Shown here piece by piece: positions 1-64,000 of a stretch of DNA of 64,000 bases (its first letter is position 1; the number at the start of each line of letters is the position of its first letter). The stretch is from Xanthomonas translucens pv. cerealis (GTDB taxonomy: Bacteria; Pseudomonadota; Gammaproteobacteria; Xanthomonadales; Xanthomonadaceae), in assembly GCF_006838285.1 (NCBI RefSeq), contig NZ_CP038228.1, forward strand, positions 3,410,001 through 3,474,000, given 5' to 3'. The notes under the pieces were generated by a model, which worked only from the letters and a program-made list of their open reading frames with translations, was not told the origin of the DNA and searched no databases. A program made the position numbers and the translations under genes.

Positions 1-1259
1 CGAGAGAAGTATCCGCAAAGAAAATCGTATTTGAACGCCTGCTTCGCCAAGGAGGGGGGTTGTGGCCGCAACTTTAAACTAAATCGAATGGATCCATGAA
101 GAAAATCATTTAATGACGTAAGACTTCCACCCTCCGAAGCATCTTGCTCCCTAGCCAGACTATATTCGGAATGAGTGTAAGCCAAGCCAGTTGACAGCCC
201 TCTATTGCCACTCTCTGAGATCAGCTGGAGATTGCCTACAATGTAGTTCAAGCGCTTTAAATAGAGCTCAAAGTTACCTGTTTTTGCATATGCCCTGGAT
301 GAAATAAAGATCCGCGATTTGATCTTTTTAATCTTCTGATTTGAGAGAAGTACTTTTACCACATTAGCGCCAGAGATCGCGTTTCTGCTATTAAATTGAA
401 ATGAGTAGCCGAGATACTCCATAAAGCAAGTTTCCAGCTTGCACTCACATCTCTTAATGCACGGACAGAAGACCCCATGATTACAGCCAGCGGAACAGTC
501 GCAGGCGACTGTAATGTGATTTGTCTTCGACACATTCAACTTTAGGCGAGACGTCCTAACAACACTCCGAACTTTCGCAAACAGGTCAGACCGAATCTCG
601 CTCGAGATCACTACAATGTCGTCTACATAGCGAGCTACTAAATATACACCGGGGAGAGATCTAATCTCTCTCTCCAAGTCGGACAAGTAAATCTCTGCCA
701 GAGTACTACTGATCGCGAGCCCTCGCGGCAGTCCTTTTCGGCTCTCGTATCCAGCTTGAGCCTCTAGCGTTAAAAACAGCCGAGAAAGTAACGAGACCGT
801 CTGAAATGAGACAACCCCGTCAGCCACTAGGCGTCTTAGCATGACTGACTTTGGGATGCTTTCAAAGCAAGACTTGATGTCCACCCTGAGAATTGACTTC
901 TGTGTACTCTCTTGAATAGCCTGTCGTATAGTGCTTACCAAGGCAGATCTATTTGGGTTCTTTATACCGTAGGCCCTTCGAATGTTCTCATTGATGCGCC
1001 TAAGCACTAGAACCTCGTTCAGACTCTTGGTCGAAGCTATTTGCCGAAACTTCCGCCCTTTCTTAACTTTTGCAACCTTAACCCGATCGAATGAGAATTT
1101 CTCATCTGAGAGATTGCGCTCAAGCTCGGCGAGAAAGACCTCCCAATCCGCTCTGGTTCTAGGGACCTTTCCCTCGTCCGCACTTAGTCCGAACTGCCTA
1201 CGATGTCGCCGCATCCATCCCAGATTTTTTGCGGTGAACTCCTGCGTGGGTGCGGTCAT
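1..1259 (-). CDS. Reverse transcriptase, defence-type candidate (3' end outside window)
   Basis: The reading frame is open from an ATG at 1259 to the window edge (419 codons seen, no stop). A strong GGAG Shine-Dalgarno sits 8 bases before the ATG. Visible RT palm motifs: motif A around Asp127 (RVDIKSCFESI), motif B at 176-192 (GLPRGLAISSTLAEIYL), motif C YVDD at 211-214 with catalytic Asp213/Asp214, and a motif E-like EYLGYSF at 281-287. Between motifs C and E, residues 253-278 hold eight cysteines and a histidine, a possible zinc-binding insertion. The segment has much lower GC than its neighbours, which suggests acquisition. Only 38 bp separate it from the aceE terminator, so there is no room for a retron msr-msd RNA upstream. 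It does not look like a group II intron maturase: no intron RNA flank is visible. A DRT/UG-type antiviral RT (perhaps Drt3a-like) is my inference; the RT call itself is firm. Confidence 0.9.
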   Translation of the reverse strand, partial: MTAPTQEFTAKNLGWMRRHRRQFGLSADEGKVPRTRADWEVFLAELERNLSDEKFSFDRVKVAKVKKGRKFRQIASTKSLNEVLVLRRINENIRRAYGIKNPNRSALVSTIRQAIQESTQKSILRVDIKSCFESIPKSVMLRRLVADGVVSFQTVSLLSRLFLTLEAQAGYESRKGLPRGLAISSTLAEIYLSDLEREIRSLPGVYLVARYVDDIVVISSEIRSDLFAKVRSVVRTSRLKLNVSKTNHITVACDCSAGCNHGVFCPCIKRCECKLETCFMEYLGYSFQFNSRNAISGANVVKVLLSNQKIKKIKSRIFISSRAYAKTGNFELYLKRLNYIVGNLQLISESGNRGLSTGLAYTHSEYSLAREQDASEGGSLTSLNDFLHGSIRFSLKLRPQPPSLAKQAFKYDFLCGYFS

Positions 1260-1297
1260 ATCGTCGCTCCTTCGATTTATCCATTCCCTATTCTGAT

Positions 1298-1330
1298 AAA
1301 AAAATAAGGGCGGCACTAGGGCCGCCCTTA
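1298..1330 (-). terminator. Rho-independent terminator of aceE
   Basis: A perfect 10-bp stem (TAAGGGCGGC with GCCGCCCTTA) with a 6-base loop is followed on the minus strand by seven T residues. It lies 22 bases after the aceE stop and 38 bases before the start of the reverse transcriptase gene. Confidence 0.93.
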
Positions 1331-1352
1331 CCTTCGCTAATTTTAGACAGGC

Positions 1353-4043
1353 TCAAACCCCAACCGGATTAGCCTTCTCCGCATCAATCTTGTACTGCTT
1401 GATCGCCCGAGCCACATCCTTCCCGGTCATCTTGCCATCCTTCGCCAGCGCCGCAATCGCGGCATGCGCGATGTAGTACCGGTCCACTTCGAAGAAGCGG
1501 CGCAGGTTCGCACGCGTATCCGAGCGGCCGAAGCCATCGGTACCCAGCACGGTGTAATGCGTCGGCACAAACGCGCGGATCTGGTCAGCAAAGGCCCGCA
1601 CATAGTCCGTTGCCGCAATCACCGGGCCCTGGCGGCCTTCCAGCAGCTGGGTGACGTACGGTTTGCGCTGCTCGCCTTCCGGATGCAGGCGGTTCCAGCG
1701 CTCGGCGTCGAAGCCGTCGCGGCGCAGTTCGTTGAAGCTGGGGCAGGACCAGATGTCGGCGGTGACGCCGAAGTCCTTGTCCAGCAGCTCCGCCGCGGCG
1801 ATGGCTTCGCGCAGGATGGTGCCCGAGCCGAGCAGCTGCACGCGCAGTTCGCCCTTCTTGGGCTTGCCGGCGTCGGTCAGCAGGTACATGCCCTTGATGA
1901 TGCCTTCTTCTGCACCGGCCGGCATTTCCGGGTGGGTGTAGTTTTCGTTCATCAGGGTGATGTAGTAGTACTCGTCCACCTGCTCTTGCATCATCCGCTT
2001 CATGCCGTACTGCATGACCACGGTGACCTCGAAGCCGAAGGTGGGGTCGTAGCTGCGCACGTTGGGGATGGAGCCGGCGATGACCTGGCTGAAGCCGTCT
2101 TCGTGCTGCAGGCCTTCACCATTCAACGTGGTGCGGCCGGCGGTGCCACCGAGCAGGAAGCCGCGGGTGCGCATGTCCGCGGCCTGCCAGGCGATGTCGC
2201 CCACGCGCTGGAAGCCGAACATGGAGTAGTAGATGTAGAACGGCAGCATCGGCACGTTGCTGACCGAGTAGCTGGTGCCGGCGGCCAGCCACGAGGAGAT
2301 GGCGCCGGGCTCGCTGATGCCCTGCTGCAGCACCTGGCCGGACTGGTCCTCGCGGTAGAACATCAGCTGGTCCGCGTCCACCGGCTTGTACTTCTGGCCG
2401 AACGGGGCGTAGATGCCGATCTGGCGGAACATGCCTTCCATGCCGAAGGTGCGCGCTTCGTCGGCCACGATGGGCACGATGCGCGGGCCCAGGTCCTTGT
2501 CGCGCAGGGCGATGTTGAGGCTCTGCACGAAGGCCATGGTGGTGGAGTAGCTGCGCTCGCCGCTGGACTTGAGCAGGCGGTCGTACTTGTCCAGGCCGGG
2601 CACGGTGAACGATTGGTCGGCCTTGCGGCGGCGCTGCGGCAGGTGGCCGCCGAGCGCGGCGCGGCGTTCCTGAAGGTACTGCACTTCCGGCGAGTCCGGG
2701 CCGGGGTGGTAGAACGGCACCTGTTCGGCGTCGGCCAGTTGCTTGTCGCTGAGCGGGATGTTGAAGCGGTCGCGGAACGCGCGCACGGCGTCGTCGTCCA
2801 GCTTCTTGGTCTGGTGGGTGGGGTTGAGCGATTCGCCCGAGGAGCCCATGCCGTAGCCCTTGACGGTCTTGGCCAGGATCACGGTGGGCATGCCGGTGGT
2901 GTTCACCGCCTGGTGGTAGGCGGCGTAGACCTTGTGCGGGTCGTGGCCGCCGCGGTTCAGGCGCCAGATGTCGTCGTCGGACAGGCCGGCAACCATGGCC
3001 GCGGTTTCCGGGTATTTGCCGAAGAAGTTGGCGCGGGTGTAGGCGCCGCCGAAGGCCTTGCAGTTCTGGTATTCGCCGTCGACGGTTTCCATCATCAGCT
3101 TGCGCAGCACGCCGTCGGTGTCGCGCGCCAGCAGCGCGTCCCAGTAGCCGCCCCACAGCAGCTTGATGACGTTCCAGCCGCCGCCGCGGAACACGCCTTC
3201 CAGTTCCTGGATGATCTTGCCGTTGCCGCGCACCGGGCCGTCCAGGCGCTGCAGGTTGCAGTTCACCACGAAGATCAGGTTATCCAGGCCTTCGCGGCCG
3301 GCCAGGGCGATGGCACCCAGGGTTTCCGGCTCGTCGCTCTCGCCGTCTCCGATGAAGCACCACACCTTGCGGTCGGACTTCTGGATCAGGCCGCGGTGCT
3401 CCAGGTATTTCATGAACTGCGCCTGGTAGATGGCGCTGAGCGGGCCCAGGCCCATCGACACGGTGGGGGTCTGCCAGAAGTCCGGCATCAGCCACGGGTG
3501 CGGGTAGGAGGAGATGCCCTGGCCGTCCACTTCCATGCGGAAGTGGTCGAGCTGGGTCTCGTTGATGCGGCCTTCGAGGAAGGCGCGGGCGTAGATGCCC
3601 GGGGCGCTGTGGCCCTGGATGTAGAGCAGGTCGCCGGGGTGCTTGTCGGACGGGGCGCGCCAGAAATGGTTGAAGCCCACGTCGTACAGGGTGGCGGCCG
3701 AGGCGAAGGAGGCGATGTGGCCGCCCAGGTCGCCGGGCTTGCGGTTGGCGCGGACCACGGTGGCCATGGCGTTCCAGCGGATGATCGAGCGGATCTTCCA
3801 CTCGATGGCCGCATCGCCCGGGCTCTTGGCCTCGTTGGCGGGCGCGATGGTGTTGACGTACTCGGTGGTCGGCGAGAACGGCAGGTAGGCGCCGGAGCGG
3901 CGGGTCAGTTCGACCATGTCCTCCAGCAGCTGATGCGCGCGCTCGGGGCCTGCGACATCGATGACGGCCTTGAGCGATTCGATCCACTCCTGGGTCTCAG
4001 TGGGGTTCGGATCGTTCTGCAGCACCTCGTTCAACCAGTTCAT
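1353..4043 (-). CDS. aceE: Pyruvate dehydrogenase E1 component, homodimeric type
   Basis: Thiamine-diphosphate-dependent E1 subunit that decarboxylates pyruvate and acetylates the lipoyl groups of E2 in the cytosolic pyruvate dehydrogenase complex. The protein has 896 residues, close to the 887 of E. coli AceE, and is conserved throughout. The ThDP motif runs from GDG (232-234) to NCN (261-263), with the family stretch NCNLQRLDGP. I use the ATG at 4043 (MNWLNEVLQN) rather than the longer frame opening at 4112: a GGGAG ribosome-binding site precedes 4043 and the family begins there. The gene stands alone, divergent from the sensor phosphatase, and no aceF or lpd is adjacent. A strong terminator follows. 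Confidence 0.97.
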   Translation of the reverse strand: MNWLNEVLQNDPNPTETQEWIESLKAVIDVAGPERAHQLLEDMVELTRRSGAYLPFSPTTEYVNTIAPANEAKSPGDAAIEWKIRSIIRWNAMATVVRANRKPGDLGGHIASFASAATLYDVGFNHFWRAPSDKHPGDLLYIQGHSAPGIYARAFLEGRINETQLDHFRMEVDGQGISSYPHPWLMPDFWQTPTVSMGLGPLSAIYQAQFMKYLEHRGLIQKSDRKVWCFIGDGESDEPETLGAIALAGREGLDNLIFVVNCNLQRLDGPVRGNGKIIQELEGVFRGGGWNVIKLLWGGYWDALLARDTDGVLRKLMMETVDGEYQNCKAFGGAYTRANFFGKYPETAAMVAGLSDDDIWRLNRGGHDPHKVYAAYHQAVNTTGMPTVILAKTVKGYGMGSSGESLNPTHQTKKLDDDAVRAFRDRFNIPLSDKQLADAEQVPFYHPGPDSPEVQYLQERRAALGGHLPQRRRKADQSFTVPGLDKYDRLLKSSGERSYSTTMAFVQSLNIALRDKDLGPRIVPIVADEARTFGMEGMFRQIGIYAPFGQKYKPVDADQLMFYREDQSGQVLQQGISEPGAISSWLAAGTSYSVSNVPMLPFYIYYSMFGFQRVGDIAWQAADMRTRGFLLGGTAGRTTLNGEGLQHEDGFSQVIAGSIPNVRSYDPTFGFEVTVVMQYGMKRMMQEQVDEYYYITLMNENYTHPEMPAGAEEGIIKGMYLLTDAGKPKKGELRVQLLGSGTILREAIAAAELLDKDFGVTADIWSCPSFNELRRDGFDAERWNRLHPEGEQRKPYVTQLLEGRQGPVIAATDYVRAFADQIRAFVPTHYTVLGTDGFGRSDTRANLRRFFEVDRYYIAHAAIAALAKDGKMTGKDVARAIKQYKIDAEKANPVGV

Positions 4044-4260
4044 AGCGCTCCCGTAGGTCGCACGCACGCGCGCGATTGCTTGTGTCTTTCGAAGCCTCCA
4101 AGTGTAGCGCAACCGCCCCCGCCGGACCTCGTACGCCAGCGTATGGAGCTGGCTGTCATAGTGGCCCGGGAGCGCGCGCCCCGGATGCGCGGCGGGGCGC
4201 GGCTGCGCTTATGATCGGGGCCGACTCCCGCGGAGCGCCGCCATCGCCGCCCTATCGTCA

Positions 4261-6219
4261 GTGCAGGACGCTTCAGTGGTGGCCTGGCGGCACAGCCTGC
4301 GCACGCGGCTGGTGCTGTGGGGCAGCCTGATCCAGGTGGCGCTGGTGGCCGGCCTGGCGCTGCTGTTCTACCTGGGCGCGCGCCAGGTGGTGCTGCGCAA
4401 TGCGCGCGAGGAGGTGGCCGGGCTGGCCCAGCAGACCGCGCGCAGCCTGGATGCGACGCTGGGCTCGGTGCAGGTGAGCGGGCGCACGCTGGCCGCCGGC
4501 GCGTCCGCGGTCGGGCGCCAGCCGTTCAACCTGCGCAGCCTGCTGCACGCCACGCTGGAGGGCGACCCGGACATCGCCGGGGCGCTGCTGGTGATCGAGC
4601 CGGGCGCGCTGAAGGGCGACGACCGCGGCTTCGCCTGGCACCTACGGCGGGCCAACGGCGCCGTGACCGAGCAGCCGGCCGATGCGCTGGGCGACGACTA
4701 CCGCACCATGCCCGGTTACCAACGCACGCTGGCGGCGCCGGCGCCGTGGTGGTCCGAGCCGTACAGCGACGCCTCCACCGGCGGCGATTACCTCACCACC
4801 TACAACCTGCCGCTGCGCCTGCCCGGCGACGGCGCGCAGGCGCGCGCGATCGGCATGGTCAGCGTGGACGTGCCGGTGAAGCGGCTGCAGGCGATCGTCG
4901 CCGAGCTGCCGGCCAACGCCGGGCTGCAGCCGATGCTGCTGTCGCCGGACGGGCTGTTCGTGCTGCACCCGGATCCGGCACTGCGCTTGCGCCGCACCCT
5001 GGAAACGCACGTGGCGCGCGCGCGGCCGGACCTGTCGCCGCTGGCCGCGGCGGTGGTCACGCACATGCCGGTGCGCTTTGCCCACACCGCACCGGACGGC
5101 GAGCGCTACCTGACCCAGAGCGCGGCGGTCGGCGACACCGGCTGGACCTTCGCGCTGAGCGTGTCCGAACGCTACATCGTGGCCGGGCTCAACCGCATCG
5201 CGCTGTGGGTGGGGCTGGGCGGCGGCACTGCGCTGCTGCTGTGGTTGGGGCTGCTGCATCGCTACACCGCGCGGCTGGCGCGGCCGATCGAGGACCTGAC
5301 CAACTCGGCCGGGCATTTCAGCCAGGGCGAGTTCGACTATCCGCTGCGGCATGTGGAGCGGCAGGATGAGGTGGGGGTGATGGCGCGCGCCTTCGACCGC
5401 GCGCGCGGCTCGATCAAGCTGCAGTTGGAGGAGATCGCCACGCTGGCGCAGGCGCGGCAGCGGATGCAGAGCGAGCTGTCGATCGCGCGCGACATCCAGC
5501 AGGCGATGCTGCCCGGCGGGCGCACCTTCGACAGCGCGCACAAGCATCTGGAAACCTACGCGCTGCTGGAACCGGCGACGATGGTCGGCGGCGATTTCTA
5601 CCAGTTCTTCGAGACCGAGCCGGGGCTGCTGTGGTTCGTGGTCGGCGACGTGTCCGACAAGGGCGTGCCGGCGGCGCTGTTCATGGCGCGGGCGATGACC
5701 GTGCTGGAGGTGGCCGCACGCCGCCACACCCGGCCGGACGCGATCCTGATCGCGGCCTCGCAGCGCATGGTCGAGGGCAACGACACCTGCATGTTCGCCA
5801 CCGTGCTGTGCGGCCTGATCGACGTGCACAGCGGCGACTACTGGCTGTCCAGCGCCGGCCACGAGCCGCCGGTGCTGCTCGGCGCCGACGGCCACGCGCA
5901 GTTGCTGGCGGTGGAATCGGGGCCGCCGCTGGGGATCGAGCCGCAGACGCGCTACCCCGTGGTGCGCGGGCGCCTGGCCGCCGGCGCCACGCTGCTGAGT
6001 TATACCGACGGCATCACCGAGGCGATGGACGCGCACGCGCAGGCCTACGGCCCCGAGCGGCTGCTGGCCGCGCTGGAGGCCGGCATCGACGCCCAGGCGC
6101 AGTGCGCGCGGGTGCTGGCCGAGGTCCATGCGTTCACTGCGGCCGCAGCGCAGTCCGACGACATTACCTTGCTGGCGATCCGGTTGCGCCAGGATCCGAC
6201 GCGGGAAGGAGCACCATGA
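4261..6219 (+). CDS. Membrane sensor serine phosphatase (dCache-like, HAMP, SpoIIE/RsbU PP2C)
   Basis: Probable phosphatase of a partner-switching pathway, expected to dephosphorylate the STAS antagonist two genes downstream. Order of parts: transmembrane helix about 18-40, a periplasmic dCache-like sensor about 41-315, a second helix about 315-335, a HAMP linker about 336-390, then the PP2C domain with its metal-binding motifs VGGDF (about 442) and GDVSDKG (about 461). The start is uncertain: GTG at 4261 gives 652 residues, but GTG codons at 4276 and 4279 are also possible. Its stop overlaps the next ATG (ATGA at 6216), so translation is probably coupled. The input signal cannot be read from the sequence. 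Confidence 0.88.
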   Translation: MQDASVVAWRHSLRTRLVLWGSLIQVALVAGLALLFYLGARQVVLRNAREEVAGLAQQTARSLDATLGSVQVSGRTLAAGASAVGRQPFNLRSLLHATLEGDPDIAGALLVIEPGALKGDDRGFAWHLRRANGAVTEQPADALGDDYRTMPGYQRTLAAPAPWWSEPYSDASTGGDYLTTYNLPLRLPGDGAQARAIGMVSVDVPVKRLQAIVAELPANAGLQPMLLSPDGLFVLHPDPALRLRRTLETHVARARPDLSPLAAAVVTHMPVRFAHTAPDGERYLTQSAAVGDTGWTFALSVSERYIVAGLNRIALWVGLGGGTALLLWLGLLHRYTARLARPIEDLTNSAGHFSQGEFDYPLRHVERQDEVGVMARAFDRARGSIKLQLEEIATLAQARQRMQSELSIARDIQQAMLPGGRTFDSAHKHLETYALLEPATMVGGDFYQFFETEPGLLWFVVGDVSDKGVPAALFMARAMTVLEVAARRHTRPDAILIAASQRMVEGNDTCMFATVLCGLIDVHSGDYWLSSAGHEPPVLLGADGHAQLLAVESGPPLGIEPQTRYPVVRGRLAAGATLLSYTDGITEAMDAHAQAYGPERLLAALEAGIDAQAQCARVLAEVHAFTAAAAQSDDITLLAIRLRQDPTREGAP

Positions 6220-6656
6220 AACTGCGGCTGCAGATGGTGCCGGCACTGGACACGCTGGCGCAGCTGAGCGACACGCTGGAGGCCGCGCTGCTGCGCCACG
6301 GCGTGGTCCTGGATCACGTGAACCGGGCGCGGCTGATCGTGGAGGAACTGGCCTGCAACACGCTTGAGCACGGCCACCTGAGCAGCGAACAGCCGCCGGT
6401 GGAAGTGCTGTTGCAGGTGGACAGCGGCGCGCTGGTGCTGGAATTCCACGACAGCGGCCCGGCCTTCGACCTGCGCGCGGCGCCGGCGCCGGATCTGGAC
6501 GCGGACATCGCGCAGCGCCCGATCGGCGGCCTCGGCCTGCACCTGGTGCGGCAGTTCGCCGACCACATCGATTACCGTCACGATGCCGGCCGCAACGTCG
6601 TGCGCATTACCCTGCTGCATCCCTTCGACCCCATCCCCCAGGAGTTCACCGCATGA
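6216..6656 (+). CDS. Anti-sigma-type serine kinase (RsbW/SpoIIAB-like HATPase)
   Basis: A 146-residue GHKL ATPase of the anti-sigma-factor kinase type. Visible ATP-site motifs are the N box EELACNTLEHG (about 45-55), a G1-like box with DSGPAFD, and a G2-like box GGLGLHLV. Kinases of this family phosphorylate a STAS antagonist and sequester a partner protein; here the partner is not encoded next door. The gene overlaps both neighbours by four bases (ATGA at each junction), which strongly supports one translationally coupled operon. RsbW-like is the closest description; no orthology with the Bacillus protein is claimed. Confidence 0.87.
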   Translation: MKLRLQMVPALDTLAQLSDTLEAALLRHGVVLDHVNRARLIVEELACNTLEHGHLSSEQPPVEVLLQVDSGALVLEFHDSGPAFDLRAAPAPDLDADIAQRPIGGLGLHLVRQFADHIDYRHDAGRNVVRITLLHPFDPIPQEFTA

Positions 6657-7039
6657 GCACGTTGAGCCTGCAGATCGACCCCACGCAGGACCGGCGCCAG
6701 CGCATCACCCTCAGCGGGCGCCTGGACACGCATACCTACCAGGCCCTGGACGAGGCGCTGGGGCCGTTGCTGGCCACGCAGATCACCACCCTGGTGCTGG
6801 ACCTGTCGAACCTGGACTACATCAGCAGCGCCGGCATCCGCTCGATCTTCAAGGCGCGCAAGGTGCTGGCTACGCGCGAGGGCCGGGTGCTGGTGGTCAA
6901 CCCGCAGCCGCAGATCCGCAAGGTGTTCGACGTGGTCAAGGCGGTGCCGTTGAACGAGATCTTCACCTCGGTGCAGGAACTGGACGACTACCTGGACGAG
7001 ATGCAGCGGCGGGTGCTGGAGGACGGCGACGGCGGCTGA
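6653..7039 (+). CDS. STAS-domain anti-sigma factor antagonist
   Basis: A 128-residue single STAS domain. The signature LDLSNLDYISSAGIRSI contains the serine pair normally phosphorylated by the cognate kinase (SSAG). In the expected switch the unphosphorylated form binds the kinase at 6216-6656 and frees its partner, and the phosphatase at 4261-6219 reactivates it. It is the last gene of the operon, overlapping the kinase stop. There is no sigma factor in the visible neighbourhood, so the output could be an unlinked sigma factor or some other protein. Confidence 0.9.
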   Translation: MSTLSLQIDPTQDRRQRITLSGRLDTHTYQALDEALGPLLATQITTLVLDLSNLDYISSAGIRSIFKARKVLATREGRVLVVNPQPQIRKVFDVVKAVPLNEIFTSVQELDDYLDEMQRRVLEDGDGG

Positions 7040-7219
7040 CAGCTGCTGGAAGACGCACTGCACGATTTCCAAGCGCCGGACGGCGACGCGTTTACTGAGA
7101 TCGCCTGCGAATCGGCGCGCGCGGATGATGCGCAAGTTTGACTAGAGCCGCCAAGGGGCCAAGTGCCATCGCAACTCCACACCGGCGCACAGATGCGGGC
7201 CGTAGACACACCATATATC

Positions 7220-7235
7220 TGTGATTTTCATCACA
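7220..7235. promoter_or_regulatory. Clp/CRP-type operator upstream of the RiPP locus
   Basis: The sequence TGTGA-TTTTCA-TCACA is a perfect match to the CRP consensus, which the Xanthomonas regulator Clp also recognises. Its centre at 7227.5 lies about 41.5 bases before a start site near 7269 implied by a TATAGA -10 candidate at 7257-7262. That is class II activator geometry. The operator match is observed; the promoter and start site are inferred. Confidence 0.75.
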
Positions 7236-7302
7236 AAAATAGCATGATTTGTATTTTATAGATTTGCTCACCCCTCGACGGATCTCGACAGGCTGCTTGC
7301 AC

Positions 7303-7572
7303 ATGGATAAGGCATTTCACCAGATCGATCCCCGCGGCATCACCCTGAACCCGGACGGATCGCTCAACTTCGCCAACCATCGATTGCGCGCTGCGGCGAT
7401 CGCTTCAGCGACAGCCGGGGCCATCCGCCCCATGAGCGAAAATGCCGGAACGTGCACCAACTCCGGCACCTGCTCTTCCACGAATTACACCTGCAACAAC
7501 ACCGGCGACTGCTCCAAGGCGTCCAATGTCGGCGCTTGTAGAGCCGGCGGCCAGCCTTCGCCGAACGGTTGA
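7303..7572 (+). CDS. Cys-rich RiPP precursor peptide 1 (candidate)
   Basis: An 89-residue peptide with a polar N-terminal part and a small-residue, Cys-rich C-terminal part. The five cysteines all lie in the last 41 residues, spaced C-x5-C-x6-C-x5-C-x8-C. Two intervals, CTNSGTC and CNNTGDC, follow C-x-N-x3-C. The leader shares IDP, a Gly-containing turn, F, H and AAAI in order with the peptide at 8576-8833, so the two are paralogues. A radical SAM gene follows after nine bases. I infer a ribosomally made, post-translationally modified peptide; no known RiPP class is recognised. The ATG at 7303 is chosen because the homologous leader begins there; no strong ribosome-binding site is visible. 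Confidence 0.72.
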   Translation: MDKAFHQIDPRGITLNPDGSLNFANHRLRAAAIASATAGAIRPMSENAGTCTNSGTCSSTNYTCNNTGDCSKASNVGACRAGGQPSPNG

Positions 7573-7581
7573 GACAGCACG

Positions 7582-8565
7582 ATGCTGAGCGAATCCACCA
7601 TCGCCGAAGCGCTTTCTCCGCGCATCCTGTCCCTCATCCTGCTGCCGACCGAAAAATGCAATTTCCGCTGCACCTATTGCTATGAAGACTTTGCAATAGG
7701 ACGTATGCAACCGAGCGTGGTCCGCGGCATCAAGGCGTTGATCACTCATCGCGTCCCTCACCTGGATCGGCTCAACATCTCCTGGTTCGGGGGGGAACCA
7801 CTCCTGGCGCGTGATGTTGTCCTGGATATCGGTCAACACGCAAACGCAGTGTGCGCACAACACGGCGTTGCGTTCAGCGCCGGCTTTACCACCAATGGCT
7901 ACCTGCTCGAGCCGGCTCTGCTGCAGAGGTTTACTGAGCTGCAGCACCGCGAGTTCCAGATCACGCTGGACGGTGACGCGCAATGGCACGACAAGACACG
8001 GATCACCGCCAACAAAGGCGCCACGTTCGAGAAACTATGGTCGAACCTCATCGCCTACCGGTCGCTATCGGCAAATTTCGCTATCTCGCTGCGGCTGCAC
8101 CTGCATCAGGACAACATCGAATCTGTACGGCGCCTGTATTCCAGCCTGCATCGCGAGCTATTGAGCGACCCACGGTTTTCTGTTTACTTCCACAAGGTTT
8201 CCAATCTGAGCGCGGGCGGCACGATCGGGGAAAAGATATTGCCGCGCGACCGCTACCTTGAAGCGATCGCCTACATCACTTCGTGCGTCGATTGCTGCAA
8301 AAACGACGAACGCCCAATGTCGGAAGAGCATCTGGATGGATATATCTGCTATGCGGCAAAACCGAACTCGCTGATGATCCGTGCCAATGGCAAGATCGGC
8401 AAATGCACGGTTGCACTGAACGATGATCGCAACGACCTCGGACAACTCCACGCCGACGGCACCATCGACATCGAAAACGACAAGCTGCGTCGCTGGATGA
8501 GCGGATTTTCCGACCTATCCGAACGCACGCTCGGCTGTCCGCTTTCCACCTTGGCCAGCACGTGA
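7582..8565 (+). CDS. Radical SAM peptide maturase with SPASM/twitch-like C-terminus
   Basis: A 327-residue radical SAM enzyme. The cluster motif CNFRCTYC (about 30-37) is the canonical CxxxCxxC for the SAM-binding 4Fe-4S cluster, followed by a glycine-rich WFGGEP. The C-terminal third has C-x13-G-x4-C (ICYAAKPNS to GKC), exactly the opening of a SPASM or twitch domain, and later GCP near the end, plus an extra CVDCC. The domain is shorter than a full seven-cysteine SPASM, which fits a twitch type. Position between two Cys-rich peptides suggests it installs a thioether or other carbon-centred crosslink in them; that chemistry is inference. GC is lower than flanking core genes. Confidence 0.88.
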   Translation: MLSESTIAEALSPRILSLILLPTEKCNFRCTYCYEDFAIGRMQPSVVRGIKALITHRVPHLDRLNISWFGGEPLLARDVVLDIGQHANAVCAQHGVAFSAGFTTNGYLLEPALLQRFTELQHREFQITLDGDAQWHDKTRITANKGATFEKLWSNLIAYRSLSANFAISLRLHLHQDNIESVRRLYSSLHRELLSDPRFSVYFHKVSNLSAGGTIGEKILPRDRYLEAIAYITSCVDCCKNDERPMSEEHLDGYICYAAKPNSLMIRANGKIGKCTVALNDDRNDLGQLHADGTIDIENDKLRRWMSGFSDLSERTLGCPLSTLAST

Positions 8566-8575
8566 GATACGTCCC

Positions 8576-8833
8576 ATGCCAATCCGCATAGATCCGGACA
8601 AGATCTCAATAGGCAAGCATGGAGACGTGCTGTTCGATGGATCACACCCATCCAGCGCTGCCGCCATCGAAGCACTGGCAGCACGGCGCTTCGGTACGCT
8701 CGCCACCAATGAGGTCTGCAACGGTACAAATCCCGCATGCACCAATACGAAAGACTGCTCATTGGGCAGCAATACCAACTGCAATAACAAAGGCTCCTGC
8801 TTCACTCCCAACCCTGGCCCTGGCCAGGGCTGA
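8576..8833 (+). CDS. Cys-rich RiPP precursor peptide 2 (candidate)
   Basis: An 85-residue paralogue of the peptide at 7303-7572, starting ten bases after the radical SAM stop. Its five cysteines are spaced C-x6-C-x5-C-x7-C-x5-C, and again two intervals, CTNTKDC and CNNKGSC, fit C-x-N-x3-C. The tail is rich in Pro and Gly (PNPGPGQG). The leader contains IDP near residue 5, an HG turn, F, an H and AAAI, matching peptide 1 in order. A conserved leader with a variable Cys-rich core is the usual design of peptides modified by a shared enzyme. Function is unknown. Confidence 0.7.
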   Translation: MPIRIDPDKISIGKHGDVLFDGSHPSSAAAIEALAARRFGTLATNEVCNGTNPACTNTKDCSLGSNTNCNNKGSCFTPNPGPGQG

Positions 8834-8857
8834 CGCGCAAACTCCAGGTGGATCGCC

Positions 8858-9304
8858 ATGACAACCCATACGAACGACAGCCGCCGTCACTTCCTGCTCG
8901 GCACCGCTGCCACCGCAATCGCGGCGATTGTCCCTGCCGCGGCTGCGGCGACCGCGGCCACCGATGCCAGAGCGACACAGGCGGCGGCGCCTCTCGGTCG
9001 CGCCCTCCCCGAAACGCAGACCTTCGCCGTGCAGGTGCTCGGCGACCTACGGCAGCTGTCGACCGACCTGCAGCTGATTCCCGGGCAGCTCTCCGAGCCG
9101 CTCGCGCTCAAGGGCAACGGCACCTACCGGGTGAAGATCAGCCCCACCGACATCAGCACGCGCTTCGGGCCGATCTACCGGCTGACCCTCGCCGACGCGC
9201 AGGGCATGCCGCTGGAAGAGATGAACATCGGCAGCGACACCACCGCCACCTTTACCCGCTACGGCGTGCAGGTCTACGCACTGTCGATCGAACAGGCGAT
9301 GTAA
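8858..9304 (+). CDS. Tat-exported hypothetical protein of the RiPP locus
   Basis: A 148-residue protein with a twin-arginine signal: SRRHFLLG near residues 9-16, then an Ala-rich hydrophobic stretch to about residue 38. The mature part of about 110 residues looks mainly beta-stranded and has no cysteine. I do not recognise a family. It follows peptide 2 by 24 bases with an AGGTGG ribosome-binding site, so it is probably in the same operon. GC is higher than in the three preceding genes. It might act on, carry, or be a target of the peptides in the periplasm; none of these is shown by the sequence. Confidence 0.75.
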   Translation: MTTHTNDSRRHFLLGTAATAIAAIVPAAAAATAATDARATQAAAPLGRALPETQTFAVQVLGDLRQLSTDLQLIPGQLSEPLALKGNGTYRVKISPTDISTRFGPIYRLTLADAQGMPLEEMNIGSDTTATFTRYGVQVYALSIEQAM

Positions 9305-9343
9305 GCGGCCGCCGTCGCAGCGCAAGACAACCGGCCCGAAACG

Positions 9344-9371
9344 CGAACGCCCGCCGGATGGCGGGCGTTCG
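9344..9371. terminator. Hairpin between convergent RiPP locus and yceI
   Basis: A perfect 12-bp stem (CGAACGCCCGCC with GGCGGGCGTTCG) and a 4-base loop lies between the two convergent stop codons. There is no long T tract, so it may end transcription weakly in both directions. Confidence 0.6.
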
Positions 9372-9432
9372 GTATTCAATGCGGCGGACGGCGACGCATC
9401 AGGCGCCGCCATCGCCGCGACCGCCGTCAGGC

Positions 9433-10071
9433 TTACTTCGCCTCCTGCAGCGCCTCGGTGGTGATGCGGATCCTGACCTCGTCACTGACGTTCGGCACGT
9501 ATGCGGCCAAGCCGAAATCGCTGCGCTTGATCGTGGTGGTGGCGTCGAAGCCCAGCGCCGGCACCTTCTTCATCGGGTGCGGACCGGCGCCGTTGAGGGT
9601 CACCGCCAGCACCACCGGTTTGGTCGTGCCCTTGATGGTCAGGTCGCCGGCCACGCTCAGCTTGTTGGCGCCGGCGGCGGTCACCTTGGTGCTCTTGAAG
9701 GTGGCGGTCGGGAACTTGGCGGCGTCGAAGAAGTCGGCGCTCTTCAGGTGTTCGTCGAACTTGGCGGTGAAGCTGTTGAGGCCGGACAGCGGCAGGGTCA
9801 CCTGGACGCTGGACTTGGCCACGTTCTCGGCGTTGTAGACCAGGGTGCCGTCGACGTCGCCGAAGTGCGCGCTGGGGTTGGAGAAGCCGAGGTGGCTCCA
9901 CTGCACCAGCACGTCGGTGTGCGCCGGGTCCAGCTTGTAGGTGCCGGTGGTGCCCTTGATTGCGGCGGCGGCAGCGGCGGCCGGCGCGGCGAAGGCGCTG
10001 GTCGCGGGCTGGGCAACGACGACGGCCAGGGCCAGAGCGAGCGGGAGCAGCAGTTTGCGGGTCTTGTTCAT
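9433..10071 (-). CDS. yceI: YceI-family periplasmic lipocalin-like protein
   Basis: A 212-residue YceI-domain protein. A signal peptide (KTRKLLLPLALALAVVVA to about residue 29) directs export to the periplasm. The mature domain starts near YKLDPAHTDVLVQWSHLGFS and contains the typical HLKSADFFDAAKFPTATF segment. Proteins of this family form an extended beta barrel that binds polyprenoid-like lipids; the biological role is poorly defined. It is 91 bases downstream of the nitroreductase gene on the same strand and could be cotranscribed with it. Confidence 0.9.
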   Translation of the reverse strand: MNKTRKLLLPLALALAVVVAQPATSAFAAPAAAAAAAIKGTTGTYKLDPAHTDVLVQWSHLGFSNPSAHFGDVDGTLVYNAENVAKSSVQVTLPLSGLNSFTAKFDEHLKSADFFDAAKFPTATFKSTKVTAAGANKLSVAGDLTIKGTTKPVVLAVTLNGAGPHPMKKVPALGFDATTTIKRSDFGLAAYVPNVSDEVRIRITTEALQEAK

Positions 10072-10162
10072 GAGCAGGAACTCCGGGTGATGGGGCGGTT
10101 GGGCAGGCCTGCGGCAGGCACAGGCATGCAGTGGGACACGGGCGGACCAGACGCGGCCAGAC

Positions 10163-10753
10163 TCACTCGATGCGGGCCGCCTCGTCGAAACTCAGCCGCG
10201 GCAGGCGCGGGAACAGGCCGGCGGGATCGCCGTAGCCCAGGTTGACCAGGAAGTTGGACTTGATCGCGGTGCCGGCGAAGAAGGCGGCATCGACCTTGGC
10301 GTTGTCGAAGCCGGACATCGGGCCGGCATCCAGGCCCAGCGCACGCGCGGCCAGGATCAGGTAGGCGCCCTGCAAACTGCCGTTGCGGAACGCCGATTCG
10401 CTGCGGCCTTCGCGCGGGCCATCGAACCAGCTCTTGGCATCGGCATGCGGGAACAGGTACGGCAGCTTCTCGTGGAAGTCCTCGTCGTGGGCGACGATGA
10501 CCGTCACCGGCGCGGCCAGGGTCTTGGTCAGGTTGCCTTCGGACAGCGCCGGCTTGAGCTTGTCCTTGCCCGCGGCCGAGGTCACGAACACAAAGCGTGC
10601 CGGGCTGCCGTTGGCTGCGGTCGGACCCCACTTCAGCAATTCGTACAGGGCGCGTACGGTGTCTTCGCCGACCGGCGTGTCGCGGAAGGCATTCTGGGTG
10701 CGGGCGGTGCGGAACAGTTGATCCAGGGCGGCATCGTGCAGAACGTCGGACAT
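10163..10753 (-). CDS. RutE/HadB-type nitroreductase (malonic semialdehyde reductase-like)
   Basis: A 196-residue FMN-dependent nitroreductase-fold protein, the same length as E. coli RutE, which reduces malonic semialdehyde in pyrimidine catabolism. Family features are [35 protein letters not shown] near the N-terminus and the C-terminal [23 protein letters not shown] use the ATG at 10753 ([14 protein letters not shown]); the frame is open further upstream but that part is not family-like. No other rut genes are adjacent, so the physiological substrate is uncertain. It is divergent from the ELM1-like gene with 132 bases between. Confidence 0.85.
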
Positions 10754-10885
10754 GCGGAAGTACCTGTTGTCGTCGGGGGAAGGCCGATACCCAACCACGG
10801 TGGGCGGTTTCGACGCAAGACAGCCAGTGTAGAGTGGCACGATAGCCGCAACACCCAGCCGCAATGCAACGGATTACTACCAAAC

Positions 10886-11866
10886 GTGAAACGATCGGGC
10901 GCGCCCTGGGCGATTAGCGACGGCAACGCCGGCAACGCGCGCCAGGCGGAGGCGCTCGCCGCGGCGCTGTCCGCACCTGCAGCATCGCCCGCCACGGCAC
11001 TGTTGCTGCAACCGCACATGCCCTGGCGCTGGCTGGCGCCGCGGCGGTTGCCCGGCGCAGCGCAGGCCTATGGCGCCGCCTTCGCCGAACTGCTGCGTCG
11101 CCCGCCGGCACTGGCGATCGGCTGCGGCCGCCAGGCGGCGCTGGCGACGCGGCTGCTGCGCGCGCGCGGCAGCGCGGCGGTGCAAGTGCTGGATCCACGC
11201 CTATCGCCGCGGCACTGGGACGTGGTGGTGGTGCCCGAGCACGATCGCCTGCGCGGCGACAACGTGCTCACCCTGCTCGGCAGCCTGCATCCGATCGACG
11301 ATGCCTGGCTGTCTGCTGCGCGCGCGGCGTTCCCACAGTTCGGCGCGCTGCCGTCGCCGCGTACCGCGCTGCTGGTCGGCGGCCCTGCCGCGCTGGCACC
11401 GTGGACCGCCGAGGCGGCGGCGTCGGTGTTCAGACAATTGGCGACACAGCTGCACGACACCGGCGGCAGCGTGCTCGCCAGCACTTCGCGACGGACGCCG
11501 CCAGCGGTGGCCGCCGCGCTGCGTGACGCCTTTGCGGGTGTACCAGGCGTGGTCTGGTGCGGCGAATGCGACGGCCCGAATCCCTATGCCGGCCTGCTCG
11601 GCTGGGCCGAGCGCATCGTGTGCACGCCCGATTCGGTGAACCTGCTCTCGGAAGCCTGCGCCACGCGGGTGCCGGTGACGGTGGCGATGCCACTGACGGC
11701 GCACGGCCGCGCGCGCGACTTCCATGCGGCGCTGCACGCGCGTGGCCGCCTCGCCGATGCAACGGGCGTGCATGGCGCCGCCACGCATACGATCGAACCG
11801 CTGCGCGAAACCGCACGCATCGCCACGCACGTCCGCCAGCGCCTGCAGCTGGACGCCAGCGACTGA
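10886..11866 (+). CDS. ELM1-like (DUF1022) family protein
   Basis: A 326-residue protein of the family named after plant mitochondrial fission factor ELM1. In bacteria the role is unknown; the fold resembles GT-B glycosyltransferases. The N-terminal signature WAISDGNAGNARQAEALA is visible, as is a middle block VVVPEHDRLRGDNVLTLLGSLHPI and a C-terminal VCTPDSVNLLSEACATRVPV. GTG at 10886 is the best start because the conserved block begins six residues later; the frame stays open farther upstream only by chance in GC-rich DNA. Confidence 0.8.
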   Translation: MKRSGAPWAISDGNAGNARQAEALAAALSAPAASPATALLLQPHMPWRWLAPRRLPGAAQAYGAAFAELLRRPPALAIGCGRQAALATRLLRARGSAAVQVLDPRLSPRHWDVVVVPEHDRLRGDNVLTLLGSLHPIDDAWLSAARAAFPQFGALPSPRTALLVGGPAALAPWTAEAAASVFRQLATQLHDTGGSVLASTSRRTPPAVAAALRDAFAGVPGVVWCGECDGPNPYAGLLGWAERIVCTPDSVNLLSEACATRVPVTVAMPLTAHGRARDFHAALHARGRLADATGVHGAATHTIEPLRETARIATHVRQRLQLDASD

Positions 11867-11908
11867 CGCAAGACCGCCTGCGGGCGGCGGCGCCTGCGCA
11901 AACGCAGC

Positions 11909-11948
11909 GGGGCGGCATGCGTGCCGGCGTTGGCACGCATACCGCCCC
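11909..11948. terminator. Strong hairpin between convergent genes
   Basis: A 17-bp stem with one mismatch (GGGGCGGCATGCGTGCC and its partner) encloses a 6-base loop between the ELM1-like and S53 protease genes, which converge here. It is a likely bidirectional terminator, although neither side has a long T tract. Confidence 0.6.
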
Positions 11949-11968
11949 GTAGTTGCATTTCCGCTAGA

Positions 11969-13843
11969 TCACGGGTTGCTGGGAGAGCGCGGTATCCCGG
12001 CCGGAGCCGCGTCCAGCGCGCCGATCAGCAAACGCACGATCGGCGTGCCCAGACCGGTCGTGTAGTTGTACTTGCCGTTGAGCGGCACGTCGTTGCCGAC
12101 CACGCCGTTATTGCCCGGGATATCGTGATGGAACGCCTGCGGGTTACTGGCCGCCAGCCGATACAGATACTCATTGAGATTGCCCTGGCGCCCCTGCTTC
12201 TCCACCAGCAGCGCGGCCACGCTCGCGAACTCGGGCGCGGCGACGCTAGTGCCGATCGTCGAATGGAACTTGCCCTTGTACACCGCCAACACCGAACTGG
12301 CGAAAGGCGCCCTGCCTTCCGCGCACGGCAGTTTTGCCTCCTTCAAGGGGCAACCGCCGACCAGCATGCCGACATCGGGCATCGCACGCATCGACGTGGG
12401 GGCGCCGCCCAGCGCGCGCAACTGATAGGCCGGCCGCTGGATCAAGGTACTTACCCCGCCGCCGGCACCCCAATAGCCACCGGCCAGCTGCGCGCCCATC
12501 CCGTAGTAGTCCATGGTCACCAGTGGATCGGCATAGGCGCTCTCGGAACGGTAGCTGGAATCCAGCGATCCCTTCTGGTAGTTGGTGGACAGATTGGTGC
12601 CGCCGACCGCGGTCACATTCGCATCCATCGCCGGAAACTGGACGCCGGCGACGAAGTTGCCGTCCTTGCCGTCGACCGCATAGTGCGTATCCGCACAGCC
12701 GAGGCCGGCGTTGTCGCCGCTGGAGGCGATGAAGGTGATGCCTTGCGCGTTGCCCTGCTTGAAGATCGCATCCAGGGTGCTGAAGGTCGAGGTGAAATCC
12801 TGGCCGCCGTTGTAGGCCTTGGTGTGGTACAGCTCGCAACCGCCGAACGAGGTGCTGACCACGTCCGCCTCGTTGTCCTGCACGATCTGCCGGTAGCCTG
12901 CGATGATCGATGCATCGGTCAGATCGGGGAGCACATACAGCAGCACGTGCGCGCCCGGCGCGCCGGCCAGCGCCATCTCCACGTCCAGCGCCGCTTCGCT
13001 TCCCCCACCCGCCTCGTTGATCCCCGGCTTGGCGCCAGCCACGTAGCGGCGGGCGTACAGTTTCGGGTTGACGTGACCGGCGCCGTAGCGGCTGAAGTTC
13101 TCTTTGTTGAACAGCGCATCCACGTCCGAATCCAGCACGTCGCTTTGGATCAGGATGGCGATCGTGGTGCCGGTCCCGTCCAGGCGGCGCTGCTGGCCGG
13201 GCGCGCCGATCATGCTCTGGTAGGACGGATAGCCGTAGGCCTGCTTGAGATCGTTGTACGCATAGGCGCCGTTGGGTCCCCTGCGGTTGTCCGGATCGAC
13301 CGGCAGCATGTGCGAATTCACCTGGTAGGGCGGCAATCCGCCGGTCAGACCGGTGACCACGGCGCCACTGTCGCGCAATGCCGCCGGCAGCTGCAGCGCA
13401 CCGGCCACGGCGAGCCTGGCGTTGGCGCCTTCGTGCAGATCCACCGCCAACGGCGCGGAGAACAGCCGCTCGACATTGTCGGCGCTGGCGCTCACGTGCA
13501 GGGTCGCGCCCTGCTGGGTGACCGCCATGTGCGCGGCCTGCAACGCCGAGCGCACGCTTTCGACCTGAGCAGGCAGCGGCGCGAAGCGGCGTTCGAACTC
13601 TGCGCGCGACAGCCAATGGTGGTACTGCGACGACACCGGATCCTGGATGGCCGCCAGCAAAGCGTCCAGGCCGGCCTGGTCGCGCAACGGCAGGTGCACG
13701 TCGAAGGTGACGGGTGCGGTGCGCAACGTGGCGGACATGGCGGCGAGCGTGGCGTCCTGTGCGGCATAGGCATTGCCGAACACGAGCGCGCACCCGGACA
13801 ACACGGCGGCCAGCAACGGCTGGCGGCGACTACGATCGATCAT
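11969..13843 (-). CDS. S53 (sedolisin) family secreted acid protease, xanthomonalisin-like
   Basis: A 624-residue preproenzyme. A signal peptide (about 1-28) is followed by a pro-kumamolisin activation domain (about 30-190; QYHHWLSRAEFERRFAP) and the catalytic domain. The sedolisin triad is visible: Glu and Asp in GGSEAALDVEMAL (about 280-290) and the serine in GTSVAAPEFAS (about 532). Such pepstatin-insensitive carboxyl proteases are secreted and work at acidic pH; in a plant-associated xanthomonad a role in protein scavenging is reasonable inference. The gene stands alone with an AT-rich upstream region. Confidence 0.92.
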   Translation of the reverse strand: MIDRSRRQPLLAAVLSGCALVFGNAYAAQDATLAAMSATLRTAPVTFDVHLPLRDQAGLDALLAAIQDPVSSQYHHWLSRAEFERRFAPLPAQVESVRSALQAAHMAVTQQGATLHVSASADNVERLFSAPLAVDLHEGANARLAVAGALQLPAALRDSGAVVTGLTGGLPPYQVNSHMLPVDPDNRRGPNGAYAYNDLKQAYGYPSYQSMIGAPGQQRRLDGTGTTIAILIQSDVLDSDVDALFNKENFSRYGAGHVNPKLYARRYVAGAKPGINEAGGGSEAALDVEMALAGAPGAHVLLYVLPDLTDASIIAGYRQIVQDNEADVVSTSFGGCELYHTKAYNGGQDFTSTFSTLDAIFKQGNAQGITFIASSGDNAGLGCADTHYAVDGKDGNFVAGVQFPAMDANVTAVGGTNLSTNYQKGSLDSSYRSESAYADPLVTMDYYGMGAQLAGGYWGAGGGVSTLIQRPAYQLRALGGAPTSMRAMPDVGMLVGGCPLKEAKLPCAEGRAPFASSVLAVYKGKFHSTIGTSVAAPEFASVAALLVEKQGRQGNLNEYLYRLAASNPQAFHHDIPGNNGVVGNDVPLNGKYNYTTGLGTPIVRLLIGALDAAPAGIPRSPSNP

Positions 13844-14337
13844 ATCTCTCTCCGTGGGTGGGGCGATAGGGCGTCGCCTGCGGACAACTGCTGGCGGCGT
13901 TACGTGGAAACAAAAATGAGCAGCGTCACGCGTACAAGATCAGATCATGAGGTGGGCCGCCATCATTCATGGTGCCACGCAGCGAAAAATTTGATGCTGT
14001 TGCGAATCTTCGATTGTGCAAAAAATGCATCGGCAATGTTTCATGTGCACCGTCGAAACCCATAGGCGCTTCTGAAAAACGTGGTGGCGATGCGCGTTTT
14101 TCAACGGAAAACGGCAACATTCCAATATTCGTCCGTAAATAATCCCCCCGTTTTGCGGCCGTTTAATTTCATGGAAACCGCGCCCCTGCAGCGCTGGACC
14201 GCGGCAGGCGCACCGTCTCCGGCCGGGCAAATGTATCGCCCGTGTCTGCATTGCATGACAACCGCAATACGCGTGACGCGATCCTGAAACCTCGCTGTCG
14301 CATCTTCGCCCGACCTCCTTTAGCGAATTTTTCAGGC
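13844..14337. other. AT-rich divergent intergenic region
   Basis: This gap separates the divergent S53 protease and TonB receptor genes. Bases about 13905-14175 are far more AT-rich than the genome and probably hold both promoters. I see no convincing gene, palindromic operator or terminator in it. Confidence 0.5.
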
Positions 14338-16635
14338 ATGCCTACCCATCACTTGCTGAGCGCCGCGATCCTCGCCACGTTGCTGTCGCCGCTGGCGGCG
14401 CGCGCGGCGGACGCCCCGGCCGACAGCACGAGCGGCGACGCCCGCCAACTCGATACGGTGTCGGTGATCGGTCAGGGCGAGACCCGCCAGGTGCAGCGCA
14501 TCGCCCGCCAGGACGTGGCGGTGCTGCCGCCGGGCACCAGCATCCAGAAACTGCTCAACCGCATTCCCGGCGTCAACGTGCAATCCAACGACGCGTTCGG
14601 CGCCAACGAGGAATCGCAGACGGTGAGCCTGCGCGGCTTCAACGGCACGCGCCTGGGCTATACCCTCGACGGCCTGCCGCTGGGCGACAACGCCTACGGC
14701 AACTACAACGGGCTGAACATCAGCCGCGCGCTGATCGCCGAGAACTTCGGCGGCGTGGAACTGGCCTCGGGCATCGGCAGCCTGGGCACCGCCTCCACCA
14801 GCAACCTCGGCGGCACCGTGCAGTACTTCTCGGACGATCCGTCCACCGAAACCGGCGTGCGCCTGTCGCAGACGGTCGGCTCGGACCAGAACCGCCGCAC
14901 CTACCTGCGCCTGGACACCGGCGAGCACAACGGCTTCTCGGCATATCTGTCCGGCGTCTACGCCAGCGCCGACATGTGGGCCGACCCGAAGTCGCCGACC
15001 AGCACCGCGCAGTTCAACGGCAAGGGCGTGTACCAGTTCGAAGGCGGCAAGATCACCGCCTTCGTCGACACCTCGCGCACCTCGCAGGCCGACTACGCCT
15101 ACCTGTCCAAGAGCGGCCTGCACCGCGGCCTGGGCTGGGACTGGAACCTGTACGCGCCGGACTGGCAGCGCGCGCTGGCGGCCGCCTACTGCGCGCCGGC
15201 CACCCGCAATGCCAGCCGCTGCGCCTACAGCGGCGGCGTGGACAACACCGACGACGCCTACTACCAGAGCCGCGCGCTGCGCAACGACGACCTGTATTAC
15301 CTCGCCGGCGACTTCCAGCCGTCGGACGCGGTGAGCGTGCACACCCAGGTCTACCACCACGAGAACGAAGGCCAGGGCCATTGGTGGTCGCCGGGCCAGG
15401 CGTCCAATCCAGGCACGCCGCAGGCGCTGCCGATCTCGATCCGCAGCACCAACTACACCATCAACCGCACCGGCGGCATCGCCTCGCTGGGCTGGGACCT
15501 GGGCCCGCACCACCTGGAAGCCGGCGTGTGGTACGAGCGCAACAAGCACCACGTGGAGCGCAACTTCTACTGGATCGACGGCCCGATCGACGACGACCTG
15601 TTCCTCAGCGGCCCGGACCGCCGGCTGTTCTCGCAGGACTACACGATCACCACCAAGCAGGCCTATGTGCAGGGCACCTTCAAGCTGCTCGACGAGCGCC
15701 TGACCCTGGACGTGGGCGCGAAGAGCCCGCACACCACGATGACCGCGCGCGAGACGCCGGGGATCGCGGTGGAATCGCCGGTCGCCAATGGCACGTTGAA
15801 GGCCAGCGAGGCGCTGCTGCCGCAGGCCGGCGTGCGCTATCGCCTGGCCGAAGGGCAGGAAGTGTTCGCCTCCTATGCCGAGAACATCGCCGCGTTCCAG
15901 GGCGGCGGCGCCGGCGGCCCGCTGCTGGTGACCCAGGCCTCGTTCGACGCCAGCGTCGGCGCGCTGGAGCCGGAGAAGTCGAAGACCTTCGAAGCCGGCT
16001 ACCGCCTGGTGCGCGACCAGTTCGAAGCCTCGCTGGTCGGCTACGACGTGACCTTCGACAACCGCCTGCTCTCGCTCAACCCCTGCGCGAGCATCCAGCA
16101 GGGCACCACGCCGGCGTGCACCACGCGCTTCTTCAACGTCGGCTCGGTCAGCAGCCGTGGCGGCGAGCTGACCGTCATCTGGAAGCCGATCGCGCACCTG
16201 CAGTGGTACAACTCGGCGTCGATCAACCGCTCCACCTACGACGACAACTATGTGCAGAACGGCGTGACCATTCCCACCGCCGGCAAGTACACGGTGGACA
16301 CGCCCAAGCGCATGCTCACCAGCGAGATCAGCTGGAACTACAACGGCTGGAACGCGAACCTGCGCGGCAAGTACACCGGCCAGCGCTATTACACCTACAC
16401 CAACGACCAGGGCTTCGGCGGCTACACCGCATTCGACGCCGGCACCGGTTACGACTTCGGCGCGGTGTCGTTCCTGCAGGACCTGAAGCTGTCGCTCAAC
16501 GTGACCAACCTCACCGACAAGCGCTACGCCTCCAACCTCTCCGCGTTCGGCAACAGCGATCCGAACGGGCGTTCGCTGGCGTTCCATGCCAGCGCGCCGC
16601 GGCAGGTGTTCCTGACCCTGGACGCGCGCTTCTGA
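14338..16635 (+). CDS. TonB-dependent outer-membrane receptor
   Basis: A 765-residue receptor. A signal peptide ends near AARA (about 22). A short TonB-box-like segment (LDTVSVIG, about 40) leads into the plug domain (about 50-170; IPGVNVQSNDAF, VSLRGFNGTRLGYTLDGLP), followed by a 22-strand barrel ending in the outer-membrane signature of a terminal Phe (LDARF). The start at 14338 gives a proper signal peptide; the frame from 14242 adds an unlikely arginine-rich extension. The next gene is a secreted glycerophosphodiester phosphodiesterase, so the ligand may be a glycerophosphodiester or its product; this is inference from context. Confidence 0.92.
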   Translation: MPTHHLLSAAILATLLSPLAARAADAPADSTSGDARQLDTVSVIGQGETRQVQRIARQDVAVLPPGTSIQKLLNRIPGVNVQSNDAFGANEESQTVSLRGFNGTRLGYTLDGLPLGDNAYGNYNGLNISRALIAENFGGVELASGIGSLGTASTSNLGGTVQYFSDDPSTETGVRLSQTVGSDQNRRTYLRLDTGEHNGFSAYLSGVYASADMWADPKSPTSTAQFNGKGVYQFEGGKITAFVDTSRTSQADYAYLSKSGLHRGLGWDWNLYAPDWQRALAAAYCAPATRNASRCAYSGGVDNTDDAYYQSRALRNDDLYYLAGDFQPSDAVSVHTQVYHHENEGQGHWWSPGQASNPGTPQALPISIRSTNYTINRTGGIASLGWDLGPHHLEAGVWYERNKHHVERNFYWIDGPIDDDLFLSGPDRRLFSQDYTITTKQAYVQGTFKLLDERLTLDVGAKSPHTTMTARETPGIAVESPVANGTLKASEALLPQAGVRYRLAEGQEVFASYAENIAAFQGGGAGGPLLVTQASFDASVGALEPEKSKTFEAGYRLVRDQFEASLVGYDVTFDNRLLSLNPCASIQQGTTPACTTRFFNVGSVSSRGGELTVIWKPIAHLQWYNSASINRSTYDDNYVQNGVTIPTAGKYTVDTPKRMLTSEISWNYNGWNANLRGKYTGQRYYTYTNDQGFGGYTAFDAGTGYDFGAVSFLQDLKLSLNVTNLTDKRYASNLSAFGNSDPNGRSLAFHASAPRQVFLTLDARF

Positions 16636-16676
16636 ACGCACGCATCCTGGCCCAACACCGCTCCGGAGCGCATGCG

Positions 16677-17786
16677 ATGATGAAACCCCTGGTCTGGGTG
16701 CTGGGATGTTCGATGGCGCTGTCGTCGCTGACCGCCGCGGCCGAGGCCGCGGCACCGGGTACGCGCAAGCCGCTGGTGATCGGCCACCGCGGCGCCAGCG
16801 CGCTGCGCCCCGAGCACACGCTGGCGTCGTATGCCAAGGCCATCGCCGACGGCGCCGATTTCATCGAGCCGGACCTGGTCTCGACCAAGGACGGTGCGCT
16901 GCTGGCGCGCCACGAGAACGAGATCGGCGCCACCACCGATGTCGCCGCGCATCCGGAGTTCGCCGCGCGCAAGACGGTCAAGCAGATCGATGGGCAGCGC
17001 GTGGAAGGCTGGTTCAGCGAAGACTTCACCCTGGCCGAGCTGAAGACGCTGCGCGCGCGCGAGCGCCTGCCGCAACTGCGTAGCACCGCCTTCGACGGCC
17101 AGTTCCAGTTGCTCACCTTCGACGAGATCATCGATTTCGCCGCGGCCGAGTCGGCCACGCGCGGGCGCCCGATCGGGCTGATCCCGGAGATCAAGCACGG
17201 CACCTATTTTCAGTCGCTGGGCCTGGCGATGGAAGACAAGGTGCTGGCCACGCTGGACGCGCATGCGTACACGCGTAGCGCACCGGTGATCGTGCAGTCG
17301 TTCGAGATCGGCAATCTGGAATATCTGCACCGCAAGCTCGGCGTCACCCATCCGAACGTGCGCCTGGTGCAGTTGCTGGGCGACCCAAAGGAACGCCCAG
17401 GCGACCAGCTGCGCGACGGCCCCACCTATGCGCAGATGGGCAGCGCGCAGGGCCTGCGCGCGATCGCCAGGTACGCGCAACTGGTCAGCCCCAACCTGCG
17501 CACCATCATCCCGATCGCTGCCGACGGCGCACTGGCTGCACCTAGCGCCTTCATCGCCGATGCGCATGCGGCCGGGCTGCAGGTGGTGCCGTACACGTTC
17601 CGTCCGGAGAACTACTTCCTGCCCAAGCACCTGCAGGACGCGCGCGGCCCGGCGGCGGTGAATGCGGCCGGCAGCATCGCCGAGATGCGTGCGTTCATTG
17701 CTGCGGGCGTGGATGCCTTCTTCACCGACGACCCGGCGCTGGGCCGCGCGGCAGTGGATGGGACGGCACCGCCGCACGCGCGCTGA
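16677..17786 (+). CDS. glpQ: Periplasmic glycerophosphodiester phosphodiesterase
   Basis: A 369-residue GlpQ-type enzyme that hydrolyses glycerophosphodiesters to glycerol-3-phosphate and an alcohol. A signal peptide (about 1-23) points to the periplasm. Catalytic motifs are visible: IGHRGASALRPEHTLASY (the HRG histidine and Glu), IEPDLV, and ARHENEI with the second histidine. FFTDDPALG near the end is also family-typical. The start is one of two adjacent ATGs at 16677 and 16680, preceded by CGGAG. It lies 41 bases after the TonB receptor, so the two probably form an uptake operon. Confidence 0.92.
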   Translation: MMKPLVWVLGCSMALSSLTAAAEAAAPGTRKPLVIGHRGASALRPEHTLASYAKAIADGADFIEPDLVSTKDGALLARHENEIGATTDVAAHPEFAARKTVKQIDGQRVEGWFSEDFTLAELKTLRARERLPQLRSTAFDGQFQLLTFDEIIDFAAAESATRGRPIGLIPEIKHGTYFQSLGLAMEDKVLATLDAHAYTRSAPVIVQSFEIGNLEYLHRKLGVTHPNVRLVQLLGDPKERPGDQLRDGPTYAQMGSAQGLRAIARYAQLVSPNLRTIIPIAADGALAAPSAFIADAHAAGLQVVPYTFRPENYFLPKHLQDARGPAAVNAAGSIAEMRAFIAAGVDAFFTDDPALGRAAVDGTAPPHAR

Positions 17787-17811
17787 GGGTATTTCCCTCG
17801 GCGGCTTGCCC

Positions 17812-18117
17812 GGTGTAGGAGCAACTGTCTTCAGCCGCGACGAGCGCAGTGGTGTTTTTTTTTCCGAAACGGCATGCAGTCGGGACTGAAGCCCCTCCCA
17901 CAAGCGGCCTCGCAACTCCAAGGCGCCGGTGAAGCCCTTGTGGGAGCGACTTCAGTCGCGACGAGCGCAGCGGCGAGCCTTGCGGCTTGGGACGTTGTCG
18001 CGGCTGAAGTTGCTCCTGCAGTGCACCCAGCAGGCGATCCGCAGGCCGTGTAGAAGCTTCAGCCGCGACCGGATCTTCCTGGTGAAGCCCGGTCGCGGCT
18101 GAACCCGCTTCTACAGG
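17812..18117. repeat. Composite REP/BIME-like intergenic repeat, copy 1
   Basis: The gap between glpQ and the YhhQ-like gene is filled with alternating arms of one family: CTTCAGCCGCGACGAGCG, GGACTGAAG, GTGGGAGCGACTTCAGTCGC, GTCGCGGCTGAAG, and a final palindromic pair enclosing CCGGTCGCGGCTGAA. The order of the first four arms is the same as in the repeats at 39137-39332 and 49774-49978. No gene is seen here. Confidence 0.85.
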
Positions 18118-18210
18118 GGGCGACGGCGTTGCGGCCAGCGTGCCACGCTACTGGCCGCGGCGCCGCCGCATCGCGATAATGCGCCGCCTCGCCCGCCGCG
18201 CCATCGCCCC

Positions 18211-18768
18211 ATGCCTCCAGCCTCCTCGCCATCGCCCGCGTTCGCCGCGCTGACCCCGCGCGCGCTGTCGCTGGCGGTGCTGGCGATGGGCGCGGTGGTG
18301 CTGCTGTCGAACGTGCTGGTGCAGTTCCCGATCAACGACTGGCTGACCTGGGGCGCCTTCAGCTATCCGCTGGCGTTCCTGGTCAGCAACCTGATCAATC
18401 GCCGCTTCGGCCCGCGCGCCGCGCGGCGCGTGGCCTGGTGCGGCTTCGCGCTGGCGGTGCTGCTGTCGATCTGGATCGCCACCCCACGCATCGCCGCCGC
18501 CTCGTGCCTGGCGTTCATCGCCGCGCAGTTGCTGGACATCGCGGTGTTCGATCGCCTGCGCCGCGGCCGCTGGTGGCGCGCGCCGATCGTGGCCACCACC
18601 TGTAGCGCGACACTGGACACGACGCTCTTCTGGTCGGTCGCCTTCGCCGGGTCGGCGCTGCCGTGGGTCAGCTGGGCCGCCGGCGACCTGGCGGTGAAAC
18701 TCGGCATCGCCGTGTTCCTGCTGGCGCCGTTCCGCGCGCTGTTGTGGCGGACCGCGCCGCCGCGCTGA
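18211..18768 (+). CDS. YhhQ/VUT-family queuosine precursor transporter
   Basis: A 185-residue integral membrane protein with about five to six hydrophobic helices. The pattern fits the YhhQ family, which imports queuosine precursors (preQ0/preQ1): LVQFPINDWLTWGAFSYPLAFLVSNLINRRFG and LAFIAAQLLDIAVFDRLRRGRWWRAPIVATTCSATLDTTLFW contain the conserved D, Q and N positions. The substrate is by family analogy. No riboswitch is visible upstream; that space is taken by repeats. The gene appears monocistronic. Confidence 0.82.
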   Translation: MPPASSPSPAFAALTPRALSLAVLAMGAVVLLSNVLVQFPINDWLTWGAFSYPLAFLVSNLINRRFGPRAARRVAWCGFALAVLLSIWIATPRIAAASCLAFIAAQLLDIAVFDRLRRGRWWRAPIVATTCSATLDTTLFWSVAFAGSALPWVSWAAGDLAVKLGIAVFLLAPFRALLWRTAPPR

Positions 18769-18769
18769 T

Positions 18770-18933
18770 CGCGCGACGCCGGCACGTTCTGTGCGCAGTG
18801 GTGCGATCTGAGCGCAGGGAACAACGGCAGTTGCAAGCCCGCCTGTGTGGCGCTGTTCGGCGTGGACCCGGACATGATGGCGGCGACTGGCACCGACGCA
18901 GTCTTGTTCCAGTCGCACTACGTCCGCGTCTGA
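18770..18933 (+). pseudogene. Possible C-terminal gene remnant, cysteine-containing
   Basis: An open frame of about 54 codons without a start follows the YhhQ-like stop and ends in TGA at 18931. It reads FCAQWCDLSAGNNGSCKPAC and then VALFGVDPDMMAATGTDAV, which looks like real protein rather than a GC-rich shadow. It could be the tail of a decayed gene. I do not recognise the family. Confidence 0.3.
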
Positions 18934-18943
18934 GCGGCGCCGC

Positions 18944-21784
18944 TCATCGCGGCGCGGCCTGGGTGTCGCGCCCGGCAACGAACGCGAGCTGCAGCGCGGC
19001 GGCGGCATCGGCAATCGCCGCCCGCGCCATGTCGATCTCCGCGCTGCGGGTGGTCAGCCGAGGGCGGCGGTCCAGGGTGCAGGCAAGCCCAGCGTCCACC
19101 AGCGTGGCGTGCGCGGCATGCAGGCCTTGCGCGGTGTCCACGCTCAGCCAGCCGGTGGCCGCCAATGCGTCGATCAGTGCCGGCGTCGCGCGCGGCACGA
19201 CCAGCGCGGGATGCTGCGCGGCGCCGAGCAGCACCCCGGCCTGCAGCAGGAATTCCAGATCGACCAGGCCGCCAGCGCCCTGCTTCAGGTCGAAGCGCGC
19301 GGCATCGCTGCGGTCCAGTTCGGTGCGCATGCGTGCACGCATCTTCACTACTTCCTCGCGTAGCTGCATCGCGTCGCGCGGGCGCGCCAGGGTCTGCGCG
19401 CGCACCTGCTCGAAGCGCTGCAGCAGCGCGGCATCGCCGGCCACGCCGCGCGCGCGCACCAGCGCCTGGTGTTCCCAGGTCCAGGCGCGTTCGCGCTGAT
19501 AGTCGGTATAGCTGGCCAGCGACGACACCAGCGCGCCCTTGCCGCCGTCCGGGCGCAGGCGCACATCGATGTCGTACAGGCGGCCGCCGCCGGTCACCGC
19601 GCCGAGCAGCGCGATCACCTTCTGCGCCAGCCGCGCGAACCAGCGCCCGCTCTCCAGCGGACGCGCCCCGTCCGAAGCCTCCACACCGGCGGCATGGTCG
19701 TACAGGAACACCAGGTCCAGGTCCGAGCCGATGCCCAATTCGCTGCCGCCGAGGCTGCCGTAGCCGATGATCGCGAAGCTGCCGCCAGGGACTTCGCCAT
19801 GCGCGGCGGCCAGCTCGGCGCGGGCCAGGCGCAGCACGCTCAGCACCACGCCTTCGGCCAGTTCTGCAAGTTGGCGGGCGCTGTGCACCGCCGGTTGGCG
19901 CCGGTCCAGCGCGGCCAGGGCGATGCGGAAGCTCAGCGCCTGGCGCGCTTCGTTGAGGCCGCGCAGGGCGGTTTCCGGATCGTCGCCAGCGGCGGCGACC
20001 GCGCTGTCGCACAGCCGCTGCAGCGCCGCCCGATCTGGCATCGGCCCAGCGACGCGGCTGTCGAGCAGTTCGTCGAGCAGCAACGGATGCGCCACCAGCC
20101 GTTCGGACAGGAATGCGCTGCGCGCCAGCACATCGACCAGCCGCGCCAGCGCGCTGGGCTGTTCGTCGAGCAAGGCCAGATAACTGGCGCGGCGCAGGAT
20201 CGCCTGCAGCAGGCCGAGCACGCGGTGCAGCGCGGCATCGGCCTGCAGCGTGCGCGCGGCGGCGTGCAACAATGCCGGCAGCACCCGGTCCAGGCGCGCG
20301 CGCGCCGCGTCCGACAGCGTGCGCACGCCCAGCGACTGCACCAAGCCGCGCAGCGCCTGGTCGGCGCCCTGCGCATCGGCGAAGCCGGCCGCGGCCAGCG
20401 CCTGCGCGCCGTCCTGCTGCGGCAGGCCACGCCAGTAACTGGCCAGTGCATCCGGTGCCACCGCCTGCACCCGCGGCGCCAGCAACTCGGCGAATTCAGC
20501 GGCGACGCGGTCGCGCTGCGCCTGCAACGCGGCGTACAACTGCGCCCAATCCGCGTAGCCCAGGCCGAACGCGATGCGTGCGCGGTCCAGCGCGTCTTCC
20601 GGCAGCGCGTGGGTCTGCGCGTCGCGCAGCATCTGCAGGCGGTTCTCGACCCGGCGCAGGAAGCGGTACGCCTGGGCCAGCGCCGCGCCGTCCGCGGCCG
20701 CGACCTGGCCGCCGGCGACCAGCGCCTGCAGAGCGGGCAGCAAGCGGCGCTCGCGCAGTGCCGGTTCGCGGCCAGCGCGGATCAGTTGCAGCGACTGCAC
20801 CAGGAATTCGATCTCGCGGATCCCGCCGGGACCGCGCTTGATGTCGTCCAGGCGGTCGTGGCGCGCGACTTCGGCGATGATCGCGGCCTTCATCTCGCGC
20901 AGTCCATCGAGCGCGGTGAAGTCGAGGTAGCGCCGGTACACGAACGGGCGCAGCGTCTGCAGCCAGTCCTCGCCGGCGGCGCTGTCGCCGGCCACCGCGC
21001 GCGCCTTCAGCCACGCATAGCGCTCCCAGTCGCGGCCTTCGCGCTGGAAGTAGTGGTCCATGGCGGCGAACGACAGCGCCACCCGCCCGGCAGTGCCGAA
21101 CGGACGCAGGCGCAGATCCACCCGGTGCGAGAAGCCATCGGCGGTGGTCTCATCCAGCAGCCGCGCCAGGCGCTGGCCGAGGCGGGCGAAATATTCCTCG
21201 GCGGCGAGCGCGCGCGCGCCGTCGGATTCGCCGTCTTGCGGATAGGCGTAGACCAGGTCCACGTCCGAGGAGAAGTTCAGTTCGCCGCCGCCGAGCTTGC
21301 CCAGGCCGAACACCACCAGCCGCTGCACGCTGCCGTCGGCGCCGCGGACCACGCCGTGGCGCGTGGCGAATTCGCCTTCCAGCGCCTGCAGCGCGATGCC
21401 CAGGCAGGTCTCGGCCAACTGCGTGCTGCCGGCCAGGGTCGCATCGACGTCGTCCAGGCCCAGCACATCGCGCCACACCAGCCGCGCCGAGGCGGCGGCG
21501 CGATAGCGGCGCAGCTGCGCCGGCCATGCCGCCGGCTGCGCCGGATCCAGCTGCGGCACCGGCAACGGCGGCGGGTCGGGCTGCGCCAGATGCGCGAACA
21601 GCGTCGGTTGCCGGCACAAGGTGTCGAGCAGGAAATCGCTGGCGAGCAGCGCGCGGCGCAGCGGCGCGTCGAACGCCGGCGCGGCGGGCCATGGCTGCGC
21701 GGCCAGGCTCTGGCGCAAGCGCGCCAGGCTGCGTTCGAGCAAGGGCTGCAGGGCGTCTGGAACAATCGAGGACGGGGTTGGCAT
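18944..21784 (-). CDS. glnE: Glutamine synthetase adenylyltransferase/adenylyl-removing enzyme
   Basis: A 946-residue bifunctional enzyme, identical in length to E. coli GlnE, that adds AMP to and removes it from glutamine synthetase in response to PII and glutamine. Two nucleotidyltransferase domains are visible: the N-terminal one with [18 protein letters not shown] and the C-terminal one with [24 protein letters not shown], each followed by a helical GlnE region. The ATG at 21784 ([16 protein letters not shown]) is preferred over a longer arginine-rich frame to 21886. The gene is not linked to glnA or glnB here. Confidence 0.96.
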
Positions 21785-21931
21785 GGGCCGATTCTGGCAT
21801 CCCGGCCTGTCCGCAGACAGCGGCGCGCGATCATGGCGGCGGCGGCGAACGCGGTTCGCGTGCTCCGGGAAAGCGCGGGACGCCACCTGACCGCAGCAAC
21901 CACGGCGTGGCAGAATCGACGATCGCCAGGC

Positions 21932-21966
21932 AAAAAAAGCCCGCTTGCAGCGAACTGCCAGCGGGC
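21932..21966 (-). terminator. Rho-independent terminator, minus strand
   Basis: The stem GCCCGCT...AGCGGGC, extended inward by TGCAG/CTGC, is followed on the minus strand by seven T residues. It lies about 270 bases after the AsmA-like gene and 150 bases before the glnE start. It could end the AsmA-like transcript or a short RNA starting around 22010. Confidence 0.75.
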
Positions 21967-22237
21967 CTTGCTCCCTCCCCCACGTCGGGATGCAGGTTGA
22001 TCTTGGGCGCTTTTTTTACGCATTGCACGCTGCACTGCAAAACGAAACCGGACGGTACATTCTGCTGCGCCGCAGTATGCGCCGCTGTCTCGTCTTCACC
22101 CGCTGCGCGATGCCGACGCGCCCGCGTCGAGCGGCGTGCCGTGGTCGCAGCATCATGCCGCCGGTGACCGAGCGATCGTGCGATCGGTCGCGGCTGAAGC
22201 CGCGCCTACAACGCGCGCGCGGGTGCGATGCGGCGGC
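21967..22237. other. Intergenic region with one REP-like arm
   Basis: Between the terminator and the AsmA-like stop I find no gene. At 22186-22211 there is a single repeat arm (GGTCGCGGCTGAAGCCGCGCC) of the family described at 17812-18117. A T6 run at 22011-22016 is not preceded by a convincing stem. Confidence 0.5.
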
Positions 22238-24460
22238 TCAGGGCGCCGCCGGTGCAGGCGCGGGCGGCGGTTCCGGCAACCACGCCGGCTGCCGCTCGTA
22301 CCATTCGCGCGCGTTGAGCAGATGCCATTGCCGCTGTTCGCCGCGCAGCGCCACGCCGACGCCGAGCACGCCCCAGCGCGCATACAGATCGCCCTGGGTG
22401 CCGGCATCGCCGACGCGCAGGCGCGCGCGCAGCGAAACGCGCTGGTTTTCCGCGCGCAGACGGTCCAGCCACAGTGCGTCCTTGCTCCATCGCAACTGAC
22501 CACGCGCATCCAGTTGCCCGGCATCGACCAGCTTCAGCAGCCAGGCCGGCGCATCGCTGCGCTGCGCGAATACCGCCAGCACCGGGCCGGCATCGCGCAT
22601 CTGCATCTGCACCTGCGCATCGGCCTGCGTGGCCGGCGCCGCAGCGATACGCCCCTGCGGCACGCGCAGCGTGGCCCACCAGTCGCGCTGTTTACCACCG
22701 TCGCCGTAGCGCACGCCCTGCACGCGCAGCGTGCTGCCGCTGAGGTCGAAACGCTTGTCGTGCAGTTGCGCGCGCCGCAGCCGCGCGTCGAGATCGAGGT
22801 CGCCGGCCAGCGCCAATCCGGCCGCCTGCAGCCGCGCCTGGCGGCCGCGCACGCGCACATGGCCTTCGCCCACCTGCCCGGCCGCATCCAGGTGCACATC
22901 GCCACTGAGCGAGCCACTGCCGCCGAGCACGCGCACCTGCGTTGCCGGCAGGTAGCGGTTGTAGGCGCTCAGGTCGGGCACGCGCGCATCGTCGAAGCGC
23001 AGCCGCGCCTGCAGCGAGTCGTGCATCGTCGCCAGGGTGCCAGCGCCGTCCAGGTCCAGGCGCAGGTTCTCGCCCTGCACGAAGATCGCCTTGGGGTCGG
23101 CCAGCGGCGCCAGCGCGAAGCTGTGCATGCGCACAGCGACCTCGGTGCGCGGCTGCGCGGCAGTGCCGACGATGCGTCCGGCGGCCTGCGCCTTGCCGCG
23201 GATGCGCACTCGCAGCACATCGGCCGTGGCCTGCACCTCGGGCACGTCGAGGCGGCTGCCCGGCTGCAGCGCGCCGTGCGCCAGGCGCAGATCGGCCGAT
23301 ACATCGCCGCCGCCGTCGAGCCGGAACCACGGCTTGCGCACCAGCAGGTCGCTGATCCAGTTCAGCGATTCGAAATGCCAGCGCCCCTGCAGCGTGCCGG
23401 ACAGCCGCGGCAGCAGCGCGCCGGGGTCGTCGAAAGGCAGCGTTCGTCCGCCGATGCGCAGGTCGGCGTCGAGCATGCTGCGCGGATCGATCTGCCCAGG
23501 CAGGCGTGCGCGCAGCCGGATGTCGCGATCGACATCGAGCAGCAGCGCCAGCACGCCGCGATCGGTGGCGCCGACGCCGGCATGCAGCGGCACCCGCCAG
23601 GTGAGCTTGCTGCCGGGCTGCAGTTCGCCACGCAGCAGGCGCAGGTTCGCCTGCACATGGCCGAGCCCGGGCTCGGTGCTCAAGCGCGTCTGCGCCCCGG
23701 CGGTGTCGATGCGCAGCGCCACGCTGCGCCCGTGCAGCTGCAGCGCCAGGTCGGCGATGCCGAGCTTGCGCAGGCCCGGCGCCTGCGCGCGGTAATGGCG
23801 CGGGAACGAAAAGCGCGCGTCCACGTGCGCCTGGTCGGCGATCTGGCGCTTGCCGTAGCGCACGCTGGCATCGTCGAACACGATCTGCGACGGAAACAAT
23901 TGCGCCGGCCCGCCCTTGAGTTGTTTGAGGAAGCCCACCGTGCCGTGGCCCTTGCCTTCGATCGCCAGGTCGCCGATGCGCGCGCGGCGCAGCGTGCCGC
24001 TGTGAATCGCGTCGAAGCGCAGGGTCCAACCCTGGTCGCTCTGCGGTGGCGGCGGAATGGCGTCGGCGACGCGGTCGATCTCGCCGATCACGTTCACCGC
24101 CTCCATCCATGGCAGGCGCACTTCGCGGTGCAACAGCGGCAACAGCGCGATGCGCGCGCTGGCGCGATCGGCGCGCACGCTCCACACGGTGCGCTGCACG
24201 TGGCCGCGTATGCGCAGGTCCCACGCCGTGACGAAGCCCGGCAGCACGGTCAGCGCAGGCCCGGTGTGCATGCGGAATTTTTCCGGCGTGCGGTTGGTCG
24301 CCAGGTCGAACAGCGGCGTGTTGAGAAACACGTTGCCCAGCAGCAGGTACAGCAGATAGGCGATCAGCAGCCCGCGCAGCAGCAAACGCAACGCACGCGG
24401 CCAGCGCCGGTAGCGGTCAAGGGCGGCGTTCGGCGAGAGGCGGGCGAAGGGCGGCACCAT
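22238..24460 (-). CDS. Large AsmA-like membrane-anchored protein of unknown role
   Basis: A 740-residue protein with one N-terminal transmembrane helix (ALRLLLRGLLIAYLLYLLLGNVFL, here about 22-45) and a long remainder predicted to be exported. The remainder is built of repeated beta-strand segments with D-G-A-G, LRLDG and VRVRG-type stretches, as in AsmA/TamB/YhdP-like proteins that bridge the envelope and move lipids. I cannot assign it to one named member. The tail ends in a Pro/Ala-rich stretch. The ATG at 24460 gives the membrane anchor directly; it is divergent from the CoA-transferase gene. Confidence 0.65.
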   Translation of the reverse strand: MVPPFARLSPNAALDRYRRWPRALRLLLRGLLIAYLLYLLLGNVFLNTPLFDLATNRTPEKFRMHTGPALTVLPGFVTAWDLRIRGHVQRTVWSVRADRASARIALLPLLHREVRLPWMEAVNVIGEIDRVADAIPPPPQSDQGWTLRFDAIHSGTLRRARIGDLAIEGKGHGTVGFLKQLKGGPAQLFPSQIVFDDASVRYGKRQIADQAHVDARFSFPRHYRAQAPGLRKLGIADLALQLHGRSVALRIDTAGAQTRLSTEPGLGHVQANLRLLRGELQPGSKLTWRVPLHAGVGATDRGVLALLLDVDRDIRLRARLPGQIDPRSMLDADLRIGGRTLPFDDPGALLPRLSGTLQGRWHFESLNWISDLLVRKPWFRLDGGGDVSADLRLAHGALQPGSRLDVPEVQATADVLRVRIRGKAQAAGRIVGTAAQPRTEVAVRMHSFALAPLADPKAIFVQGENLRLDLDGAGTLATMHDSLQARLRFDDARVPDLSAYNRYLPATQVRVLGGSGSLSGDVHLDAAGQVGEGHVRVRGRQARLQAAGLALAGDLDLDARLRRAQLHDKRFDLSGSTLRVQGVRYGDGGKQRDWWATLRVPQGRIAAAPATQADAQVQMQMRDAGPVLAVFAQRSDAPAWLLKLVDAGQLDARGQLRWSKDALWLDRLRAENQRVSLRARLRVGDAGTQGDLYARWGVLGVGVALRGEQRQWHLLNAREWYERQPAWLPEPPPAPAPAAP

Positions 24461-24585
24461 GGCACTATCGCCGCGCCGCGGCCTGGGCCGCGTGAACGCC
24501 TTGCCGCTACTGCAGCAGTGGCGCACACCCGCGCCCGGCGCGATCCGCGATAATCGTGGTTTCCCCTTCCCGCCACGGTCGCCGC

Positions 24586-26106
24586 ATGTCCGCCGAACGC
24601 ATCCTTCACCCGCGCCTGCGCGAGCGCATCGTCAGCGCCGAAGCCGCCGCCGCACTGATCCAACCGGGCGAGACGGTGGCGATGAGCGGCTTCACCGGTT
24701 CCGGTTATCCCAAGGCGGTGCCGATCGCGCTTGCGCAGCGGATCGAGGCCGCACACCTGCAAGGCCAGGCGTTCAAGATCCAGCTGATGACCGGTGCCTC
24801 CACCGCGCCGGAACTGGACGGGGCGCTGGCCAAGGCCGAGGGCATCGCCCTGCGCATGCCGTTCCAGACCGACCCGGACGCGCGCCAGCGGATCAATGCC
24901 GGCACCCTGGACTACATCGACATCCACCTCAGCCATGTCGCCCAGCACGTGTGGTTCGGCTTCTACGGCGAGATCGACACCGCGGTGGTGGAAGTGGCCG
25001 GCATCCGCGAGGACGGCAGCCTGATTCCGTCCACCTCGATCGGCAACAACAAGACCTGGCTGGACCTGGCCAGGAAGGTGATCGTCGAGGTCAACGACTG
25101 GCAACCGGCCGGCATCGACGGCATGCACGACGTGTACTACGGCACCGCGCTGCCGCCGCAGCGCAAGCCGATCCCGCTGCTGCACGCCGACGACCGCATC
25201 GGCGAGCCGTCGTTGCGCTGCGATCCGGACAAGATCGTGGCGGTGGTGCGTACCCATGGCCCGGACCGCAACAGCCCGTTCACCCCGGCCGACGCGAGCA
25301 GCGAGCGCATCGCCGCGCACCTGATCGCCTTCCTCCAGCACGAAGTGAGCAAGGGCCGGTTGCCGGCCAACCTGCTGCCGTTGCAGTCGGGCGTGGGCAA
25401 CATCCCCAACGCGGTGCTGGCCGGCCTGGCCAGCAGCGGCTTTCGCGACCTGAGCGCCTTCACCGAGGTGATCCAGGACGGCATGCTCGACCTGCTGCGC
25501 AGCGGCGTGCTGAAAGTGGCCTCGTGCACGGGGTTTGCGTTGAGTCCTGAGGCGAACGAGGAGTTCAAGCGCAACATCGATTTCTATCGCCAGCGCATCA
25601 TCCTGCGCACGCAGGAGATTTCCAATCATCCGGAACTGGTGCGGCGGCTGGGCTGCATTGCGATGAACGGCATGATCGAGGCCGACCTGTACGGCAACGT
25701 CAATTCCACCCACGTGATGGGCAGCCGCATCATGAACGGCATCGGCGGTTCCGGCGACTTCGCGCGCAACAGTTTCCTGTCGATCTTCCTCAGCCCGAGC
25801 ACTGCAAAGCACGGCAGCATCTCGGCGATCGTGCCGATGGTCAGCCACGTGGACCACACCGAGCACGACGTCTCCATCATCGTCACCGAACACGGCTTGG
25901 CCGACCTGCGCGGGCTGCCGCCGCGGCACCGCGCGCGGCAGCTGATCGACCACTGCGTGGACCCGAGCTACCGCGTGCAGCTGGAAGACTATTTCGACCG
26001 CGCGCTGCACGACAGCTACGGCAAGCACACCCCGCACCTGCTGCCCGAGGCGCTGTCCTGGCACCAACGCTGGCTGGACACCGGAAGCATGCACGCGGCG
26101 GGTTGA
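24586..26106 (+). CDS. Acetyl-CoA hydrolase/succinyl-CoA:acetate CoA-transferase
   Basis: A 506-residue class I CoA-transferase of the Ach1/AarC type, which moves CoA between succinyl-CoA and acetate (or hydrolyses acetyl-CoA). The N-terminal GFTGSGYPKAVPIALAQRI, the middle LPLQSGVGNIPNAVLAGL with FTEVIQDGMLDLL, and the C-terminal IVPMVSHVDHTEHDVSIIVTEHGLADLRG are characteristic. It would act in acetate handling around the TCA cycle. The ATG at 24586 matches the family start. Monocistronic, divergent from the AsmA-like gene; a repeat element follows. Confidence 0.92.
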   Translation: MSAERILHPRLRERIVSAEAAAALIQPGETVAMSGFTGSGYPKAVPIALAQRIEAAHLQGQAFKIQLMTGASTAPELDGALAKAEGIALRMPFQTDPDARQRINAGTLDYIDIHLSHVAQHVWFGFYGEIDTAVVEVAGIREDGSLIPSTSIGNNKTWLDLARKVIVEVNDWQPAGIDGMHDVYYGTALPPQRKPIPLLHADDRIGEPSLRCDPDKIVAVVRTHGPDRNSPFTPADASSERIAAHLIAFLQHEVSKGRLPANLLPLQSGVGNIPNAVLAGLASSGFRDLSAFTEVIQDGMLDLLRSGVLKVASCTGFALSPEANEEFKRNIDFYRQRIILRTQEISNHPELVRRLGCIAMNGMIEADLYGNVNSTHVMGSRIMNGIGGSGDFARNSFLSIFLSPSTAKHGSISAIVPMVSHVDHTEHDVSIIVTEHGLADLRGLPPRHRARQLIDHCVDPSYRVQLEDYFDRALHDSYGKHTPHLLPEALSWHQRWLDTGSMHAAG

Positions 26107-26151
26107 CCCATCCAGCGCGCTGCGCAGCGCCAGCACCGCGGCTCCCGCGCT

Positions 26152-26302
26152 TTTTTGTAGGCTTCAGCCGCGACAAACGAAGTCACGCAGTCGCCGCGAC
26201 CGGAACGCGGGGACTGAAGTCCCTCCCACAGTGCACCCGGCACGCTGGCCGCGAGACCTTTGTGGGAGCGACTTCAGTCGCGACGAGCGGAGCCGCGATG
26301 CT
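26152..26302. repeat. REP/BIME-like intergenic repeat, copy 2
   Basis: Arms GTAGGCTTCAGCCGCGAC, GGGACTGAAGTCCCTCCCAC and GTGGGAGCGACTTCAGTCGC fill the space between the CoA-transferase and the GIY-YIG gene. The same arms occur in the other elements of this family in the window. Confidence 0.8.
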
Positions 26303-26346
26303 GACAGGCTTCGGACGCGGTCGGCGCCAAAGCCTACACCGTCCCA

Positions 26347-26631
26347 CTATGCATCGATGGACGAGGACACCAGGTCAGGCTCGCTCAGAAACGCCAGCTT
26401 GCGCGCACGCGGCAATTGCTTGAGCGCCCATTCGGCGCGCGAGGCGGCGGCACGGTCCGGGTAGGCGCGGCTGGCCAGCAGCCGCAGCGGCGGGTTGGCA
26501 CGGGTGTACTTGGCACCGGCGCCACGAAGATGCGCCTGATAGCGCGCCTCGAGGTCGAGGGTGATGCCCGCGTAGTAGCTGCCGTTGCGGCATTCGAGCA
26601 GGTACAGGAACCAGGGCGGGGCGTCGGCCAT
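26347..26631 (-). CDS. GIY-YIG nuclease-fold protein (UPF0213/YhbQ-like)
   Basis: A 94-residue protein consisting of one GIY-YIG domain. [20 protein letters not shown] carries the YLL...YAG form of the motif, followed by the conserved R ([18 protein letters not shown]) and the catalytic-type Glu in [10 protein letters not shown]. Small stand-alone proteins of this family are linked to DNA repair or damage tolerance in other bacteria, but the role is not settled. The ATG at 26631 matches the family length; upstream sequence in frame is arginine-rich and unlikely to be coding. Confidence 0.85.
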
Positions 26632-26943
26632 GCACGCATTATCGGCCGGCGCGTGATTTGCGCCAGCTTGTGCCGCGCCACAGCGCTTTGCGCCCGGAAA
26701 ACCGATACGGCGGCGCCGCCGCGCTAAAACGTCGCGCAACCGGCTTTAACGCAACCCGAACACCTTGCCGGTCGCTGCCACACGCCGGCACACCGCCGCC
26801 ACGGCACGGGCGCATAACTTGACCACCGGCCGAATGCCGTCGATGAAGAAGCTCTCTCCCTTTGGATTCGACGGCACGGCCGGGTCTTTTTGGGCGACAC
26901 GCAACGAGCACTCGGCTCGCTGCGCATCAGCGCTCGGCCACGC
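26632..26943. other. Intergenic region without recognised gene
   Basis: This 312-base gap between aroG and the GIY-YIG gene has a 9-bp inverted repeat around 26836-26877 (TGCCGTCGA and its complement) without a T tract. A short plus-strand frame starting at 26844 is not supported by any family feature. I see no terminator with a clear U-run for aroG. Confidence 0.4.
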
Positions 26944-28017
26944 TCAGGCCGCTTGCGACAACCGCACCTGGCGCCGCGCACGTACCGCCTGCGCCAGACG
27001 CTCCAGCACCTGCACCGAGCTGTCCCAATCGATGCAGCCGTCGGTGATGCTCTGCCCGTAGACCAGTGGCTGGCCGTCGAGCAGTTCCTGGCGGCCGCCG
27101 AGCAGATGGCTCTCCACCATCGCGCCGACGATGCGGGTCTGTCCGGCTTCCAGCTGCGTGGCGATGTCCTCGATCACCTTCGGCTGGTTGTCCGGATTCT
27201 TGCCGCTGTTGGCGTGGCTGGCATCGACCATCAGCCGTGCCGGCAACCCGGCCTTCTCCAGCACCTGGCCGGCGGCGGCGACGCTGGCCGCGTCGTAGTT
27301 GGGCAGCTTGCCGCCGCGCAGAATCACGTGGCAGTCGGGATTGCCGGTGGTGGTGGCGACCGCGGTCTGGCCGTCCTTGGTCACCGCCAGGAAATGGTGC
27401 GGATGCGAGGCCGCGCCAACCGCATCCACCGCGATCTTGACGTCGCCGCTGGTGCCGTTCTTGAAGCCGACCGGGCACGACAGGCCCGAGGCCAGTTCGC
27501 GGTGCACCTGGCTTTCGGTGGTGCGCGCGCCGATCGCGCCCCAGGCCACCAGATCGGCAATGTACTGCGGCGAGATGATGTCGAGGAATTCCACGCCGGC
27601 CGGCAGGCCGAGGCGGTTGATGTCGCGCAGCAGGCCGCGCGCCAGGCGCAGGCCCTTGTTGATGTCGAAGCTGCCGTCGAGATTGGGATCGTTGATCAGG
27701 CCCTTCCAGCCGATCGTGGTGCGCGGCTTCTCGAAGTACACCCGCATCACGATCTCCAGCGCATCGCCGTAGCTGTCGCGCAACGGGCGCAGGCGCTGCG
27801 CGTAGTCCATCGCCGCCACCGGATCGTGGATCGAGCACGGGCCGATCACCACCGCCAGGCGGTCGTCGCGGCCGTGCAGGATGTCGTGCAGCGCCGCGCG
27901 CGAGGCAGCGACGGTCTGCGAGGCCTGTTCGTCGCAGGGCAGCAGCGACAACAGCTGGGCGGGCGGGGTCAGCGGTTCGATCTTGCGGATGCGCAGATCG
28001 TCGGTATGCGGGGCCAT
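26944..28017 (-). CDS. aroG: 3-deoxy-7-phosphoheptulonate (DAHP) synthase, class I
   Basis: A 357-residue AroFGH-type enzyme that condenses phosphoenolpyruvate and erythrose-4-phosphate, the first step of the shikimate pathway. Visible signatures: VIGPCSIHDPVAAMDYA, YFEKPRTTIGWKGLINDP, GARTTESQVHRELASGL and the C-terminal VDASHANSGKNPDNQP. The ATG at 28017 fits family length. Which aromatic acid inhibits it cannot be read with certainty, so aroG is a family-level symbol. A leader peptide and terminator immediately upstream show control by attenuation. Confidence 0.94.
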   Translation of the reverse strand: MAPHTDDLRIRKIEPLTPPAQLLSLLPCDEQASQTVAASRAALHDILHGRDDRLAVVIGPCSIHDPVAAMDYAQRLRPLRDSYGDALEIVMRVYFEKPRTTIGWKGLINDPNLDGSFDINKGLRLARGLLRDINRLGLPAGVEFLDIISPQYIADLVAWGAIGARTTESQVHRELASGLSCPVGFKNGTSGDVKIAVDAVGAASHPHHFLAVTKDGQTAVATTTGNPDCHVILRGGKLPNYDAASVAAAGQVLEKAGLPARLMVDASHANSGKNPDNQPKVIEDIATQLEAGQTRIVGAMVESHLLGGRQELLDGQPLVYGQSITDGCIDWDSSVQVLERLAQAVRARRQVRLSQAA

Positions 28018-28065
28018 GGGGAATCTCTCGGTCGGGTTCTGGGTGGGGGCCAGGTCCGGCGGCAT

Positions 28066-28096
28066 GAAAAAAGCCGCCAGGTTCGCTGGCGGCTTT
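28066..28096 (-). terminator. Attenuator terminator of the DAHP synthase leader
   Basis: An 8-bp perfect stem (GCCGCCAG with CTGGCGGC), 5-base loop and a run of six T residues on the minus strand. It sits between the leader peptide stop (28120) and the aroG start (28017), as expected for a transcription attenuator. A small hairpin CTGAAG-TTTC-CTTCAG at 28108-28123 overlaps the leader stop and may take part in the alternative fold. Confidence 0.88.
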
Positions 28097-28119
28097 CGGG
28101 GATGCGGCTGAAGTTTCCT

Positions 28120-28200
28120 TCAGGGTGAACGCACTCCTTCCTCCGCCAGCGGCATCGGAAAACCGTAGTACCAAAAATAAAAGCTGCGGTTGGCGTTCAT
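28120..28200 (-). CDS. Aromatic-rich attenuation leader peptide of aroG
   Basis: A 26-codon reading frame (an in-frame ATG at 28209 would add three residues) starts with MNANRSFYFWYYGFPMP. Seven of nine consecutive residues (FYFWYYGF region) are Phe, Tyr or Trp. It ends 23 bases before an intrinsic terminator and 102 bases before aroG. This is the classical layout of ribosome-mediated attenuation: stalling at aromatic codons when Phe, Tyr or Trp tRNAs are uncharged would favour an antiterminator. No strong ribosome-binding site is visible. Confidence 0.85.
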   Translation of the reverse strand: MNANRSFYFWYYGFPMPLAEEGVRSP

Positions 28201-28262
28201 GGGTTGCATTGATAGCACAGGATTTTTGCGAGTGCCACAGTTGCTGATGCAACTGTGGCTGC

Positions 28263-28351
28263 GGGACTCGGGACTCGGGACTCGGGACTCGCAAGGCAGG
28301 TTAGCGCGCGCAGGTCGGCTCTCGGCTCTTCCGGGTCCCGAGTCCCGACTC
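28263..28351. repeat. GGGACTC-type long inverted repeat, element 1
   Basis: Four perfect tandem copies of GGGACTC (28263-28290) are followed after about 40 bases by the complementary arm (GGGTCCCGAGTCCCGACTC, 28333-28351). It lies between groEL and the aroG leader. The same design with different 7-mers occurs in five other places in this window. Confidence 0.8.
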
Positions 28352-28402
28352 AAAAGCCACCTCGCGCCCGATCGCGTCGTGTGCGTGCCGCCACACAAAC
28401 GC

Positions 28403-28432
28403 AAAAAAAAGCCCCGCATCGCTGCGGGGCTC
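28403..28432 (-). terminator. Rho-independent terminator of groESL
   Basis: Stem GCCCCGCA...TGCGGGGC with a short loop, followed on the minus strand by eight T residues, 43 bases after the groEL stop. Confidence 0.93.
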
Positions 28433-28474
28433 CTTTTTCACTGCGGACTGCAGGTCGGCTTGCGCCGGCGTGGA

Positions 28475-30245
<1,771 letters not shown>

Positions 30246-30260
30246 GCGATCGGCGGCGTT

Positions 30261-30548
30261 TTAGCCGACGATCGCGAGGATGTCGTCTTCGCGCAGCACC
30301 TTGTACTCGACGCCTTCGGCCTTGTAGCTGGAACCGGCGTACTGACCGTAGATGACCTTGTCGCCGACCTTGACCGCCGGGGCGCGGACGCTGCCGTTGT
30401 CCAGCGGCTTGCCGCTGCCGATGGCGACGATCTCGCCCTTGGTGGACTTTTCCTTGGCCGAATCCGGGATCACGATGCCGCCGGCGGAAATTTCGTCGGC
30501 TTCGATCGGCTTAACTACGACGCGGTCGTGAAGCGGCTTGATGCTCAT
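30261..30548 (-). CDS. groES: Co-chaperonin GroES (10 kDa)
   Basis: A 95-residue Hsp10 that caps the GroEL ring. [21 protein letters not shown], the mobile-loop segment [24 protein letters not shown] and the terminal [10 protein letters not shown] are canonical. It is the first gene of the groESL operon. A sigma-32-type promoter and a CIRCE-like element lie upstream. Confidence 0.98.
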
Positions 30549-30598
30549 TGAGAGAGACCCTCTTAAGTGATTGATTGGTCTAGGAAAGGCTGGCGATG

Positions 30599-30625
30599 TT
30601 AGCACTCGCATGTGACGACTGCCAG
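30599..30625. promoter_or_regulatory. CIRCE-like HrcA operator of groESL
   Basis: TTAGCACTC (30599-30607), nine bases, then GACTGCCAG (30617-30625). The first arm matches the CIRCE consensus perfectly and the second matches GAGTGCTAA at six of nine positions. It lies 51 bases before the groES start, in the transcribed leader downstream of the predicted start site. Confidence 0.75.
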
Positions 30626-30663
30626 CAACGCTCGCGAAAAAACCCGGTACGCCGGGATGCGCA

Positions 30664-30695
30664 AGATGTGGTGCTGGCCGGCGCGCTTTCAAGGG
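30664..30695 (-). promoter_or_regulatory. Sigma-32 (heat-shock) promoter of groESL
   Basis: On the minus strand CCCTTGAAA (-35) is followed after 15 bases by CCACATCT, which matches the sigma-32 -10 consensus CCCCATNT at all but one position. The implied start is near 30657, about 110 bases before groES. Confidence 0.75.
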
Positions 30696-30738
30696 CTGGC
30701 GACAAAAAATTTCGTTTCCGCCGCAGGCCCGGCAGCGG

Positions 30739-30924
30739 ATGCGCCTGCTGTCGACACCGCTCGCGTGGAGCCAGCAGAATCCGCCGGACGCCGCCGAGCG
30801 CGCCCGCAACGAAGTGGTGAACAGCTTCCAGGGCAACCGCAACCCGTTCATCGACCACCCGCAGTGGGCGACCTCCTCGCTGTTCACCTCGGCCAAGCCG
30901 GCGAGCTGCCAGCGGCTCAACTGA
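30739..30924 (+). pseudogene. C-terminal remnant of an endonuclease I (EndA-like) gene
   Basis: A 61-codon frame contains [23 protein letters not shown] and then [18 protein letters not shown], the conserved C-terminal block of endonuclease I family nucleases (E..RN....[12 protein letters not shown]). The catalytic bulk of the enzyme is missing; upstream sequence out to groES carries the groES promoter instead. The remnant begins about 40 bases upstream of the groESL promoter -35, so a rearrangement may have placed groES here. Clearly not a functional nuclease. Confidence 0.75.
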
Positions 30925-31229
30925 GGCGAATCTCCGGCGCGCCGACTGCGGCGCGCAGGGCGCCGCAGGCACCGCGGGTGGCCCGGGTCCATCCGCAGGC
31001 GCTCGCGCCGCGTTGAAGGCTCGGCGGCGGATGGCCGCCGGGCCGCTGCTACCGTGCGCAGCCCCCAGGCCGCAGGGAATTTCCCGCTGCGGATCGGTTC
31101 GCCGTCGCACAGCCCGGCACCAGCCTCCGGCCATCGCGCACCGACCTGCAACCAGCCACCCGCAGACCTGTACTCACGTCCGAACCAGGCCCGGCAAAGC
31201 CCTGCCGGCGTCCCTATACTGTCGGCCGC
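30925..31229. other. Intergenic region upstream of cutA
   Basis: No gene is seen in these 305 bases. A TATACT at 31215-31220 is a possible -10 for cutA; with it the message would start only a few bases before the ATG at 31230. No matching -35 is evident. Confidence 0.4.
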
Positions 31230-31562
31230 ATGTCTTCGCCCCCACTCCGTTTGCTGTTCAGCACCTGCCCCGATCCGGCCAGCGCCGCGCGGATCGCCCA
31301 GGTCTTGGTCGAAGAACGGTTGGCCGCCTGCGTCAGCCGCCTGCCCGGCGTGCACGCCACCTATCGCTGGCAGGACGCCGTGGAGCAGGCCGAGGAAGTG
31401 CTGCTGCTCATCAAGACCGCCGCCGACCGCATCCCCGCGCTGCAACAGCGGCTGAGCGAACTGCACCCCTACGACGTTCCCGAACTGATCGAGGTCGAGG
31501 TGGCCGGCGGCCTGCCCGCCTACCTGCAGTGGGTGTACGCCGAAACCCGTGAGGAACCGTAA
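31230..31562 (+). CDS. cutA: Divalent-cation tolerance protein CutA
   Basis: A 110-residue CutA1 protein, a trimeric PII-like fold linked to metal tolerance, whose molecular role is unsettled. Features: [29 protein letters not shown] at the N-terminus and the signature [13 protein letters not shown] near 80-92. It lies just before dsbD on the same strand; its stop is four bases before the dsbD ATG at 31567. The cutA-dsbD order is a common gammaproteobacterial arrangement. Confidence 0.95.
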
Positions 31563-31566
31563 GCCG

Positions 31567-33852
31567 ATGACCGTGTTGCACCGTATCGCCGCCCTGTGCC
31601 TGCTGGCCCTGGCCGCCTTCCCCGCCCTGGCGGTCGAGGAAAAGGATCTGCTGCCGGTCGATCAGGCCTTCGTGCTCACCGCGCAGGCGCCCGAGCGCGG
31701 CCGCATCGAACTGCACTGGAAGATCGCCGACGGCTACTACCTGTACCGGCACCGGATCGCGGTGCGCGTGCTGAGCAGCTTCAAGCCCAACCCGACCCTG
31801 CAACTGCCGGCCGGGCACAAGAAGACCGACCCGTACTTCGGCGAGGTGGAAACCTATCGCGGCGAGTTGAACGCGGTGCAGAGCGGCGTCGCCGATCCCG
31901 CCACGACCAGCGTGCAGGTGGAGGTGCGCTACCAGGGCTGCGCCGACGCCGGCGTGTGCTATCCGCCGCAGAAGCGCGTGCTCAAGGTGGCGCTGCCGGC
32001 GGCCGAGGCCGGCGCGGCGGCGGCCGCTGGCTCGCCGCTGCCGGGCAGCGCGCCAGGCGCGGCCGGCCCCGCCGCCAAGCCGTTGTTCGGCGGCGGTGCC
32101 GGTGCGGTGCAAGGCCTGCCGCTACCGTCGGACCAGGCGTTCGGCTTCGAGGCCATCGTCGGCGACGGCAACACCCTGCTGCTGCGCTTCACCCCGGCGC
32201 CGGGCTACTACCTGTATCGCGACCGCACCGCGCTGGCACTGGAAGGCGCGGCGGGCATCCGCACCGGCCTGCCGCGCTGGCCGCAGGGCCGCTCGCACCA
32301 GGACGAGCACTTCGGCAACGTGGTGGTGTATTTCGACCAGACCGAGGTCAGCGTGCCGCTGCAGCGCCAGCGCGCCGATGCCGCCGAAGCGACCCTGGTC
32401 GCCACCTTCCAGGGCTGCCAGACCGAAGGCATCTGCTATCCGCCGATGACCCGGCGGGTGAAGCTGTCGCTGCCCAAGGGCAAGCTCAGCCCCGCCGACC
32501 AGGCCGAGGTGGCACCGTTGCTGGTCACCCCGCTGAACAGCAGCCAGGCCGATGCCAACGTCGCGGCGGCTGACACGGCGGCACCGGTGACCGCGCGCGA
32601 TGGGGCGAGTGCGCCCGATGCCTCGGCGCACAACGCCGCGCGCAGCACCGCGCCGGTGGCGGAACCGCAAAGCCTGTTGTGGATGCTGCTGCTGGCGCTG
32701 GGCGGCGGCCTGGTGCTGAACCTGCTGCCGTGCGTGCTGCCGATCCTGTCGCTGAAGGTGCTGGGCGTGGCGCAGAGCGGCGAGAGCCGCAGCCGCGCGC
32801 GCAGCCATGCGCTGTGGTACACGCTGGGCGTGCTGGTGTCCTTCGCCGTGGTCGGCGGCATCGCCGTCGCCGCGCGCCTGCTGTGGGGCTTCCAGCTGCA
32901 GCGCCCGGGCTTCGTCGCAGTACTGGTGTACCTGATGTTCGTGGTCGGCTTGAGCCTATCGGGCGTGTTCACCCTCAGCGCCAATCTTGGCGGGCTGGGC
33001 CAGTCGCTGTCCTCGCGCAGCGGCCCGGTCGGCGACTTCTTCACCGGCGTGCTGGCTTGCGTGGTATCCAGCGCCTGCATCGGCCCGTTCATGGGCCCGG
33101 CACTGGGATATGCGCTGACCGCGCCGCCGGCGATGGCGATGCTGGTGTTCCTGACCCTGGGCCTGGGCCTGGCGCTGCCGTTCCTGCTGATCGGCTTCGT
33201 GCCGTCGCTGGCCAGGCGCCTGCCCAAGCCCGGCGCGTGGATGGAAACGCTCAAGCAGGTGCTGGCGTTCCCGATGTACCTGACCGCGATCTGGCTGCTG
33301 TGGGTGCTGGGCAAGCAGCGCGGGGTGGACGCGGTGGCGTTGCTGCTGGTCGGCGCCACCCTGTTGGCGCTGGGCCTGTGGTGGTTCGAGCGCGCACGCT
33401 GGCGCGGCCACAAGACGGGCATGCGCCTGGCCAGCGTATTGCTGCTGCTGGCACTGGTGCCGGCCTGGGGCGTGACGCGGCTGGCGCCGCCCGGCGCCAC
33501 AGTGGAGCGCAACACGGTGGCGTATTCGCCGCAGATGCTTGACCGGCTGCGTACCGACAACCGCGTGGTGTTCGTCAACATGACCGCCGACTGGTGCGTG
33601 ACCTGCAAGGCCAACGAGCGCAACGTGTTCAGCAGCGACGCCTTCCGCGACACGCTCAAGCGCGTGGATGCGGTGTACATGAAGGGCGACTGGACCAACG
33701 AGGACGAGCGCATCAGCGCCTTCCTCGCCGAACACAAGGCGGTGGGGGTGCCGCTGTACGTGGTCTACGGCCCGGGCGCGCCGCCGACCGTGCTGCCGCC
33801 GGTACTGAGCCAGGCGGTGGTCGAGGACGCGCTGCTGCGCGCCTCGCGATGA
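31567..33852 (+). CDS. dsbD: Thiol:disulfide interchange protein DsbD with duplicated alpha domain
   Basis: Inner-membrane electron conductor that passes reducing power from thioredoxin to periplasmic thiol pathways. The 761 residues exceed the 565 of E. coli DsbD because the N-terminal alpha domain is present twice: about 20-150 ([21 protein letters not shown]) and about 185-315 ([21 protein letters not shown]), each with its own Cys pair. Then come eight transmembrane helices with the redox cysteines in [10 protein letters not shown] and [10 protein letters not shown], and a C-terminal thioredoxin domain with ADWCVTCK (about 678). ATG at 31567 gives a clean signal peptide. Its stop overlaps the next ATG. 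Confidence 0.95.
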
Positions 33853-34409
33853 AGGCCACGCCGCCGCGTCTGTTCGCGGTGGCGGTGATCGCGGCGGCGC
33901 TGGGCCTGCTCGCCGCGCAATTCTGGTGGCATAGGCCGGCTGACACGCCGACCAGCGACAGCGCGGTGCCCACAGGCGTCGTTGCGGCCGGCCCAGGCGA
34001 CCTGGCACCGGCGCTGCGCCTGCCCACGCTCGACGGCGGCAGCCTGACCCTGGCCCAGTTCCGCGGCCGCCCGCTGCTGGTCAACGTCTGGGCAAGCTGG
34101 TGCGAACCGTGCGTGCGCGAGATGCCGGAGCTCGATCGGCTGGCGCGCGCGCAGCAGGCCGACGGCCTGCAGGTGCTGGGCATCGCCCTGGACCGTCCCC
34201 GGGACGTGCGCGCGTTCCTGCAGCGGATCCCGATCGCCTACCCGATCGCGCTGGAAACCCCCGGCCCGGCCGACGCCAGCGTGCGCCTGGGTGACACCCA
34301 GGGCCTGCTGCCGTACAGCGTGCTGATCGACGCCAACGGCCGCATCGTGCGGCAGAAGCTGGGGCCGTTCGCGCCGGGCGAAGCGGAACGCTGGGCGCAG
34401 TTGCCGTAG
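33849..34409 (+). CDS. TlpA/ResA-like membrane-anchored thioredoxin
   Basis: A 186-residue thiol-disulfide oxidoreductase. An N-terminal hydrophobic anchor (about 7-25) places the domain in the periplasm. The active site is WCEPC in NVWASWCEPCVREMPEL (about 86-90), and the cis-proline region is GLLPYSVLID. It overlaps the dsbD stop by four bases (ATGA), so translation is coupled; DsbD is the likely electron donor. The target could be cytochrome c maturation or general disulfide repair; the sequence does not decide. Confidence 0.9.
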   Translation: MKATPPRLFAVAVIAAALGLLAAQFWWHRPADTPTSDSAVPTGVVAAGPGDLAPALRLPTLDGGSLTLAQFRGRPLLVNVWASWCEPCVREMPELDRLARAQQADGLQVLGIALDRPRDVRAFLQRIPIAYPIALETPGPADASVRLGDTQGLLPYSVLIDANGRIVRQKLGPFAPGEAERWAQLP

Positions 34410-34459
34410 GTGCTGGTTTGCGCACTCGCTCCTGTACCCGTTTACGCACTCGCCCCTAT

Positions 34460-34522
34460 GGGCGGCTTCAGCCGCGACCGGACTTCACCGGTAAGATCCG
34501 GTCGCGGCTGAAGCTCCTGCAA
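34460..34522. repeat. REP-like palindrome, copy 3
   Basis: GGCTTCAGCCGCGACCGG and, after about 20 bases, CCGGTCGCGGCTGAAG form one long hairpin between two convergent genes. The arms belong to the family at 17812-18117. It may double as a bidirectional terminator. Confidence 0.85.
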
Positions 34523-34553
34523 GGGATCGGGATCGTTGCCTGGATCGGATGCG

Positions 34554-35951
34554 CTACACCGCCTGCCGCTGCGCCTCGCCGCCGACGCCGCCGCCTGTAA
34601 CCCACGCCTGCCCCAACGCCGCCAGTTCCGCGGCCAGGCGCTGCGCGCCGGCGCGCAATTCCGGCACCGCGGTGATTTCCCACAGGCCGCCGCGCAGCAG
34701 CGGTCCCAGGCAGTACAGCCCGGCCACCGGATGGCCGCTGCCGTCGCGCACCTGCAAACGCGCGTCCACCACCAAGCCCAGGCCCAGCGGATCGGCCTGC
34801 AGCAGGCCCGCATCGCGCATCGTGGCGATCAGCGGATGGCTGGTGCGGGCAACGTCGGTGTCCAGCCCGGTGGCGCGGATCAGCACGTCGAAGTCTTCGG
34901 TGCGCGCGCTGTAGCTGGCGCGGTCGCGGATCACCGCCTCCACCGCATGTTCGCCCAGCCGCGCGCGCAGCAGGCGACCGGCGCGGATGCGCAACTGGCC
35001 CTGTTGCTGCATCTGCGCCAGCGCAGTGGCCGCGGCCGGCGCCAGCCGATGCCGCGCCACTTCCCAATACGGGCGCAGGTGGCGCAGGAACCGCGAGCGC
35101 GCCGCCGGCGCCAGGCCTTTCCAGAACGGCTGCAGATGCGGACGCAGCGCGTCAACCACGCAGCGCCAGTCCTCCACCACCGTGGTCAGCTGGCGCAGGC
35201 TGCGCACCAGTCCGGTGAGGTCGTGGTTGCGCAGCGCCTGCGCCACGCGTGGCGGCAGCGTCACCGGCGCGCCCGGGTGGGCCAGGTGCGCCTGCGGCGC
35301 CAGACCGCGCCGCGACAACGCGGTGATCGGACCGCGATGGCCACGCCGGCGCAGGGTCAGCGCGACATCGGCCATGGTCAGACCGGTGCCGACCAGCAAC
35401 AGCCGCGCCTGCGGCGGCACCTCGTCCAGCACCCCATCCTGCCACGGCCAGCCGATGTAGCGGCGGTGCACCGCCAGGCGCGGCCCGATGCCGGGCAGCG
35501 CCGCCGGCGGCAGCGCGCCGATCGCCAGCACCACCACGTCGCTGACCACATCCTCGCCATTGGCCAGGAAGATGCGGAAGCCGTCCGGGCCGCGTTCCAC
35601 CGCCACCGCCTCTTCGCTCACCCGCGCCACCTCCACCGCCGAAGAGGCCAGCGCCGCGTCCAGGTGCTGCTCCAGGTAACGGCCGTAGCGCAGCCGCGGC
35701 AGGAAGTCCAGGCGCTGCCCGGCGTCGAGTTGCAAGGCGTCGGCGAACCCGCCCGGATCCTGCGGGTCCACGCCCAGGTCCTTGGCGCGCACGTTCAACA
35801 GATGTTCCGGCCGCGCTGCGCCATAGGCGATGCCGCGGCCGAAGGTATCGGCCACGCCGATCAACGTCAGCCGGCTGGCCGTTCCCTGCCTGGCCAGGGC
35901 CGCGGCCAACAGGTTGCCGCAGAATCCTGCGCCGATGATCGCAATTCGCAT
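34554..35951 (-). CDS. FAD/NAD(P)-binding oxidoreductase-like protein
   Basis: A 465-residue protein with an N-terminal Rossmann FAD-binding motif (IAIIGAGFCGNLLAAAL, about 3-19) and a second nucleotide-binding glycine motif (LLLVGTGLTMADVAL, about 185-199). The pattern fits the FAD-NAD(P)-binding family that includes uncharacterised HpaF/YdhS-like proteins. GRGIAYG near residue 40 and the ATG motif VLIRATGLDTD are typical. I choose ATG at 35951; a GTG at 35960 is also possible. Substrate unknown and no informative neighbours. Confidence 0.8.
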   Translation of the reverse strand: MRIAIIGAGFCGNLLAAALARQGTASRLTLIGVADTFGRGIAYGAARPEHLLNVRAKDLGVDPQDPGGFADALQLDAGQRLDFLPRLRYGRYLEQHLDAALASSAVEVARVSEEAVAVERGPDGFRIFLANGEDVVSDVVVLAIGALPPAALPGIGPRLAVHRRYIGWPWQDGVLDEVPPQARLLLVGTGLTMADVALTLRRRGHRGPITALSRRGLAPQAHLAHPGAPVTLPPRVAQALRNHDLTGLVRSLRQLTTVVEDWRCVVDALRPHLQPFWKGLAPAARSRFLRHLRPYWEVARHRLAPAAATALAQMQQQGQLRIRAGRLLRARLGEHAVEAVIRDRASYSARTEDFDVLIRATGLDTDVARTSHPLIATMRDAGLLQADPLGLGLVVDARLQVRDGSGHPVAGLYCLGPLLRGGLWEITAVPELRAGAQRLAAELAALGQAWVTGGGVGGEAQRQAV

Positions 35952-36430
35952 GGCGTGCACTCGTGGCTGTTTGGAGCGCCCTTTGTGCCCGGGATGCCGG
36001 CCGCGTGTGTAAATGGCCGGTTAATGCGCACCACATGGCGCATGCCGATCGGGCATCAGCAGATGCGCCTGACGCATGAGCGGCGGCCGATCGGTCTCGA
36101 TCCGGGCCGGCGTTGGCCGCGCATGCCGGCACGGCCACGCAGGCACTCCGCCGACTCAGCGAAGATCCGCTCCGGCCAACGCCGTCTGCACCGATTGCCT
36201 GCGCCCCGAGGATCCAGCCCATCGGCGCCATTGCCGGCGCGTCGGCCGATGCGGCCGAACCGCAAACGCACAGGCGATTCATGAACGAACGTGTAGCTTG
36301 GCCCTGCCCGCTGCTGGCGCGGTCCTCGCGCAGAAACAAAACGCCCGTTTAAAACAGCCGCAACTTCGCCGAACTGGACAGTAATCCCGGCTTCGCGCAG
36401 ACTCCCGCCCTTTCCGCTGCTTTGTCTTCC
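35952..36430. other. Intergenic region upstream of aroQ
   Basis: No convincing gene, operator or repeat is seen in these 479 bases between divergent genes. A more AT-rich patch at 36335-36362 may hold the aroQ promoter. Confidence 0.4.
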
Positions 36431-36877
36431 ATGGCGCGACTGCTGCTGTTGCACGGCCCCAACCTCAACCTGCTCGGCACCCGCGAGCCGGGAATGTATG
36501 GGCATACCACGCTGGCGCAGATCGATGCGGCGCTGCTCGCGCAGGCCACGGCCGCCGGGCACCAGCTGGACAGCCTGCAGTCCAACGCCGAGCACGTGCT
36601 GGTGGAGCGGGTGCAGGCCGCGCGCAGCGACGGCACCGGCTTCATCCTGATCAACCCGGCCGCGTTCACCCATACCTCGGTAGCGCTGCGCGACGCGTTG
36701 GCGGCGGTGGCGATCCCGTTCATCGAGATCCACCTGTCCAACCCGCACAGCCGCGAGCCGTTCCGCCATCACAGCTATTTCAGCGACCATGCGCTCGGCG
36801 TGATCTGCGGCTTCGGCGCCGACAGCTACCGCTATGCGCTGGACGCGGCGCTGGCCCGGCTGGGAGCCAGCGCATGA
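36431..36877 (+). CDS. aroQ: 3-dehydroquinate dehydratase, type II
   Basis: A 148-residue type II dehydroquinase, which converts 3-dehydroquinate to 3-dehydroshikimate in the shikimate pathway. Catalytic Tyr is in [16 protein letters not shown], the active-site loop is included in it, and [16 protein letters not shown] and [17 protein letters not shown] hold the substrate-binding Asn and His. ATG at 36431 fits the family; a frame start at 36422 adds only three residues. It is followed by accB, the usual xanthomonad order. Confidence 0.96.
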
Positions 36878-36982
36878 ACGGCAACCCCGGCTTCAGCGCG
36901 CGTCGCGCGGCGCTGCGCCACCCTCTCCGCGTTCGCCGGGCCGCGTGCCCGGTCATTTCCCGATTCACCTCAAGAGGCCGTT

Positions 36983-37468
36983 ATGGATCTGCGTAAAATC
37001 AAGAAGCTGATCGACCTGCTGGAAGAATCCAATCTCGCCGAGATCGAGATCAAGGAAGGCGAGGAAAGCGTGCGCCTGGCGCGCACGCCCAAGGGCATGA
37101 TCGCCAGCGCCCCGCAGTACGCACCGGCACCGGCCCCCTCAGCCGCGCCGCCTGCGGCCGCGCCGATGCCGATGAGCTCGCCCACCGAGGCCTCCACCGG
37201 CGGCACCGCCAAGCCCGGCAACGCCCTGCCCGAAGGCCACGTGCTGCGCGCGCCGATGGTCGGCACCTTCTACACCTCGCCGTCGCCGGACAAACCGGCC
37301 TTCGTCACGATCGGCCAGGCGGTCAAGGCCGGCGAGACCCTGGCGATCATCGAGGCGATGAAGATGTTCAACCCGATCGAAGCCGACATCTCCGGCACCA
37401 TCGTCGCGATCCTCAGCGAAAGCGGCGTGCCGGTGGAGTTCGATCAGCCGTTGTTCGTGATTGGCTAA
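36983..37468 (+). CDS. accB: Biotin carboxyl carrier protein of acetyl-CoA carboxylase
   Basis: A 161-residue BCCP. The N-terminal [20 protein letters not shown] helix, an Ala/Pro-rich linker (about 45-85) and the C-terminal biotinyl domain are visible; the biotinylated lysine is in EAMKMFN (about 126-132). It carries biotin between AccC and the carboxyltransferase in fatty acid synthesis. An AAGAGG ribosome-binding site precedes the ATG. accC follows after 143 bases that contain an inverted repeat. Confidence 0.97.
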
Positions 37469-37472
37469 GCCG

Positions 37473-37580
37473 CCGGGACCGGGGACCAGGGACCGGGGAC
37501 CGGGAAAGGCAAAAGCCCCAAAGCGCGTGCGCTTGGCTCCTGCTCTTCCCGGTCCGCGGTCTGCGGTCCCCGGTCCCGAA
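37473..37580. repeat. GGGACCG-type inverted repeat between accB and accC, element 3
   Basis: GGGACCGGGGACCAGGGACC and further units (37474-37504) are answered by CCCGGTCCGCGGTCTGCGGT and CCCCGGTCCCG (37548-37578). Both arms use the same GGGACCG variant, so they can pair over about 30 bases. It lies inside the accBC operon. Confidence 0.8.
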
Positions 37581-37611
37581 GAGACAACCCCGTGCTTCGG
37601 AACCCCATCCC

Positions 37612-38979
37612 ATGCTAGATAAAGTCGTCATCGCCAATCGCGGCGAAATCGCGCTGCGCATCCTGCGCGCGTGCCATACGCTCGGCATCCGCACGGTCGC
37701 GGTGCATTCCACCGTCGATCGCAACCTCAAGCACGTGGCCATGGCCGACGAGTCGGTGTGCATCGGCCCGGCGGCGTCGGCCGAGAGCTACCTCAACATC
37801 CCGGCGCTGATCGCCGCGGCCGAGGTCACCGACGCGCAGGCCATCCATCCCGGCTACGGTTTCCTGTCGGAGAACGCCGACTTCGCCGAGCGCGTGGAGC
37901 AGTCCGGTTTCATCTTCATCGGCCCCAAGGCCGACACCATCCGCCTGATGGGCGACAAGGTCGAGGCGATCCGCGCGATGAAAGCCGCCGGCGTGCCGTG
38001 CGTGCCCGGCTCGGGCGGCCCGCTGGGCGACGACATCGTCGCCAATACCAAGGTCGCGCGCGAGATCGGCTACCCGGTGATCATCAAGGCGGCCGGCGGC
38101 GGCGGCGGCCGCGGCATGCGCGTGGTGCATTCGGAGGCGGCGCTGAAGGCGGCGATCGAGACCACCAAGTCCGAGGCCAAGGCCGCTTTCAGCAACGACC
38201 AGGTGTACATGGAGAAGTTCCTGGAGAATCCGCGCCATGTGGAGATCCAGGTGCTGGCCGACGGCCAGGGCAACGCCATCCACCTGGGCGAGCGCGACTG
38301 CTCGATGCAGCGCCGCCACCAGAAGGTGGTCGAAGAAGCCCCCGCGCCGGGCATCACCGAGCAGTTGCGCAGCGAGATCGGCAAGGTCTGCGTGGATGCC
38401 TGCGTGCGCATCGGCTATCGCGGCGCCGGCACCTTCGAATTCCTGTTCGAGGGCGGCCGTTTCTACTTCATCGAAATGAACACACGCATCCAGGTCGAGC
38501 ACCCGGTCACCGAGCGCATCACCGGCATCGATCTGGTCTGCGAACAGCTGCGTATCGCCGCCGGCCACAAGCTGAGCATCAAGCAAAGCGACATCGTGCT
38601 GCGCGGCCACGCCATCGAATGCCGGATCAACGCCGAGGATCCGGAAACCTTCATGCCCAACCCGGGCCTGATCACCGCCTTCCATCCGCCCGGCGGCCCC
38701 GGCGTGCGCGTGGACACGCACATCTACAGCGGCTACAAGGTGCCGCCGAACTACGACTCGATGATCGGCAAGCTGATCGTGCACGGCCCCGACCGCGACA
38801 CCGCGATCGCGCGCATGCGCGTGGCGCTGAGCGAGATGGTGGTGGACGGGATCAAGACCAACATCCCGCTGCAGCAGCGGATCATGCGCGACAAGGGCTT
38901 TCAGGCCGGCGGGCAGAACATCCACTACCTGGAAAAGCGCCTGGCCGAGCGCAAGAACAAGTCGATTGCGTTGGTGTGA
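37612..38979 (+). CDS. accC: Biotin carboxylase subunit of acetyl-CoA carboxylase
   Basis: A 455-residue ATP-grasp enzyme that carboxylates the biotin of Acc[21 protein letters not shown], the glycine-rich ATP loop [15 protein letters not shown], and the catalytic segment [14 protein letters not shown] are canonical; length matches E. coli (449). Forms the AccBC operon with the upstream gene. Confidence 0.98.
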
Positions 38980-38984
38980 GAGCC

Positions 38985-39412
38985 GGGATTGGGGAATCGG
39001 GAATCGGCAGACCCGGTTCCTGATCGATTCCTGCCGATGAAACGCGGCGATCTCGATGCTGATGGCGGGCCGCCGTCCGGACTGATGGCCCGCTCGCCCA
39101 CCGTTGCGACGCTTCACCAGACCGGCGGCTGGCTCCTTGCAGGAGCAACTGTCTTCAGCCGCGACGAGCGGAGTGTGAATGTTCCGAACGGGCATGCAGT
39201 CGGGACTGAAGTCCCTCCCACAACAGGCCTCGTCGCTCCGCGGCGCCGGTGGAGTCCTTGTGGGAGCGGCTTCAGTCGCGACGAACGCAGCGGCGGCCCG
39301 GCTTCGGACGTTGTCGCGGCTGAAGCCGCTACAGGCTCCGCGCCCAGGTCGCGCACGACAGCGCAGGGCCGGGAACCGGCCGTTGCGATTCCCCACTCCC
39401 CATTCCCGGCTA
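38985..39412. repeat. GGGAATC-type inverted repeat, element 4, with nested REP copy
   Basis: GGGATTGGGGAATCGGGAAT (38986-39005) directly follows accC, and its complement-type arm GATTCCCCACTCCCCATTCC (39386-39405) ends just before the next stop codon. The whole gap is repeats: the REP element 39137-39332 lies between the arms. No gene is seen here. Confidence 0.75.
39137..39332. repeat. Composite REP/BIME-like repeat, copy 4
   Basis: About 195 bases with the same order of arms as 17812-18020 and 49774-49978: AGGAGCAACTGTCTTCAGCC, GGCATGCAGTCGGGACTGAA, GTGGGAGCGGCTTCAGTCGC and GTCGCGGCTGAAGCCGCTAC. The sequence between arms is also conserved, so this is one mobile or once-mobile element rather than chance palindromes. 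Confidence 0.85.
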
Positions 39413-39763
39413 TTTCGCCTGCATCCCCGGCACCGGTTCGGCGCCCAGGGTCGAGGTTGGGCTGACGATCATCACCGTGTCGGTGGAGCCGTCCGGCCAT
39501 ACGATCTGGAAGGTGCTGCCCGGGCTCAGGGTGGAGAACGGCATGCCGCTGCGGGCGCGGTAGATTGCCGCCACCTGCGCGGCGCCGGCGCGGCGCAGGT
39601 CCGGGGTGGCGTGTGCGGTGGTCCGCTCGACCTTGGACAGGCCGCGGTAGCGCTGTTCAGGCGTGTCGATCAGCAGCAAGCCGGCCGCCGCCGCCGAATA
39701 GGCGACCAGGGGCAGCACCCAGAACCAGAACTTGGCACCGTGCAACCATCGCCGGTAATTCAT
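39410..39763 (-). CDS. Small membrane-anchored hypothetical protein
   Basis: A 117-residue protein with one N-terminal transmembrane helix (FWFWVLPLVAYSAAAAGLLLI, about 12-32) and an exported domain of about 80 residues, ending in a segment that reads FQIVWPDGSTDTVMIVSPTS. I do not recognise a family. Its ATG overlaps the stop of the frameshifted upstream gene (TCATGA on the plus strand at 39760-39765), which indicates translational coupling and a shared function. Confidence 0.75.
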   Translation of the reverse strand: MNYRRWLHGAKFWFWVLPLVAYSAAAAGLLLIDTPEQRYRGLSKVERTTAHATPDLRRAGAAQVAAIYRARSGMPFSTLSPGSTFQIVWPDGSTDTVMIVSPTSTLGAEPVPGMQAK

Positions 39764-40696
39764 GAGCCCGCTCCTGTCGCCGTCGTCTCCACCAACAGGT
39801 TGACCATCTCGTTCATCGTGTCCGTGCCTTGCCGCGGCACCGCGGCGGCGTAAACAAAACTGCTGAAATCCTGGGTCGGGTCCTGCGAGCAGATCCCGCC
39901 GTTGGCGCAATAGCGGGTCATCAGCTCGCTGTCCGGGCCGCAATCCAGCCCCCAGCCGGCAGGCCGCCAGCTGCCAGGCCAGTTCGGTGAAGGCGGTGCC
40001 GGCGATGCGCTCGTCCAGGCTGTCGTCGCCGCTGGCGGCCAGGCCCATCGCCGGCGCCAGCGCCAGGTACGCATCCGGGTCGCCGGAGGCGCGCATCCGT
40101 TGAACCAGATCGCGCTTGTAGCCGGCCGACGCCTGCAGCGGCTGCCCCAACGTCAGCAACGCCGCCTTCGCGGCCAGGTTGCCGCGGCGCGCGGCCTGCA
40201 CGCGCTGGGCGACGATGGCCTGACGGGTCAGGCCGTCGCCGGGCACGAAGCCGGCGCAGCGGCGGCCGACCCGCGCGCGCGCCACCGTCATCCGCGCCGA
40301 CGTGGGCAACTGCGCCGCATCGATCGCGCGGGTGTCGGCGGTATAGCCGGCCGGGTCCATGGCATAGCCGCCGCAGTAGTCGTAGATGCGGCTGAGCAGC
40401 CAGGACGCATCGGCATCGCCCTGCGCGGCGGCGGCGGACAGCTGCTGCGCGGTGCGGTACAGGTCGGGACTGCGCTCCAGCGCGGCGCGGCGGTCGGGCG
40501 ACGCCGCCGGCAATGCCTGCACAGAGCTGCGCCGACGCTGGTCCTGGTCCGGCACGTCTATCGCAACCTGGGTGGCCGCGGCGGCGGCGGCCACCGGCGG
40601 CAGCGCCTGCGCGGCCGCCAGCAGCACCAGGCGATAGCCGACCACGCCCAGCAGCAACGCAGCGGGCGCCAGCAACAGCCAGGTTTTGCGGGACAT
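39760..40696 (-). pseudogene. Hypothetical exported protein gene with a single-base frameshift
   Basis: The reading frame from ATG 40696 (MSRKTWLLLAPAALLLGVVG, a signal/anchor helix) is protein-like until LAWQLAACRLG, then turns into arginine-rich shadow. The natural continuation, LDCGPDSELMTRYCANGGIC, is in the next frame and ends at the TGA that overlaps the downstream ATG. Removing one C from the run of five at 39949-39953 joins the two into a 311-residue protein. The span of 937 bases is one more than a multiple of three, as expected. The cause may be true mutation or a sequencing error in the homopolymer. Family unknown; a CGGYAMDP-type segment is present. Confidence 0.75.
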
Positions 40697-40908
40697 GGCG
40701 AAGGGCATGCGCGTAGGCGATCTGGGCAACGGGCGACGAGGGCGGCCGGGCCCGCTGCGACCGTCGGACGCCGCAGTGGCGCAGTCTAGCTAGCGCAGCC
40801 GCTGGCGGGCCACGCCAGGCAGTGGCGGCCGCGGTCACGGCGGTCGCCGGTTCGAGCCGCCGCGGCGGTCGTCTAAGATGCGCGGTCCTTTCTCCGCGTG
40901 CCCGACCG

Positions 40909-41829
<921 letters not shown>

Positions 41830-41873
41830 GGCCGGCCCGCACCGGGACGCCAGCGCGCTGGCGCGGCCGGCGC

Positions 41874-42350
41874 TCAACGCCGCCCGGCGGCCAGGCTGCG
41901 GATCGCCGCGGTCAGCAGCGCCGCCTCGGCATGGATCGCCAGCACCCGCGTGCACGGCCGCCAGCCCAGCGCACGCAATCGGCGCTCGTGCCAGCAATGG
42001 CCGCGCCGCGCCCGCGGCAGCCGCCAGGCCAATTCCAGCGCCAATCCGAACGCCGCGGCCACGCCCAGCACCTGCACCACCACCACCCAGGCCGCGGCAT
42101 GCAGCAGCAGCCATAGCGCGGGCGGCAGCGGCGCGGGCGGATACGGCAGCGCGAACACCCGCCACGACCAGCCCTGCCTGACGGCGCAGCGCCCGTCGCC
42201 GGCGTCGGCCCAGATCCGGTAGCGGTGCGCGCCGATCCCCGGTGGCGGCCTTGGGCGGCGCGACGCGGGCGGCGGCGCGGGCGCGAAACGGGGGCGGTCA
42301 GTGTCCTGCGGTGGGGCATCCTGTGTGTGCATCGGCGCGTCCTGGTCCAT
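41874..42350 (-). CDS. Hypothetical protein with central hydrophobic segments
   Basis: A 158-residue protein with a Pro-rich N-terminal part (to about 40), a domain beginning HRYRIWADAGDGRCAVRQGW, and one or two membrane-spanning stretches (PALWLLLHAAAWVVVVQVLG and VAAAFGLALELAW, about 75-108). A Trp/Arg-rich C-terminal part follows. No family is recognised. It converges on prmA, with a palindrome (GCCAGCGCGCTGGC, 41849-41862) in the 44-base gap. The reading frame is consistent, but coding is less certain than for neighbours. Confidence 0.55.
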   Translation of the reverse strand: MDQDAPMHTQDAPPQDTDRPRFAPAPPPASRRPRPPPGIGAHRYRIWADAGDGRCAVRQGWSWRVFALPYPPAPLPPALWLLLHAAAWVVVVQVLGVAAAFGLALELAWRLPRARRGHCWHERRLRALGWRPCTRVLAIHAEAALLTAAIRSLAAGRR

Positions 42351-42521
42351 GGCAGCGGGTCGGTCGATGGCGCTGGCAGGGACCGCGCGGGCAGCCCGGC
42401 GTCTTCACTGCGCACAGCCATCGCAGACGACAGTATCAACAACAAAACGGTCATTGAAAGCCGTACGAACCAACTTTCCCGGCCGGCACGGCTATATCTC
42501 GCCTCCCACGCGGAGGTGAGT

Positions 42522-42890
42522 GTGAGCAGCAAGCTGTACGAACGGGTGCGCGAAGCGCGCAAGCTGACCGGTCTCACCCAGGAAGCCCTCGCGCTGGACC
42601 TGGCGGTGACCCGTAGCGCCGTGGCGCAGTGGGAAATGGCCGACGGCACCGCGCCGGCGGTGGAACACCTGAGCGCCCTGGCCCGCCGCAGCGGGATGAC
42701 CTTCGAATACCTGGCCACAGGCCGCGGCGAACGCGTGTTCGGCGAGCCGCTGTCGGTGGCCGAGGAAGCGTTGCACTACCGGCACCTGTCCGACCAGCAG
42801 GCACGCCTGCTCGACGGCTTCGAAACCCTGAGCCCACGCCAGCGCGCCGGCCTGCTGGACCTGATCGGCATCGGTAAGACCCGGCGCTGA
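42522..42890 (+). CDS. XRE-family helix-turn-helix transcriptional regulator
   Basis: A 122-residue regulator with an N-terminal HTH of the Cro/CI type: LYERVREARKLTGLTQEALALDLAVTRSAVAQWEM (about 4-40). The C-terminal part is short and helical, with no known sensor domain. I use GTG at 42522 because a GGAGG ribosome-binding site ends five bases before it; the frame is open far upstream. Divergent from the preceding hypothetical gene. Target unknown. Confidence 0.88.
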   Translation: MSSKLYERVREARKLTGLTQEALALDLAVTRSAVAQWEMADGTAPAVEHLSALARRSGMTFEYLATGRGERVFGEPLSVAEEALHYRHLSDQQARLLDGFETLSPRQRAGLLDLIGIGKTRR

Positions 42891-42911
42891 GCGGGCCGCT
42901 CCCGGCATTCT

Positions 42912-42998
42912 TGCAGGAGCGGCTCTGGGTGGCCTCGGGCCATCAGCCGCGAGAAGAACTTGCCGAAGGTGCCTGTGGCGGCTGCAGCCGCTCCTGCA
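42912..42998. repeat. Inverted repeat, REP-related
   Basis: TGCAGGAGCGGCT (42912-42924) and AGCCGCTCCTGCA (42986-42998) form perfect 13-base arms just after the XRE regulator. They resemble the outer arms of the REP family but lack its TTCAG core. It may serve as a terminator. Confidence 0.6.
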
Positions 42999-43072
42999 CC
43001 AGGCCACGACCGCGCTGCAGCCCGCTGCCGCGCGTGCTTGAATAGCGTTCTCGTTGCCGCCGTCGCCTCCGC

Positions 43073-44363
<1,291 letters not shown>

Positions 44364-44366
44364 GGC

Positions 44367-44485
44367 CGGGACTCGGGACTCGGGACTCGGGACTCGGGAC
44401 TCGGGACTCGGGACTCGGGACTCGGGACTCGGGACTCGGGACTCGGGACTCGGGACTCGGGACTCGGGACTCGGGACTCGGGACT
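44367..44485. repeat. Seventeen perfect tandem copies of CGGGACT (element 5, left arm)
   Basis: 119 bases form exactly 17 uninterrupted copies of the 7-mer CGGGACT, beginning three bases after the fis stop. The complementary arm, AGTCCCGAGTCCCCGGTCCC with more units, is at 44698-44724, after the terminator and REP copy 5. Together they make the longest GGGA-type inverted repeat in the window. Confidence 0.97.
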
Positions 44486-44528
44486 GCAGGATCATGTCCG
44501 CGTATGAATCACCGTCAAGCGATCTGAT

Positions 44529-44566
44529 AAAAAAGCCGCTTTTTCTGCAGAAAAGGCGGCTTTTTT
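44529..44566. terminator. Bidirectional terminator between fis and the cdsA-like pseudogene
   Basis: AAAAAAGCCGC-TTTTTCTG / CAGAAAAGGCGGC-TTTTTT: a stem of about 13 bp (one G-U position) extended by A6/T6 tracts on both sides, so it can terminate transcription on either strand. Confidence 0.93.
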
Positions 44567-44586
44567 ATTCCAGCCCGGCCGCTTTC

Positions 44587-44661
44587 CTGTAGGAGCAACT
44601 GTCTTCAGCCGCGACCGGGGCGTTACCGGTCGCGCCTGGTCGCGGCTGAAGCCGCTACAGA
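44587..44661. repeat. REP-like palindrome, copy 5
   Basis: GTAGGAGCAACTGTCTTCAG with CCGCGACCGG, then CGGTCGCGCCTGGTCGCGGC with TGAAGCCGCTAC. Same family as 17812-18117; nested between the two arms of GGGA-type element 5. Confidence 0.85.
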
Positions 44662-44693
44662 AAAGCAGCAATGCAGTGCACTCGCGCGCATCC

Positions 44694-44724
44694 ACGAGTC
44701 CCGAGTCCCCGGTCCCGAGTCCCG
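44694..44724. repeat. Right arm of GGGACTC-type element 5
   Basis: GAGTCCCGAGTCCCCGGTCC and CGAGTCCCGG complement the 17-copy array at 44367-44485, ending just before the cdsA-like stop. Confidence 0.8.
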
Positions 44725-44731
44725 GCCCCCT

Positions 44732-45702
44732 TCACACCCACCCATACCGAATCAAGTGAAAAAACACCGGCGCGGCGAAGCACACCGAGTGCAGCCGGTC
44801 GAGCACGCCGCCGTGGCCTTCGATCATGTAGCCCCAGTCCTTGATGCCGCGGTCGCGCTTGATCGCCGACATCACCAGGCCGCCGACGAAGCCCATCAGG
44901 TTGGCCATCAGCGCCAGCGCGAACGCCTGCAGCGGCGAGAACGGGGGATCCACCACAAGGCCGCGCCGAGCAGGCTCGCCGACAGGATGCCGCCGACGAA
45001 GCCTTCCACAGTCTTGGACGGCGACAGCTTCGGCGCGATCAGGCGCTTGCCGATCAGCTTGCCCCACACGTACTGCAGCACGTCCGAGGACTGCACCACG
45101 ATCACCAGGAACGCGAACAGCAACAGGTTGCGGCCTGCGTAGCCGGGAATCTCCAGGTTCAGCAGCGCCGGCACGTGCGAGATCCAGAACACGCAGATCA
45201 TCAGCCCCCACTGCACTTTCGCGGTGCGCTCCAGAGAGCGCGTGGTGTCGCGGCCGATGGTGGCCAGGATCGGCAGCATCAGGAACGCGTAGACCTGGAT
45301 CAGCACCGTGTACAGCCCGTACCAGCCGCTCCACACCAGCCAGTACTGTCACGGCAGTACGATGTAGAACGCGGCCAGCAGCGCGTAGTAGTCGCCGCGC
45401 CGGGTCGGCGCCAGGGTGATGAACTCGCGCAGCGCGAACAGCGACACTAGCGCGAACAGCACGATCACCCCGATGCGTCCGAACACGAACGCCAGCGCCA
45501 CCACCGCGGCCATCACCCACCACGCGCGATCCGCGCCACCAGATTGTCGAGCACCGCGCTGGGGCGCCCGCGCGCGCCAGCGCAGCGTTTCGGACATCAG
45601 CGTGGCCAGCAGCAGCACCGCGGCAATGCCGAGGAACAGCCAGATGGTCTGCTGCCGCAGCGAGGATTGTTGCAGGTGGTCGCTGAAGGCGATCGTGCTC
45701 AT
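44732..45702 (-). pseudogene. Broken CDP-diglyceride synthase paralogue (cdsA/ynbB-like)
   Basis: Three frames together spell a CdsA-family integral membrane enzyme (phosphatidate to CDP-diacylglycerol). The N-terminal part runs from ATG 45702 (MSTIAFSDHLQQSSL) to an in-frame TGA at 45349-45351. The same frame resumes at QYWLVWSGWYGLY and goes on to GAALWWI. A single-base deletion in the G5 run at 44943-44947 then shifts to the frame of PFSPLQAFALALMANLMGF and the CdsA signature SAIKRDRGIKDWG...GHGGVLDR. The 971-base span is one short of a multiple of three. The ATG overlaps the upstream acyltransferase stop. Likely inactive; an essential cdsA is presumably elsewhere. Confidence 0.85.
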
Positions 45703-46675
45703 CGCGCGGCCTCCATCTGTTCCGGCGACAGCGCCAGCAACGCCGCACGCGTGCGTTCCAGGAATGCGTGCTTGTCCTCGCCAGCGCCCAGCCGCAGCGG
45801 CTCGCCGAAGGTGGTGGTGCACAACAGCGGCAGCGGCAACCACTTGCCCTTGGGCATCACCCGCTTCAGGTTGTCGATCCACACCGGCACGAATTCCAGT
45901 TCAGGCCGATGCCGCGCCAGATGGTAGATGCCGCTCTTGAACGGCAGCACGCCTTCCTCGGTGTTGCGCGTGCCTTCCGGAAACAGGATCAGCGAGCCGC
46001 CGCCATCGACCGCTTCGCACAGGCACTCGATCGGATCGCGGCGGCGCTGCGCGGCCTCGCGCAGGCCGGCGGCAACGCGCCGCAGCACCGTCGCCGCGCA
46101 CAGCACCGCCAACACCATCGCGAACCCGTCCACCGTCTTCGCCCCCACCCAGCCGCCGGCCAGCAGCAACCCCAGCAGGCCGATGGCGAAGGCGCGATCG
46201 CTCTTGCCCATCGGCCCGTCGTAGCGCCTTGCGGCGCCGACCATCAACCCCAATCCCCGGCATACTCGGTCGATGCCGCCGCCAGCGCCAGCGCCCACAG
46301 CCAACCGGCACCCACGCCGGGCACGCTGGCCAGGCTCAGATACAGCGCCGCATCGGCGATCACGTCGCTCAATTCGTTGAGGTAGGCGCCCAGCCTGGAC
46401 TGCTGCCCGAACTCGCGCGCCAGCATACCGTCGATGGCATTCAAACCCATGCGCAGCAGCATCCACGCCGGCAGCAGCGCGTACCACAGCGGCTGCGCCG
46501 GCGCGCGCCAGAACACCCAGGCGGCGACCAGCAGCGACACCGCGGCCGCGCCCGCGGTGACCTGGTTGGCGGTCGCGCCGAGTCGGTACAGGCCGCGCAC
46601 CCCCGGCCGCAGCAGATCCTGGAAGCATCCTTTCAATGCGTAGATCGACACCATTGCGGGGTCCTGAGGGTCCAT
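45699..46675 (-). pseudogene. Broken CDP-alcohol phosphatidyltransferase (ynbA-like) fused to a truncated PlsC-like acyltransferase
   Basis: ATG 46675 (alternative 46654) starts an YnbA-like CDP-alcohol phosphatidyltransferase. Its motif NAIDGMLAR...[10 protein letters not shown] has Asn at two positions where the common motif has Asp. The frame ends at TGA 46244 after STEYAG; one missing base there restores [20 protein letters not shown] in the next frame. This continues to about 46045 and then joins, without a stop, the C-terminal half of a lysophospholipid acyltransferase ([28 protein letters not shown]). The acyltransferase HX4D catalytic half is gone, so a deletion fused the two genes. 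Confidence 0.8.
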
Positions 46676-46732
46676 GCCGGGGCGGCGCAGCCTACAATAT
46701 CGGCTCCCCGCTCCAATGTGTGCCCTGCCCCC

Positions 46733-48319
46733 ATGCCCTCCGATTTCCTGCCCGTGCGCCGGGCATTGCTGTCCGTTTCCGACAAGACCGGCCTGATCGA
46801 CCTGGCCCGCGCGCTGGCCGCGCGCGATGTGGAGCTGCTGTCCACCGGCGGCACCGCCAAGGCGATTCGCGAGGCGGGGCTGGCGGTCAAGGACGTGGCC
46901 GAGCTGACCGGCTTCCCGGAAATGATGGACGGCCGGGTCAAGACCCTGCACCCGCTGGTGCACGGCGGCCTGCTCGGCCGCGCCGGCAGCGACGATGCGG
47001 TGATGGCCGAACACGGCATCGCCCCGATCGACCTGCTGGTGCTGAATCTGTATCCGTTCGAGACGGTCACCGCCAAGGCCGACTGCACGCTCGCCGAGGC
47101 GGTGGAGAACATCGACATCGGCGGCCCGGCGATGCTGCGCTCGGCGGCGAAGAACTTTGCGCGCGTGGCGGTGGCCACCGATCCGGGGCAATACGCCGAC
47201 CTGCTCGCCGACCTGGAGGCGCACGACGGCCAGCTGTCGGCGGCCAGGCGCTTCGCGCTGTCGGTGGCCGCGTTCAATCGCGTGGCGCAGTACGACGCGG
47301 CGATCAGCAATTACCTGTCGGCGGTGGTCGAGCACAACGAGGCCGGCGTGTGCCGCAGCGCGTTCCCGGCGCAGAGCAACGGCAGCTTCGTCAAGGTGAT
47401 GGACCTGCGCTACGGCGAGAACCCGCACCAGCAGGCCGCGTTCTATCGCGACCTGCATCCGGCGCCGGGTTCGCTGGCCACGTTCCAGCAGGTGCAGGGC
47501 AAGGAACTGAGCTACAACAACATCGCAGACAGCGACGCGGCCTGGGAATGCGTGCGCCAGTTCGACGCGCCGGCCTGCGTCATCGTCAAGCACGCCAACC
47601 CGTGCGGCGTGGCCGTGGGCGCGGCCTGCGGCGATGCCTACGAACTGGCGTATGCGACCGATCCGACCAGCGCCTTCGGCGGCATCCTCGCCTTCAACCG
47701 CCCGCTGGACGCGGCCACTGCCAAGGTCATCCTGGACCGCCAGTTCGTCGAGGTGCTGATCGCCCCGGACTACGACGGGGGTGCACTGGAATATGCGAAG
47801 AAGAAGGCCAATGTACGCGTGCTGCGCATCCCGCTGGCGCCGGCCTCCCGCGGTTTCATCGATACCAAGCGTATCGGCTCGGGCCTGCTGATGCAGACCG
47901 CCGACGATCGCGTGGTGAGCCGCGACGAACTGAAGGTGGTCACCCGCCTGGCGCCGACCGAAGCGCAGTTCGCCGACCTGCTGTTCGCGTGGAAGGTGGC
48001 CAAGTACGTCAAGTCCAACGCCATCGTCTACGCCAAGGACCACCGCACCATCGGCGTCGGCGCCGGGCAGATGAGCCGGGTGTATTCGGCGCGCATCGCC
48101 GGGATCAAGGCGGCCGATGCGGAGCTGGTAGTGCAGGGCTCGGTGATGGCCTCCGACGCGTTCTTCCCGTTTCGCGACGGCATCGACGCGGCGGCGGCGG
48201 CCGGCATCAAGGCGGTGATCCAGCCCGGCGGCTCGATGCGCGACGGCGAGGTGATCGCCGCCGCCGACGAACACGGCATCGCCATGGTGTTCACTGGCGT
48301 GCGGCATTTCAGGCACTGA
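46733..48319 (+). CDS. purH: Bifunctional AICAR transformylase/IMP cyclohydrolase
   Basis: A 528-residue enzyme for the last two steps of IMP synthesis. The N-terminal MGS-like cyclohydrolase domain begins [20 protein letters not shown]; the AICAR transformylase part contains the catalytic KHANPCG (Lys-His) and the C-terminal [15 protein letters not shown] at 46733 fits the family. TACAAT at 46693-46698 is a possible -10. purD follows after an inverted repeat, so both may be one operon. Confidence 0.97.
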
Positions 48320-48320
48320 G

Positions 48321-48464
48321 GTGCCGGGATTCGGGAGTGGGGAATGGGGAGTCGCAAAAGCGGATTCCCTGACCGCTCCCTGCCACCGGCCCTAGCCACG
48401 CGCCCGCTGCTGCCTTGCCGTCGCTTTTCCCATTTCCTATTCCCCACTTCCCATTCCCGGCACT
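48321..48464. repeat. GGGAATG-type inverted repeat between purH and purD, element 6
   Basis: GGGATTCGGGAGTGGGGAAT with GGGGAGTCGC (48325-48354) is matched by CCCATTTCCTATTCCCCACT with TCCCATTCCC (48429-48458). Both arms carry the same GGAATGGG-type variant. The arms end at the purD start region. Confidence 0.75.
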
Positions 48465-48467
48465 CCA

Positions 48468-49757
48468 ATGAAACTGCTCGTCATCGGCTCCGGCGGCCGC
48501 GAACACGCCCTGTCCTGGAAACTCGCCCAATCCCCGCGGGTCAGCGAAGTGCTGGTCGCCCCGGGCAATGCCGGCACCGCCACTGAAGCCAAGTGCCGCA
48601 ACGTGGCGGTCAAGGTGGACGACCTGGACGGCCTGCTCACACTGGCCCAGGCCGAAGGCGTCGCGCTGACCGTGGTCGGCCCGGAAGTGCCGCTGGTGCT
48701 GGGCGTGGTGGACCGTTTCCGCGCCGCCGGCCTGCGCATCTTCGGCCCCAGCGCCAAGGCCGCGCAGCTGGAAGGCAGCAAGGCTTTCGCCAAGGCATTC
48801 CTCGCCCGCCACGGCATCCCCACTGCGTTCTATGAAGTACATACTGAGGTGGACGCGGCGCTGGCCTACGTGCGCGACAAAGGCGCGCCGATCGTGGTCA
48901 AGGCCGACGGCCTGGCTGCGGGCAAGGGCGTGATCGTGGCGATGACCCTGGACGAGGCCGAGGCCGCGGTGCGCGACATGCTGTCCGGCAATGCCTTTGG
49001 CGATGCCGGCGCGCGCGTGGTGATCGAGGAATTCCTCGACGGCGAGGAAGCCAGCTTCATCTCCATGGTCGATGGCGCCACCGCGCTGCCGATGGCCACC
49101 AGCCAGGACCACAAGCGCGTCGGCGACGGCGACAGCGGCCCCAACACCGGCGGCATGGGCGCGTATTCGCCAGCGCCGGTGATCACGCCGCAGGTGCACG
49201 CGCGGGTGATGCGCGAGGTGGTGGAGCCGACCGTGCAGGGCATGATCGCCGACGGCGTGCCGTTCACCGGTTTCCTGTATGCCGGGCTGATGATCGACGC
49301 CAGCGGCGCGCCGAAGGTGATCGAGTTCAATGTGCGCTTCGGCGATCCGGAAACGCAGCCGGTGATGCTGCGCCTGCAATCGGATCTGCTGGAGCTGGTC
49401 GAGGCGGCGATCGATGGCCGCCTGCACGCGACCGAAGCGCAGTGGGATCCGCGCCCGTCGCTGGGCGTGGTGCTGGCGGCGGCGCCGTACCCGGAAACGC
49501 CGGTCACCGGCGAAGCGATTTCCGGCCTGGACGACGTGCCGGCCAGCGCCAAGGTGTTCCATGCCGGCACCGCGCTGGACGGCCAGGGCCGCGTGCTCAG
49601 CGCGGGCGGTCGCGTGCTGTGCGTGGCCGCGCTGGGCGACAGCGTGTCGGACGCGCAGCGCAATGCCTATGCCGGCGTGGCGCAGATCCGGTGGCCCAGC
49701 GAATTCCATCGCAGCGACATCGGCTGGCGCGCGATCGCGCGCGAACGCGGCGAATAG
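48468..49757 (+). CDS. purD: Phosphoribosylamine--glycine ligase
   Basis: A 429-residue ATP-grasp enzyme that makes GAR in purine synthesis, the same length as in E. coli. [20 protein letters not shown], the ATP-grasp segments [13 protein letters not shown] and [22 protein letters not shown], and [12 protein letters not shown] are canonical. It follows purH on the same strand. Confidence 0.97.
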
Positions 49758-49773
49758 GCCGCACGCCGCCCCT

Positions 49774-49978
49774 GTGTAGGAGCAACTGCCTTGAGCCGCG
49801 ACGAGCGGAGTGGTGCATTTTCCGAAGCGGCATGCAGTCGGGACTGAAGTCCCTTCCACAAGAGGCCTCGCCGCTCCACGGCGCCGGTGGAGCCCTTGTG
49901 GGAGCGACTTCAGTCGCGACGAGCGCAGCGGCGGGCCTTCCGGCTTCGGGAGTTGTCGAGGCTGAAGCCGCGCCTACA
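49774..49978. repeat. Composite REP/BIME-like repeat, copy 6
   Basis: About 205 bases with the full arm order AGGAGCAACTGCCTTGAGCC, GGCATGCAGTCGGGACTGAA, GTGGGAGCGACTTCAGTCGC and GGCTGAAGCCGCGCCTACAG. It is alignable along its length with 17812-18020 and 39137-39332. Confidence 0.85.
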
Positions 49979-50008
49979 GGCGACACCATTGGCATTCGAG
50001 GACACTCC

Positions 50009-50275
50009 ATGGCGCTGGATCCCGACCTCCGCGCGCAATTCCGCGCACTGGCCGCACACACCGGCGGCATCGGCACGGCGGCATACACGCAGGACGCGTT
50101 CTAGGCCAGCGAATCGCGCTTCAGCGCGCACATCGGGGTCGGCCTGCACACCGAGACCGGCGCAACGCGGCGCTTCACCCTGCATCCGCTGCCGCACCCC
50201 TCGCCGTTCAACCAGACCTGGTTCAAACGCTTCCCGGGGCTGCTCGAGGCGCGCCTGCGGCAACTGAAAATCTGA
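50009..50275 (+). pseudogene. Remnant of a small uracil-DNA-glycosylase-like gene
   Basis: From ATG 50009 the frame reads MALDPDLRAQFRALAAHTGG and meets TAG at 50102. The same frame continues for 56 codons to TGA at 50273 and contains LHPLPHPSPFNQTWFKRFPG, which resembles the C-terminal LPHPSPxN block of UDG-superfamily proteins. The combined 87 residues are far too short for such an enzyme, so the core seems to be deleted. The family call rests on that block only. Confidence 0.45.
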
Positions 50276-50352
50276 GCGGGACAGCACCGCGGTGCGCCGA
50301 TCCGCCGCCGGCTGCGATACTGCGCGCGCCAGCCTTGCGTTATCGTGTCGCC

Positions 50353-52575
50353 GTGCCGAAACCCTCGATCGAAACCCGCCTCAGCCGCCTGTGGGCCCAC
50401 GAAAAGGCCAGCTACGGCCTGCGCGTGTTCATCGCCCTGGGCGTGGCGATGGGCGTGTGTTGGCAGCAGCAGCACCTGACCGCGCTGCCGGCGATCTTCC
50501 TCGGCGCCATCGCCAGCGCCATCGCCGAGACCGACGACAACTGGCTGGGCCGGATCAAGTCGGTACTGCTGTCGCTGCTGTGCTTCGCCGCCGCCGCGGC
50601 CGCGGTGGTGCTGCTGTTCCCGTACCCGCTGGCGTTCGTCGCCGGCATGGCGCTGTCCACCTTCGCCCTGACACTGCTAGGCGCGCTCGGCGAACGCTAC
50701 GCCTCCATCGCCCAGGCCACCGTGGCGCTGGCGATCTACGCGATGATCGGCATCGACCATGGCGGCCGCGCCGGCCACGTCGGCGGCAGCGCCTGGCACG
50801 GCATCGCGCTGTTGATGCTCGGCGCGGCCTGGTACGGGCTGCTGTCGATCCTGTGGACCGTGCTGTTCGCCAACCGCCCGGTGCGCGAGCGGCTGTCGCG
50901 GCTGTTCTTCGAACTCGGCCGCTACCTGCGGCTCAAGGCCGCGCTGTTCGAACCGGTGCGGCAGAGCGACCTGCATGCGCGGCGGCTGGCGCTGGCCGAG
51001 CAGAACGCGCACGTGGTGGCGGCGCTGAACGCGGCCAAGACCGCGATCATGAGCCGCTTCGGCCGCTCCGGCCGGCCCGGCGTGCAGTCCGGCCTGTACT
51101 TCCGGCTGTACTACATGGCGCAGGATTTCCACGAGCGCGCCAGCTCCTCGCACTACCCCTACGAAGCGCTGACCGACGCGTTCTTTCACAGCGACGTGCT
51201 GTACCGCTGCCAGCGCCTGCTGGCACTGCAGGGCAAGGCCTGCACCGCGCTGGGCGAGGCGATCCGGCTGCGCCATCCGTTCGAATACGGCGAACAGACC
51301 CAGCAGGCCACCGCCGACCTGCGCCAGTCGCTGGACTTCCTGCACACGCAGGCCGATCCGCGCCACGCGCGGCTGCTCGGCTCGCTGGAACTGCTGGTCA
51401 CCAACCTGCAGAGCATCGAGCGGCGGCTGTCCGAGGCCGCGCAATCGAACACTACCAGCGACACCCTCGACACCCGCCTGCGTGACTCCTCGCCGCACAC
51501 CCTGCGCGAAATGCTGGTGCGCGTCGGCCAGCAGCTCACCCCGGGTTCGGTGCTGTTCCGGCACGGGCTGCGCATGGCGATCGCACTGGTGGTCGGCTAC
51601 GCCATCATGCAGTCGATCCACGCCAGCAACGGCTACTGGATCCTGCTCACCACCGCCTTCGTGTGCCGGCCCAACTACGGCGCCACCCGGCTGCGCCTGG
51701 CGCAGCGCATCGCCGGCACGCTGATCGGCCTGATCGCGACCTGGGCGCTGATGCAGCTGTTCCCCGGCACCGAACTGCAGCTGCTGTTCGCGCTGTTCGG
51801 CGCGCTGCTGTTCTTCGTCACCCGCACCGACCGCTACATGCTGGCCACCGCCGCGATCACGGTGATGGCGCTGTTCTGCTTCAACCTGCTCGGCGACGGC
51901 TTCGTGCTGATCTGGCCACGCCTGGTCGATACCCTGATCGGCTGCGCGATCGCCGCGGCGGCGGCCTTCCTGATCCTGCCCGACTGGCAGGGCCGGCGCC
52001 TCAACCAGGTGATGGCGACGGTGCTGGCCAGCTGCGCGCGCTACCTGGCGCAGGTGCTGGAGCAATACCGCAGCGGCATGCGCGACGACCTGCCGTACCG
52101 CATCGCCCGGCGCGACATGCACAACGCCGACGCCGCGCTGTCGGTGGCGCTGTCCAACATGCTGCGCGAACCCGGCCACTACCGCCGCAACCTGGATGCG
52201 GGCTTCCGCTTCCTGGCCCTGTCCAACACCTTGCTCGGCTACCTGTCGGCGCTGGGCGCGCACCGCGCCGCGCTGGCCGGCGAGGCCGATCCGGTCATCG
52301 ACCGTGCCGGCGGTTACCTGCAGGACACCCTGGGCGCGATCGCCGACGCACTGGCGCAACGCCAGGCGCTACCGCCGGCCGACGAAGCGGCCGAGCTGGG
52401 CATGGCCGATGCGCTGGAGGATGAGGACAGGATCGACGACGCCAAGCGCCGACTGGTGCGCAACCAGCTCGCGCTGACCCTGCGCCTGCTGCCCAAGCTG
52501 CGCGCCGCCGCGCATGCGGTCACCGCTCCGGCAGCGGCGCCAGCGGCGCCGCCGGCGGTGCCGGCCGCACGCTGA
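50353..52575 (+). CDS. yccS: YccS/FUSC-family membrane protein
   Basis: A 740-residue inner-membrane protein of the YccS/aromatic-acid-exporter type. Two hydrophobic blocks, about 18-165 and about 400-540, each with about six helices, flank cytosolic regions; the second block contains NGYWILLTTAFVCRPNYGATRLRLAQRIAGTLIG, a conserved FUSC-type stretch. The start is uncertain: GTG 50353 (MPKPSIETRLSRL) or TTG 50335. Substrate is unknown. The 3' end overlaps the convergent MFS gene by 56 bases. Confidence 0.85.
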   Translation: MPKPSIETRLSRLWAHEKASYGLRVFIALGVAMGVCWQQQHLTALPAIFLGAIASAIAETDDNWLGRIKSVLLSLLCFAAAAAAVVLLFPYPLAFVAGMALSTFALTLLGALGERYASIAQATVALAIYAMIGIDHGGRAGHVGGSAWHGIALLMLGAAWYGLLSILWTVLFANRPVRERLSRLFFELGRYLRLKAALFEPVRQSDLHARRLALAEQNAHVVAALNAAKTAIMSRFGRSGRPGVQSGLYFRLYYMAQDFHERASSSHYPYEALTDAFFHSDVLYRCQRLLALQGKACTALGEAIRLRHPFEYGEQTQQATADLRQSLDFLHTQADPRHARLLGSLELLVTNLQSIERRLSEAAQSNTTSDTLDTRLRDSSPHTLREMLVRVGQQLTPGSVLFRHGLRMAIALVVGYAIMQSIHASNGYWILLTTAFVCRPNYGATRLRLAQRIAGTLIGLIATWALMQLFPGTELQLLFALFGALLFFVTRTDRYMLATAAITVMALFCFNLLGDGFVLIWPRLVDTLIGCAIAAAAAFLILPDWQGRRLNQVMATVLASCARYLAQVLEQYRSGMRDDLPYRIARRDMHNADAALSVALSNMLREPGHYRRNLDAGFRFLALSNTLLGYLSALGAHRAALAGEADPVIDRAGGYLQDTLGAIADALAQRQALPPADEAAELGMADALEDEDRIDDAKRRLVRNQLALTLRLLPKLRAAAHAVTAPAAAPAAPPAVPAAR

Positions 52576-53731
52576 GGCCCATCCACAGCAGCGCCGCCAC
52601 CGCCAGCGCCGTGCCGCCGACCACCACCCCGCGCCAGCCGGCGTAGGCATAGGCGGCGGTGCCGAGGCTGGAACCGATCGCGCCACCGATGAAATAGCAG
52701 GTGACGTAGGCCGAGGTGATGCGGTTGCGCGCCTTCGGATCCAGTTGGTAGATCACATGTTGGTTGCCGATGTGCACACCCTGCACCGCCACGTCCAGCA
52801 GCAGCACCCCGGCGATCAGCAGCCACAGCGAGTGCGGCGCGGCGGCCAGCAGCAGCCACGACAGCAGCAGCATGGCCAGCCCGCCCCAGCCCACCCAGTG
52901 CCCGGCGCCGCGGTCGGACAACTTGCCCGACAGGTTGGCGGCGAACGCGCCGGCGGCGCCGATCAGGCCGAACAACCCAATCGTGGCGGTGCCGTAGCGG
53001 TAGTCGGGACCGGACAGCAGAAACGCCAGCGTGGTCCAGAACATGCTGAAGCCGGCGAAGATCAAACCGCCCAGGATCGCCCGCGAACGCAACACCGGCG
53101 CGTCGCGCAGCAACGCCAGCACCGAACCGATCAGTTGCGGATAGGACAGCTGCGGATTGCCCGGATGCCGCGGCAGCGCGCACCACAGCAGCACCGCCAC
53201 CAGCAGGATCAGCGCCGCGGCCACCCAGTACACGGTATGCCAGCCGCCGGCGCCGGCCAGCAGCCCGGACACGGTGCGCGCCAGCAGGATGCCCAGCAGC
53301 AGGCCGCTCATCACCGTGCCGACCACCCGCCCGCGCTCGTGCGGCGCGGCCAGGGTGGCGGCGAACGGCACCAGGATCTGCGCAGCCACCGAGCTGAGCC
53401 CGGTAACCAGGGTGCCGAGCAGCAGCAGCGCGAAGCTGGTCGAGGCCGCGCTGATCAGCAGGCCCACCGCGCTGAGCGCGTACAGGCCGACGATCAGGCT
53501 GCGGCGCTCGAAGCGGTCGCCCAGCGGCACCAGCAACAGCAGGCCGGCGGCGTAGGCCAGCTGCGCGGTGGTGACCACTGCGCCGGCGCTGCGCACGTCG
53601 ATCGCGAAGGTCTGCGCCAGCACCTCCAGCAACGGCTGCGCGTAGTAGTTGCTGGCCACCGCCAGCCCGGTGGCGGCGGCCATCAGCAGCACCAGGCCGC
53701 GCGGCATGGGGGGATGCGGGGACGTGTCCAT
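52520..53731 (-). CDS. MFS transporter, 12-helix efflux type
   Basis: A 403-residue major facilitator with the N-terminal LLMAAATGLAVASNYYAQPLL, typical of a YgaY/YnfM-like subfamily, the loop 2-3 motif GDRFERRSLIVG, and VHIGNQHVIYQLDPKARNRITSAY in the second half. ATG at 53731 is used. The gene is divergent from a LysR regulator, which is the usual arrangement for a regulator-exporter pair. Substrate cannot be inferred. Confidence 0.9.
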   Translation of the reverse strand: MDTSPHPPMPRGLVLLMAAATGLAVASNYYAQPLLEVLAQTFAIDVRSAGAVVTTAQLAYAAGLLLLVPLGDRFERRSLIVGLYALSAVGLLISAASTSFALLLLGTLVTGLSSVAAQILVPFAATLAAPHERGRVVGTVMSGLLLGILLARTVSGLLAGAGGWHTVYWVAAALILLVAVLLWCALPRHPGNPQLSYPQLIGSVLALLRDAPVLRSRAILGGLIFAGFSMFWTTLAFLLSGPDYRYGTATIGLFGLIGAAGAFAANLSGKLSDRGAGHWVGWGGLAMLLLSWLLLAAAPHSLWLLIAGVLLLDVAVQGVHIGNQHVIYQLDPKARNRITSAYVTCYFIGGAIGSSLGTAAYAYAGWRGVVVGGTALAVAALLWMGLSVRPAPPAAPLAPLPER

Positions 53732-53834
53732 GGGCGGAATCCAAGGGTGCGGAAGGAATGGCGTCAGTCTGGGCACACGTCACCGATCTTTCCAATGTAT
53801 TGTTTTCACTAGATCCATCTTGTTTGCAGATGCC
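53732..53834. promoter_or_regulatory. Divergent MFS/LysR control region
   Basis: This 103-base gap must hold both promoters. An AT-rich stretch at about 53790-53825 contains GATCTTTCCAATG and ACTAGATC, which form imperfect dyads of LysR-box type. The exact operator is not certain. Confidence 0.45.
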
Positions 53835-54722
53835 ATGCTGACCCTGCGCCAATTCGAATTCGCCGTCGCCGTGGCCGAGGAAGGCAGCTTCACCGCCGCC
53901 GCGCGGCGCTGCCACACGGTGCAGTCGGCACTGAGCCACCAGATCGCCAAGATCGAGGAGGCACTGGGCGCGCGCCTGTTCGAGCGCGGCGCGCGGCAGG
54001 TGCGGCTGACCGCCGCCGGCGAGGTGTTCCTGCACAACGCCCGCGCCACGCTGCGCGCGGCCGAGCGCCTGCACGAGGAGATGGCGCAGGCGCTAGGCAC
54101 GGTACGCGGGCGCCTGCATATCGGCCAGATCTCCTCGCTCAACACCGTGCAGGTGCCAGCCCTGCTGCGCCGCTTCGGCCAGGCGCACCGCGCGGTGGAC
54201 GTGCACCTGCGCACCGGCATGAGCGATGCGCTGCTGCTCGACCTGGGCGAAGGCCGGCTGGACGTGGCCCTGGTCGGCGTCGGCCCGCATATCGTCCTGC
54301 CCGCGCAGCGCCTGCTGCTGCACGAGGAACCGCTGGCGCTGATCGCCGCGCCCGGCAACCGGTTCGCCGCGCGCGCCGAAGTGTCCCTGCACGAACTGGA
54401 GGACGCGCCGATGGCCGGGCTGATCGCCGGTGCCGGCGTGCGCGGCATCATCGACCGCGCCTTCGCCGAGGCCGGCCTGCGCCAGCGGCTGCAGTACGAG
54501 GTCACCCACGCCGACCTGCTGCGCCAGCTGGTGGTCGAGGACCTGGGCGTGGCGATCGTGCCGCAGACCATGGCCGCGGCGATGCGCGGCGTGGCGGTGG
54601 TCGCGCTGCGCGAGCGCTTCCGCTTCCTGACCTACGCCACCTGGCGCTCGGACCCGACCCCGGCCGCACGCGCACTGATCGCGCTGCTGCGGCAGCAGAC
54701 AGGCGCGGCCGAAACCGGCTAG
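53835..54722 (+). CDS. LysR-family transcriptional regulator
   Basis: A 295-residue LTTR. The winged HTH is canonical (MLTLRQFEFAVAVAEEGSFTAAARRCHTVQSALSHQIAKIEEALGARLFER split at 1-52), followed by a linker helix and a periplasmic-binding-like effector domain. It probably controls itself and the divergent MFS transporter. The inducer is unknown. Confidence 0.93.
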   Translation: MLTLRQFEFAVAVAEEGSFTAAARRCHTVQSALSHQIAKIEEALGARLFERGARQVRLTAAGEVFLHNARATLRAAERLHEEMAQALGTVRGRLHIGQISSLNTVQVPALLRRFGQAHRAVDVHLRTGMSDALLLDLGEGRLDVALVGVGPHIVLPAQRLLLHEEPLALIAAPGNRFAARAEVSLHELEDAPMAGLIAGAGVRGIIDRAFAEAGLRQRLQYEVTHADLLRQLVVEDLGVAIVPQTMAAAMRGVAVVALRERFRFLTYATWRSDPTPAARALIALLRQQTGAAETG

Positions 54723-54769
54723 CCGCACCACAACCCGTCGCAGCATGCCCGTCCCGCCACCTGCGAATC

Positions 54770-54800
54770 CCCTGTGGAAGCGACTTCAGTCGCGACGAAC
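54770..54800. repeat. Single REP-like arm, copy 7
   Basis: GTGGAAGCGACTTCAGTCGC with GACGAACG: one arm of the dispersed family, upstream of the LplT-PlsC fusion. Otherwise I see nothing between 54723 and 54961. Confidence 0.65.
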
Positions 54801-54961
54801 GAAGCACGACACCATGCCCTCTCTTTCAGAACGGCAGCACTCGTCCACCCAGCAGACGGCGCTCGTCGGCACCGGCCGCGGCGCGGCCCAGCCACGCCCC
54901 ACGTTACGCCTCCGCCGCACAACGAACCTGCTAGGCTGCGCGCGTTCGCAAAGGAGCCTGC

Positions 54962-56890
54962 ATGTCCGGCCATCGCCAGTTCGCCCTGCTGCAACAGCGC
55001 CGCTTCCTGCCGTTCTTCGTGGTCCAGGGACTGGGCGCGTTCAACGACAACGTCTACCGGCAGGCGATCATCGGCTTGCTGTTCTATCTGGGCGTCACGC
55101 CCGAGCAACGCACGCTGTACACCAACCTGGCACCGGCGCTGTTCATCCTGCCGTATTTCCTGTTCTCCGCATTGGCCGGGCAGATCGCCGAGAAACTGGA
55201 GAAATCGCGGCTGGTGGTGATCACCACCACGATGGAGATCGCGATCATGTCGCTGGCCGCGGTCGGCTTTCTGACCGAGAACATGGCGGTGCTGCTGGTC
55301 GCGCTGTTCTGCACCGGCCTGCAGTCCACCCTGTTCGGCCCGGTGAAATATTCGATCCTGCCCTCGGTGCTGAAACCGGAGGAACTGACCGGCGGCAACG
55401 GCCTGGTCGAGATGGGCACCTCGATCTCGATCCTGTGCGGCATGATCCTGGGCGGGCTGATCTTCCAGATCGCCGGTAGCCACGGCCCGGTCGCCGCGGC
55501 CACCGCGGTGATCGCGCTGGCGGTCACCGGCAACCTGGTCGCGCGGCGGATCCCGAAGGTCGATGCCGGCGCGCCAGAACTGAAGATCAACTGGAACCCG
55601 CTGCCCGAGTCGCTGGCGATCATGCGCCTGACCCAGCGCCAGTTGGCGGTGCGCAACGCGGTGCTCGGCGTGTCCTGGTTCTGGTTCGTCGGCACGGTGC
55701 TGACCGCGCAGTTGCCGACCTACGCCGAACTCAATCTCGGCGGCGCGCAGGACCTGTACATCTTCGCCCTGGCGCTGTTCTCGATCGGCACCGGCACCGG
55801 CTCGCTGCTGTGCGAAAAGCTGTCCGGGCGCACCGTGGAAATCGGCCTGGTGCCGCTGGGCGCGTTCGGCATCAGCGCGTTCATGCTCGACCTGTATTTC
55901 GCCCGCCCCGGCGGCGCGCTGCAGGCCGGGCTGGGCATCGGCCAGTTCGTGCACCAGGCCGGCAGCTGGCGGATCATGCTCGACCTGGTCGGCATCGGCC
56001 TGTGCACCGGCCTGTTCGTGGTGCCGCTGTTCGCGCTGATCCAGAGCCGCACGCCCAAGGCGGAGCTGTCGCGGGTCATCGCCGGGCTCAACATCCAGAA
56101 CTCGATGTTCATCGTCATCGCCGCGATGGTCGGCATCGCGCTGCAGATGCAGCAGCTGACGCTGTTCGGCGTGCGCGTGCCGATGCCCGGGCTGAGCATC
56201 CCGCAGGTGTTCCTGGCGCTGGCCATCGCCAACGCGGTGGTGGCGATCTGGATCTTCAGCATCGTCCCCGAATTCCTGATGCGTTTCCTCAGCTGGGTGA
56301 TGGTACGCGCGCTGTACCGGCTGCGCGTGCACGGCATCGCGCGGCACGTGCCCGACGAGGGCGCGGCGCTGATCGTGTGCAACCACGTCAGCTACATGGA
56401 CGCGCTGGTGCTGGCCGCGTCGATCCCGCGCCCGGTGCGCTTCGTCATGTACTACCGCATCTTCAACATTCCGGTGATGCGCTGGATCTTCCGCACCGCC
56501 AAGGCGATCCCGATCGCCGGCGCGCGCGAGGACCCGGCGCTGATGCAGCGCGCGTTCGACGCCATCGACGCGGCGCTGGCCGAGGGCGAACTGGTGTGCA
56601 TCTTCCCCGAGGGCGCATTGACCAAGGACGGCGAGATCGCCAAGTTCAAGTCGGGCGTGGAGAAGATCCTCGAGCGCCGCGCGGTGCCGGTGCCGGTGCT
56701 GCCGATGGCGCTGCGCAACATGTGGACCAGCATGTGGAGCAAGCGCGACTCGCGGCTGCGGCGCATGCGCGTGCCGCGGCGCTTCCGCGCGCACGTGGAG
56801 GTGATCGCCGGCGCGCCGGTGGCGGCCGCCGAGGCCAGCGCCGAACGGCTGGAAGCGCAGGTGCGGCAGTTGCGCGGGGATGCCGCGTGA
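54962..56890 (+). CDS. Lysophospholipid transporter-acyltransferase fusion (LplT-PlsC type)
   Basis: A 642-residue two-domain protein. Residues about 10-420 are an MFS transporter of LplT type (VQGLGAFNDNVYRQAIIGLLFYL; FGPVKYSILPSVLKPEELTGGNGLVEMGT). Residues about 440-640 are a PlsC acyltransferase with the HX4D motif NHVSYMDAL and FPEGALTKDG. In Aas-type proteins an acyl-ACP synthetase domain follows; here the protein stops after PlsC. It would bring lysophospholipid across the inner membrane and re-acylate it. Monocistronic. Confidence 0.88.
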   Translation: MSGHRQFALLQQRRFLPFFVVQGLGAFNDNVYRQAIIGLLFYLGVTPEQRTLYTNLAPALFILPYFLFSALAGQIAEKLEKSRLVVITTTMEIAIMSLAAVGFLTENMAVLLVALFCTGLQSTLFGPVKYSILPSVLKPEELTGGNGLVEMGTSISILCGMILGGLIFQIAGSHGPVAAATAVIALAVTGNLVARRIPKVDAGAPELKINWNPLPESLAIMRLTQRQLAVRNAVLGVSWFWFVGTVLTAQLPTYAELNLGGAQDLYIFALALFSIGTGTGSLLCEKLSGRTVEIGLVPLGAFGISAFMLDLYFARPGGALQAGLGIGQFVHQAGSWRIMLDLVGIGLCTGLFVVPLFALIQSRTPKAELSRVIAGLNIQNSMFIVIAAMVGIALQMQQLTLFGVRVPMPGLSIPQVFLALAIANAVVAIWIFSIVPEFLMRFLSWVMVRALYRLRVHGIARHVPDEGAALIVCNHVSYMDALVLAASIPRPVRFVMYYRIFNIPVMRWIFRTAKAIPIAGAREDPALMQRAFDAIDAALAEGELVCIFPEGALTKDGEIAKFKSGVEKILERRAVPVPVLPMALRNMWTSMWSKRDSRLRRMRVPRRFRAHVEVIAGAPVAAAEASAERLEAQVRQLRGDAA

Positions 56891-56946
56891 ACCGGCAAAT
56901 GCCGGCTCCGCGGGCGCGCGAACAGCAGGCCGATGCAAGGCCGCGC

Positions 56947-58350
56947 TTAACGCGTCCCGTAGCCGATCTCGGTCGCCAGCGCCAGCTTTGACAGGGCCGC
57001 CATCAGGGTCCTTGCGGCGTCCGGGCTGGTCACCTCTTCGGCGCCGATCACCTCAACCGGCGGCTTGCCCGAAGCGTGCGCGCCCAGCGGTTTGAACAGC
57101 ATCTGCGAAGGCCCGTCCAGCGCAGCCAGCAAGGTCAGCGGATCGTACAGATTCAACCGTTCCACCTGGCCCCATATCTGCTCGAACGGCGGCCGTTGCG
57201 CATGCCATTGTTCGAAGCCGGCGTCGTCGCCGCGCGCGATGAACGTGTTGTAGAACCAGCGCTCATCCAGTTTGCCGATTTCGCGCTTGCCGATCCTGTC
57301 CCACAGGGTATTCAGCGATTCCTTCTGGATGTCGCGCAAGTATCCGCCGACCGGATGCCCCGATGCGGCCAGCGCATCGTAGAAGCGCGGCGACACCGCC
57401 GCCTTGTAGGCGGCCTCCTTGCACACCACGCGCAGCGGAATCCCACACTGCTGGGCGAGGCGATAGAAGCTGCGCGCGGCCGCCAGATCGGTATGGTTGT
57501 TGTAGGCGCGATCGTCCGGGCATACCAGGCCCTGATCGTCCTTGTCACGCGCGATGCCGCCCATCACCACGACCCGCCCGACTTTCTGCCTGACCAGATC
57601 CGGTTCCGCCACCAGCAACGCATTGGCGTCGGTCATGCCGGCGATCGCGATCAAGGTCACCTTGCCGGACGCATCGCGCAGGCTCTGGCGCATGCCGGCA
57701 AGACTGTCCTGGCCGACAGCGGCGTGCGCGGCGCACAGCGGCGCGCCGCGCGACAGGAAACTGCCGTGATCGGCCTGGCGCGCGCCGATCTCGTACTCGC
57801 GCCCGATGGCGACCCCGACCCCCGGCATGCCCAGCGCGCCGAACACACCCTTGGCCAGCATCGCCCGCTCGGCGCGCACCGCGTGCGGCCCCAGAGTGGT
57901 GACGACATGGCCGACGCGGGCCAGGCCCAGCATCTCCAGTTGCTTGGCCATCACGAACGACACCACGTCGTCCGGGTCCTTGTTCGGATCACTGAACAGG
58001 ATGCAGTCCTGCGCGGCGGCCGGCGTGGACGGCCTCAGCTGGTGCAGCAGGGTCCGCTCCGCGGCGCTGAGCATGCGCTCCTGGCCGCTGGTCCAGAACG
58101 CGCCGAACAAGGCCCGCTGCAGCCCCGCCTGCGCGGTATAACGCGGCGGCCGCGACACGCGGCCCGAGCCGAGCCGGCCATGCCGTCCCAACTCGCGCAG
58201 GGCGCCATCAGGCGGCGCATGCGGGTGCTGCGGCGGCGCCACGTCGGCCACCTCGTGCAGGGACTCGGCCGCGGCGCCGGACGCGTAGCGGTCTGTCCGG
58301 CAATGGGCCGCCACCGCATCGCCCGCGGCATGGGAGGAAGACATTTTCAT
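56947..58350 (-). CDS. xopQ: Type III effector XopQ (HopQ1 family, nucleoside hydrolase-like)
   Basis: A 467-residue protein; XopQ of X. campestris pathovars is about 464. A disordered Ser/Ala/Pro-rich N-terminal region (about 1-70, the usual secretion region) precedes a nucleoside-hydrolase-fold domain. The Asp-rich motif is SDPNKDPDDVV (121-128 hold the acidic residues), with VVVMGGIARDKDDQGLVCPD and the late Asn/Asp loop also present. It is injected into plant cells by the Hrp type III system and is recognised as an avirulence factor in some hosts. ATG at 58350 (MKMSSSHAAG) is chosen. A perfect PIP box lies 44 bases upstream. No hrp genes are in the window. Confidence 0.87.
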   Translation of the reverse strand: MKMSSSHAAGDAVAAHCRTDRYASGAAAESLHEVADVAPPQHPHAPPDGALRELGRHGRLGSGRVSRPPRYTAQAGLQRALFGAFWTSGQERMLSAAERTLLHQLRPSTPAAAQDCILFSDPNKDPDDVVSFVMAKQLEMLGLARVGHVVTTLGPHAVRAERAMLAKGVFGALGMPGVGVAIGREYEIGARQADHGSFLSRGAPLCAAHAAVGQDSLAGMRQSLRDASGKVTLIAIAGMTDANALLVAEPDLVRQKVGRVVVMGGIARDKDDQGLVCPDDRAYNNHTDLAAARSFYRLAQQCGIPLRVVCKEAAYKAAVSPRFYDALAASGHPVGGYLRDIQKESLNTLWDRIGKREIGKLDERWFYNTFIARGDDAGFEQWHAQRPPFEQIWGQVERLNLYDPLTLLAALDGPSQMLFKPLGAHASGKPPVEVIGAEEVTSPDAARTLMAALSKLALATEIGYGTR

Positions 58351-58356
58351 GGCGGC

Positions 58357-58418
58357 ATGATGACGCCGGCGCCAACGTCGCCGGCTGGCGTAAACGAAGC
58401 GGCTTGCAAGCGAGCGAA
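58357..58418 (-). promoter_or_regulatory. PIP box (HrpX-binding) and -10 of xopQ
   Basis: On the minus strand TTCGC-N15-TTCGT spans 58418-58394, a perfect match to the plant-inducible promoter consensus TTCGB-N15-TTCGB. After 31 bases comes CATCAT (58362-58357), which fits the YANNNT -10 rule for such promoters. Expression is therefore expected to depend on HrpX. The predicted start would be almost at the ATG, so the transcript may be leaderless. Confidence 0.88.
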
Positions 58419-58632
58419 GTGATCGCGACGCGGCCCTTGCACCCGATCCCGCGCTAGCGGCGCCGGTGCCGACAACCCAGCGTAGGTGCGGCAGCGGCGC
58501 GTGGGATGCCGCCCACACTGCCATGTTCGCGCATGGCGCCACACCCAATCCGCCGGCACCCCGACAGTCGTTCTAGGTTCCGCGCAGCTACTCGTCTAGA
58601 CTGCACATGAACTCAACTTCAAGGACGTCCAC

Positions 58633-58974
58633 ATGAGCACCGTCAGCCCCGTCACGCCGCCGCCCGCCCCCACGCCCGGCGCGGTCCCCAACCATCTGGC
58701 CTGGGCGATCGTCGCCACGGTGCTCGGTTTCTGCCTGTGCTGCCCGTCGATCATCACCGGCATCGTCGCCATCGTGTTCTCCAGCAAGGTCAACGGGCTG
58801 CTCAACCAGGGCGATCTGGACGGCGCGCGCCGCGCCTCCAACAGCGCCAAGACCTGGTGCTGGGTGACCACCGCACTGGCCATCATCGGCCTGCTGATCA
58901 ACATCGGCATGGTCGCCACCGGCGGCATGCAGAGATACATGGAATACGTGAACCAGATGCAGCACATGAGCTGA
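58633..58974 (+). CDS. CD225/dispanin-family small membrane protein
   Basis: A 113-residue protein with a Pro-rich start and two transmembrane helices (about 22-48, LAWAIVATVLGFCLCCPSII; and about 75-97, WVTTALAIIGLLINIGMVA). The arrangement, with CCPSIITGIVAIVFSSKVN between them, fits the CD225 superfamily. Bacterial members have no known role. It is five bases upstream of the DUF2752 gene, so the two are probably one operon. Confidence 0.85.
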   Translation: MSTVSPVTPPPAPTPGAVPNHLAWAIVATVLGFCLCCPSIITGIVAIVFSSKVNGLLNQGDLDGARRASNSAKTWCWVTTALAIIGLLINIGMVATGGMQRYMEYVNQMQHMS

Positions 58975-58979
58975 TCGGC

Positions 58980-59387
58980 ATGCGCGCCTGGCAACAACGG
59001 GCGTGCCTCGGCGCCGCCACCGCCCTCGCGGCGGCCGGCGGCGCGCTGCTGTACCGGTTCGACCCCAACGCCGCGGACAATCCATTCGCGCCGTGCCTGT
59101 TCCATGCGCTCACCGGCTACTACTGTCCCGGCTGCGGCATGACCCGCGCCCTGCACGCCCTGGTGCACCTGGATCCGCTCGGCGCCTTCGCGATGAATCC
59201 CGGCGCGATGCTGTGCCTGGCCCTGCTGCCGGGCCTGATCGCATGGAAGGCGGGCTGGCGCGCGGCGTGGTTCGCGCCGGTGGTCGCGCTGGTATCGCGG
59301 CCGAATTTCTGGCTGCTGGCGCTACCTGGCTACTGGATCGCGCGCAACCTGCCGTGGTTCCCATTCACCCTGCTCGCGCCGGGTTAG
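58980..59387 (+). CDS. DUF2752-family membrane protein
   Basis: A 135-residue protein with the family motif YYCPGCGMTRALHALVHLD (about 42-60) followed by two to three transmembrane helices. The CPxCG-type cysteines are conserved. Function unknown; pairing with a CD225-like protein is common. It converges on ampE with a six-base gap. Confidence 0.87.
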   Translation: MRAWQQRACLGAATALAAAGGALLYRFDPNAADNPFAPCLFHALTGYYCPGCGMTRALHALVHLDPLGAFAMNPGAMLCLALLPGLIAWKAGWRAAWFAPVVALVSRPNFWLLALPGYWIARNLPWFPFTLLAPG

Positions 59388-59393
59388 GGCGCC

Positions 59394-60290
59394 TCAGCTG
59401 ACCCAGCCGGCGATCACCAGCAACGCCAGCAGCACCAGCCACAGCAGCAGCACCCGCCAGATCTGGCTCATCGCATCGCGCAATTCCGGCAGCCGCCGCA
59501 GCACCGGCACCACCATGCCGGCATCGCTGTAGTCGTGCGCCTCTGCGTCCAGTTCGCCGCGCACGCTGGCGCAGGCCACCGGACCGAGGAAGCCGCTGTC
59601 CAGCTGCCAGCGATTGCCGCCGGCCGCGCGCCAGGCGCCGAACACGGTTTCGAAATTGCCGACCAGCGCCAGCGAGAAAGTCATCAGCTGCGCCACCGGC
59701 CATTCCATCGCGGCCAGCGCGGTGCGTGCGCCGAGCGCCGTGGTCAACGGCAGCCTTGGCGCATACGGCCCGACCGCAGCCAGCGCCAGCAGGCGATAGC
59801 CAAGCGCGCCGAACGGCCCCAGCAACAGAAACCAGAACAGCACCGCGAACCAGCGCCGCAACGCGCTGAGCGCCACCGCCTCGACCAGCCCGGCCGGGTC
59901 CTCGCGCAGCGGCCCGCCATCGGCGTGCAGGTGCGCGACCACGACACGCCGCGCGGCGACATCGTCGGCCTCGATCACCGCTTCCACATCGGTATCCAGG
60001 TCGCGCGGCCCCCAGCTGAAGGTCAGCACCAGCACCCCGAACAGCAATGCCAGCAGGCCCAGGTGCGGCGCGGCGAGCAGCCACTGCAGCAGGCCGACCA
60101 GCAGCAAGGCCGGCAGCAGCGCCAGCGCGATGCCGTAACGGCCGCGCCAGCCGCTGCCTTCGCCGGCATGCGCATCCAGCCACGCCAGCCAGTCGCCAAA
60201 GGCATCGAAGCGGCGCAGCGAGGCCACCATGCGGGGCGCGACATGGCCCAGCACCAGGGCGACGATCACAGCGACGAGGGTAGTGAACAT
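59394..60290 (-). CDS. ampE: AmpE-like inner-membrane protein
   Basis: A 298-residue membrane protein of the AmpE/CobD-like family. About four transmembrane helices are visible, with the conserved SWGPRDLDTDVEAVIEA, RWFAVLFWFLLLGPFGALGYRLL and FSLALVGNFETVFGAW segments. In other bacteria ampE partners ampD in beta-lactamase signalling, but its action is not clear. No ampD is adjacent. ATG at 60290 fits the family. Confidence 0.87.
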   Translation of the reverse strand: MFTTLVAVIVALVLGHVAPRMVASLRRFDAFGDWLAWLDAHAGEGSGWRGRYGIALALLPALLLVGLLQWLLAAPHLGLLALLFGVLVLTFSWGPRDLDTDVEAVIEADDVAARRVVVAHLHADGGPLREDPAGLVEAVALSALRRWFAVLFWFLLLGPFGALGYRLLALAAVGPYAPRLPLTTALGARTALAAMEWPVAQLMTFSLALVGNFETVFGAWRAAGGNRWQLDSGFLGPVACASVRGELDAEAHDYSDAGMVVPVLRRLPELRDAMSQIWRVLLLWLVLLALLVIAGWVS

Positions 60291-60352
60291 GCAGGTCCTC
60301 CGGGACCGTTCTGAAGCGTGTGCCACGGCGAGTGCCGGCGTGGCAGTGTGGC

Positions 60353-61288
60353 CTAGGCGGCGTGATCGCCGCCGCGGTGGTACCAGTCCTCGACCAGCGC
60401 GCGCGCGATGGAGATCCGCGGCGGCAGGCGCAGGCCGCGCCCGTCGTCGGCGCTGTCGCCATGCGCCGCCGCGCGTTGCAGGGCGCCGCCGATCTCGTCG
60501 CGCTCGAACCAGCGCGCGTCCTCCAGCTCGCCATCCACCTGCGGCGCATCGGGCTCGGCCAACGCGCTGAAACCAAGCATCAGCGCCCCGGGGAACGGCC
60601 ATGGCTGTGCGCCGTAATAACGGCAGCTGCCGGGCCGGACCCGCACCTGGGTCTCCTCGGCCACTTCGCGCGCCACGGTCTGCTCCAGCGACTCGCCCGG
60701 CTCGACGAAGCCGGCGATCACCGAATAGCGCCGCGCCGGCCAGCTCGCCTGGCGCCCCAGCAGCAGCCGCTGGCCGTCGCCGACCGCAACGATCACCGCC
60801 GGATCCACGCGCGGATAGTGTTCGCTCGCGCAGTGCGTGCACACGCCGAGGAAGCCGCCGCGGCGAAACCCGATGGCGCCGCCGCAGACGCCGCAGAAGC
60901 GGGTGCGCGACTGCCAATACAACATGCCGCGGGCATAGGCGAACAGGCCCGACGCGAACGCCGGCCATTCGGCCGCGGCGCGGCGCAGATCGATGCGTTG
61001 CGGCGGGTTGACGTCCACCTCGAGCGCGGCGGCGGCCAGCGCGAACCAGACGACGCCGTCGCGCAGGCCGAGTAAGATCGCCTGTTCGACCACCTCGCCC
61101 AGCGCCGCGCCGGTCAGCGCCAGCGGCTGGCCATGCGCATCGGCGTAGGCGTTGCCGTCGGCATCGAGCAGCAACAGGTGCGCCGCGGGCCAGGCGCGGC
61201 GCAGCGCATCGGCATCGTTGCGCAGCGCATCGGCGCGGTCGATGACCGCGTCGGCGAAGGCGAAGCTAGCAGGCGTCAGCTCAGGCAT
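60353..61288 (-). CDS. nudC: NAD(+) diphosphatase (NADH pyrophosphatase, RNA de-NADding enzyme)
   Basis: A 311-residue Nudix hydrolase that splits NAD(H) and removes NAD caps from RNA in relatives. A zinc ribbon (CGVCGG...CTHCASEHYPRVDP, about 131-158) precedes the Nudix box GFVEPGESLEQTVAREVAEE (about 190-212). AQPWPFPGALML near 230 corresponds to the family SQPWPFPxS motif. ATG at 61288 is chosen for family length; the frame extends 12 codons further. Confidence 0.94.
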   Translation of the reverse strand: MPELTPASFAFADAVIDRADALRNDADALRRAWPAAHLLLLDADGNAYADAHGQPLALTGAALGEVVEQAILLGLRDGVVWFALAAAALEVDVNPPQRIDLRRAAAEWPAFASGLFAYARGMLYWQSRTRFCGVCGGAIGFRRGGFLGVCTHCASEHYPRVDPAVIVAVGDGQRLLLGRQASWPARRYSVIAGFVEPGESLEQTVAREVAEETQVRVRPGSCRYYGAQPWPFPGALMLGFSALAEPDAPQVDGELEDARWFERDEIGGALQRAAAHGDSADDGRGLRLPPRISIARALVEDWYHRGGDHAA

Positions 61289-61336
61289 GCGCCGCAGGGT
61301 GCAGGCAAACCGCGCATCCGGCAAGCCGCAGCGTGT

Positions 61337-61723
61337 CTACACGCTGAAGCTGCTGCCGCAGCCGCAGGTAGTCTTGGCGTTGGGATTGCGGATCACGAAC
61401 TGCGCGCCGTGCAGGCCTTCGCTGTAATCCACTTCCGCGCCCATCAGGTACTGCAGGCTCAATGGATCGACCAGCAGGGTGACATCGTCGGTGCGCACCG
61501 ACAGATCGTCCTCGGCGCGGTTCTCGTCGAACTCGAAGCCGTATTGGAACCCGGAACAGCCGCCGCCCTGGATGTACACGCGCAACGCCAGCGCGTCGTT
61601 GCCTTCCTCGCGGATCAGCTCGCGCACCTTGGCCGCGGCGGCCTGGGTGAAGTTCAGCGGCCGCTCCAGCGACTGGTAGTCGGGTGCGGGCGCGGCGCTG
61701 GGCAGGGAAACGAGGGTGCTCAT
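61337..61723 (-). CDS. erpA: Iron-sulfur cluster insertion protein ErpA
   Basis: A 128-residue A-type carrier that delivers Fe-S clusters to apo-proteins. The three cysteines are in [10 protein letters not shown] (about 53) and TCGCGSS near the C-terminus. [19 protein letters not shown] and [16 protein letters not shown] are typical. Just upstream on the same strand is the bactofilin gene (32-base gap). Confidence 0.95.
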
Positions 61724-61754
61724 GGCAGCAGGATGGGGGCGGCCGGCAGCCGAA

Positions 61755-62210
61755 TCAAGCGTCGGCCGAGCTCAGCGCGCGCTGCGCCGGCGCGTCCGCC
61801 GCGTCCTCGTCCAGACGCTCCGGCGGGGCCAGCGCGGCCATGCTGCCGACGTGAATCAGCCGCCCGGTCACCTGCGCACCGGCGTTCATCTCCACCACCT
61901 GGTAGTGCACGTTGCCCTGCACCCGCGCCTTCGGCGCCAATTCCACGCGCTCGGCGGCATGGACGTCGCCGGTCAGCTGGCCGTTGATGATCACGATCGG
62001 CGCGCGCACCTCGCCCTCGATGCTGCCGTGCTCGGACAGGGTCAGCGTCGCCGGCGCACCGTCCTCGGCCAGCACTTTGCCCAGAATGCGCCCTTCCACG
62101 TACAGGCCGCCACTGAACACCAAATCGCCCCGGATCACCACCTGCGCGCCGATCAGGGTATCCACCACGGTCTGGCCGCTGCTGCGGCCGTTCTTGTTGC
62201 TCCCGAACAT
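61755..62210 (-). CDS. Bactofilin cytoskeletal protein
   Basis: A 151-residue bactofilin: a short disordered start ([17 protein letters not shown]), then a right-handed beta-helix repeat domain ([60 protein letters not shown]) and a disordered tail. Bactofilins polymerise without nucleotide and take part in cell shape or polar localisation. The upstream membrane protein gene ends seven bases before it, which is a widely conserved pair. Confidence 0.93.
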
Positions 62211-62217
62211 AAGCTGC

Positions 62218-62952
62218 CTACTCCCCTTTGCCGTTGCCGACCAGTGTCCAATCGAAAGTCTGGGTGACCGGCGCCCCGCCGCCGGACAGCGATACTCGCA
62301 CCCGCTGCGGGGTGAAGTCCTTGGGCAGGATCACGCTGCCGTCCAATTGCTGAAAATAGCGGAACGAATAGTCCTGCCCGGGCACGCCGCTCTTCTGGTG
62401 CAGTTCGTCCCAGCCCACGCTGGTCAGCTTGCCGCTGCGCACGCCTTCCACCGCCAGGCGCATCTGGCCCTGGCTGATCGCGCCGCGGTTGAGGTTCTGG
62501 GTCAGCACCACGTTGTAGTGCCAGGTGCCGCCGGCCTCGGACGAGAACTCGGCCGAGTGCACGGTCAGGCCCTTGCGCTGGCTGGTGGCACCGACCAGGC
62601 GCTCGTAGAAGGCCACGTCGGCGCGCAGCCCGGCGATCTCCTCGTCGCGCTCGGCCAGCGAACTCTGCACCTCGTTGTTGGCGGCGCGGCTGATCTGGTC
62701 CGAGCGCGCCAGCGTGGCCTGGCGCTGGTTGAGCGTGTCGATCTGCCGCTGCTGCGCCTGCAGCTTGCGTTCGGCCTCGCCCAACTGCGTCTTCACCGCG
62801 CCCAGCTGCGGCGCGGCCCTGCGGCTGGCCAGCCACCAGGTCCCGCCCAGCGACAGCAGCCACACGATGGCGACCAGCAGCCACAGAGCGCGTCCGCGCG
62901 GTGGCGCGGCGCCGTTGGGCACGATCTGGAAACGGGGGACGGGTCGGTTCAT
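62218..62952 (-). CDS. Membrane-anchored coiled-coil protein (DUF6776-like), bactofilin partner
   Basis: A 244-residue protein with one transmembrane helix (ALWLLVAIVWLLSLGGTWWLA, about 21-42), a coiled coil (about 48-110; QLGEAERKLQAQQRQIDTLN) and a beta-rich C-terminal domain. The family is uncharacterised; its steady link to bactofilin suggests a role in recruiting or anchoring the filament. That is inference from context. The stop lies seven bases before the bactofilin ATG. Confidence 0.85.
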   Translation of the reverse strand: MNRPVPRFQIVPNGAAPPRGRALWLLVAIVWLLSLGGTWWLASRRAAPQLGAVKTQLGEAERKLQAQQRQIDTLNQRQATLARSDQISRAANNEVQSSLAERDEEIAGLRADVAFYERLVGATSQRKGLTVHSAEFSSEAGGTWHYNVVLTQNLNRGAISQGQMRLAVEGVRSGKLTSVGWDELHQKSGVPGQDYSFRYFQQLDGSVILPKDFTPQRVRVSLSGGGAPVTQTFDWTLVGNGKGE

Positions 62953-62996
62953 CGTCAAAGCCGTGCCACCGAGGCGGCAGCGGCGTCGATCCTCGC

Positions 62997-63011
62997 GGGG
63001 GGGGGGGGGGG
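62997..63011. repeat. Homopolymer run of 15 G
   Basis: Fifteen consecutive G residues lie 44 bases upstream of the ATG (62952) of the bactofilin-partner gene and 151 bases before the divergent DUF4126 gene. Such runs slip during replication and can also be sequencing artefacts. Confidence 0.9.
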
Positions 63012-63162
63012 CCGGCCGGCTAGTGTAAGCCACGCGTTTGAGCGACGCCGGACAGCGCCGCCGCAGCCGTGCCGCGTCCAGCCGGCACGCGCCTGCGCTG
63101 GCCTTCGCTGCACGCTTGACCGATAGTGGCCGCCACCCGCGTATCTGCAGGAGCGCCTCGCC

Positions 63163-63795
63163 ATGACCGACGCCCACCTCTTCGTAATCGGCATCCTGCT
63201 GGCCTGGCTGGCCGGCATCCGGGTCTATCTGACCGTATTCGGAATCGGCCTGGCCGGCCTGTGCGGCTGGCTGCAGTTACCGCCGGCACTGCAGGCGACC
63301 GAGTCATGGTGGGTGCTCGGCACCTCCGGTGGGCTGGCCCTGGCCGAGTTCTTCGCCGACAAGATTCCCGGCGTGGATTCGGCCTGGGACCTGCTGCAGA
63401 CCCTGACCCGGATCCCGGCCGGGGCGTTCCTGGCCGCCGCCACGCTGTCCCAGGACGGCCAGCTGGGCGCCGGCGCGCTGGCCACCGGTGCCGGCGTCGC
63501 GCTCACCAGCCATGTCTTGAAGGCCGGTTCGCGCGCCTTGCTGAATACCTCGCCGGAACCGGCCAGCAACTGGATCGCCTCGCTGACCGAGGATTCGGTG
63601 GTGCTTGCCACGCTGGCGCTGGCCCTGGTGCATCCGTGGCTGGCGCTGGCCGTATCACTCGGGGCGAGCGTGCTGGGTGCGCTGCTGGTGTGGTGGGTGT
63701 GGCGCACGCTGTGGCGCGGCGTGCGCCGCCTGCTGGCGCCACCCGTGGACGCCGCCGTCGCCATGCCGAGCCGGGATGGCCCCCTCTCTTCGTGA
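63163..63795 (+). CDS. DUF4126-family membrane protein
   Basis: A 210-residue integral membrane protein. GILLAWLAGIRVYLTVFGIGLAG at the N-terminus, LALAEFFADKIPGVDSAWDLLQTLTRIPAGAFLAA in the middle and two later helices fit the DUF4126 family. Function is unknown. Divergent from the bactofilin operon across the poly-G region. Confidence 0.85.
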   Translation: MTDAHLFVIGILLAWLAGIRVYLTVFGIGLAGLCGWLQLPPALQATESWWVLGTSGGLALAEFFADKIPGVDSAWDLLQTLTRIPAGAFLAAATLSQDGQLGAGALATGAGVALTSHVLKAGSRALLNTSPEPASNWIASLTEDSVVLATLALALVHPWLALAVSLGASVLGALLVWWVWRTLWRGVRRLLAPPVDAAVAMPSRDGPLSS

Positions 63796-63840
63796 ACTTC
63801 ATCGCATAATTGGCGCGCATTCAGGATCCCTAAAGACACG

Positions 63841-64000
63841 ATGGCCGCAACAGACACCGCACCACTTTCCAGCCGCGACGAACTGCGCTCGCGCAACATC
63901 CGTGCCGAGATCCCGCCGCCTCACTACTGGCGGCGCTGGGCCGCCGACGCCTTGCCCGACACACCCGCGCAGGCACCCGACCTGGCGGCGAGCACGGAAG
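63841..64000 (+). CDS. Hypothetical protein, N-terminus only (cut by window end)
   Basis: The frame from ATG 63841 stays open to the window edge, 53 codons. It begins MAATDTAPLSSRDELRSRNI and contains PPPHYWRRWAADAL. Too little is present to name a family. It is 45 bases downstream of the DUF4126 gene and may be in the same operon. Confidence 0.55.
   Translation, partial: MAATDTAPLSSRDELRSRNIRAEIPPPHYWRRWAADALPDTPAQAPDLAASTE

What the first reader, a model, noticed from the sequence alone, without database searches (positions are those of the whole stretch)
7220..9304. Candidate new RiPP locus: two five-Cys peptides with repeated C-x-N-x3-C units flank a radical SAM/twitch enzyme
Seen: two small genes (7303-7572 and 8576-8833) encode peptides with aligned leaders and five C-terminal cysteines each. 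In both, two Cys-Cys intervals fit C-x-N-x3-C (CTNSGTC, CNNTGDC; CTNTKDC, CNNKGSC). Between them is a radical SAM enzyme with CNFRCTYC and C-x13-G-x4-C. Known: such enzymes make sactipeptide, ranthipeptide and cyclophane crosslinks. The motif matches none of the classes I know (SCIFF, CXXX-repeat, Xye/GRRM). Inference: a new class where Asn or its neighbour is joined to Cys.
Basis: partly seen in the sequence, partly recalled or inferred. Interest (0 to 1): 0.85.

Follow-up and report, generated by a model that had tools for sequence, protein, structure and literature searches.

The report
Asparagine-cysteine crosslinked peptide gene cassette
A small Xanthomonas gene cassette makes two peptides in which every cysteine sits three or four residues after an asparagine, next to a radical enzyme that most likely staples the two together; the same spelling rule recurs beside related enzymes in several bacterial phyla and on phage contigs, so it looks like an undescribed branch of the thioether-peptide natural products.

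Summary
In detail: two five-Cys peptides (7303-7572, 8576-8833) flank a 327-aa radical SAM/twitch enzyme (7582-8565) in a tight operon with a Tat-signal protein (8858-9304). The motif needs rewriting: the unit is not C-x-N-x3-C but N-x(2,3)-C, Asn three or four residues BEFORE each Cys. All ten Cys of the two peptides obey. In a supported clade of 19 enzyme loci (Xanthomonas, Rhodanobacteraceae, Caulobacter, Massilia, a planctomycete, phage contigs), 127 of 132 Cys in 25 non-redundant cores obey, against 36.7 +/- 4.6 in shuffles. Direction: the last Cys has Asn at +2 in 2 of the 51 cores that reach that far. Best explanation: an RRE-less thioether synthase joins each Cys to the upstream Asn (probably at C-beta), giving up to five side-by-side rings per peptide. 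Nearest proven chemistry: streptococcal NxxcA/NxxcB (one Asn-x2-Cys beta-thioether) and freyrasin (six Cys-x3-Asp rings). No listed NCBIfam model reaches its cut-off for the 11 enzymes scanned. I file it as a new variant of a known kind; the bond itself is unproven. Some relatives carry a C39 exporter next door, so the product is probably secreted there; the Xanthomonas cassette has none.

The parts
7220..7235 (+). CRP-like palindrome TGTGATTTTCATCACA, 83 bp from its first base to the PrecA start codon
   Evidence: Only exact TGTGA-N6-TCACA in the window, 0.01 expected in shuffles. In 7 Xanthomonas relatives: exact at 83 bp in one, 1 mismatch in three (83, 83, 94 bp), 2 mismatches in two (83, 86 bp), none with up to 2 mismatches in G017. 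Matches with up to 2 mismatches are common by chance (10 in the 64-kb window)
7303..7572 (+). Precursor peptide A (89 aa): leader QIDPRGITLNPDGSLNF..., core of five N-x(2,3)-C units
   Evidence: purifying selection
7441..7539 (+). PrecA core: proposed rings N47-C51, N53-C57, N61-C64, N66-C70, N75-C79
   Evidence: sequence; the five Asn and five Cys are invariant in the 7 Xanthomonas sequences aligned (window included), while neighbouring Asn65 is Thr in one
7582..8565 (+). Radical SAM/twitch enzyme (327 aa), no domain before the barrel
   Evidence: PF04055; six invariant Cys in the 50 aligned sequences; AlphaFold model pLDDT 90.7, closest folds CteB, anSME, ChlB
7657..7680 (+). CNFRCTYC, radical SAM cluster motif (Cys26, 30, 33)
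8347..8538 (+). Twitch domain with invariant Cys256, Cys275, Cys319 (proposed three ligands of one auxiliary cluster)
   Evidence: invariant in 50 of 50 rows
8576..8833 (+). Precursor peptide B (85 aa): leader RIDPDKISIGKHGDVLF..., core of five N-x(2,3)-C units
8708..8800 (+). PrecB core: proposed rings N45-C48, N52-C55, N57-C61, N66-C69, N71-C75
   Evidence: sequence; in one of 7 aligned orthologs the third Cys is Tyr
8858..9304 (+). Tat-signal protein (148 aa), all-beta mature part, function unknown
   Evidence: TAT_signal 18.8 bits, below its cut-off 22.7; present in exactly the 9 of 20 Xanthomonas genomes that hold the enzyme or its remnant; homologs beside the enzyme in L016, L018, L019; model, no confident fold match

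Best explanation
The cassette makes poly-thioether RiPPs. The twitch radical SAM enzyme recognises the shared leader (IDPxxIsLxxdGxV...) without an RRE domain, makes a 5'-deoxyadenosyl radical, takes a hydrogen from the side chain (most likely C-beta) of an Asn, and joins that carbon to the sulfur of the Cys three or four residues downstream, which is probably held on the three-Cys auxiliary cluster. It repeats this along the chain, closing up to five small, consecutive, non-nested rings per peptide (about -2 Da each, -10 Da in all). Shown: the genes, the N-x(2,3)-C rule, its direction, its tie to this enzyme family, purifying selection. Inferred: the bond, its carbon, the cluster's role, leader recognition, and secretion.
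For: Rule: 127 of 132 Cys in 25 de-duplicated cores of the 19-locus clade have Asn at -3/-4 (157 of 162 in 31 cores before de-duplication), shuffles 36.7 +/- 4.6, maximum 54 in 5000 shuffles; assigned units overlap in 0 of 102 neighbouring pairs (two of the cores, L061 and L096, were added by hand). Wider set chosen by a leader model only: 181 of 225 vs 52.1 +/- 5.8; cores whose leader was not a seed: 84 of 109 vs 22.2 +/- 4.0. Direction: first Cys has Asn at -3/-4 in 44 of 63, last Cys has Asn at +2 in 2 of 51 with a residue there. Specificity: 51 ORFs in the fetched loci obey the rule at 80% or more (of 2168 with at least four Cys); by the coordinates listed, all lie on the enzyme's strand (five near-duplicate locus pairs included). 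In PrecA orthologs the -3/-4 Asn are invariant. Clade of 19 enzymes, support 99/95, all with multi-Cys precursors. Nearest NCBIfam models are TIGR04463, Clo7bot, PapB and CefB, ahead of RumMC, the sactisynthase in the list (first ones also); nearest folds include CteB, a ranthipeptide synthase. Precedent: NxxcB joins Cys23 to Asn20 C-beta, freyrasin has six Cys-Asp C-beta rings (PMC8326336, passages).
Against: No mass spectrum, no reconstitution. Five of 132 Cys in the clade lack Asn at -3/-4. In cores with fewer than four Cys only 44 of 78 obey, and 6 of 64 leader-positive loci have none, so the wider family does something looser. 29 of 93 loci had no leader hit; a second round found visible candidates in some of these and nothing convincing in others. 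X. sp. GPE 39 gave no PrecB hit and one species has Tyr for the third PrecB Cys. In the clade the L061 enzyme holds a stop and the L019 enzyme is cut by the contig start. Sequence cannot tell C-alpha from C-beta.
Confidence: 0.66

Rival explanations
1. The bond is a sactionine: Cys sulfur to the C-alpha of the Asn or of its neighbour, as in classical sactipeptides.
Confidence: 0.16
2. The enzyme modifies the Asn (or residues between) without joining them to Cys, and the Cys form disulfides or bind metal.
Against: Asn and Cys are spaced one to one, 0 of 102 neighbouring units overlapping, which a free Asn modification does not require; six invariant Cys suit a thiolate-binding auxiliary cluster (inference).
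Confidence: 0.12
3. One reading: Cys joined to the Asn two residues downstream, or C-x-N-x3-C as one module.
For: 69 of 212 Cys with a residue at +2 have Asn there.
Against: Last Cys has Asn at +2 in 2 of 51 cores that reach that far while 48 of 63 have it at -3/-4; 54 of 69 C-x-N are followed by the expected downstream Cys.
Confidence: 0.03
4. The peptides are unmodified Cys/Asn-rich structural repeats and the enzyme acts on something else.
For: No exporter in the Xanthomonas cassette; low-complexity Asn/Thr/Ser/Gly cores.
Against: 51 of 51 rule-obeying ORFs lie on the enzyme's strand; a leader pattern is shared across phyla while cores vary; 19 of 19 clade loci pair enzyme and peptide.
Confidence: 0.03

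Closest known systems
NxxcA/NxxcB (streptococcal NxxC ranthipeptide)
   Same: Radical SAM enzyme; Asn upstream acceptor, Cys downstream donor; Asn20-x2-Cys23 (PMC8326336, passage)
   Different: One ring, against four to eleven Cys per core here; spacing here 2 or 3; Rgg/SHP quorum-sensing context there (PMC13361665, passages). NxxcB's sequence was not compared here.
Freyrasin / PapB (NF047865)
   Same: Six small thioether rings by one enzyme; PapB is among the closest models
   Different: Cys first then Asp (C-x3-D), opposite order; 94.1 bits vs cut-off 340
TIGR04463 family (radical SAM vs C-rich peptide)
   Same: Closest NCBIfam model for all 11 members scanned (124-159 bits)
   Different: Cut-off 525 not reached by any; our proteins align from profile position 76-83 of 438, so lack its N-terminal part
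CteB / SCIFF (thermocellin)
   Different: CteB residues before about 90 have no counterpart; SCIFF maturase model 51.8 vs 425 bits; full SPASM there (recalled), twitch here
ChlB (cyclophane synthase, leader complex 9gm3)
   Different: Cyclophane chemistry (title of its paper, seen in the reference list of PMC12636437); our units rarely carry an aromatic residue at a fixed place

Membership tests
Ranthipeptide | Cys-rich precursor beside a radical SAM enzyme with auxiliary cluster domain | tested here: met
   the auxiliary cluster is inferred from three invariant Cys
Ranthipeptide | Sulfur joined to a non-alpha carbon | not testable with these tools
   needs MS/MS and NMR
NxxC (NxxcA/NxxcB) | Asn-x2-Cys motif, Asn upstream | tested here: met
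   Both spacings occur: only -3 in 91, only -4 in 78, both in 12 of 225 Cys
NxxC (NxxcA/NxxcB) | Enzyme homologous to NxxcB as a subfamily | not tested
   NxxcB's sequence was not fetched
PapB family NF047865 | Curated score 340 bits | tested here: not met
   94.1 bits; at most 108.2 in the 8 of 10 relatives for which it was listed
TIGR04463 | Curated score 525 bits | tested here: not met
   140.8 bits; 124.1-159.3 in 10 relatives
SCIFF (TIGR03974) | Curated score 425 bits | tested here: not met
   51.8 bits
CXXX-repeat (TIGR04115) | Curated score 350 bits | tested here: not met
   36.4 bits
Three-residue cyclophane peptides (Xye, GRRM, Fxs; motif recalled) | Aromatic residue two before the acceptor in each unit | tested here: not met
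   2 of 127 N-x(2,3)-C units in the clade's 25 cores have W, F, Y or H two before the Asn; 22 of 127 hold one inside
RRE-dependent radical SAM RiPP systems | RRE fused to the N-terminus of the enzyme | tested here: not met
   First barrel strand begins at residue 15; CteB 1-89 unmatched
RRE-dependent radical SAM RiPP systems | Separate RRE protein nearby | tested here: inconclusive
   None recognised by Pfam among the cassette and neighbouring proteins scanned; no RRE profile was run
Sactipeptide | C-alpha thioether | not testable with these tools
   needs MS/MS and NMR

The most novel reading that the evidence does not exclude
A separate, undescribed class of RRE-independent RiPPs spelled N-x(2,3)-C: one twitch enzyme stitches each Cys to the Asn before it, making a chain of thioether beads (four to eleven Cys per core), under purifying selection in Xanthomonas rather than toxin-like diversification, found in Pseudomonadota, a planctomycete and phage contigs, with the looser, shorter N-x2-C or N-x3-C peptides of Pseudoalteromonas, Nostoc, Flavobacteriaceae, Bacillota and Actinomycetota as its wider superfamily.
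Probability: 0.4. Interest if true: 0.76.

Novelty: new variant of a known kind. Interest (0 to 1): 0.62.

Why it matters
It turns a vague 'Cys-rich peptide next to a radical SAM enzyme' into a one-line substrate code that predicts which residues are joined, in which direction and how many times. The search for the enzyme returned 4160 proteins at E <= 1e-20 among the 7999 candidates scored (capped, and not every one need belong to this family), so the family is large. If right, one co-expression experiment would annotate much of it and supply an RRE-free catalyst for multi-ring Asn-Cys stapling. Its place on phage contigs and the Tat-protein partner raise a testable question about a role outside antibiosis.

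Tried and rejected

Literature: searches listed no paper whose title or shown abstract describes this family or an N-x3-C or multi-unit N-x2-C radical SAM peptide; only open-licence PMC papers are held, so subscription papers may describe it. Passages only (no paper in full) were read of PMC8326336, PMC13361665, PMC9413430, PMC11002830, PMC12636437, PMC12710340 and PMC6430473. Caruso 2019 (NxxcB) and the ChlB paper were seen only as cited there.

Dropped before counts: L001 and L002 (own genome), L003, L005, L008 (duplicates of L013-L015), L011/L012 (decayed G002 copy), viral loci L099 and L101-L163. In the 93 loci L093 and L094 carry identical peptides. Seeds of the leader model were picked partly from ORFs filtered for C-x-N or N-x-x-C, hence the separate count for non-seed cores; that set still holds two Xanthomonas orthologs (L004, L006). 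The tree used 72 of the 93 enzymes; labels for L022, L061 and L096 were set by hand.

Full report
What is there. The window lies at 3410001-3474000 of a single-contig 4.62-Mb genome that is a Xanthomonas by its named homologs; the species is not given. Four genes run on the + strand between a STAS-domain gene (6653-7039) and a convergent YceI gene (9433-10071): PrecA (7303-7572), a 327-aa radical SAM enzyme (7582-8565), PrecB (8576-8833) and a 148-aa Tat-signal protein (8858-9304). The gaps are 9, 10 and 24 nt. The enzyme, or its remnant, is in 9 of 20 genomes of the genus; the Tat-signal protein is in exactly the same nine, and the STAS gene is in all 20. In the 8 cassette-bearing stretches compared (8 of the 9 genomes), PrecA, enzyme (lacking its middle in one) and Tat gene are in all and PrecB in 7.

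The motif. I built a model of the leaders alone and used it to pick precursors near the enzyme in 93 loci; 64 had a hit, 80 precursors in all. Across 63 de-duplicated cores, Asn is at -3 in 103 and at -4 in 90 of 225 Cys, and at one or other in 181; shuffling the non-Cys residues within each core gives 52.1 +/- 5.8. Among cores whose leader was not a seed it is 84 of 109 against 22.2 +/- 4.0. Cores with four or more Cys obey in 137 of 147 Cys, those with fewer in 44 of 78. The Asn belongs to the Cys downstream: the first Cys has it at -3/-4 in 44 of 63 cores and the last in 48 of 63, whereas the last Cys has Asn at +2 in only 2 of the 51 cores that reach that far. Both window peptides obey at all five Cys. 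In the seven Xanthomonas PrecA sequences aligned the five partner Asn and five Cys are invariant, while the Asn next to one of them (position 65) is Thr in one species.

The enzyme clade. In a tree of 72 of the 93 enzymes, 19 form a group with support 99/95, all with multi-Cys precursors: the window and four other Xanthomonas rows, Dokdonella, Luteimonas, Fulvimonas, Luteibacter, a planctomycete, a gammaproteobacterial MAG, two Caulobacterales, Massilia, two further beta-proteobacterial genomes and three viral contigs. I delimited this clade after seeing the labels (four or more Cys), but the label did not use Asn. Over the whole tree the multi-Cys label needs 7 changes, against 18.2 in shuffles, so it is clustered but not confined to one clade. 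In the 31 cores of these 19 loci 157 of 162 Cys obey the rule; after de-duplication 127 of 132 in 25 cores, shuffles 36.7 +/- 4.6, maximum 54 in 5000; assigned units overlap in 0 of 102 neighbouring pairs. Outside the clade cores are mostly shorter, often with N-x2-C (Pseudoalteromonas, Alishewanella, Nostoc, Flavobacteriaceae) or N-x3-C (Planomonospora), and 29 of the 93 loci had no leader hit; a second, looser round showed plausible peptides in some of these and nothing in others.

The enzyme. Six Cys are invariant in the 50 aligned sequences: 26, 30, 33 (radical SAM cluster) and 256, 275, 319. Pfam finds Radical_SAM and, at E <= 1, no SPASM model. The AlphaFold model (pLDDT 90.7) is closest, within 1 Z, to CteB (23.8), anSME (23.6) and ChlB (22.9); SuiB follows at 19.6 and SkfB at 18.4. 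The first barrel strand starts at residue 15, so no RRE is fused to it. NCBIfam puts TIGR04463 first (140.8 bits, cut-off 525), then Clo7bot, PapB and CefB; none of 11 family members scanned reaches a cut-off among the models listed (best 25 of 67 for the window enzyme; those with E <= 1e-25 for ten relatives). Three invariant twitch Cys would leave one auxiliary-cluster iron free to hold a substrate thiolate, as I recall being reported for CteB; this is inference.

How it most likely works. The enzyme binds the leader, abstracts a hydrogen from the Asn side chain and couples it to the sulfur of the Cys 3-4 residues on, unit after unit. Precedents: NxxcB makes an Asn20 C-beta to Cys23 sulfur bond; freyrasin has six Cys-Asp C-beta rings; CteB and QhpD also make non-alpha thioethers (PMC8326336, PMC9413430, PMC11002830, passages read). 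PapB accepts 0-6 residues between its partners (PMC9413430 abstract), so two spacings for one enzyme are plausible. The predicted product of each window peptide is 10 Da lighter than the gene product.

Regulation and export. The only exact TGTGA-N6-TCACA in the window lies at 7220-7235 just before PrecA; 0.01 are expected by chance. In seven Xanthomonas relatives a match at 83-94 bp before PrecA is exact in one, has one mismatch in three and two in two, and is missing in G017; two-mismatch matches alone mean little, as 10 matches with up to two mismatches occur in the 64-kb window. The CRP-like regulator Clp of Xanthomonas, a c-di-GMP receptor (title in the reference list of PMC6430473), binds a site containing TGTGATCGGT in one promoter (PMC6430473, passage), so Clp control is a fair guess. 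C39-peptidase ABC exporters lie beside the enzyme in L021, L027, L033, L041 and L096 (Pfam); L042 and L061 group with them by BLAST only, and L028 and L093 have MacB/FtsX permeases; this is out of 17 loci (16 of the clade and L018), some cut short by contig ends, and 8 of the 17 show neither. By eye, most of the C39 loci have Gly-Gly before the core, which Xanthomonas lacks. The window genome has six C39 places, none in the window.

Novelty. What it works like: ranthipeptide chemistry with Asn, known once to me for a single Asn-x2-Cys ring. What is new: the multi-unit N-x(2,3)-C code, the RRE-free twitch enzyme family tied to it, its spread, and its place on phage contigs. I found no description in the searches named under Tried and rejected; of the four PrecA homologs found, two carry a name, 'hypothetical protein'. 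So: new variant of a known kind, with a 0.4 chance that it deserves class rank.

Noticed in passing
L094 (IMGVR_UViG_3300002741_000002), L095, L096: The cassette sits in phage surroundings: L094 and L095 beside tail proteins of PHROG 52 (L094 also a phage primase and a PHROG 603 transcriptional regulator; P2-like by eye), L096 (192-kb contig) beside phage primase, helicase and ribonucleotide reductase and with its own C39 exporter. A RiPP as phage cargo is worth its own study.
   Followed up: partly
8858-9304: Tat-signal protein that co-occurs 9 of 9 with the enzyme or its remnant in Xanthomonas; all-beta mature domain without a confident structural match. A Tat-like N-terminus (RRNLLK) also follows the enzyme in phage-borne L095, by eye.
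   Followed up: partly
L181 (G002) and L018: The enzyme lacks its middle (about residues 63-248) in G002 and holds an early stop in X. arboricola pv. populi, while both precursors and the Tat gene remain.
   Followed up: partly
L041 8001-12931; L036 7724-10790; L061 9210-9617: Arrays of several different precursors behind one enzyme (Massilia; a groundwater gammaproteobacterium), and one L061 peptide with 11 Cys, 10 of which obey the rule.
   Followed up: no
plasmid records H3-H12: Wider-family enzymes (32-42% identity) on 10 plasmids of Streptomyces, Deinococcus, Sinorhizobium, Acetobacter and Bradyrhizobium, 6 of 10 predicted conjugative. Two annotated-phage records, from human faeces, hold distant relatives.
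   Followed up: no
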